DNA of 36,331 bases from Nocardioides sp. (lineage in GTDB: Bacteria > Actinomycetota > Actinomycetes > Propionibacteriales > Nocardioidaceae): positions 1 to 36,331 of the forward strand of contig JAICSC010000004.1 of NCBI GenBank assembly GCA_025937085.1, in the 5' to 3' direction. The notes beneath the pieces were generated by a model, which was given only the letters and a program-made list of their open reading frames with translations, searched no databases and was not told the origin of the DNA. A program made the translations under genes and the position numbers. Below are positions 1-36,331 of the stretch, piece after piece (the stretch's first letter is position 1; each line of letters starts with the position of its first letter).

Positions 1-708
1 CACCCCCGCCGGCAGCCAGCGCCGCGCGCGGGCGACGAAGGGGTCACGCCGCGGCAGGCTCAGGATGTACGACGGCGACCGCTGCAGCATCGTCACGTGA
101 GCCGCGTGACCTGCCATCGCCGGAACGAGGGTCACGGCCGTCGCACCACTGCCGATGACGACGACGTCCTTCCCGGCATAGTCGAGATCGGCCGGCCAGT
201 GCTGCGGGTGGACGATCGTGCCGGCGAAGTCGTCGGCACCCGCGAACTCCGGCTCGTGCCCGCGCTCGTAGTCGTAGTAGCCGCGACACGACCACAGCAG
301 GCGGGCGTTGAAGGTGACCGTCTCCCCGTCGTGCTCGGCCTCGACGGTCCATAGCGCGGCGTCGGAGTCCCAGCACACCCGGACGACGCGGTGGGAGTAG
401 CGGATGCGCGGCTCCACGTCGTACTCCTGCGCGGTCTCGCGCACGTACTCCAGGATCCGCTCCCCCGACCCGAGCGCCTCGTCGTGCCGCCAGGGTCGGA
501 AGCGGTATCCCATCGTGTACATGTCCGAGTCGGAGCGGACGCCGGGATAGCGGAAGAGGTCCCAGGTGCCGCCACTGACCTCGCGGGCCTCGAGCACGAG
601 GTACGTCGTGTGTGGGAGCTCGCGGGTCAGGTGGGCCGCTGAGCCGATGCCGGAGAGCCCCGCGCCGATGATCAGCACGTCGACGTGTCCTCCCGTCGTC
701 TCGGTCAC
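1..708 (-). CDS. Flavin-containing Baeyer-Villiger monooxygenase, EthA-like (partial, C-terminus runs off the left edge)
   Basis: Reverse-strand translation from GTG at 708: VTETTGGHVDVLIIGAGLSGIGSAAHLTRELPHTTYLVLEAREVSGGTWDLFRYPGVRSDSDMYTMGYRFRPW...HPQHWPADLDYAGKDVVVIGSGATAVTLVPAMAGHAAHVTMLQRSPSYI. Two Rossmann GxGxxG motifs and the GGTWDLFRYPG(V/I)RSDSDM signature. Missing from the ORF track because it is open at the window edge. GTG start overlaps the upstream stop (GTGA). Confidence 0.9.
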   Translation of the reverse strand, partial: MTETTGGHVDVLIIGAGLSGIGSAAHLTRELPHTTYLVLEAREVSGGTWDLFRYPGVRSDSDMYTMGYRFRPWRHDEALGSGERILEYVRETAQEYDVEPRIRYSHRVVRVCWDSDAALWTVEAEHDGETVTFNARLLWSCRGYYDYERGHEPEFAGADDFAGTIVHPQHWPADLDYAGKDVVVIGSGATAVTLVPAMAGHAAHVTMLQRSPSYILSLPRRDPFVARARRWLPAGV

Positions 709-1871
709 TCGGCCTGCACCGCCGCGCCGGCGTGGATCAGTCGCTCGACGTCCTCGACGCCCCACGCGGTCAGCGCCTCGCGCGTGTCCTGGCCGGGCCG
801 GGCCGGAGGCGGCGTGGTCAGCGTCGGGGACGTGCGCGAGAAGCGCGGAGCGGGGGCCGGTTCGGTCGTGCCGTCACGCTCGACGAAGGTCCCGCGTGCC
901 CTCAGGTGCGGGTGGCGGAACGCCTCGGTCATCGGCAGGACCGGTGCGACGCAGGCGTCGGTGCCGTCGAAGACCTCGACCCACTCGGCCTGGGTCCGGG
1001 CGCGCACGGCGTCGGTGATCAGACGGCGCAGCTCGTCGTGGTTGGCGGGTTCGTCGCGGTCAGGTGCGGTGTCGGAGATGCCGAGCCCCGCCACCAGCGC
1101 GTCGTAGAACTGCGGCTCGAGCGCACCGATGGCGAGGTGCCGGCCGTCGGCCGTCTCGTAGAGGTCGTAGTACGGCGCTCCGCCGTCCAGCAGGTTGCTC
1201 GCCCGCCGTTCGCGGAGCAGACCACCGGCGAGGAAGGCCGCGGTCATCGCGTTGAGGTGGGCGGTGCCGTCGACGATCGCGGCGTCGACGACCTGCCCCT
1301 CGCCGGAGAGCCGCGACTCGAGGAGCGCGGCCAGGATCCCGATCACGAGGTACGTCGACCCCCCGCCGAAGTCGCCGACCAGGTTCGTCGGGAAGTGCGG
1401 CCGGCTCGGGTCCTGCCCGAGGCCGAACAGGGCGCCGGTGATCGCGATGTAGCCGAGGTCGTGGCCGGCGGTGCGGGCGAGCGGACCCTCCTGGCCCCAG
1501 CCCGTCATCCGGCCGTAGACGAGGCCCGGGTTGCGTGCGTGGCAGTCGTCCGGGCCGAGGCCGAGTCGCTCAGTCGTACCCGGACGCAGTCCCTCGACGA
1601 GCACGTCGGCCGACACGACGAGCTCGAGCACGGTGGCGACGGCGTCCGGGTGCTTGAGGTCGAGCACGACGCTGGGACGCCCGCGGTTGAGCAGGTCGTG
1701 GCTCCCACCGGTCAGCGCCTGGCCGCCGGGCCGGTCGATCCGGATCACGTCGGCGCCGAGGTCGGCCAGGATCATGCAGGCGTGCGGGCCGGGTCCGATG
1801 CCGGCCAGCTCCACGACCTTCACCCCACGGAGCGGTCCGGTGCCCTGGCCGAGATGCATGCCCATGATCAT
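705..1871 (-). CDS. CaiB/BaiF CoA-transferase family protein (alpha-methylacyl-CoA racemase-like)
   Basis: MHLGQGTGPLRGVKVVELAGIGPGPHACMILADLGADVIRIDRPGG...LLNRGRPSVVLDLKHPDAV; typical AMACR/CaiB N-terminus. The ORF extends to 2024 but the homologous part begins at the Met codons at 1871/1865/1859, avoiding overlap with the ABC ATPase gene. Confidence 0.9.
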   Translation of the reverse strand: MIMGMHLGQGTGPLRGVKVVELAGIGPGPHACMILADLGADVIRIDRPGGQALTGGSHDLLNRGRPSVVLDLKHPDAVATVLELVVSADVLVEGLRPGTTERLGLGPDDCHARNPGLVYGRMTGWGQEGPLARTAGHDLGYIAITGALFGLGQDPSRPHFPTNLVGDFGGGSTYLVIGILAALLESRLSGEGQVVDAAIVDGTAHLNAMTAAFLAGGLLRERRASNLLDGGAPYYDLYETADGRHLAIGALEPQFYDALVAGLGISDTAPDRDEPANHDELRRLITDAVRARTQAEWVEVFDGTDACVAPVLPMTEAFRHPHLRARGTFVERDGTTEPAPAPRFSRTSPTLTTPPPARPGQDTREALTAWGVEDVERLIHAGAAVQAE

Positions 1872-1890
1872 GCCTGGCTCAGCCTGAGGC

Positions 1891-2658
1891 TCACGTCTGG
1901 GGGAGCACCCGGGCCAGGAACCGGCGGGTCCGCTCCTCCCGGGGGCTGCTGAGGATCTCGGCAGGCGGTCCGTGCTCGAGGATCCGTCCCTCGTCGAGGA
2001 AGCAGACCGTGGTGGCGATGTCACGGGCGAAGGCCATCTCGTGGGTGGCCAGGATCATGGTCGTCCCCTGCTCGGCCAGCTCGCGCACGATCGTCAGCAC
2101 CTCCCCCACCAGCTCCGGGTCGAGCGCCGCCGTGATCTCGTCGAGCAGCAGGAGGGTGGGCCGGGTGCACAGCGCGCGCACCAGCGCTGCCCGTTGCTGC
2201 TGACCGCCGGACATCCGGTCCGGATGCTTCTCGGCCTGGTCGGCCAACCCGAAACGCGCCAGTAGGTCGCGGGCCCGCTCCTCCGCCTCCGCCTTGGGTA
2301 CGCCGTGGACCCGGCGCGGTGCGAGGGTGCAGTTGTCGAGCACGGTCAGGTGGGGGAAGAGGTTGTAGGACTGGAAGACCATGCCGATGTGGCGGCGTAC
2401 CTCGCGCCGGTCGATCCGCGGGTCGGAGATCTCGCGACCCGCGAACGAGATCACGCCGTCGTCGATCTCCTCGAGCAGGTTCAGGCAGCGCAGGAGGGTC
2501 GACTTGCCGGAACCCGACGAGCCGATCAGGCAGATCACGTCGTGCGGCTGGACGGTCAGGTCGATGTCGCGCAGGACGACGTTGTCGCCGTACGACTTGC
2601 GCAGGTCCCTGACCTCCAGCAGCGCAGAGGCATCCGGCAGGGCGGCGTCCCGGCTCAT
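1891..2658 (-). CDS. Polar amino-acid ABC transporter ATP-binding protein (GlnQ/HisP-like)
   Basis: Walker A GSSGSGKST, signature SGGQQQR, Walker B LLLLDEITAALDPE, H-loop ATHEM. ATGA overlap with the upstream permease. Confidence 0.95.
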   Translation of the reverse strand: MSRDAALPDASALLEVRDLRKSYGDNVVLRDIDLTVQPHDVICLIGSSGSGKSTLLRCLNLLEEIDDGVISFAGREISDPRIDRREVRRHIGMVFQSYNLFPHLTVLDNCTLAPRRVHGVPKAEAEERARDLLARFGLADQAEKHPDRMSGGQQQRAALVRALCTRPTLLLLDEITAALDPELVGEVLTIVRELAEQGTTMILATHEMAFARDIATTVCFLDEGRILEHGPPAEILSSPREERTRRFLARVLPQT

Positions 2659-3530
2659 CGCGCGCCCTGCCTCTCGCGCTCCATCGCCCGGTGCTGGAGG
2701 TGGTCGGTGAGCCGCGCCAGCGGGATCGTGAGCACGATGAAGTAGCCGGCCACCACCGTGTACGGCGTGAAGTTGAAGTAGAAGTTCGCGTAGTCACGGG
2801 CGGCGAACATCGCGTCGAACAGGCCGGCCGCGCCCACCAGGGCGGTGTCCTTCTGCAGGCTCACGAAGTCGTTGAGCAGCGGCGGGATCACCCGACGCAC
2901 ACCCTGCGGGACCACGACGTACCTCATGGCCTGGAAGCGGGTCAGCCCGAGGGCGTCCGCGCTTGCGATCTGCGACGGATGGACCGACTCGATGCCGGAC
3001 CGGATGACCTCGGCCACGTAGGCGCCGTAGGACAGCACCAGGGCGACCAGGCCCCAGAAGAACAGGGAGTTCGTGATCCCCTGCAGGTTCAGCGCCGGCA
3101 TCCCGAAGGCGAGCATGAAGACCAGCAGGATCGTGGGGATCCCGCGGAACAGGTCGGTGTAGACGATCGCGACGATCCGGAGCGGGAGCAACAGCGGCGT
3201 CCGGGACTGACGCACCAGCGCGACGACCATGGCGAGCACCAGGATGAGCGCCTCCCCGAGGAGGAAGAGCAGGACGTTGTAGCGCCAGAAGGCGTGCCAG
3301 ATCGACGGCATCGCCGCCCTCGCGTCGTGCCCGGAGAAGAACGTCGCCTCGACGGTCGGCCAGCCGGGCGAGGACACCGTGACCACCCAGACCGCGACGA
3401 AGAAGACGACTGTCGCGACCGTGGCCACGGCGAGCGAACGCCGCCGCAGGGACCGGCGTACGTCGCGGCGCTCGAGCTCCCGGGAACTCGGTCGCCAGGC
3501 GTCCTCCCCGTCGGTCTGCTCCGGGATCAC
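2655..3530 (-). CDS. Amino-acid ABC transporter permease (HisM/GlnP family)
   Basis: Multi-TM protein with the typical EAA-loop region (GIESVHPSQIASADALGLTRFQAMRYVVVPQGVRRVIPPLLNDFVSLQKDTALV). The ORF extends to 3566, but GTG at 3530 gives a GTGA overlap with the substrate-binding protein stop. Confidence 0.9.
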   Translation of the reverse strand: MIPEQTDGEDAWRPSSRELERRDVRRSLRRRSLAVATVATVVFFVAVWVVTVSSPGWPTVEATFFSGHDARAAMPSIWHAFWRYNVLLFLLGEALILVLAMVVALVRQSRTPLLLPLRIVAIVYTDLFRGIPTILLVFMLAFGMPALNLQGITNSLFFWGLVALVLSYGAYVAEVIRSGIESVHPSQIASADALGLTRFQAMRYVVVPQGVRRVIPPLLNDFVSLQKDTALVGAAGLFDAMFAARDYANFYFNFTPYTVVAGYFIVLTIPLARLTDHLQHRAMERERQGAR

Positions 3531-4399
3531 TTCAGGACGGGCACGTTCACGGTCTGGCTGAGCCACTTCTTCTCGATCGCGTCGAGCGTGCCGTCACTCT
3601 TGAGGTTCGCCAGCGCCTGGTTCACGCAGCCGACCAACGGGTTGTCCTTCCCGAACAGCATTCCGAACTGCTCCGGGCTGCCGCTCTGCTGCTGGAACTG
3701 ACCGACGATCGTCGAGTTCGGGATCTGCACCGCGGTGATGTAGAACGCCGTCGGGAGGTCGGCGACGATCCCGTCGACCTGGTGGTTCAGCAGCGCCTGC
3801 TTGGCGACGTTGGTGTCGTCGAAGACCAGTGGCTGCGACGACGGCTGGATGTCCTCGCGGATGGCGGTCAGCGACGTCGTTCCGGTCTGGGCCCCGAGCT
3901 TGAAACCCTTGAGGTCGGCCAGCGTCGTGGCCCTGGCGGCGGGTGAGTCCTTGAGCGCGATCAGCGCCTGGGCCGCCGTGTAGTAGCCGTCGGAGAACGT
4001 GACCACCTTGGCCCGGGCCGGGGTGATCGAGATCTGGTTGATGTCGAAGTCGAAGTTCTTGTCGCCGGGTGCGTAGGACTTGTTGAACGGCTCCTTGACC
4101 CACGTCACCGCCGACCTGTCGAAGCCGAGCTGCTGGGCGACGGCGTAGGCCACCGCGGACTCGTAGCCCTTGCCGTTCGACGGCTTGTTGTGGGTGAACC
4201 ACGGGTCGTAGGCCGGGGAGTCCGTCGCGACGGTCAGGGCCCCGGACTTCAGGGTCTTGCCCTGGGCGCACTCGGCGGGGGTCTGGTTGGCAGCGGAGCT
4301 GGCGTTGGTGTCGGTGGCCGTCGAGCTGTCCTGCGGCGCGCACCCGAGCGCGAGGAGCATGAGCGGTACGAGGACGGCAGCCGTTCGAGGCGTGCGCAT
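3527..4399 (-). CDS. Amino-acid-type ABC transporter substrate-binding lipoprotein
   Basis: Lipobox LLALGC and an SBP_bac_3-type sequence (TVATDSPAYDPWFTH...FDFDINQISITPARAKVVTFSDGYYTAAQALIALK). Confidence 0.92.
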   Translation of the reverse strand: MRTPRTAAVLVPLMLLALGCAPQDSSTATDTNASSAANQTPAECAQGKTLKSGALTVATDSPAYDPWFTHNKPSNGKGYESAVAYAVAQQLGFDRSAVTWVKEPFNKSYAPGDKNFDFDINQISITPARAKVVTFSDGYYTAAQALIALKDSPAARATTLADLKGFKLGAQTGTTSLTAIREDIQPSSQPLVFDDTNVAKQALLNHQVDGIVADLPTAFYITAVQIPNSTIVGQFQQQSGSPEQFGMLFGKDNPLVGCVNQALANLKSDGTLDAIEKKWLSQTVNVPVLK

Positions 4400-4426
4400 G
4401 GCGGGAATGGTAACGGCCGGGGCGGC

Positions 4427-4885
4427 TCACCGATGGTGCGTGTGCTCCTCATGGAACGCGTGCACGACCGCATGGCCCTTGCCGCGCTCCATCAGCCAGT
4501 GGTTGACCGGGACCGCAGCGACGAAGGCGATCGCCAGCGAGATCGCCAGCGACCACCAGAACAGGGTGGTGCCGAGGCCGGCCGCCATCGCCCCGGGAAC
4601 GACCAGGATGAAGAGGTTGTCGACGATCTCCATGGTGAAGATCGAGACGGTGTCGCTCGCCAACGCGGCACGGACCGCGGTCCTGCTGTCGGCACCGGCG
4701 CGACGGACGCCGGAGTAGGTGAGCAGGTAGCCGAACAGGAATGCCAGCGCGACCGACAGCGCGATGCTCGCGGTGTTGCCCCAGCTCCACCACGAGCTCA
4801 GGACCATGCCGAGGACCTCGCCGATGGCACAGCCGGTCAGGCAGTGCCGGGTCGCGGTGATCGCCATCCGCCAGCTCTCGGTCAT
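4427..4885 (-). CDS. DUF4396-type membrane protein
   Basis: MTESWRMAITATRHCLTGCAIGEVLGMVLSSWW...VSIFTMEIVDNLFILVVPGAM...VPVNHWLMERGKGHAVVHAFHEEHTHHR: HCxxGCxxGE motif, several TM segments, His-rich tail. ATG at 4885 preferred over the ORF start at 4921, which would put the upstream palindrome inside the CDS. Confidence 0.8.
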   Translation of the reverse strand: MTESWRMAITATRHCLTGCAIGEVLGMVLSSWWSWGNTASIALSVALAFLFGYLLTYSGVRRAGADSRTAVRAALASDTVSIFTMEIVDNLFILVVPGAMAAGLGTTLFWWSLAISLAIAFVAAVPVNHWLMERGKGHAVVHAFHEEHTHHR

Positions 4886-4896
4886 GTCGTCCGTTT

Positions 4897-4911
4897 TACC
4901 CCCTGGGGGTA
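4897..4911 (-). promoter_or_regulatory. CsoR-type operator upstream of the DUF4396 gene
   Basis: Minus strand TACCCC-CAG-GGGGTA-AAAC-GGACGAC-ATG. Same 6-3-6 palindrome and same 11-nt distance to ATG as the csoR operator at 29941. Confidence 0.7.
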
Positions 4912-4955
4912 TCTTGGGCAAGTCGCGGGAGGTGGCCCGTCTCTAGACTCCGGCC

Positions 4956-6269
4956 ATGCGGATCACCGTCATCGGATGTGGGTACCTCGGAGCCACGCAT
5001 GCCGCTGCGATGGCCGACCTCGGTCACGAGGTGCTGGGCATGGAGATCGACCCGGCCAAGCGGGAGGCCCTCGCTCGGGGGGAGGTCCCCTTCTACGAAC
5101 CCCATCTGGAGGACCTGCTCCAGCGCAGCGTGGCATCGGGACGGCTGCGGTTCACCGACTCGTACGCCGAGGTCTCGGCGTTCGGTGACCTCCACTTCCT
5201 CTGCGTCGGCACGCCCCAGCAACCCGAGAGCATGGCCGCGGACGTGAGCCAGGTGGAGAACGCGATCGCCGGGCTCGCGCCGTACCTGGACCGGCCGGCG
5301 GTGGTCGTCGGCAAGTCCACCGTGCCGGTGGGGACCGCCGAGCGGATGGCGTCGCGCCTCGCCGAGCTGGCCCCGGCCGGCGCCGAGGCGATGCTCGCCT
5401 GGAACCCGGAGTTCCTCCGCGAGGGCTTCGCCGTCCAGGACACCCTGCACCCCGACCGCATCGTGATCGGCCTCCAGGACGGCCGCACCGAGAAGCTGCT
5501 GAGGGACTTCTACGCGCCGATGATCGACCAGGGCGCGCCGGTCGTGGTCACCGACTACGCGACCGCCGAGCTGGTGAAGGTGGCGGCCAACGCCTTCCTG
5601 GCCACGAAGATCTCCTTCATCAACGCGATGGCCGAGGTGTGCGAGGTGACCGGCGCGGACGTCGTCGACCTCGCCGACGCGCTCGGGCACGACGCCCGCA
5701 TCGGCCGCCGCTTCCTCAACGCGGGCATCGGGTTCGGCGGAGGGTGTCTGCCCAAGGACATCCGTGCGTTCGTCCACCGCGCCGGACAGCTCGGCGTCGA
5801 GGACGCGATGACCTTTCTGCGGCACATCGACGGCGTGAACCAGCGCCAGCGCGAGCGCGTCGTACACGTCGCCACGGCGATGGTCGGTGGCACCCTCATC
5901 GGAGCACGGATCGCGGTGTGGGGTGCTGCGTTCAAACCCGACAGCGACGACGTGCGCGACTCGCCCGCCCTCTGGGCCAGCGGCCAGCTGCACCTGAGCG
6001 GCGCGCAGGTACAGGTGTACGACCCGCGTGCGAACGACACCGCCCGCCGCGTCTTCCCGACCCTGTCGTACGCCGACTCCGCCGTGGACGCCTGCCGCGG
6101 CGCCGACCTGGTGCTCCATCTGACCGAGTGGCCCGAGTTCCGGTCGATCACTCCTTCCGACCTCGACGGGGTCGTCGCGCAGCCTCGGCTGTTCGACGGC
6201 CGCAACGCGCTGGACCTCGACGCATGGCGGTCGGCCGGCTGGACTGCCAGGGCTCTGGGGCGTCGCTAG
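4956..6269 (+). CDS. UDP-glucose/GDP-mannose dehydrogenase family protein (nucleotide-sugar dehydrogenase)
   Basis: MRITVIGCGYLGATHAAAMADLGHEVLGMEID...VVVGKSTVPVGTAERM...WNPEFLREGFAVQDTLHPDRIVIG...GGGCLPKDIRAF; all three domains recognisable. Confidence 0.93.
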   Translation: MRITVIGCGYLGATHAAAMADLGHEVLGMEIDPAKREALARGEVPFYEPHLEDLLQRSVASGRLRFTDSYAEVSAFGDLHFLCVGTPQQPESMAADVSQVENAIAGLAPYLDRPAVVVGKSTVPVGTAERMASRLAELAPAGAEAMLAWNPEFLREGFAVQDTLHPDRIVIGLQDGRTEKLLRDFYAPMIDQGAPVVVTDYATAELVKVAANAFLATKISFINAMAEVCEVTGADVVDLADALGHDARIGRRFLNAGIGFGGGCLPKDIRAFVHRAGQLGVEDAMTFLRHIDGVNQRQRERVVHVATAMVGGTLIGARIAVWGAAFKPDSDDVRDSPALWASGQLHLSGAQVQVYDPRANDTARRVFPTLSYADSAVDACRGADLVLHLTEWPEFRSITPSDLDGVVAQPRLFDGRNALDLDAWRSAGWTARALGRR

Positions 6270-6276
6270 ACAGCTT

Positions 6277-6320
6277 CTGACAAGGGCCTGACAAGGGCCT
6301 GACAAGGGCCCGACACGGGC
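6277..6320 (+). repeat. 11-bp tandem repeat, 4 units
   Basis: ctgacaagggc x3 (6277, 6288, 6299) plus diverged unit ccgacacgggc (6310-6320). Confidence 0.9.
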
Positions 6321-6337
6321 GAGCCCCTCGAGGGGTG

Positions 6338-6377
6338 TGATTTTGATTTGCGCGGACGTCCGCGCAAATCAGAATCA
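6338..6377. repeat. 40-bp near-perfect palindrome (20-bp arms, one mismatch)
   Basis: tgattttgatttgcgcggac|gtccgcgcaaatcagaatca; 19 of 20 positions pair, no spacer. Confidence 0.95.
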
Positions 6378-6448
6378 GTCCCCCGCCCCGGGGCTGGGCC
6401 TGTGGATGAGATCCACGAAGCCGCGGCCATCTGTGGTGGCCTGGACCC

Positions 6449-7015
6449 ATGTGGGCTGGAGACCAGTGGCAGGTGCCGATGCCCGTGGGCCTGGCCCAGG
6501 ACCTTGCGTGGAGCACCGCCGTCCTCGCCAGCGAGCATGGACTGGGCGGCGTGACCTTCCGGGCCTTGGCCCGGCACGCCCGCATGGCCCCGGGGACGAT
6601 CACGAACCATTACCGGGACAAGGCGGAGGTGCTGTGCATCTGTACCTCGGTGATCGGTCGATGGCTCTCCGACGCCGGGATCGAGCACGTGTACATCCGT
6701 GGCCCCATCGGCTTGTTCCCGACGCCCGACGACTACTGCTATCGGGTCCTGATCTCCGCCTGGGCTCAGTTGGAGGCGGCCTCACTCAACGTCCCGGAAA
6801 TGGCTGACCGCGTGCGAGGAATGGCGCCGCTGCTGCGACGAGGGTTGCAGGACGCGTTCCCGGGCCGCCCCGTCGGTCAGCTCGACGCAGCGTGGCGGTG
6901 CCTGGCCCGGATCCGGCTCGAGGTCCTCCTTCCCGGGTCGGACCTCTCGGCACCGGGTGCGCTCGCCCTCCTCGAGGAGGGCTTGGCCTTCAGTTGTCCG
7001 GAGGCTGGGACTTGA
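6449..7015 (+). CDS. TetR/AcrR family transcriptional regulator
   Basis: N-terminal HTH: AVLASEHGLGGVTFRALARHARMAPGTITNHYRDKAEVL. Alternative start at 6479. Confidence 0.82.
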   Translation: MWAGDQWQVPMPVGLAQDLAWSTAVLASEHGLGGVTFRALARHARMAPGTITNHYRDKAEVLCICTSVIGRWLSDAGIEHVYIRGPIGLFPTPDDYCYRVLISAWAQLEAASLNVPEMADRVRGMAPLLRRGLQDAFPGRPVGQLDAAWRCLARIRLEVLLPGSDLSAPGALALLEEGLAFSCPEAGT

Positions 7016-8336
7016 TCGTCTCGGCGTACCAGTCGAAGGAACGCTTCGGGATCCGGGCCTGGGTGTCGTAGTCGACGTAGACCAGACCGAAGCGCTGGGT
7101 GTACCCCTCGGCCCACTCGAAGTTGTCCAGCAGGGACCAGGTGTAGTAGCCACGGACGTCGACTCCGGCGCGCACGGCGACGGCGACGGCGCGGAGGTGT
7201 GCGTCGAGGTAGTCGATGCGCGCCTGGTCGTCGACGACACCGTCCGCGTCGGGCGCCGCGGCGTACGAGCAGCCCGACTCGGTGATGATGATCGGCGGCA
7301 GCGCCGCGCGATAGCGGGCCCGCAGGGTGATCAGCCACTCGCGCAACGCGTCGGGTACGACCGGCCACCCGAAGTCGGTGGTCGGGTAGCCGACGATCTC
7401 CAGCGGCTCCCACGGTGTCGGCGCGTCCTCGTCCGCAGCCGCGATGCGCATCGGGCTGTAGTAGTTCACGCCGTAGAAGTCGAGCGGCTGACGAATCGTG
7501 GCCATGTCTCCGGCCTTGATGACAGGCGCGACCAGGGGCGCGAGGTCCAAGGGGTAGCGGCCGAAGAGCATCGGCTCGGAGAACATCCCGTTCCAGAGCG
7601 CATCGAACAGCTTGGAGGCGCCGACGTCGGCCTCGTCGTCGCTGGCCGGCCACATCGGCGCGTGGTTGTTCGCGCAGCCGATGCTCGAGGCGCCCACCGC
7701 GCGCAGGGCGATGGCCCCGCGGCCGTGCGCGAGGAGCAGGTGGTGGGCGACCGGCAGGGCGTCGAACATCAGGGCCTTGCCGGGCGCGTGAGTGCCGTTG
7801 CCGTATCCCAGCATGGTGACGACGTTCGGCTCGTTGACGGGGATCCAGTCCTCGATGCGATCGGACAACCGCTCGCCGACCAACGCGGCGTACTCCGCGA
7901 ACCGGTCGACGGTGTCGCGGTTCAACCAGCCGCCGGCGTCCTCGAGCTTCTGCGGCAGGTCCCAGTGGTAGAGCGTGGCCATCGGCTGGATGTCGCGCAT
8001 CAGGAGCCCGTCGACCAGACGCTCGTAGAAGTCGAGCCCCGCCTCGTTCGGCTGCCCCGAGCCGGTCGGCAGCACCCGGGGCCAGGAGATCGAGAAGCGG
8101 TACCCGCCCAGCCCGAGCCGCTGCATGAGGTCGAGGTCCTCGTCGAGACGGTGGTAGTGGTCACAGGCGACGTCGCCGGTCGAGCCGTCCACGATCTTGC
8201 CGGGCTCGTGACTGAAGGTGTCCCAGATGCTCGGGCCCTTGCCGTCCTCGTCCGCTCCGCCCTCTATCTGGTACGACGCGGTGCTGGCGCCGAAGCGGAA
8301 GCCCGGCGGAAGCAGAGGGTGGGCCACGGGGATCAT
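6990..8336 (-). CDS. GH1 family beta-glucosidase
   Basis: LPPGFRFGASTASYQIEGGADEDGKGPSIWDTF...YRFSISWPRVLP...VNEPNVVT (acid/base) ...IITESG (nucleophile). Converges on and overlaps the TetR 3' end by 26 bp. Confidence 0.96.
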   Translation of the reverse strand: MIPVAHPLLPPGFRFGASTASYQIEGGADEDGKGPSIWDTFSHEPGKIVDGSTGDVACDHYHRLDEDLDLMQRLGLGGYRFSISWPRVLPTGSGQPNEAGLDFYERLVDGLLMRDIQPMATLYHWDLPQKLEDAGGWLNRDTVDRFAEYAALVGERLSDRIEDWIPVNEPNVVTMLGYGNGTHAPGKALMFDALPVAHHLLLAHGRGAIALRAVGASSIGCANNHAPMWPASDDEADVGASKLFDALWNGMFSEPMLFGRYPLDLAPLVAPVIKAGDMATIRQPLDFYGVNYYSPMRIAAADEDAPTPWEPLEIVGYPTTDFGWPVVPDALREWLITLRARYRAALPPIIITESGCSYAAAPDADGVVDDQARIDYLDAHLRAVAVAVRAGVDVRGYYTWSLLDNFEWAEGYTQRFGLVYVDYDTQARIPKRSFDWYAETIKSQPPDN

Positions 8337-8337
8337 T

Positions 8338-9018
8338 GTGTCCGTGACCGTAGTGGTTCGAAGGGGATTGGATCGGTTCGTGACTCGCGAGGCGGGACGA
8401 CAGACCCGTCACTCGTTCTCGTTCGGGTCGTCGTACGACCCGCAACGAGTGTCGTTCGGTCCGATGTTCGCCTTCAACGACGACCTCCTGGGGTCGGGGG
8501 CTGGGTACGACGCACACGACCACCGCGATGTGGTGCTCGTCACATGGGTCGTCTCGGGCGCCCTCGAGCACGAGGACGCAAGCGGTTGCGTCACGCAGTC
8601 GGCCGGCGAGCTCGCCATCACCCGGTCCGGCTCCGGCATCACCCACGCCGAGCGCTCCGCGGGCGGGGTCACCCGTTTCGTCCAGGCCTGGCTTCGTCCG
8701 GGCGATCCGGGCGGCCGGCCGAGCCGCCGTACGACGACACCCGACCTCGGCGGACGAGACCTGGGGGTGGTCGCCGATCAGCAGGCGCTCGGCATCCCCG
8801 GCGCCGCCCTCCGAATCGCCGAGGTTCCCGGCGGCCGCAGCGTGACCGTCCCCGAAGCGCCGCTGCGCTACGTCTTCCTGGCGACCGGGGCGCTCACGAG
8901 GTCGAGCCTCACCGAGCCCCTCGCCGCCGGTGACGCCTTCGAGATCACGGGGGAACGCGAGATCGTGCTGACCGCCGGCGCCCTCACCCAGCTCCTGGTC
9001 TGGTCCTTCGCCGGGTGA
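8338..9018 (+). CDS. Pirin family protein (cupin)
   Basis: FVTREAGRQTRHSFSFGSSYDPQRVSFGPMFAFNDDLLGSGAGYDAHDHRDVVLVTWVVSGALEHEDASG. Pirin N-domain signature; start assigned near GTG 8338/8353. Confidence 0.85.
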   Translation: MSVTVVVRRGLDRFVTREAGRQTRHSFSFGSSYDPQRVSFGPMFAFNDDLLGSGAGYDAHDHRDVVLVTWVVSGALEHEDASGCVTQSAGELAITRSGSGITHAERSAGGVTRFVQAWLRPGDPGGRPSRRTTTPDLGGRDLGVVADQQALGIPGAALRIAEVPGGRSVTVPEAPLRYVFLATGALTRSSLTEPLAAGDAFEITGEREIVLTAGALTQLLVWSFAG

Positions 9019-9031
9019 CCCGGTGTGAGCA

Positions 9032-10606
9032 TCAGGGGACCAGTACCCCGGGGTTCATGATCCGCCCCGGATCCACGCTGTCCTTGACCGCACGCAGCAC
9101 CGAAAGCCCGACCGCGCCGACCTCGTCGCCCAGCCACTGCCGGTGATCGGTCCCGACCCCGTGGTGGTGGCTGATGGTCGCGCCGGAGACGACGACGGCG
9201 CTCATGGCGGCACCCTTCGCCGTCGCCCATCTGCCGAGCGGGTCATCGCCCTCGGGGGCGGCGACGGTGAAGTAGAGCGAGGCGCCGGTCTCGTAGACGT
9301 GCGACACGTGACACAGCACGAGCGCAGGGTCGCCGAGCGCCCCCGTGAGCGCCGTACGGACCGCGTCGTACGTCGTGCGCAGGCGTGACCAGTACGTCGC
9401 CGTCTCGACAGTCTCGACCAGCACTCCGGCGTCGAGCATCGAGTCGCGCAGGTACGGCGCGTGGAAGCGCCCGGCGGCCCAGGACGAGCCGGGCTTCTCG
9501 CCCCCGGGCTCTCCCCCCAGGTCGGCCAGCATCGTCGAGACCTCGGCCCTGCGGGCCGCCACCGCGGCCGTCCTCCCTTCGAAGCCCACGACCATCAGGC
9601 ACCCGCCCGAGGACGAGCCACCCACGGACGCGGGGTCGGCCAGGTTCAGCGCCGTCTCGTTCTCGTCAGACAGCCGCAGCACCGTGGGCAACAGCTGCGC
9701 CTGGGCAAGGGCGCGCATCGCCTCGCACCCACGTGCGAACGACGACCACCGCCACCCCTCGTAGACCTTCTCCTCCGGCAGCTCTCGTACCCGGACCGTC
9801 ACCGCGGTGATCACACCGAACGCGCCCTCCGAGCCGAGGAACAGCTGCCGCAGGTCGGGGCCGGCCGCGCTCGCCGGCGCACGCCCCAGCTCGACCCGAC
9901 CGACCGGGGTCGCGACCGCGAGCCCGACGACGAGGTCGTCGAACCGCCCATACCCTGCCGATGCCTGACCGCTCGACCGGGTGGCGGCGAACCCGCCGAC
10001 CGTCGCGTACTCGAAGGACTGCGGGAAGTGCCCCAGGGTCAGGCCGTGCCCGGCCAGCAGCGCCTCCGCCTCCGGTCCGCGCAGCCCGGGCTCGAGGGTC
10101 GCGGTCATCGAGACCGGGTCCACGGCGAGCAGGCGCTTCATCCGGCCCAGGTCGAGGCTGACCACTCCGGCGTACCCCTCGCGTCGGGCGACGAGGCCAC
10201 CCACGACCGACGTCCCGCCACCGAACGGAACCACGGCCACGCGGTGTCGCGCCGCCACCTCGAGCACCCGCTGCACCTGGTCGCCGTCTGCGGGACGCAG
10301 GACCGCGTCCGGGGCGTCGGACAGGTCCCCGGCCCGCGCGCGCAGCAGGTCGGTGGTCGACTTGCCCCGGGTCCGGAGCCTGCGTGAGGTGTCGTCGGTG
10401 GCCACGTGCTCGGCCCCGACCACCGCAACGAGGTCTGTGCGGGCCTCGTTCGGTAGGCCGGGCTCCGGCAGCGCCACCGCCGCGTCGTCGGGCACCGTGC
10501 GGTCGACCACCGGGAACACCAGCCGCACCAGTTCGCGAGTGGCCTCCGGAAGCTCGGCCGCACGAGCCGGGTCTCCCCAACGGGTCGGGTGCATCTGCGA
10601 GGTCAT
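9032..10606 (-). CDS. FAD-binding oxidase/dehydrogenase, alkyldihydroxyacetonephosphate synthase (AGPS)-like
   Basis: PP-loop VVPFGGGTSVVGG, LEPGLRGPEAEALLAGHGLTLGHFPQSFEYATVGGFAATRSSGQASAGYGRFDDLVVGL, C-terminal ISHHHGVGTDH; typical AGPS/VAO-type landmarks. Confidence 0.9.
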   Translation of the reverse strand: MTSQMHPTRWGDPARAAELPEATRELVRLVFPVVDRTVPDDAAVALPEPGLPNEARTDLVAVVGAEHVATDDTSRRLRTRGKSTTDLLRARAGDLSDAPDAVLRPADGDQVQRVLEVAARHRVAVVPFGGGTSVVGGLVARREGYAGVVSLDLGRMKRLLAVDPVSMTATLEPGLRGPEAEALLAGHGLTLGHFPQSFEYATVGGFAATRSSGQASAGYGRFDDLVVGLAVATPVGRVELGRAPASAAGPDLRQLFLGSEGAFGVITAVTVRVRELPEEKVYEGWRWSSFARGCEAMRALAQAQLLPTVLRLSDENETALNLADPASVGGSSSGGCLMVVGFEGRTAAVAARRAEVSTMLADLGGEPGGEKPGSSWAAGRFHAPYLRDSMLDAGVLVETVETATYWSRLRTTYDAVRTALTGALGDPALVLCHVSHVYETGASLYFTVAAPEGDDPLGRWATAKGAAMSAVVVSGATISHHHGVGTDHRQWLGDEVGAVGLSVLRAVKDSVDPGRIMNPGVLVP

Positions 10607-10614
10607 GAGTTACA

Positions 10615-10643
10615 GTGTGACATATGACGTCACTTCGTCACAC
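10615..10643. promoter_or_regulatory. Candidate TetR operator between the divergent AGPS-like and TetR genes
   Basis: GTGTGAC-N15-GTCACAC with internal TGACGTCA palindrome (10625-10632). TACAGT at 10611-10616 lies 7 nt before the tetR ATG (leaderless-type -10). Confidence 0.5.
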
Positions 10644-11226
10644 GGCCGATCCGGTGGGCACGTACCTCGATGCCGCGCGCGCCTGCATCCTCGACGTCGG
10701 CTGGCGGCGTACGACGCTCACCGAGGTCGCGCGCCGGGCCGGCGTGAGCCGGATGACGATCTACCGGGCGTGGCCGGACATGCCGGCGGTCCTCGGGGAC
10801 CTGATGACGCGCGAGTGGGGTCAGGTCGTGGCTCGCTCGGTGGCCGAGGCGGACGCCACCCTCGACGAGAAGGGGACCGCCGCCGACCGGCTGGTGGCCG
10901 AGGTCGTCGCGACCGCCCGCGCCCTGCGCGACAACGAGCTGTTCCTGCGGATCGTGGAGCTCGATCCCGAGCTGCTCCTCCCCTACGTGCTGACCCGGCG
11001 GGGAAGGAGCCAGGAGGCGATCGCCGAGCAGACGGTCCGCCGGTTGCGCGAGGGGCAGGCCGACGGCAGCGTCCGCGTAGGCGAGCCCGTGGCGATCGCC
11101 CGCGCGCTGCTGCTCGCCTCCCACGGCTTCGTGCTGAGCGCCCACACCATGGTCGACGACGAGGTCGCCGAGAGCGACCTCGACCGCGAGCTCGAGCACC
11201 TGGTGCGCGCCATGGTGACCCGATGA
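10624..11226 (+). CDS. TetR/AcrR family transcriptional regulator
   Basis: YLDAARACILDVGWRRTTLTEVARRAGVSRMTIYRAWPDMPAVLGDLM HTH; overlaps the next gene by ATGA. Confidence 0.88.
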   Translation: MTSLRHTADPVGTYLDAARACILDVGWRRTTLTEVARRAGVSRMTIYRAWPDMPAVLGDLMTREWGQVVARSVAEADATLDEKGTAADRLVAEVVATARALRDNELFLRIVELDPELLLPYVLTRRGRSQEAIAEQTVRRLREGQADGSVRVGEPVAIARALLLASHGFVLSAHTMVDDEVAESDLDRELEHLVRAMVTR

Positions 11227-12761
11227 CCGCCACCTGGATCCGGGCCGGCCTCGCCGATGCGCCGACCGAGGTGGACGTGCTGGTCGTGGGCCTCGGCGTC
11301 ACCGGCGTCGGCTGTGCCCTGGACGCGGCGGCTCGCGGGTTGTCCGTTCTCGCAGTCGATGCGCACGACCTCGCGTTCGGTACGTCGCGCTGGTCGAGCA
11401 AGCTGGTGCACGGCGGCCTGCGCTATCTCGCCAACGGCCAGCTCGGCGTGGCGCACGAGAGCGCTGTCGAACGCGGGATCCTGATGGAGGTCACCGCGCC
11501 CCACCTGACCCGCGCCCTCCCCATGCTGCTCCCGCTCGACCGCTCCACCAGGCGACGCGACGCGGCGTTCCTCCGCGCCGGCATCGGTGCCGGCGACCTG
11601 CTCCGGTTCGCGGCACGCACGTCCTCCGAGACACTCCCGCGTGCGCGACGGGTCACGGCGACCGAGAGCCGCCACCTGGCACCGCTGCTCGGCCCCGGGC
11701 TCCGCGGTGGAATCCTCTCGTGGGACGGCCGCCTCGAGGACGACGCCCGGCTGGTCGTCACCATCGCCCGGACCGCGGCCGCGCTGGGCGCCCAGATCCG
11801 CACCCGGTCCCGCGCCCTCCACCTCGAAGGTCGCAGTGCCGTGCTCCGCGACGAGCTGACCGGCGCGTCCCACGCGGTCTCGGCCCGAGCCGTCGTCAAC
11901 GCGACGGGCGTCTGGGCCGGCGAGCTGGTCGACCAGGTGGTGCTGCGGCCGAGCCGCGGCACCCATCTCGTGCTGCGCGCCGGCTCCTTACCCGGGCTCC
12001 GCGTCGCGCTCACGCTCCCGGTGCCCGGCGAGCGCAACCGCTACCTCAACGTGATCCCCCACGCCGAGGGCACCATGCAGATCGGGCTCACCGACGTGCC
12101 GGTGGATGGCCAAGCCCCCGACGTCGCCGAGCCCAGCGAGGCGGAGGTCGACTTCCTCGTCGCGACCACCTCGGCCGCCCTCGCCCACCCGATCACGCGC
12201 GACGACGTCGTCGGTGCGTACGCGGGGCTGCGGCCGCTGCTCGCGGCGGACGGACGCACCTCGGACCTCTCCCGGCGTCACGCGGTCCTGACCTCACCGA
12301 GCGGTGTCGTCACGGTCGTCGGCGGCAAGCTCACGACGTACCGCCGGATGGCGCAGCACGCACTGGACACCGTCGTACGCCGGACCGGCCTCCAGGCCCG
12401 GCCGTGCACCACCGCCCGGCTGCCGCTGACGGGCGCCGCCACGCGTCCGGACCTGGCGCGCCTGACCGAGGAGTTCCCCAGCCCGCGGCTGGTCCGCCGG
12501 TACGGCGCCGACGCGCAGCTCGTGCTCACCTCGGCCCGACGCACCTCCGGACTCGACCTCGAGGAGCTGATCGCGCCAGTGGCCGAGGGGGTTCCGGTGA
12601 CTCTCGCCGAGCTGATCTTCGGGGTCACCCACGAGGGCGCGCACGACGTCGACGACCTGCTCGACCGGCGTACCCGGGTCGGCCTGGTGCCCCACGACCG
12701 GGCCCTCGCCGAGCCCGCAGCCCACCGGGCGATCACATTGGCAAAGGCAACGGTTCGTTAA
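11223..12761 (+). CDS. Glycerol-3-phosphate dehydrogenase, FAD-dependent (GlpD-like)
   Basis: VDVLVVGLGVTGVGCALDAAARGLSVLAVDAHDLAFGTSRWSSKLVHGGLRYLANGQLGVAHESAVERGIL...GGKLTTYRRMAQ. Confidence 0.93.
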   Translation: MTATWIRAGLADAPTEVDVLVVGLGVTGVGCALDAAARGLSVLAVDAHDLAFGTSRWSSKLVHGGLRYLANGQLGVAHESAVERGILMEVTAPHLTRALPMLLPLDRSTRRRDAAFLRAGIGAGDLLRFAARTSSETLPRARRVTATESRHLAPLLGPGLRGGILSWDGRLEDDARLVVTIARTAAALGAQIRTRSRALHLEGRSAVLRDELTGASHAVSARAVVNATGVWAGELVDQVVLRPSRGTHLVLRAGSLPGLRVALTLPVPGERNRYLNVIPHAEGTMQIGLTDVPVDGQAPDVAEPSEAEVDFLVATTSAALAHPITRDDVVGAYAGLRPLLAADGRTSDLSRRHAVLTSPSGVVTVVGGKLTTYRRMAQHALDTVVRRTGLQARPCTTARLPLTGAATRPDLARLTEEFPSPRLVRRYGADAQLVLTSARRTSGLDLEELIAPVAEGVPVTLAELIFGVTHEGAHDVDDLLDRRTRVGLVPHDRALAEPAAHRAITLAKATVR

Positions 12762-12842
12762 ATCGATCGCTCGGCCCTCCCCAAGCGGTCCGCCAGGCCC
12801 TACCGTCTATACATGCTCGAGCCCAGGGGGGCGGACTCAAGC

Positions 12843-13826
12843 ATGTTCGAGACAGTTGCGGACGATTCCGCCCGTGTTGTGAACCAGGCCCGCGACGCAC
12901 TGTCGCAGGGCCGCATCGCCGACGCCATGTCGGCGGTCGATCGCGCGCGCCGCGACGAGCTCGACGACACCGCCAACGCGACGCTCACCCTGATCGGCCT
13001 GCTCGCCAAGCTCGCCGTGGGTGACCTGCGCAGCGCCGCGGCGTACTCCCGCGACCTGACCAACCTGATGCGCATCCGCGGTGTGGTCGGTGCGACCGCG
13101 TCGTTCGGGCTCGGGGAGTTCGCGGCCGCCCGCGGACAGAGCGACCAGGCGGTGTCGTACTACGAGCGCGCCGGTGAGGAGCTCTCGGTGTCCCGACGAC
13201 CCGTGTGGCTCCCGTGGCGCAGCGAGCTCGCGCGCGTCATCGCCGGGCGGGGCGAGATCGCCGCCGCGACCTCCCTGGTCGAGCAGGAGCTCGCCGACGC
13301 GCGGGCCCTCGACACGGCGTACGCGGTCGCCTACGCCTTGCGCACCCAGGCCGCGATCGCGCCGACCAGCGACCGGGTCGCCCTGCTGGACGAGGCCCTG
13401 GAGGTCATGGCCGGGATCACCGCGACGCGGCTCGACGCACAGATCCGCACCGATCTCGCCGCCTGGATCCTCCTGCTGCAGCCGGAGGACTCCAGCCGCG
13501 CGGTCGGCCTGCTCCGCACCGCCGAGAAGTACGCCCGGCAGGAGGAGCTCAGTCCGCTGCTCGCACGCATCCGCTGGCTGCTCGAGCGCCTCGGCGAGGC
13601 CCCGGACGGCGAGCTGCCGGGCCGCCTGGCCGAGCTCAGCGCGGCCGAACGCCGGGTGGCCCAGCTGGTCGTCACCGGCAAGCGCAACCGCGAGATCGCC
13701 GCCGAGCTCGGCGTGAGCGTGAAGTCCGTGGAGTGGCACGTGTCCCACATCCTGCGCAAGCTCTCGATCACCTCGCGCACGGAGCTGTCCGACGCGCTCG
13801 CCCAGCCGCGCCAGACCCCTCGTTGA
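12843..13826 (+). CDS. LuxR-type HTH transcriptional regulator with TPR-like N-terminus
   Basis: C-terminal LSAAERRVAQLVVTGKRNREIAAELGVSVKSVEWHVSHILRKLSITSRTEL. Upstream ATG at 12813 overlaps a TATACA -10-like box, so ATG 12843 is preferred. Confidence 0.88.
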   Translation: MFETVADDSARVVNQARDALSQGRIADAMSAVDRARRDELDDTANATLTLIGLLAKLAVGDLRSAAAYSRDLTNLMRIRGVVGATASFGLGEFAAARGQSDQAVSYYERAGEELSVSRRPVWLPWRSELARVIAGRGEIAAATSLVEQELADARALDTAYAVAYALRTQAAIAPTSDRVALLDEALEVMAGITATRLDAQIRTDLAAWILLLQPEDSSRAVGLLRTAEKYARQEELSPLLARIRWLLERLGEAPDGELPGRLAELSAAERRVAQLVVTGKRNREIAAELGVSVKSVEWHVSHILRKLSITSRTELSDALAQPRQTPR

Positions 13827-13858
13827 GCGTGCTCTGAGCCTTCGGGGCCGGCCCAGCC

Positions 13859-15322
13859 TCAGCCCGGGATGGCGACGTACGTCGTGTCGAGGTACTCCTC
13901 GATCCCCTCGAAGCCACCCTCGCGGCCGAAGCCGCTGGCCTTGACGCCACCGAACGGCGCCGCCGGGTTGGAGACCAGGCCGGTGTTCACCCCGACCATG
14001 CCGAACTGGAGCGCCTCGGCCAGCCTGATGGTGCGATCGAGGTCGCGCGTGTAGACGTACGACGAGAGGCCGTACTCCGTCGCGTTCGCCATCGCGATCG
14101 CCTCCTCGTCGGTGCTGAAGGTCGTGATCGGGGCGACCGGGCCGAAGATCTCCTGGTTGACGATCGGTGCTTGCGAGGAGACCCCGAGCAGCACGGTCGG
14201 TGCGTAGAAGTGGCCGGGACCCTCCGGCGCCTGCCCTCCGGTGACCAGCTCCGCCCCGTCGCCGACGGCCTCGGTCACCAGCCGGCCGACCGACTCGACG
14301 GCGTCGGCGTTGATCAAGGGGCCGACGTCGGTGCCAGAGACCTGACCGCGGCCGGTCTTCAGCGCTCCCATCCGGCGACCGAGGAGGTCGGCGAACTCGC
14401 GAGCGATCGACTCGTGGACGAGGAAGCGGTTGGCCGCGGTGCAGGCCTCGCCCATGTTCCGCATCTTGGCGATCATCGCGCCGTCGACGGCGGCCGGTAC
14501 GTCGGCGTCCTCGAACACGATGAACGGCGCGTTGCCGCCGAGCTCCATCGAGACTCTCTGGAGCTCGTCGGCCGACTGGCGCACCAGCACCTTCCCGACC
14601 GGCGTCGAGCCGGTGAAGCTCACCTTGCGGAGCCGCGGGTCGGCCATCAGCGTGGCACTGAGCGACTTGGAGTCGCTGGTGGTCACCACGTTGAGCACCC
14701 CGGGCGGCAGCCCCGCCTCGGTGAGGACGTTCGCCAGCGCCAGCATCGACAAGGGCGTGAGCTCGGCCGGCTTGACCACCATCGTGCAACCGGCCGCGAC
14801 GGCCGGGCCGATCTTGCGGGTGCCCATGGCCAACGGGAAGTTCCACGGCGTGATGAACAGGCACGGGCCGACCGGCTTGCGGATCGTCAGGAGCCGCGAG
14901 CCCCCCGCCGGTGCCTGCATCCAGCGACCGTGGATGCGCACCGCCTCCTCGGCGAACCAGCGGAAGAACTCCGCGCCGTACGTCACCTCGCCCTTCGCCT
15001 CGGCCAGGGTCTTGCCCATCTCCAGACTGATCAGCTCGGCGAACTCGTCGGCATGGTCCATGATCGCCTCGAACGAGCGCCGCAGGATCTCGCCGCGCTC
15101 CCGAGGTGCGGTCATCGCCCAGTCGCCCTGGGCGGCCACGGCCGCGTCGAGCGCCGCCATCGCGTCGCTCGGGTCGCCGTCGGCGACGTCGGTGATCACC
15201 GACTCGTCTGCCGGGTCGTGCACGTCGAACCTCGCGCCGGTCGCGGATTCGCGCCACTGCCCGCCGATGAAGAGGCCGCGCGCGCCGGTCTTCGCCAAGA
15301 GGTCTAGTCCAGTCATGGTCAT
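13859..15322 (-). CDS. NAD(P)-dependent succinate-semialdehyde dehydrogenase family aldehyde dehydrogenase
   Basis: FITPWNFPLAMGTRKIGPA...FTGSTPVGK...ELGGNAPFIVF...EACTAANRFLVHE...FGREGGFEGIEEYLDTTYV. ORF extends to 15574; homologous start near 15322. Confidence 0.92.
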   Translation of the reverse strand: MTMTGLDLLAKTGARGLFIGGQWRESATGARFDVHDPADESVITDVADGDPSDAMAALDAAVAAQGDWAMTAPRERGEILRRSFEAIMDHADEFAELISLEMGKTLAEAKGEVTYGAEFFRWFAEEAVRIHGRWMQAPAGGSRLLTIRKPVGPCLFITPWNFPLAMGTRKIGPAVAAGCTMVVKPAELTPLSMLALANVLTEAGLPPGVLNVVTTSDSKSLSATLMADPRLRKVSFTGSTPVGKVLVRQSADELQRVSMELGGNAPFIVFEDADVPAAVDGAMIAKMRNMGEACTAANRFLVHESIAREFADLLGRRMGALKTGRGQVSGTDVGPLINADAVESVGRLVTEAVGDGAELVTGGQAPEGPGHFYAPTVLLGVSSQAPIVNQEIFGPVAPITTFSTDEEAIAMANATEYGLSSYVYTRDLDRTIRLAEALQFGMVGVNTGLVSNPAAPFGGVKASGFGREGGFEGIEEYLDTTYVAIPG

Positions 15323-15424
15323 CAGCCTGTCACCGGCCCCCAGTTTGTCGAAAGTGTTCACGCGCTCGCCGCGACTCTGACACCCTTGGATCGTCGGCCA
15401 GGGCAGCATGCACCCGGACGATAT

Positions 15425-15460
15425 CGAGCCCCTCGCTGACCCCATGCTGCGAGGGGCTCG
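15425..15460. repeat. Hairpin: 12-bp perfect arms, 12-nt loop
   Basis: cgagcccctcgc-tgaccccatgct-gcgaggggctcg. Confidence 0.85.
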
Positions 15461-15594
15461 CCCCGTTGTGGGCCAGTGATCCAGGGTTCGTGGAGCGCTC
15501 GGCGATGTCGTCGGCCGCCCCGATGCGCCGTACCCCTTGAACTCCTCGCAGGACAGGAGTTGGTTGGACCCCAACGGTTCGACTGGCGGTCAGT

Positions 15595-15646
15595 GTCATC
15601 CGTCTGGGTCATCAGTCTGGGTCATCAGTCTGGGTCATCAGTCTGG
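15595..15646 (+). repeat. 13-bp tandem repeat, 4 units, upstream of fusA2-like gene
   Basis: gtcatccgtctgg / gtcatcagtctgg x3; ends 33 bp before the ATG at 15679. Confidence 0.93.
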
Positions 15647-15678
15647 TCCGCCGGCCGGCACAGACCTGGAGGCTGAGC

Positions 15679-17784
15679 ATGGCGGACAAGGCGGGCGGGC
15701 GTAGACCAGCGGGCCAAGATCTCGGGGCGAGCAGCCCGGACCGGATCCGCAACGTGGTGCTGGTCGGACCGGGTGGGTCGGGGAAGACGACCCTCGTCGA
15801 GACGCTGCTCGCCTCCGCCGGAGCCATCCCGCGCGCCGGGACCGTCCAGGAAGGCTCCACCGTCTGCGACTTCGAGGACTCCGAGAAGTCCCACGAGCGC
15901 TCCATCTCACTGGCCATCGCGCCGGTCGTCCATCGCGAGACCAAGATCAACTTCGTCGACACGCCCGGGTACGCCGACTTCGTCGGGGAGGTGCGCGCCG
16001 GGCTCCGCGCGGCCGACTGCGCCCTGTTCGTGATCGCCGCCAGTGAGGCCGTCGACGACGCCACCACGGCCCTGTGGCGCGAGTGTGCCGAGGTCGGGAT
16101 GCCGCGAGCGGTGGTGATCACCAAGCTCGACCAGGCCCGGGCCGACTACGACGGCGTACTCGCCGCGACGCAGGCGGCGTTCGGCGACAAGGTGCTGCCG
16201 CTGTACGTGCCCGTGCGCGACGGGGACGGCGAGGTGACCCGGCTGGTCGACCTGATGACCGACGACGGCGAGCACGGCGACCTCCGCGGCGCGCTGATCG
16301 AGGGGATCATCGAGGAGTCCGAGGACGAGACGCTGATGGACCGCTACCTCGGCGGCGAGGAGATCTCGCACGAGTCCCTCACCGAGGACCTGGAGAAGGC
16401 CGTGGCCCGGGCGAGCTTCCACCCCGTCGTACCAGTCTGCTCGTTGAGCGGGGTCGGCTGCTCGGAGCTGCTCGACCTCGCCGTCGACGGCTTCCCGTCA
16501 CCGCTGGAGCATCCCTCGCCCGACGTGTTCACCCCCGCCGGCAAGAGCGCCGAGACCATCGAGGGCGACCCCAAGGGCGTGCTGGTAGCGGAGGTCGTGA
16601 AGACCGCGAGCGACCCGTACGTCGGACGGGTCAGCCTGGTCCGGGTCTTCTCCGGCACACTCACCGCCGACGACCCCGTCCACGTGTCCGGACACTTCAC
16701 GTCGTTCTTCTCCGACTCGGGCATGAACGGCCACGAGGACCACGACGAGGACGAGAAGGTCGGCTCACTGTCCTACCCGTTCGGCGGCCAGCACGTGCCC
16801 GCCACCGCGGTCGTCGCCGGCGACCTGTGCGCGATCGGCAAGCTCACCCGCGCCGAGACGGGCGACACCCTGTCGACGATCGACGAGCCGCGGGTGCTCA
16901 AGCCGTGGTCGATGCCCGAGCCGCTGCTGCCGGTGGCGATCGCCGCGAAGAGCAAGGCCGATGAGGACAAGCTCTCGCAGGCGCTGGGTCGTCTCGCGGC
17001 CGAGGATCCGAGCCTGCGGGTCGAGAACAACCCCGAGACCCACCAGCTCGTGCTGTGGTGCATGGGCGAGGCGCACGCCGACGTCCTGATCGCTCGCCTG
17101 GCCGAGCGGTACGCCGTACACGTCGAGACCGAGCCGTTCCTGGTGTCACTGCGCGAGACGTTCGGTGGTCCCGGCAAGGGCCTCGGCCGACACGTGAAGC
17201 AGTCCGGTGGACACGGGCAGTACGCCGTCTGCCACATCGAGGTCGAGCCGCTGCCGGAGGGCGGGGGCTTCGAGTTCGTCGACAAGGTGGTCGGCGGCGC
17301 CGTACCCCGGCAGTTCATCCCGTCGGTCGAGAAGGGGGTGCGAGCGCAGATGGAGAGGGGCGTGCGCGCCGGGTACCCGATGGTCGACCTCCGGGTGACC
17401 CTGACCGACGGCAAGGCGCACAGCGTGGACTCCTCGGACATGGCCTTCCAGATGGCCGGCGGGCTGGCCCTGCGTGAGGCAGCGGCTACCACGACGGTGA
17501 CGATGCTCGAGCCGTACGACGTCGTGGCGGTGGTCGTGCCGGACGAGCACGTCGGTGCGGCGATGAGCGACCTGTCCTCCCGACGTGCGCGCCTGCTCGG
17601 CACCGACAAGGTCGGCGAGGACCGGACCGTGGTCAATGCCGAGGTGCCGCAGACCGAGCTGATCCGGTACGCCGTCGACCTCCGCTCCTCCACCCACGGC
17701 GCCGGCTCGTTCACCCGCTCCTTCGGTCACTACGAGCCGATGCCCGAGGACGTCGCCCGTAACGTCGCCGCCCGCGAGCGCTAG
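15679..17784 (+). CDS. fusA2: Elongation factor G-like protein (EF-G2/FusA2 family)
   Basis: G1 GPGGSGKTT, DTPGYADFVGEV, ITKLDQARADYDG, EF-G domains to the C-terminus; divergent G1/G2 like mycobacterial FusA2. Confidence 0.9.
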   Translation: MADKAGGRRPAGQDLGASSPDRIRNVVLVGPGGSGKTTLVETLLASAGAIPRAGTVQEGSTVCDFEDSEKSHERSISLAIAPVVHRETKINFVDTPGYADFVGEVRAGLRAADCALFVIAASEAVDDATTALWRECAEVGMPRAVVITKLDQARADYDGVLAATQAAFGDKVLPLYVPVRDGDGEVTRLVDLMTDDGEHGDLRGALIEGIIEESEDETLMDRYLGGEEISHESLTEDLEKAVARASFHPVVPVCSLSGVGCSELLDLAVDGFPSPLEHPSPDVFTPAGKSAETIEGDPKGVLVAEVVKTASDPYVGRVSLVRVFSGTLTADDPVHVSGHFTSFFSDSGMNGHEDHDEDEKVGSLSYPFGGQHVPATAVVAGDLCAIGKLTRAETGDTLSTIDEPRVLKPWSMPEPLLPVAIAAKSKADEDKLSQALGRLAAEDPSLRVENNPETHQLVLWCMGEAHADVLIARLAERYAVHVETEPFLVSLRETFGGPGKGLGRHVKQSGGHGQYAVCHIEVEPLPEGGGFEFVDKVVGGAVPRQFIPSVEKGVRAQMERGVRAGYPMVDLRVTLTDGKAHSVDSSDMAFQMAGGLALREAAATTTVTMLEPYDVVAVVVPDEHVGAAMSDLSSRRARLLGTDKVGEDRTVVNAEVPQTELIRYAVDLRSSTHGAGSFTRSFGHYEPMPEDVARNVAARER

Positions 17785-17813
17785 GGGCGAGGCGCGACCG
17801 TTGCCGCCGCGAC

Positions 17814-17829
17814 CGCCGGTCGACCGGCG
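17814..17829. terminator. Perfect 16-bp palindrome between convergent fusA2 and PBP genes (possible terminator stem)
   Basis: cgccggtcgaccggcg; located in the convergent intergenic gap; no T-tract. Confidence 0.35.
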
Positions 17830-17927
17830 ATCCCGTCGCTTGGTAGGCGTTGCAACCCCTACGAACCGACGGGACTCCGGGCGCGGTGGGGTTGGTGGGA
17901 CAGAAGAGCACAGAGGAGCTCAGCCCA

Positions 17928-19823
17928 TCACCGTTCACCTGCGCCGCGGAGGAACTGCTCGAGGAGCGGGCCGGCGACTCCGGCGCCGGTGTGGCCGACG
18001 TCGACGAACGCGCAGACCGCGAGATCGCCCTGCCCGGCGATCATCCAGGCGTGGGTCAGTCGCTTGCCGTCGCGGTCGAACTCCGCGGTGCCGGTCTTGG
18101 CGATCACCGGCGGCCCGGGGACATCGCGCAGCCCGAGCCCCGTGCCGCGGAGCACGACGCCCCGCAGCATCTGCTTCAACGTCGCGTCCTGCGACGCCGT
18201 CAGGGGGGTCGGGTGGGTCTCGGCCGGGTGCACCGACGTCACCAGCTGCGGCACGACCGTGTGACCCGCCACGACCGATGCCATCACCGTCGCCATCGTC
18301 ATCGGCGAGGCGAGGATCTCGCCCTGTCCGATCATGTCGGCTGCCTTGGTGGTCTCGGACGTCGGCGGCACGACGTTCCCGAAGTACGCCGGGAAGCCCA
18401 GGTCGTGGTCGACGCCCATGCCCAGCGAGGCGGCGGCATCGACCAGGTCGGTCGAGCCGAGCTTCGTGCGCTCGTTGATGTAGGCCGTGTTGCACGAGTT
18501 GGCGAGCGCGGTCGCGAGCGTGATGCGGCCGTTGGCGCCCGGTGGGTACTCGCTGTCGTTGGTGAACACCTTGCCGTCGACGTCCACGCTGGTCGGGCAG
18601 TCCACGGGTGACGACGGCGGGACGCCCTTCCTCAGCAGCGCAAGCGTGCCGACGGTCTTGAACGTCGAGCCCGGCGCGAACCGGCCGTACGTCGCATCGT
18701 TGTAGCCGTTGTTGCCGGGTCCGTTGGCCGCAGCCACGATCGCCCCGGTGGACGGCCGGATCGCGACGATGGCGCTCGCCGGGCCGACGTCGCCGAGGAT
18801 GCGCTCGGCGAGCAGCTGCAGCCGCGGCTGAAGCGTGAGGTGCAACGGTCGGCCCGGCGTGGCCGCGCGCTTGAAGACCGTCCGTCGCTTCCCGTCGGCG
18901 CTCTCCGCCTCGACGACGACTCCCGGCTTCCCGCGCAGCTGCTCGTCGTACCTCGCCTCGAGGCCGGACAGACCGGCCTCGTCACCCGGGGTGTATACGC
19001 CCGGGTTGTCCTTGATGATCTCGGCGGTCACGGGGCCGACGGTGCCGAGGATCGGTGCCGCGAACTCCTTGGTGATCCCGAGCGGGACGCGGTCGGCGAT
19101 CGCGTCCACGCCCTTGATGTGGGGGTACTGCGACGTCACCGACGCGGGAACCTCGTCCTTGCGGAACGCGATCGCCTGCACGAACGCCTTGGGCCCGGCC
19201 GCCTTGACCTGTTTGACGTACGGCGCGATGCCGATGCCGACCAGCTGCGCCAGCCGCCGGGCCGCCTCCGGTGCCTGGGAGGCGGGGATCTTGACCCGGT
19301 CGACCCCGAAACGCACCACGGGGCGGTCGGTGACCAGGCCCTCGCCTCCCGGACCGACGAGGTCGCCGCGTTTCGCGCCGACCGTGGTGGCGTGCAGGAC
19401 GTCGTCCGCCTTCAGGGCAGGCGCGACCACCGCGTTCGACCACTCGACCCGCCAGGTCGACCCGGACGCCCGCAGCGGGGCCTCGCTCGAGTACGTCCAC
19501 CCACCGCCGATCGGCCATGCCCATCTCAACGTCGCGCTCGCTGTCCCGTCGCCGGACTCCGACACCGAGCTCACACTCACCTTCGGCTCGACGTCCCCCA
19601 GCCCCGCCACCGTCTTGGCGAAGTCGCGCTGGACCTGACCCGCGGAGGCGTCGACGAACGTGATCTTCGCGAGGTCTCCGGACGACAGTCCGGCCGCGAG
19701 CGCCTCGGCTGTCGGGTCCGGCGACGGCCCGCCGTCCCCGCCCCCGCACCCGCCCAGCGCCAACGCCAACGCCAACATCGGCGGCACGGCGAGCGGCAGC
19801 CGGCGGATCCCCATGCCGGCCAT
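17928..19823 (-). CDS. Penicillin-binding lipoprotein (class B PBP with NTF2-like/MecA_N and dimerisation domains)
   Basis: Lipobox ALALGGC; FAPGSTFKTV (SxxK), ANSCNTAYI (SxN), IAKTGTAEF (KTG). Start Met at 19823 (MAGMGIRR) or 19814; the 876-aa ORF upstream of this is spurious. Confidence 0.92.
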   Translation of the reverse strand: MAGMGIRRLPLAVPPMLALALALGGCGGGDGGPSPDPTAEALAAGLSSGDLAKITFVDASAGQVQRDFAKTVAGLGDVEPKVSVSSVSESGDGTASATLRWAWPIGGGWTYSSEAPLRASGSTWRVEWSNAVVAPALKADDVLHATTVGAKRGDLVGPGGEGLVTDRPVVRFGVDRVKIPASQAPEAARRLAQLVGIGIAPYVKQVKAAGPKAFVQAIAFRKDEVPASVTSQYPHIKGVDAIADRVPLGITKEFAAPILGTVGPVTAEIIKDNPGVYTPGDEAGLSGLEARYDEQLRGKPGVVVEAESADGKRRTVFKRAATPGRPLHLTLQPRLQLLAERILGDVGPASAIVAIRPSTGAIVAAANGPGNNGYNDATYGRFAPGSTFKTVGTLALLRKGVPPSSPVDCPTSVDVDGKVFTNDSEYPPGANGRITLATALANSCNTAYINERTKLGSTDLVDAAASLGMGVDHDLGFPAYFGNVVPPTSETTKAADMIGQGEILASPMTMATVMASVVAGHTVVPQLVTSVHPAETHPTPLTASQDATLKQMLRGVVLRGTGLGLRDVPGPPVIAKTGTAEFDRDGKRLTHAWMIAGQGDLAVCAFVDVGHTGAGVAGPLLEQFLRGAGER

Positions 19824-19857
19824 CCTGTCAGGGGGGCGATCAGCCTCGATCCACGGC

Positions 19858-20538
19858 TCAACCCGGATCCACCGAGGCCTCGACGCGGACGCAGCACCGA
19901 TCAGGAGCGGGGTCCAGCCGCGCGCACGTGTGGTCGCACCCGAGCCCGTCGAGCACACCCTCGACGTAGTCGCGGTTGATCCCGCAGACCAGCGCGGTGT
20001 GCTCACGGGCCAGCGCGTCGAACGGGCAGTTGCGCAGCACGAGTGCGTCATCGGTCCTCGACGGCTCGTAGCCGCGCTCCGCCAGGACACCCGCGGACCG
20101 CTCCAGCTCACCGCCCTTCCCGGCGTACGCCGTGCCGTCGCGCCGCCCGGCCGCCCCGGCCTCCTCGGCCAGCGTCTCCACGAGCGGCGCGCCGCCGAGG
20201 GACCGCTCGACCGCGGCGGCGAACACCCGGCCGACCAGGTCGTACCCGCGCTGCGGCAGCGAGACCGCGACCGCGGCGTCGGAGCGGCGATAGACCTTCG
20301 CAGGCCGGCCGGCACCCGGGCCGCTGCGCCCGCTGAGCCGGCGGTGGTCGACGGAGAGCAGCCCTTCCTCGACCAGCTTGTCGAGGTGGAAGCGGGCGGT
20401 GTGCACCGGGACGCCGACCTCCCGCGCGGCCTCCTCACGTCCGACCCCGTCGTCGCGGCCGGCCACCAAGGCGTAGAGCCGGCGGCGCAGCGGGTCGGAC
20501 AACGCGCCGATCGCCGAGAAGTCGTCCACCGTCGCCAC
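19858..20538 (-). CDS. HTH transcriptional regulator with C-terminal Cys-rich (probable Fe-S, SufR-like) domain
   Basis: Winged-HTH: SDPLRRRLYALVAGRDDGVGREEAAREVGVPVHTARFHLDKLVEEGLL; C-terminus NCPFDALAREHTALVCGINRDYVEGVLDGLGCDHTCARLDPAPDRCCV with conserved Cys spacing. Confidence 0.88.
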   Translation of the reverse strand: MATVDDFSAIGALSDPLRRRLYALVAGRDDGVGREEAAREVGVPVHTARFHLDKLVEEGLLSVDHRRLSGRSGPGAGRPAKVYRRSDAAVAVSLPQRGYDLVGRVFAAAVERSLGGAPLVETLAEEAGAAGRRDGTAYAGKGGELERSAGVLAERGYEPSRTDDALVLRNCPFDALAREHTALVCGINRDYVEGVLDGLGCDHTCARLDPAPDRCCVRVEASVDPG

Positions 20539-20545
20539 CTTCCGC

Positions 20546-20588
20546 TTGACGCACCCACGTTCTAACAGACATATTAGTCACTGTTAGA
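20546..20588 (+). promoter_or_regulatory. folE promoter with overlapping 28-bp inverted-repeat operator
   Basis: TTGACG (20546-20551) - 18 nt - CATATT (20570-20575); TCTAACAG (20561-20568) - acatattagtca - CTGTTAGA (20581-20588), perfect 8-bp arms. Confidence 0.7.
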
Positions 20589-20612
20589 GAATCACGTCCA
20601 GAAGGAGACCTC

Positions 20613-21245
20613 ATGGTCGAGGCGGTCGCAGAAGCTCGGTGGCGCCCCCGGATCACCCACCCCGGCGTGCCGGTCGACCTGGCGGCGGCCGAGAAGGCGG
20701 CCACCGAGATGCTGGCGGCACTCGGGCTGCCCATCGACTCCGAGGACATGTTCGAGACGCCCCGCCGACTCGTGCACGCGTACGCCGAGATGCTGACCCC
20801 TCCTGAGTTCGACTCGACGACGTTCACGAACTCCGCGGGGTACGACGAGCTGGTCCTGGTCTCCGACATCCCGGTCCACTCGCTGTGCGAGCACCATCTG
20901 CTCCCCTTCACCGGCGTCGCCCACGTCGGGTACCTGCCGGGGGACCGGATCCTCGGGCTGTCGAAGTTCGCGCGTACCGTGGACTTCTTCGCGCGTCGTG
21001 CGCAGACCCAGGAGCGCCTCACGATGGAGATCGCCGAGCACCTCACCGAACGCCTGGAACCCAAAGGCGTCGGTGTCGTGATCGAGGCGGAGCACACGTG
21101 CATGAGCATGCGTGGCGCCCGCGCCGACGGCGCACGCACGGTCACCGCCGCCCTCCACGGCCGGCTGCGCGACGACCCGAAGACCCGAGCCGAGTTCCTC
21201 TCCCTCACCCGTGACCCAGCCATCAGAAGTGGAGGTGCGCGATGA
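20613..21245 (+). CDS. folE: GTP cyclohydrolase I
   Basis: ETPRRLVHAYAEML...VHSLCEHHLLPFTGVAHVGYLP...GLSKFARTVDFFARRAQTQERLT...AEHTCMSMRG; RBS aaggag. Confidence 0.95.
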   Translation: MVEAVAEARWRPRITHPGVPVDLAAAEKAATEMLAALGLPIDSEDMFETPRRLVHAYAEMLTPPEFDSTTFTNSAGYDELVLVSDIPVHSLCEHHLLPFTGVAHVGYLPGDRILGLSKFARTVDFFARRAQTQERLTMEIAEHLTERLEPKGVGVVIEAEHTCMSMRGARADGARTVTAALHGRLRDDPKTRAEFLSLTRDPAIRSGGAR

Positions 21246-22459
21246 GCGCTCCCATCGTCCTGGTCGGTGGCGGTCTCGCCACCGGCACCGCCGTCCGCGA
21301 GCTCCGTAGCCAGGGGTACGACGGCGAGCTCGTCGTGATCGCCGGCGAGCCGCACGCGCCGTACGAGCGTCCGCCGCTGTCCAAGGGCTACCTCCTCGGG
21401 AACGACCCCGCCGAGAAGGCACTGGTCAACGAGGAGGGGTGGTACGCCGCCCACGACGTCGACCTGCGCACCGGCGTCCGGGTCGACTCGGTGGATCCGG
21501 ACGCCCGGACCCTGAGCGCGGGTGGGGAGGAGCTGGCATGGTCGGGCCTGCTCCTGGCGACCGGCGCTGGCCCGCGCCGGCTCGCACTGGCCGATGACTC
21601 CGGTGCGCCGGTCCACTACCTGCGCACCCTCGAGGACTCGACCACGTTGAAGGAGCAGCTCGTCCCTGGCGCCCGGATCGCGATCATCGGGGGCGGCTGG
21701 ATCGGTCTCGAGGTCGCCAGCGCCGCACGTCAGGCCGGAGCCGAGGTCGTCGTGCTGGAGGCACTGGAACAGCCGCTGCTGAACGTTTTGGGCCCTGAGG
21801 TGGGTGCGCTGTTCGCCCAGCTCCACCGGGAGAAGGGCGTCGACGTGCGCACCGGCGTACGGGTCGAGGAGATCACCGGGTCATCGGGGTCATCCGGCAC
21901 CGGCTCGGAGGGTCCGACGATCAGGACGGCCGGCGGAGACACGTTCACCTTCGACCGCCTGGTGGTCGGCGTCGGCGTGGCACCGATCGCCGACCTGGCC
22001 GTCGATGCGGGGATCGCCGTGGACAACGGGATCCTGGTCGATGCCGGCCTGCGCACGTCGGCCCCCGGCGTGTTCGCCGCGGGCGACGTCGCCAACGTCG
22101 ACCACCCGGTCCTCGGCCATCGGCTCCGCGTCGAGCACTGGGACACCGCGATCAAGCACGGCACGGTCGCCGCGACCAACCTGGCCGGCGGCAGTGCGGT
22201 GGCCGACCACCTGCCCTACTTCTTCACCGACCAGTACGCCCTCGGACTCGAGTACGTCGGCCACCCCGGCCCGGACGGCTTCGACCGCGTCGTCATCACC
22301 GGTGACACCGAGGGGCCGGTCGAGGGACGCGTGTTCCGGGTCTGGTGGAAGCGCGGCGACCGTGTGGTCGCGGGCATGCACGTCAACGACTGGGATGCGA
22401 TCGGCCGGGTCCGCGAGCTGGTCGGCACCGAGGCCGACGACGCGGCGCTGGGCAGCTGA
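21242..22459 (+). CDS. FAD-dependent NAD(P)H oxidoreductase / ferredoxin reductase family
   Basis: IVLVGGGLATGTAVRELRSQGYDGELVVIAGEPHAPYERPPLSKGYL...IIGGGWIGLEVASAARQAGAEVVVLE...VFAAGDVAN; ATGA overlap with folE. Confidence 0.93.
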   Translation: MSAPIVLVGGGLATGTAVRELRSQGYDGELVVIAGEPHAPYERPPLSKGYLLGNDPAEKALVNEEGWYAAHDVDLRTGVRVDSVDPDARTLSAGGEELAWSGLLLATGAGPRRLALADDSGAPVHYLRTLEDSTTLKEQLVPGARIAIIGGGWIGLEVASAARQAGAEVVVLEALEQPLLNVLGPEVGALFAQLHREKGVDVRTGVRVEEITGSSGSSGTGSEGPTIRTAGGDTFTFDRLVVGVGVAPIADLAVDAGIAVDNGILVDAGLRTSAPGVFAAGDVANVDHPVLGHRLRVEHWDTAIKHGTVAATNLAGGSAVADHLPYFFTDQYALGLEYVGHPGPDGFDRVVITGDTEGPVEGRVFRVWWKRGDRVVAGMHVNDWDAIGRVRELVGTEADDAALGS

Positions 22460-23851
22460 TCAGGAGCTGATGCTCGGCAGCTTCTCCAGAGCGCTGGCGA
22501 CGGCCTGCTGCAGCTCGGCGTCGTCCCAGCTGTGGTCGACGAGGTCTCCCCGCAGGTAGGCGTCGTACGCCGCGAGGTCGAGGTGGCCGTGCCCGCAAAG
22601 CGCAGTCAGGATCACCTTCTCCTCGCCCGACTCCTTGCACGCCAGCGCCTCCTCGACCGCGGCCGCGAGCGCATGCGTCGGCTCGGGCGCCGCCACGATC
22701 CCCTCGGTCCTGGCGAAGAGGACTCCCGCCGCGAAGCACTCCGACTGCTTCTTGGCGACGGCCTCGAGCTCACCGGTCGCGTACAGGTGCGAGATCAACG
22801 GACTCATGCCGTGGTAGCGCAGGCCGCCGGCGTGGATCGGGTCGGGCACGAAGTCGTGGCCGAGCGTGTGCATCTTCATCAGCGGCGTCATGCCGAGGGT
22901 GTCGCCGAAGTCGTAGGCATAGGTGCCCTGGGTCAGCGACGGGCACGACGCGGGCTCCACGGCCCGGATCGTCGGTGACATCGTGCCGGCCCACTTCTCG
23001 CGGAGGAACGGGAACGCGAGGCCGCCGAAGTTCGAGCCACCACCGGTGCAGCCCACGAGCAGGTCGGGCTTCTCGCCGACCGACGCCATCTGCAGCAGCG
23101 CCTCCTCACCGATCACGGTCTGGTGGAGCAGCACGTGGTTGAGCACGCTGCCGAGGGCGTAGTTGGTGGTGGGGTCCTGTGCGGCGACCTCGACCGCCTC
23201 GCTGATCGCGATGCCGAGGCTCCCGGTGGAGTCCGGGTCCTGCGCCAGGATCGTGCGGCCGGCGTTGGTGAGGTCGCTCGGGCTCGGGTGCACGGTGCCG
23301 CCGAAGGTCTCGATCATCGTGCGGCGGTAGGGCTTCTGGTCGTACGACGCCCGCACCTGCCACACCTCGCACTCCAGGTCGTACTGCGAGCACGCGAAGG
23401 CCAACGCGGTGCCCCACTGCCCAGCGCCGGTCTCGGTGGTGAGCTTCTTGATGCCGGCCTTGGCGTTGTAGAACGCCTGCGGCACCGCGGTGTTCGGCTT
23501 GTGCGAGCCGGCCGGGCTGACGCCTTCGTACTTGTAGTAGATCCGAGCCGGCGTCCCCAGTGCCTTCTCGAGCCGGTGTGCCCGGAAGAGCGGGGACGGG
23601 CGCCAGAGCGCGTAGACGTCGAGCACCTCGCCGGGGATCTCGACGTACTGGTCGCCGGAGACCTCTTGGAGGATCAGGTCCATCGGGAAGAGCGGCGTGA
23701 GGTCGTCCGGCCCGACCGGCTGGCCGGTGCCCGGGTGCAGGACCGGCGGTGGTGGCGTCGGCAGGTCGTGGAGGACGTTGTACCAGCGTGTCGGCTGGTC
23801 GCTCTCCGGGAGCAGGATCTTGTGCTGGGACGACGGTTTCGACGGGGGCAT
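22460..23851 (-). CDS. TrpB2-type (TrpB-like) pyridoxal-phosphate enzyme
   Basis: [47 protein letters not shown]...[19 protein letters not shown]...[11 protein letters not shown]; TrpB2 subfamily architecture. Stop codon abuts that of the convergent gene. Confidence 0.93.
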
Positions 23852-23985
23852 GACTCAGCGTGGCACGCCGGCAGCTGGTCGGCCAGCCGTGATCCACGCC
23901 ACAGGGGCCGGGGAATACCTCGGCGTGGGGGACGTTGTACCGCCAAGTGGTTGAAACTTCAATTCCCGCAGGAGGACCCCCCACC

Positions 23986-24555
23986 ATGACGAACACCCCG
24001 TTCGAACCCGCCACCACCGTCATCGAGGACATCGCCGGTGACTACACCATCGACGTCGCCCACTCGCGCCTGGGCTTCAGCGCCCGGCACGCGATGGTCA
24101 CCACAGTCCGCGGTGCGTTCAAGGAGTTCGAGGGCACGGCCCACGTCGACACGGCGAACCCGGCAGCCAGCAAGGTCGAGCTCACGATCAAGGCCGACAG
24201 CATCGACACCGGTGTCGCCGACCGCGACGCCCACCTGCGCTCCGCGGACTTCTTCGAGACCGAGTCGCACCCCGAGATCACCTTCACGTCGACCGAGGTG
24301 GAGCGTGATGGCGACGACTGGACCATCACCGGTGACCTGACCATCAACGGCACCACCAAGCCGATCGCCGTGGAGTTCGAGTCCACCGGCTCCGCTCGCG
24401 ACCCGTTCGGCAACGTCCGCATCGGCTTCGAGGGCCACGCCGCTCTCTCCCGCAAGGACTGGGGCCTGACCTGGAACGCCGCCCTCGAGACCGGTGGCTT
24501 CCTGGTGTCGGACAAGATCAAGCTCGACTTCGACATCTCCGCCATCCAGCGCTGA
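23986..24555 (+). CDS. YceI family protein
   Basis: GDYTIDVAHSRLGFSARHAMVTTVRGAFKEFEGTAHVD...LTINGTTKPIAVEFE...RKDWGLTWNAALETGGFLVSDKIKLDFDISAIQ; RBS ggagga. Confidence 0.93.
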   Translation: MTNTPFEPATTVIEDIAGDYTIDVAHSRLGFSARHAMVTTVRGAFKEFEGTAHVDTANPAASKVELTIKADSIDTGVADRDAHLRSADFFETESHPEITFTSTEVERDGDDWTITGDLTINGTTKPIAVEFESTGSARDPFGNVRIGFEGHAALSRKDWGLTWNAALETGGFLVSDKIKLDFDISAIQR

Positions 24556-24566
24556 CCCGCTCGCCC

Positions 24567-24605
24567 TGGCCGCTCCGCCCCGGCTCCGCCGGGGTGGAGC
24601 GGCCA
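24567..24605 (+). terminator. Strong stem-loop downstream of yceI-family gene
   Basis: tggccgctccgccccgg-ctccg-ccggggtggagcggcca: 17-bp stem with one G-U, 5-nt loop; no U-tract. Confidence 0.75.
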
Positions 24606-24703
24606 CATGCGTTACCGGGTCGACATCATTTCGACACGCACGTCGGGCGGGTCGACGGTAATGGGCGTGCACCTGGGGCGTCCGGATGATCTGATACCGC
24701 CTC

Positions 24704-25615
24704 ATGAGAGACCTGGATCTGCCCGGCGGTCTGACCTCTCGGGTGCTGACAATGGACGACGCCCGCGCCGTCTTCGAGGTCGCCGCCGCGCAGGAGCAGG
24801 CGGACGTCGGCAAGGTCGAGATCGAGCCGGCCGACATCGTGAGTGACTGGAGCCGCCCGAGCTGGGACGTCTCGTCCCACACGATCGGTGTCTTCGACGG
24901 AGATCGGATGGTCGGGTACGGCGAGATCACCGGCCGCGACCGTGGCGACGCGGCCGTCCATCCCGGCTACCGCCGCCGGGGCATCGGAACAGCGATCGCC
25001 GCCTGGATGCAGCAGACGGCCAAGGACCTCGGCGGAGCCGGCTACGGCAGCCCCGTGCCGGAGGGCTCGGCGGGCGACCGGCTTCTGGAGAAGCTCGGCT
25101 ACCGCATCCGCCACACCAGCTGGGTCCTGGCCCTCCCCGAGGGGAGGCAGATCGAGCCCCGCGACCTCCCCGACGGTTACGCGATCCGCGCGGCGCGCCC
25201 CGAGGAGTACCGAGCAGTCCAGGACGTCATCGAGGACGCGTTCCTCGAGTGGTCGGTGCGCGAACGGGAGCCGTACGACGACTTCCACGCCTCGGTCATC
25301 GGCCGGCCGGGTTTCGAAGCGTGGAACCTCCGCGTCGTCACCGCCCCGGCCGGCGAGATCGTCGGGGCGGCGCTGATCATCATGGCGGGCGACCCGGCGA
25401 CCGAGGCCTACATCGACAAGCTCGCGGTCCGCAAGGACCAGCGGCACCGCGGACTCGCGCAGGCGCTGCTCGTGGACGCCTTCGCCCGCGGACGGGAACA
25501 CGGGGCGTCCCGCTCGGCTCTGTCGACCGACTCGCGCACCGGCGCGCTGAGCCTGTACCAGAAGGTCGGCATGGAGGTCGGCGACATCTGGGTGAACCGC
25601 GCCATCGGCGTCTGA
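24704..25615 (+). CDS. GNAT family N-acetyltransferase (tandem GNAT domains)
   Basis: AAVHPGYRRRGIGTAIAAWM (acetyl-CoA loop) and second KLAVRKDQRHRGLAQALLVDAF...LYQKVGMEVGDIWVNR. Confidence 0.88.
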   Translation: MRDLDLPGGLTSRVLTMDDARAVFEVAAAQEQADVGKVEIEPADIVSDWSRPSWDVSSHTIGVFDGDRMVGYGEITGRDRGDAAVHPGYRRRGIGTAIAAWMQQTAKDLGGAGYGSPVPEGSAGDRLLEKLGYRIRHTSWVLALPEGRQIEPRDLPDGYAIRAARPEEYRAVQDVIEDAFLEWSVREREPYDDFHASVIGRPGFEAWNLRVVTAPAGEIVGAALIIMAGDPATEAYIDKLAVRKDQRHRGLAQALLVDAFARGREHGASRSALSTDSRTGALSLYQKVGMEVGDIWVNRAIGV

Positions 25616-25741
25616 GCCGAAGTGGGACCTGTCCCGCCCCGAGGTGGGACTTCTCCCGCGACCCAACGGGGCCTGGGCGGACTTCTCCCACCTCGAGCGC
25701 GGAGAACTCCCACTTCGAGCGCGGAGAACTCCCACTTCGGC
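25616..25741. repeat. Compound intergenic repeat: 12-bp terminal inverted repeats enclosing two 22-bp direct repeats and inverted partial copies
   Basis: gccgaagtggga (25616-25627) ... tcccacttcggc (25730-25741); tcgagcgcggagaactcccact at 25693-25714 and 25715-25736; inverted relative gaggtgggacttctcccgc near 25641. Confidence 0.85.
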
Positions 25742-25742
25742 G

Positions 25743-26216
25743 TCAGTGCCAGCCGGTCTGGTAGCGGCCGTGCCCCCACGGGCCACCGCGGAAGTGCGAC
25801 CGACGGCTGTGCCCGAAGCGGCGCACGAAGCGGCGCACGAAGCGGCGCACGAACACGACGTACACGATCGCGGCGACCAGCAGGAACAGCGGGTGGTGGA
25901 AGCCCCACCAGACCAGCACGACCGCCACCAGCACCCTGAACGGGAACGGGATGTGCGGCATCCGTGGGAGCGCGGGTCGTCGCCCGCGTTCTGCGCGGTA
26001 CGCCGGCGAGGTGGCCGCCTCGGGCCGCGAAGCCTGCGGGCGAGGCAGGTCGCGGAAGGCCGGTGCGAGGTCGGCCGTGGTGCGCGCAGCCCAGATCTGC
26101 TCGAGCCGCTCGGTGTGCTCCTCGGCGGTGATCCGCCCCAGCGCGAAGTGCTCGCCCAGCTCGCGGGCGGCCTCCTCGCGCTCGGCGTCCCCGATGCGCA
26201 GACGGTCGTTCACCAC
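25743..26216 (-). CDS. DUF1707 (SHOCT-like) domain membrane protein with (VRRF)n tail
   Basis: DRLRIGDAEREEAARELGEHFALGRITAEEHTERLEQIWAARTTADL is the DUF1707 signature; TM segment; FVRRFVRRFVRRFVRRFG tail encoded by a 12-bp tandem repeat. Confidence 0.88.
   Translation of the reverse strand: MVNDRLRIGDAEREEAARELGEHFALGRITAEEHTERLEQIWAARTTADLAPAFRDLPRPQASRPEAATSPAYRAERGRRPALPRMPHIPFPFRVLVAVVLVWWGFHHPLFLLVAAIVYVVFVRRFVRRFVRRFGHSRRSHFRGGPWGHGRYQTGWH
25814..25849 (-). repeat. In-frame 12-bp minisatellite, 3 perfect units
   Basis: cgaagcggcgca x3 (plus partial) within the DUF1707 gene. Confidence 0.9.
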
Positions 26217-27007
26217 TCCTCCTCACGGTCGCGGCGGTCGGGTCCATCGCCCAGGTCGTCGACTGCGTGGTCGCCGCCGTCGTCGGCCTCGTCGAGGTCA
26301 CCGGGGTGGTCGGCGAGGATCTGATACAGCGCGCGCCTTGCGTCGACCAGCACGCCGACGGCCGCCCGGCGCTGCTCGTCGGTGCCGGTGGTGATGATCT
26401 GCCACACGGCGTTCATCACCCGACCGAGCTCGGGCTTGAGCAGGGCGAAGTCCGGACCGCCCTCGGCGCCGGCGGCGTCATGCTCGGACCGCTCCTCGCG
26501 GTCGCGGGTGAACGGCGCCCACACCTCATCGATCTCGTCCGCGTGGTCGCGGAGGTACTCCCGGCCGGCCTCGGAGAGCCGGAGGGTACGCCGGCCACGC
26601 TCGTCGTCACCCTCGAGCAGGCCCTCGTCCTCGAGCTGGGCGATGGTCGGGTACACCGACCCCGGGCTCGGGCGCCAGGCCCCGCTGGTCCGGTCGGAGA
26701 TCTGCTGGATCACCTGGTAGCCGTTCAACGGCTCGTCGGCGAGCACGGCGAGGATCGCCACGCGCACGTCGCCCCGGCGTACCCGCGGAGCCCGACCCCG
26801 GGCCTGCTGGGTCAGGCCGAACAGCCCGACCAGCCAGGGCGGCGGACCCGACCGCCGGTTGGGCGGCCCCCACTGCCAGCTGCCCCACGGGCCGCTCCAC
26901 TCACCGCCACGCCGGCCCCCGTGTCCCCCGTGTCCGTCCCAGCCGCCCTGGCCTCGACCGTGCTGCTGGAACATGGACTCGAACTCGCGTCCCCAGTCCC
27001 GCCCCAT
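26210..27007 (-). CDS. PadR family transcriptional regulator with Gly/His/Trp-rich N-terminus
   Basis: RRGDVRVAILAVLADEPLNGYQVIQQISDRTSGAWRPSPGSVYPTIAQLEDEGLLEG; ATG 27007 preceded by gaggagggaga. Confidence 0.92.
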   Translation of the reverse strand: MGRDWGREFESMFQQHGRGQGGWDGHGGHGGRRGGEWSGPWGSWQWGPPNRRSGPPPWLVGLFGLTQQARGRAPRVRRGDVRVAILAVLADEPLNGYQVIQQISDRTSGAWRPSPGSVYPTIAQLEDEGLLEGDDERGRRTLRLSEAGREYLRDHADEIDEVWAPFTRDREERSEHDAAGAEGGPDFALLKPELGRVMNAVWQIITTGTDEQRRAAVGVLVDARRALYQILADHPGDLDEADDGGDHAVDDLGDGPDRRDREEEW

Positions 27008-27072
27008 CGTGCTCTCCCTCCTCGTGTCCCGCCGCCTCGGACCCAACACACTCACCGTGTCTGGTCGATCGC

Positions 27073-27088
27073 TCGCGATATATCGCGA
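27073..27088. promoter_or_regulatory. Palindromic operator upstream of padR-DUF1707
   Basis: tcgcgata|tatcgcga perfect 16-bp palindrome, flanked by gatcgc...gcgatc. Confidence 0.6.
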
Positions 27089-27159
27089 ACGTACGCGATC
27101 GCCGGACTGCGCACAAGTGGTTGCTCACCCCCCGCGCGACGGACGAGGTCAGGGAGACG

Positions 27160-29853
27160 TCAGCCGGTGTTGCGCATCCCCGCCGCGATCCCGTTGATCG
27201 TCACCAGGAGCGCACGCTCGAGTGCCGGGTCGTCCTCGCCACGGCGGTAGCGACCGAGCAGCTCGAGCTGCAGGTGGTGCAGCGGCTCCAGGTAGTTCTC
27301 CCGGATCTCCAGCGTGGTCCGCAGGGTCGGCTCGCGGTCGAGCAGCGCCTCGTCACCGGTGACGGCGAGGAGGCGCTCGACGGTCAGGTCGTACTCGGCG
27401 CGGATCCCGTCGAGCACCGGCCGCAGTGAGTCCGGTGCAAGCGCGACGTACCGCTGCGCGATGTCGAGGTCGGTCTTGACCAGGGTCATCGAGACGTTGC
27501 CGAGGAAGGTCCGGAAGAACGGCCACTCGGCGTACATCTCCCGCAGGACGTCGAGGTCCTCGCAGACCGAGAGCCCGGACCCGACGCCGAACCAGCCCGG
27601 CACGATCTGGCGCGACTGGGTCCAGCCGAAGACCCACGGGATGGCCCGGAGGTCCTCGATGCCGGCGTCGGCGCCGGGTCGCCTGGCCGGCCGCGAGCCG
27701 ATGTGGAGGGCGCCGAGGAGGTCGACCGGGGTGGAGGTCAGGAAGTACTCCGCGAGGCGACGGTCCTCGACGAGCTCGCCGTAGCGGGACTGGGCGGCGG
27801 CTGATATGTGGTCCATCGTCGCGTCCCAGCGCTCGGCCTGCTCCGGTGTACGCCGGTCGGTGCGGTGCACCACGCTGGCCTCGAGGGTGGCGGCCAGGGC
27901 GAGCTCGAGGTTCTGCCGAGCAAGGGTGGGGAGGGCGTACTTGTCGCTGATCACCTCGCCCTGCTCGGTGATCTTGACCTCGCCGTCGACGGTGCCGGAC
28001 GGCAGCGCCATGATCGCGTCGTACGTCGGGCCGCCGCCGCGACCGACGGACCCGCCACGGCCGTGGAAGAAGCGCAGTCGTACGCCGTACCGCCGCGCGA
28101 CGTCGCGAGCCTTCCGCTGCGCGAGCTGGATCTGCCACTGCGAGGTGGTGATCCCGCCCGCCTTGTTGGAGTCGGAGTAGCCGAGCATCAGCTCCTGCAC
28201 GTCACCGCGCAGCCGGAGCAGCTCGCGGTACGACGCGTCGGCGAAGAGCGTGTCGAGGATGGACTCGGTCTGCGCGAGCTCGTCGACGGTCTCGAGCAGC
28301 GGCACGAATCCGATCCGCGCCAGGCCCGCCGCGAGGTCGACCAGACCGGCCTCGCGGGCGAGCACCACCGCCGCGAGCACGTCGTCCGCGTCGTGGGTCA
28401 TCGAGATGACGTAGCTCTCGACCGCGCGGGGGCCGAGCTCGTCGAGCGCCCACCGGATCGCCTGGAACGTCTCGGCGGTGACCGCCCCCTCGTCGTCGAG
28501 CGGCAGGGGGCCCCTGGCCAGAGGCCGTCGGCCGGCCAGCTCCTCGCTGAGCACCTTCGCGCGGGTCTGCCGGTCGAGCTCGGCGTACGGCGTGCCCAGC
28601 TCGCCGACGCGGTCGAGGAGCTGGCCGACGGCGTGGTGGTGCTTCGCCGCGTGCTCGCGCACGTCGAGGGTGGCCAGGGTGAGGCCGGTGGCGGCGACGG
28701 TCCGGACCAGGCGCTCGACCTCGCCGCCGGCGACCGCGGGGCCCTGGTTCTGGACGACCGAGCGGTGCAGCAGCAGGAGGTCGTCGAGCAGCTCGGCGTC
28801 ATCGGCGTAGTCGCGCCCTTCGACATGGCGCGCGTCGCCGACGAGTCGTTGCTCGGTGAGGCCGAGACGGACGTGGACGCAGGTGAGGAACAGGCGGTAC
28901 GGCTCCTCGGCGTTGAGCCGCCGGTAGCGCGGCTCCACCTCCGGGAGGGCGGGCAGCCGCGCCTCGAGCAGATCCCGGAGCTCGTCGGACACGGTCCCCA
29001 CGCGATCGCTCACCGACAGGTCACGGCGGAGCCGGTCCACGAGCGTGCGCAGGAGCCGGATCCCGTGCACCGCCTGGAGGACCAGCACCTCGCGAGTGGT
29101 GGCAGGGGTGACGTGCGGGTTGCCGTCGCGGTCACCGCCCACCCAGCTCCCGAAGCGCAGCGGCCGCACGTCCGGCGGGAGGTCGACACCGATCGACGCG
29201 AGCCGGTCGCGCAGCTCCTCGAGGACGTCGGGGAGCGCCCCACCCGAGAGGCCCTCCAGGTAGTACACGACGTTGCGTGCCTCGTCGGTCGGCTCCGGCG
29301 GCTCGACCCGGATCTCGTCGGTCAGCCAGAGCAGCTCGACCGCCTCCTCCAGGCACCGGGTCCGGCGTGGGCTGTCGGGCTCCTCGAGCAGGGCGGCCAC
29401 CCGTCGTAGCTTGTCGATGGTCGAGCGACGGGCGACCTCGGTCGGGTGCGCGGTGAACACCGGCCGCAGCGCGACGTGGCGCAAGATCTCGGCGACCTCC
29501 GCCGGCTCCACCCCGGCCTCGGCGATCCGGCCGACGGCCTGCTGGACCCACCCGCCGTTCTCCGCGCGCAGCCGAGCCAGCGCCCGTCCGCGGTGGACCT
29601 GCTCGGTGATGTTGGCCAGGTGGAAGTACGCCGTGAACGCGCGCACCAGCCTGGTCACCGTGGCCAGGTCGAAGTCCGGCAGCTCGTCCAGGCGTCCCTG
29701 CTTGGCGTGCGCACGCACCTGCTCGACGAGGTCGAGGAGGTCCCGGCCCTCGGTGCGGGCCAGGGTCTCGCCCAGGATCGACGTCACGCGACGGATGTCG
29801 CCCCGCAGCTCACGGTCCGGCGACGGGGGCTCCGTCGCGGTCTCCTCGGCCAT
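27160..29853 (-). CDS. ppc: Phosphoenolpyruvate carboxylase
   Basis: VFTAHPTEVARRS, GSWVGGDRDGNPHVT, MLGYSDSNKAGGITTSQW, FHGRGGSVGRGGGPTYDAI, C-terminal GIAAGMRNTG. ATG 29853 preceded by ggagac. Confidence 0.97.
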   Translation of the reverse strand: MAEETATEPPSPDRELRGDIRRVTSILGETLARTEGRDLLDLVEQVRAHAKQGRLDELPDFDLATVTRLVRAFTAYFHLANITEQVHRGRALARLRAENGGWVQQAVGRIAEAGVEPAEVAEILRHVALRPVFTAHPTEVARRSTIDKLRRVAALLEEPDSPRRTRCLEEAVELLWLTDEIRVEPPEPTDEARNVVYYLEGLSGGALPDVLEELRDRLASIGVDLPPDVRPLRFGSWVGGDRDGNPHVTPATTREVLVLQAVHGIRLLRTLVDRLRRDLSVSDRVGTVSDELRDLLEARLPALPEVEPRYRRLNAEEPYRLFLTCVHVRLGLTEQRLVGDARHVEGRDYADDAELLDDLLLLHRSVVQNQGPAVAGGEVERLVRTVAATGLTLATLDVREHAAKHHHAVGQLLDRVGELGTPYAELDRQTRAKVLSEELAGRRPLARGPLPLDDEGAVTAETFQAIRWALDELGPRAVESYVISMTHDADDVLAAVVLAREAGLVDLAAGLARIGFVPLLETVDELAQTESILDTLFADASYRELLRLRGDVQELMLGYSDSNKAGGITTSQWQIQLAQRKARDVARRYGVRLRFFHGRGGSVGRGGGPTYDAIMALPSGTVDGEVKITEQGEVISDKYALPTLARQNLELALAATLEASVVHRTDRRTPEQAERWDATMDHISAAAQSRYGELVEDRRLAEYFLTSTPVDLLGALHIGSRPARRPGADAGIEDLRAIPWVFGWTQSRQIVPGWFGVGSGLSVCEDLDVLREMYAEWPFFRTFLGNVSMTLVKTDLDIAQRYVALAPDSLRPVLDGIRAEYDLTVERLLAVTGDEALLDREPTLRTTLEIRENYLEPLHHLQLELLGRYRRGEDDPALERALLVTINGIAAGMRNTG

Positions 29854-29940
29854 GTCTCCATCGTCACCCACCGCACGCACCCACGGGCAGAGGCGTTCGT
29901 GGTGCGAGCAAGCACCACTGGGACACGCCCTAGGTTCGGA

Positions 29941-29959
29941 TACCCCTCCGGGGTAGAGT
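29941..29959 (+). promoter_or_regulatory. CsoR operator and leaderless-type -10 of csoR operon
   Basis: TACCCC-TCC-GGGGTA (29941-29955); TAGAGT -10-like hexamer at 29954-29959, then 7 nt to ATG 29967. Confidence 0.75.
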
Positions 29960-29966
29960 GTCAGGC

Positions 29967-30251
29967 ATGGACCACCCGGGCTATCTCAACGCCAAAGGCG
30001 ACGTGCTCAAGCGGCTACGCCGGATCGAGGGCCAGGCCCGCGGACTGCAGCGGATGGTCGAGGAGGAGCAGTACTGCATCGACATCCTGACCCAGGTGTC
30101 GGCGATGACCAAGGCGCTGCAGGCGGTGGCCCTCAACCTCCTCGACGACCATCTCGCGCACTGCGTCCGCGACGCCGTCACCTCCGGTGAGGGGGCCGAC
30201 GAGAAGCTGACCGAGGCCTCGGCCGCGATCGCGCGGCTGGTGCGCTCATGA
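29967..30251 (+). CDS. csoR: CsoR-family copper-sensing repressor
   Basis: LKRLRRIEGQARGLQRMVEEEQYCIDILTQVSAMTKALQAVALNLLDDHLAHCV: Cys / His / Cys Cu(I) ligand pattern. Confidence 0.92.
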   Translation: MDHPGYLNAKGDVLKRLRRIEGQARGLQRMVEEEQYCIDILTQVSAMTKALQAVALNLLDDHLAHCVRDAVTSGEGADEKLTEASAAIARLVRS

Positions 30252-30460
30252 GCGAGCCCGTCACCCGGACCTGGACGGTTGCCGGCATGACCTGCCACCA
30301 CTGCGTGGCCTCGGTCACCGAGGAGGTCTCCGAGCTGCCGGGCGTCCGGTCGGTCGACGTCCTGCTCGACGGCGGGCGGTTGACGGTCGAGTCGGCCGCG
30401 CCGCTGGCCGAGGACGACGTACGCCGTGCCGTCGAGGAGGCCGGCTACCAGCTGGCCTGA
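30248..30460 (+). CDS. copZ: Heavy-metal-associated (HMA) domain copper chaperone
   Basis: WTVAGMTCHHCVASVTEEVSELPGVRSVDVLLDGGRLTVES; MxCxxC motif; ATGA overlap with csoR. Confidence 0.92.
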   Translation: MSEPVTRTWTVAGMTCHHCVASVTEEVSELPGVRSVDVLLDGGRLTVESAAPLAEDDVRRAVEEAGYQLA

Positions 30461-30461
30461 G

Positions 30462-32627
30462 ATGAGCGCGCCGACGACCGCCACTGATCCGCGCGACGTC
30501 GACCTCGACATCGCGGGGATGACCTGCGCCTCCTGCGCCCGCCGGATCGAGCGCCGGCTCAACAAGGTCGACGGCGTGATCGCCTCGGTGAGCTATGCGA
30601 CCGAGCGCGCCCGCGTCTCCTACCCCATCGACGTGTCGACCGCCGACCTGATCGACGTCGTACGCCGTGCCGGCTATGACGCGACCCTGCGTTCCGAGGA
30701 GCCGGAGACCTCCGCACCGCGGCCGGTCCGGCTGGTCGCGGCCGCCGTCCTCTCGCTGCCGGTAGTGGCCTGGGCGATGGTCCCGGCCCTCCGCATCGGC
30801 GGCTGGGAGTGGCTTGCGGCCGGTCTCTCCGGGGTCGTCGTCTGGTGGGCCGGCTGGCCGTTCCACCGGGCGGCCGCGGTCAACGCGCGGCACGGCGCCA
30901 GCACCATGGACACGCTCGTCTCACTCGGCACGACCGCGGCCTGGGTCTGGTCGGTGGTCGCCCTGGTGCACGGGTCCGGCCACCTGTACCTCGAGGTGGC
31001 GGCCGTGGTGACGACGTTCCTCCTGTTCGGGCGGTACGCCGAGGCGCTCAGCCGGCGCCGTGCGGGTGACGCGCTGCGATCACTCGTGGAGCGCGGCGCG
31101 AAGCAGGTCTCGGTGCTGCGCGACGGGCGCGAGGTGCCGATGTCGGTGGAGGATCTGGCGGTAGGGGACAGGTTCGTGGTCCGGCCCGGCGAGAAGATCG
31201 CCACCGACGGCATCGTCGAGGACGGCGCGGCTGCCGTCGACCTCTCCCTGCTCACCGGCGAGCCCGTCCCGGTGGACGTGGGCCCGGGCGACGAGGTCGT
31301 CGGGTCCGGGCTGAACACTTCCGGCCGCCTGGTCGTGCGTGCCGTGCGCGTCGGCGCAGACACCCAGCTCGCGCAGATCACCCGGCTCGTCGAGCAGGCC
31401 CAGAGCGGCAAGGCACCGATCGAGCGGCTCGCCGACCGGGTGTCCGCCGTCTTCGTACCGGTGGTGCTGGGGGTCGCGGTCCTGACGCTGGCCGGCCGGC
31501 TGGCTCTCGGTGCTGGGGCGACGGAGGCGTTCACGGCTGCGGTGGCCGTGCTCGTGGTGGCCTGCCCGTGCGCCCTCGGCCTGGCGACGCCGACGGCCCT
31601 GATGGTGGGCACCGGCCGCGGCGCGCAGCTGGGGGTCGTGATCCGCGGACCGCACGTACTCGAGTCCACCCGCCGGATCGACACCATCGTGCTCGACAAG
31701 ACGGGGACGGTCACCACCGGAACGATGTCGGTGGTCCGCATGGAACCGGAGGACGGCGCCCTGCTCCGGCTGGCGGCGGCCGTCGAGTCGGGCTCCGAGC
31801 ATCCGCTCGCCCGCGCCATCGCGGATAGTCCCCGACGAAATGGCTGCTTCTCCACGGCCCACGACAGCCAGAACGTCGGGGACTATCGATCCGACCTCCC
31901 GGCCGTGACGGCGTTCGAGGCCCTGCCCGGCCAGGGCGCGCGCGGTGTGGTGGAGGGCCGCGAGGTGCTGGTCGGCCGGCCGAGCCTGTTCACCGCCCTG
32001 CCCGACGGCGTACGCCGATCGGTCGCCGAGGCGACGGACGGCACGCCGGTCGTCGTCGGCTGGGACGGCGAGGCTCGGGGTGTGATCGTCGTGGCCGACA
32101 CCGTCAAGCCGACCTCGGCGACCGCGGTCCGCGACCTCCAGGCCCTGGGACTCCGCACGGTCCTGCTCACCGGAGACCACGAGGCGGCGGCACGCCGGGT
32201 GGCCGACGAGGTCGGGATCGTCACCGTGGTCGCCGGCGTCCTGCCCGACCAGAAGGTCGACACCATCGCCCGGCTGCAGGCCGAGGGCCACGTCGTGGCG
32301 ATGGCCGGCGACGGCGTCAACGACGCCGCGGCGCTGGCCCAGGCGGACCTCGGCCTCGCGATGGGCACCGGCACCGACGTGGCGATCTCCGCCAGCGACC
32401 TCACCCTGGTCAGCGGAGACCTCCGCGGCGCCGTCACGGCGATCCGGCTGGCGCGCCGGTGCCTCGCGACGATCCGGGCCAACCTGTTCTGGGCGTTCGC
32501 CTACAACGTCGCGGCCATCCCCTTGGCCGCCGCCGGCCGGCTCGACCCGATGATCGCCGGGGGCGCGATGGCGTGCTCGTCGCTGTTCGTGGTCGGCAAC
32601 AGCCTGCGGCTGCGTCGCTTCCGATGA
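30462..32627 (+). CDS. copA: Copper-translocating P1B-type ATPase
   Basis: HMA GMTCASC, TGEPVPVDV, CPC motif VACPCALGLATP, DKTGTVTTG, SGSEHPLARAIA, MAGDGVNDAAAL. ATG at 30462, 1 bp after copZ. Confidence 0.95.
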   Translation: MSAPTTATDPRDVDLDIAGMTCASCARRIERRLNKVDGVIASVSYATERARVSYPIDVSTADLIDVVRRAGYDATLRSEEPETSAPRPVRLVAAAVLSLPVVAWAMVPALRIGGWEWLAAGLSGVVVWWAGWPFHRAAAVNARHGASTMDTLVSLGTTAAWVWSVVALVHGSGHLYLEVAAVVTTFLLFGRYAEALSRRRAGDALRSLVERGAKQVSVLRDGREVPMSVEDLAVGDRFVVRPGEKIATDGIVEDGAAAVDLSLLTGEPVPVDVGPGDEVVGSGLNTSGRLVVRAVRVGADTQLAQITRLVEQAQSGKAPIERLADRVSAVFVPVVLGVAVLTLAGRLALGAGATEAFTAAVAVLVVACPCALGLATPTALMVGTGRGAQLGVVIRGPHVLESTRRIDTIVLDKTGTVTTGTMSVVRMEPEDGALLRLAAAVESGSEHPLARAIADSPRRNGCFSTAHDSQNVGDYRSDLPAVTAFEALPGQGARGVVEGREVLVGRPSLFTALPDGVRRSVAEATDGTPVVVGWDGEARGVIVVADTVKPTSATAVRDLQALGLRTVLLTGDHEAAARRVADEVGIVTVVAGVLPDQKVDTIARLQAEGHVVAMAGDGVNDAAALAQADLGLAMGTGTDVAISASDLTLVSGDLRGAVTAIRLARRCLATIRANLFWAFAYNVAAIPLAAAGRLDPMIAGGAMACSSLFVVGNSLRLRRFR
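31824..31887. repeat. 64-bp nested palindromic element inside copA
   Basis: gatagtccccgacg-aaa-tggctg-cttctccacggcccacga-cagcca-gaa-cgtcggggactatc: perfect 14-bp outer arms, 3x3 internal loop, perfect 6-bp inner arms. Confidence 0.92.
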
Positions 32628-32738
32628 CGGCGGGAGTCGGCTGGGGGGTCGGAGGGGAGTCGGCTCGGGGCCGTGCCCGGTTGGGCGCGACGCCCCGGAC
32701 GGGCAGGATGGAGCCCTCAGACACCGCAGGAGGGTGCC

Positions 32739-33149
32739 ATGTCAGACCAGCCGACCGACCAGCCGTCCGACCAGCCGTCCACCCAGCCGTCCGACCAGCC
32801 CGAGCACAACCCGTCCCACAAGCCGCCGCTCGGCGAAGGCCTCCGCGCGAAGCTGGAGGACTACGAGGTGGACCGCCGCCTGAACGAGCTCGCGAGCACC
32901 CTGGAGCACGCCGTACGCCAGGGGGTCGCGAAGGCCGGCGAGCTGGCCCACGAGCACAAGGGCGACATCGAGAGACTGTTCGACAAGGCCGCGGGCGCCG
33001 TCGACCGGCGTACCGACGGCAAGCACGCCGACAAGATCAGCCAGGTGCGTGGATCGCTCGAGCGCGGCGTCGACCGGATCGCCGAGCATCGGCCCGGTGG
33101 TACGCCGGACGAGCCGCCGGGCCCCGACGTACCCCCGAGCAACGGGTGA
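32739..33149 (+). CDS. Small protein with MT0933-type antitoxin-like repeats and (S/T)DQP low-complexity N-terminus
   Basis: ELAHEHKGDIERLFDKAAGAVDRRTDGKHADKISQVRGSLERGVDRI resembles the PF14013-like pattern; RBS aggagg before ATG 32739. Confidence 0.65.
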   Translation: MSDQPTDQPSDQPSTQPSDQPEHNPSHKPPLGEGLRAKLEDYEVDRRLNELASTLEHAVRQGVAKAGELAHEHKGDIERLFDKAAGAVDRRTDGKHADKISQVRGSLERGVDRIAEHRPGGTPDEPPGPDVPPSNG

Positions 33150-33156
33150 CCTCGGG

Positions 33157-33822
33157 GTGGCGCTGAGACGGTCCGAGCACCGCCTGCCGGAGCCGGTGTC
33201 GCGCGGTGACGAAGGTGTCGTCGGGCGCCTGGTGCAGGTTCTGCTCGACGCCGGCATCGACGGGCTCGGGCCGCTGAGGTCCGCGCGCGAGATCGCCGAC
33301 CTGGCACGCCGTGACACCCGCACGCCCGAGGGCGCGGTGAAGAAGGTCGTGCGCTCGCACGTGGTCACCGGTGGTGTCGGCGGCTTCGTCACCAGCCTCG
33401 GCGGCTTCGTGACGATGCCGGTCGCGCTGCCCGCGAACGTGGTGGAGTTCTACGTCGGCGCGACCCGGATGGTGGCCGCGATCGCGACCCTGCGCGGGTA
33501 CGACGTGGACGACCCGCGGGTGCGAACCTCGGTGCTGCTCACCCTCGTCGGCTCCGAGGCGGACGAGGTGCTCGCCAAGGCCGGCCTGAGTGGCGGGACC
33601 GGGAAGATGGTCGGCCTGGTCGGCCAGCAGCTGCCACCAGCGGCACTGCTCATGCTGAACAAGGCCATCGGCTTCCGGTTGCTCCGCGGGTTCGGGGAGA
33701 AGGCTTTCGCGCGGCTCGGTCGCGGCGTACCCGTGGCCGGCGGCGTCGTGGGCGGCGGCATCGACGTGTGGATGATGAAGCGGATCGCCGACCACGCACT
33801 GACGGAGTTCCCGCAGCGCTGA
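33157..33822 (+). CDS. EcsC family protein
   Basis: VVTGGVGGFVTSLGGFVTMPVALPANVVEFYVGATRMVAAIATLRGYDVDDPRVRTSVLLTLVG; GTG start assumed 8 bp after the previous stop. Confidence 0.8.
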   Translation: MALRRSEHRLPEPVSRGDEGVVGRLVQVLLDAGIDGLGPLRSAREIADLARRDTRTPEGAVKKVVRSHVVTGGVGGFVTSLGGFVTMPVALPANVVEFYVGATRMVAAIATLRGYDVDDPRVRTSVLLTLVGSEADEVLAKAGLSGGTGKMVGLVGQQLPPAALLMLNKAIGFRLLRGFGEKAFARLGRGVPVAGGVVGGGIDVWMMKRIADHALTEFPQR

Positions 33823-33831
33823 CCAGGCGGC

Positions 33832-34671
33832 TCATCCCAGGTCGCGCACCGCCTGCGCGACGGCGTCGGCGCCGCGGCTGCTGAGCACAATCGTGTAGTG
33901 GTTCACGTCCGGGACGTGCCGGATGTCGAGGTCCGGCCACCGTGCGGCGTACTCGTCGACGGTCGGCTGGGGGTAGAGCCCCGGCGGGTCGTCGGCGAAG
34001 CCTCGTGACGCATGCAGGAAGATGCGCCGCGGCATCGGGTCGGCGAGCGCGTCGGTGAACGCCGTGCCCTGGACCATGTCCAGCTGGTCGGCCTCGACCA
34101 GGTCGGGATCGGCCGAGGGGCGGCCGGGGTCGTCGGGCAGGTCGTAGTCGGCGTACTCCTGTGCCTCCGGTGTCCAGTCGTGGACGAATGCCGGGTGGTC
34201 GCGGAACCACGCGCGATAGCTCTCGCGGGTGTACGTCGCCTGCAGGCGCTGCTTGATCGGCTGCAGCCCGGCGAGGGTCGCCGCCTCGTCCGCCGCCGGG
34301 AACGGCAGCCCGCCGTCGACGAGCACGAGCCCCCGCACCAGCTCGGGGCGGGACGCGGCGAGAACGGTCGCGACGAAGCCGCCCATCGAGTGCCCGACCA
34401 CCACCAGCGGTACTCCGCCCGTGGCCTGGACGACGGCGGCGCAGTCCTCGGCGTGCTGGGCGATGCCGGCCGGCCCGGGTAGGTGGTTGCTGCGGCCGCG
34501 GCCGCGAAGGTCGGGCGCGAAGACCGGGTTGTCGAGGACGCCGGCGAGGAACGGCCACGTCCGGGAGGACGAGGTGATGCCGTGGATCGCGAGCACTGGG
34601 ACGCCGGTCCCGTGCCAGGAGGCGACCCGGAGCGTGCCGCCCGCGACCGGGACGTCGAGGGGGTCAGGCAT
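33832..34671 (-). CDS. Alpha/beta-fold hydrolase
   Basis: VLAIHGITSSSRTWPFL...DLRGRGRSNHLPG...VVGHSMGGFVA nucleophile elbow ...DVNHYTIV. Confidence 0.9.
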   Translation of the reverse strand: MPDPLDVPVAGGTLRVASWHGTGVPVLAIHGITSSSRTWPFLAGVLDNPVFAPDLRGRGRSNHLPGPAGIAQHAEDCAAVVQATGGVPLVVVGHSMGGFVATVLAASRPELVRGLVLVDGGLPFPAADEAATLAGLQPIKQRLQATYTRESYRAWFRDHPAFVHDWTPEAQEYADYDLPDDPGRPSADPDLVEADQLDMVQGTAFTDALADPMPRRIFLHASRGFADDPPGLYPQPTVDEYAARWPDLDIRHVPDVNHYTIVLSSRGADAVAQAVRDLG

Positions 34672-35731
34672 CGCCCATGGTCCTGACGATCTCCGCGGCC
34701 GCGGCGTCGGGTGCCTCGAGCGGGATGCCGTGCCCGACGCCGTCGAGCACGACCTCGCGGGTCCGGCCACCGTTGCCGGCGTACCGCTCCAGGACCGCCC
34801 GGAACTGGGTCTCCATCGGCTGCGGAGGCATCACCTCGGCGCCCGGCCAGCCCGGCACCGCGCCGAGCTCGCCCAGCGTGGCGAAGTCGAACATCGAGCG
34901 GTCCGAGATCACCTGGTCCGCCGTGCCGCGCAGCCAGGTGATGGGCGGACCGTCGGGAACGTCACCGAAGGCGCTGGTGTCGTAGTACCTGCCGGACATG
35001 GAGTTCAGCACCCCACGCGACCCCGGTCCGACGTTCGGCCAGTGCTCGGAGGGTACGGCGTCGCCCGGGTAGTGGTCGTCGTCGACCCTGGTGGTGAACA
35101 GCTCGTCGACGAGGAAGTCCTCGTCGACGTTCGCCCGGTTGGAGCCCGGCCCGAAGAAGGTCAGGAGCACCTCCCGCGGGGCGCTGAGCGGTTCGCCGCT
35201 GCCGGCGTCGCGCTCGGCGAGGCGACGTACGAAGTCGGGTGCCGCCGTGCCGCCGCCGGTGCCCGCCCAGTCCGGCGCGCAGGGCCGACCGTCGGCGCCG
35301 CGCGAGCCGCCGAAGCCGTACGGCGAGATCGGCGCCATCAGCGTCACACCGGCCAGGTCGCCCGGATGGTCGATCAGGTACTGCTGCAGCACCCCGCCGC
35401 CCATCGACCACCCGGCGGCGTGGACGTCGTCCCGGCCGGTGAGCCCGAGCGTCTCGAGCAGGTCGTGCGCGTCGTCGGCCATGTCGCGCAGTCCGCGGGT
35501 GGCGTCGACCGGCTTCGCCTCGGTGAGTCCGAACGACCGGAGGTCGGGGGCGATCACCCGCACGTCGTCGGGGAGCCGCTGCGCGACGTACGTCCAGAAG
35601 CCACCGGTCGTGATGTTGCCGTGCACCAACAGCAACGGGCGGCCGTCCTCCGGACCGCTGGTCCAGACGTGCTGACGGAGCCGCGGGGTGTCGACCATCG
35701 AGCCGGCGAACCCCCGCACTGGGCGGGTCAT
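34664..35731 (-). CDS. Alpha/beta-fold hydrolase
   Basis: LLLVHGNITTGGFWTYVAQRL...VIAPDLRSFGLTEAKPVDATRG...AAGWSMGGGVLQQYL...DGVGHGIPLEAPDA; overlaps the downstream hydrolase start. Confidence 0.9.
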   Translation of the reverse strand: MTRPVRGFAGSMVDTPRLRQHVWTSGPEDGRPLLLVHGNITTGGFWTYVAQRLPDDVRVIAPDLRSFGLTEAKPVDATRGLRDMADDAHDLLETLGLTGRDDVHAAGWSMGGGVLQQYLIDHPGDLAGVTLMAPISPYGFGGSRGADGRPCAPDWAGTGGGTAAPDFVRRLAERDAGSGEPLSAPREVLLTFFGPGSNRANVDEDFLVDELFTTRVDDDHYPGDAVPSEHWPNVGPGSRGVLNSMSGRYYDTSAFGDVPDGPPITWLRGTADQVISDRSMFDFATLGELGAVPGWPGAEVMPPQPMETQFRAVLERYAGNGGRTREVVLDGVGHGIPLEAPDAAAAEIVRTMGDA

Positions 35732-35766
35732 GGGCTCAGGTCTACCACCCGGCAACTGCCCGGGCC

Positions 35767-35982
35767 TCAGCGCGAGTTGGACCAGACCAGGAGCGCCAGG
35801 ACGATCACGAGGATCACCGCGCCCGCAGCCGCCCACCGGTGGAGCCCGAACCCTCGGGTGCGCAGCCGTTCCTCACGCGCCCGGTCCCCCGCGCGATGCG
35901 CACGCCACAAGGCGACCCAGAGCGACACCCGGTAGGCGACGAACGCCAGCCCGATCAGGACGATCGCGATCCGGTACACCAT
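35767..35982 (-). CDS. Small two-TM hypothetical membrane protein
   Basis: MVYRIAIVLIGLAFVAYRVSLWVALW...WAAAGAVILVIVLALLVWSNSR; hydrophobic segments and basic linker. Confidence 0.6.
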   Translation of the reverse strand: MVYRIAIVLIGLAFVAYRVSLWVALWRAHRAGDRAREERLRTRGFGLHRWAAAGAVILVIVLALLVWSNSR

Positions 35983-36012
35983 GCCGGGAGCATGGCACGG
36001 GCCGCTCGTCGG

Positions 36013-36331
36013 TCAGGGCACCAGCGCGAGCTTGCCGCCGGGGTGCCCGCTCCGGAGCAACTCGGCCGCGGTCAGCGCGTCGGTGAGCCGGTACGTCGCA
36101 GCCACGGGCACGGTCAGCGTGCCCGCCGCGGCCAACCCGATCAGGTCGGCCCGGACCGCGTCCCGGTACGCGGCGCTGTCCGGCATCGCGCCGGCGACCC
36201 GACGTACCCCTGCCTCGGCGGCCCGCGCAGCCGGAGCGCCGATGGTCAGGATCCGGCGACGGTCCGTCACCACGGCCAGGGAGACGGCCAGCGCCTCGTC
36301 CGTGCCGATGCAGTCCAAGGCCACGGTGATC
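36013..36331 (-). CDS. Zinc-type alcohol dehydrogenase / quinone oxidoreductase-like protein (partial, N-terminus beyond right edge)
   Basis: ALDCIGTDEALAVSLAVVTDRRRILTIGA...YRLTDALTAAELLRSGHPGGKLALVP; typical MDR C-terminus. Confidence 0.75.
   Translation of the reverse strand, partial: ITVALDCIGTDEALAVSLAVVTDRRRILTIGAPAARAAEAGVRRVAGAMPDSAAYRDAVRADLIGLAAAGTLTVPVAATYRLTDALTAAELLRSGHPGGKLALVP

Follow-up and report, generated by a model that had tools for sequence, protein, structure and literature searches.

A conserved CsoR-type operator very likely places a DUF4396 membrane protein in the copper regulon of Nocardioides

Does a membrane protein of a family without assigned function belong to the copper regulon of an actinobacterium? 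The question is raised by the window, the whole stretch of 36,331 nucleotides analysed here, in which two distant genes start behind the same kind of palindrome. One of them, on the minus strand (4427..4885), encodes a predicted four-helix membrane protein of 152 amino acids that matches the DUF4396 family (PF14342) over model positions 1-141 of 141 (138.1 bits against a curated cut-off of 27, E 3.6e-40). A perfect CsoR-type operator, TACCCC-CAG-GGGGTA (TACCCCCAGGGGGTA; 4897..4911, minus strand), lies 11 nt 5' of its ATG, palindrome, spacer and ATG together reading AAACGGACGAC. The other gene, on the plus strand, is csoR itself (PF02583; 29967..30251), followed by a gene for a copZ-like HMA copper chaperone (30248..30460, plus; PF00403, 62.4 bits) and by copA, encoding a copper-translocating P1B-type ATPase (30462..32627, plus; TIGR01511, 525 bits). 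Its operator, TACCCC-TCC-GGGGTA (TACCCCTCCGGGGTA; 29941..29955, plus), is likewise perfect and 11 nt 5' of the csoR ATG (GAGTGTCAGGC). In both cases the operator is overlapped by a -10-like hexamer 7 nt 5' of the ATG, namely TAAAAC (4893..4898, minus), which opens with the last TA of the DUF4396 operator, and TAGAGT (29954..29959, plus). An earlier note on these letters had claimed two 6-3-6 palindromes of one architecture, exactly 11 nt between palindrome and ATG, and a terminal operator TA that begins the hexamer; all of this held at both window sites, but the 11 nt spacing is not general among orthologues. The DUF4396 promoter is predicted, not mapped, and its function inferred; a leaderless start of the transcript is possible. 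As criteria for membership of a CsoR regulon we took an operator that overlaps the predicted promoter and is conserved in orthologues, further copies of the operator at copper genes, and the presence in the genome of a gene for a CsoR that has the Cu(I) ligands.

One objection is that the palindrome arose by chance in GC-rich DNA. In its favour, with a tolerance of two mismatches, 19 of 100 shuffles of the window contained two or more matches, and the window by itself is therefore weak evidence for an operator; what decides the matter is the genome together with its relatives. Perfect TACCCC-N3-GGGGTA occurs only twice across the 3.49 Mb of the draft genome, at the DUF4396 and csoR sites. Copies with one mismatch number five, two of which form a tandem pair, 36 nt apart, just 5' of a second copZ-copA. 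In 25 relatives, picked for carrying DUF4396, we found 58 perfect sites and none of the reversed pattern: 23 at DUF4396, 25 at csoR/copZ/copA operons (among them a site at a DUF305 gene that adjoins csoR), seven at tRNA-Gln and three at a gene for an MFS transporter. In this sample, the site is thus about equally frequent at DUF4396 and at the copper pump operon, and the criterion of further copies at copper genes is met. Many copies of the motif at unrelated positions, which the earlier note had named as grounds for refutation, were not seen, few such being present among the 58.

The seven tRNA-Gln sites (in L211, L215, L224, L226, L233, L236 and L237) lie near gltX and were considered as new targets, but were rejected: each is the 5' end of the tRNA-Gln gene plus an upstream TACCCC, with the acceptor stem making up half of the match. 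A site in L225, at first without an assignment, proved to belong to a csoR-copZ-copA operon masked by a wrong ORF call. The MFS transporter gene stands beside CsoR-type operators in L217, L218 and L219, with csoR adjoining in L219, and may be another member of the regulon.

Conservation of the palindrome 5' of orthologues had been set by the earlier note as a test, and it held. With at most one mismatch and within 250 nt 5' of the domain, the operator was found for 57 of 76 close orthologues from the same family and for 25 of 38 from the phylum and from plasmids, the reversed control giving 0 in each. In a set of 80 from named genomes (Nocardioides, Streptomyces, Actinoplanes, Nonomuraea, Amycolatopsis, Kitasatospora and others), which partly overlaps the same-family set in that at least one genome is common to both, 59 had the operator within 300 nt with at most one mismatch, again with a reversed control of 0 at that level. 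Perfect sites number 60 in the 782 kb of that set, and 50 of them are among these 59 operators. When ten upstream regions were aligned, ATACCC and GGGGTA were invariant and the remaining DNA was variable. The orthologous operators share the extended consensus A-TACCCC-N3-GGGGTA-T (A in 77/82, T in 67/82) and run into the -10-like sequence TAT in 67/82 and TATA in 45/82. The spacing between these 82 operators and the start codons, as assigned by us, falls mainly into two groups, of approximately 10-18 nt and 31-49 nt, the latter often with a Shine-Dalgarno-like sequence. What recurs among orthologues is thus the overlap with TAT/TATA, not the exact 11 nt spacing. The operator and its conservation are observed directly, and the criterion of a conserved operator over a predicted promoter is met, albeit without binding data. 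Given the reversed-pattern and orthologue controls, we reject the chance palindrome, for which they leave next to no room.

A second objection is that the site serves a neighbour, either the divergent UDP-glucose dehydrogenase-like gene or the amino-acid ABC transporter genes that lie downstream. In support, the site occupies the gap between two divergent genes, at a distance of 44 nt from the start at 4956, and the next gene begins 27 nt after DUF4396. The operator stays with DUF4396, however, while both flanking neighbours vary across orthologues, and we consider this explanation very unlikely. The ABC transporter gene set itself (1891-4399) runs in the same direction as DUF4396, and since some relatives share this order, co-transcription with DUF4396 is possible.

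The family is patchily distributed, being found in 81 of the 150 genomes from the same taxonomic family and in 53 of 399 from the phylum, and DUF4396 is hence an accessory gene. Nor is the operator universal: 21 of the 80 named orthologues have none with at most one mismatch within 300 nt, and only about one third of these have csoR, copA, copZ, DUF305 or another site nearby. Most DUF4396 copies stand alone, away from copA. Several operator-less orthologues, on the other hand, directly follow copA or csoR; those directly after copA and in the same direction were found in L020, L022, L025, L027, L028, L036, L043, L067 and L083, with further cases after copA in L268, L270 and L309. On the Kineococcus plasmid pKRAD01 the order is csoR-copZ-copA-DUF4396, again without an operator of its own for DUF4396. 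Other neighbours of the gene encode DUF305 and F510_1955-type proteins and, in one case, a DUF326 protein, and a more distant relative in Acidithiobacillus caldus lies within a P-type ATPase-DUF302-HMA-glutaredoxin cluster. The linkage to cop genes is in this way directly visible.

The regulator that would act here is encoded in the window. It is the only PF02583 protein found in the genome, an 86% complete draft, so that a second member could be missing. Its closest solved structure is Streptomyces lividans CsoR (4adz, E 4.3e-30), and in the alignment with 4adz the ligands Cys37, His62 and Cys66 are all in place (Cys-x24-His-x3-Cys); by this alignment the genome encodes a CsoR with Cu(I) ligands, as the last criterion asks. 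It could still be argued that the operator serves another CsoR-family sensor, of persulfide, nickel or formaldehyde, and that DUF4396 acts in that stress. G/C-tract operators are common to CsoR-family members (PMC3902906), and in L026 and L095 a divergent DUF4396 paralogue lies next to a CsoR-family gene whose product lacks the copper His ligand. Against this, the sole CsoR-family protein found in the genome has copper ligands, most of the other perfect sites in relatives are found at csoR/copZ/copA, and the neighbours of DUF4396 include copA, copZ and genes for DUF305 and DUF326 proteins. We regard this alternative, too, as very unlikely. This CsoR-family protein of L026/L095 is possibly a persulfide-type sensor, and its gene also adjoins a normal DUF4396 gene with an operator of its own.

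As a separate observation on this operon, copA carries an in-frame palindromic insert of approximately 64 bases, GATAGTCCCCGAC...GTCGGGGACTATC (window 31824-31887), which amounts to extra residues absent from relatives. Genome-wide, the arm pair GATAGTCCCCGAC/GTCGGGGACTATC has eight copies, against none for its reversed pattern.

Taken as a whole, DUF4396 is very likely a member of the CsoR regulon with a role in copper detoxification, though there are no binding, expression or copper-phenotype data. The proposal of the earlier note that DUF4396 is an uncharacterised member of the copper regulon is thus supported computationally, with CsoR binding and copper induction remaining inferences.

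Does the protein itself look suited to copper? An AlphaFold2 model (mean pLDDT 89.3; three rows from plasmid records were left out of the input alignment) has helices at residues 3-33, 37-62, 67-95 and 107-136 and a short C-terminal helix at 138-149. Loop 2 and the C-terminus carry positive charges, and by the positive-inside rule both ends are therefore predicted to be cytosolic. A fusion in L130 agrees with this: there, DUF4396 is joined to a weakly YtkA-like protein by way of one extra hydrophobic segment, followed by an apparently extracytoplasmic domain, and the counterparts of this fusion partner in other genomes are products of csoR-copZ-X-copA operons (E down to 1e-62). Helix 1 contains the motif HCLTGCAIGE (residues 14-23; 4817..4846, minus), with the putative Cu(I) ligands H14, C15, C19 and E23. 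The general form HCxxGCxxGE is invariant in 63 aligned sequences and 0.99-1.00 conserved in 115; in the latter set, H14, C15, C19, E23, D78, M85, E86, D89, H138 and H142 are 98-100% conserved and H145 93%. His residues make up 15% and 11% of the tails versus 1% of the core, and HCxxGC persists in many distant relatives, including those of Staphylococcus, haloarchaea and Pseudomonadota. Both the motif and the His-rich tail of the earlier note are thus real and conserved among orthologues, and the check it had proposed, conservation of the Cys/His motif, held.

Residue conservation is shown; binding of Cu(I) by DUF4396 is only inferred. The residues and the predicted topology are compatible with Cu(I) transport and no more, transport itself being an inference, and the conserved residues might serve another function. 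Neither a profile search nor a fold search found a PDB relative (best Foldseek E 0.42), and transport can therefore not be inferred from structure. A P1B ATPase or HMA chaperone domain was not found in DUF4396 either, Pfam giving only PF14342 and NCBIfam nothing.

CsoR is established, for its family, as a repressor that is released by copper, and a role of DUF4396 as a copper importer is unlikely for that reason. By inference from the family, apo-CsoR would occupy TACCCC-N3-GGGGTA over the -10 region of the DUF4396 promoter and presumably repress by blocking it. Rising cytosolic Cu(I) would be bound by CsoR, which would then leave the operator, and DUF4396 would be produced along with csoR-copZ-copA. 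The protein, with four membrane helices and both ends in the cytosol, may gather cytosolic Cu(I) through its His-rich tails and the C-terminal helix with H138, H142 and H145, and a putative intramembrane site of C15, C19 and E23 (helix 1) and D78, M85, E86 and D89 (helix 3) may hold Cu(I) or move it outward. Whether DUF4396 exports Cu(I) along this Cys/Glu/Asp/Met path is, by inference only, as likely as not, and we rate it above buffering or hand-over. In the rival reading, DUF4396 is no transporter but acts in the membrane as a buffer or chaperone for Cu(I), which it takes from the cytosol and passes to CopA or CopZ. Its occasional position directly downstream of copA, the His-rich tails predicted to be cytosolic, and the small size of a four-helix protein without a transporter relative in the PDB fold search all speak for this; the mostly solitary copies, apart from copA, speak against it, as do the conserved D78, E86, D89 and M85 deep in helix 3, which exceed the needs of a chaperone. 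On balance we lean against this rival. Of the modes that the earlier note had listed (export, sequestration or membrane copper handling), none is settled; export, buffering and hand-over all remain. A bolder version of the preferred export reading is that DUF4396 forms a new Cu(I) transport family, probably of oligomeric exporters with a fold unlike any solved structure. We judge this more likely to be wrong than right; if true, actinobacteria would have a second CsoR-controlled copper exit beside CopA, and related proteins would exist in haloarchaea and other bacteria.

No assignment of DUF4396 to CsoR was found in the open literature searched, and prior mention in subscription papers or regulon databases is not excluded. 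The sole mention of the family there is a DUF4396 gene that flanks a metal-resistance cluster in Acidihalobacter (PMC7760498). A Kineococcus copper proteomics paper does not mention the DUF4396 gene in the passages searched, and in those searched of a gut CsoR meta-regulon paper, restricted to Firmicutes, DUF2318 is named and DUF4396 is not. Within that literature, the regulatory logic is already known and the inclusion of DUF4396 in the CsoR regulon is apparently new. If true, a protein that pipelines still annotate as DUF4396 is a main component of the copper response of actinobacteria, and a widespread family of unknown function gains a regulator, a metal and a set of candidate ligands, making its role directly testable.

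How does this locus compare with known systems? The window protein is a full-length member of PF14342, for which no function is assigned and in which HCxxGCxxG(E/D) is kept in many distant relatives. Like CopA, DUF4396 has Cys in a predicted membrane helix and is, by inference, subject to the same regulation, but it lacks the ATPase domains of CopA and has no sequence or fold match to it. The motif of the mycobacterial RicR regulon is TACCC-N5-GGGTA, with the same half-sites and spacing as here. The window CsoR scores 137 bits on the RicR model, which is below the cut-off of 175, and DUF4396 is not known to be a RicR target. The CsoR regulon of S. lividans has three described targets, csoR, copZA1 and copZA2, and DUF4396 is not among them (PMC3902906). 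In that system, however, copZ-copA is likewise under CsoR, the TAC/GTA repeat is required for CsoR binding, and sites that fit the streptomycete consensus ATATACCCCTNAGGGGTATAT, a TAC-N9-GTA inverted repeat, bind CsoR in vitro (PMC3902906); it is this consensus that the orthologous DUF4396 operators match.
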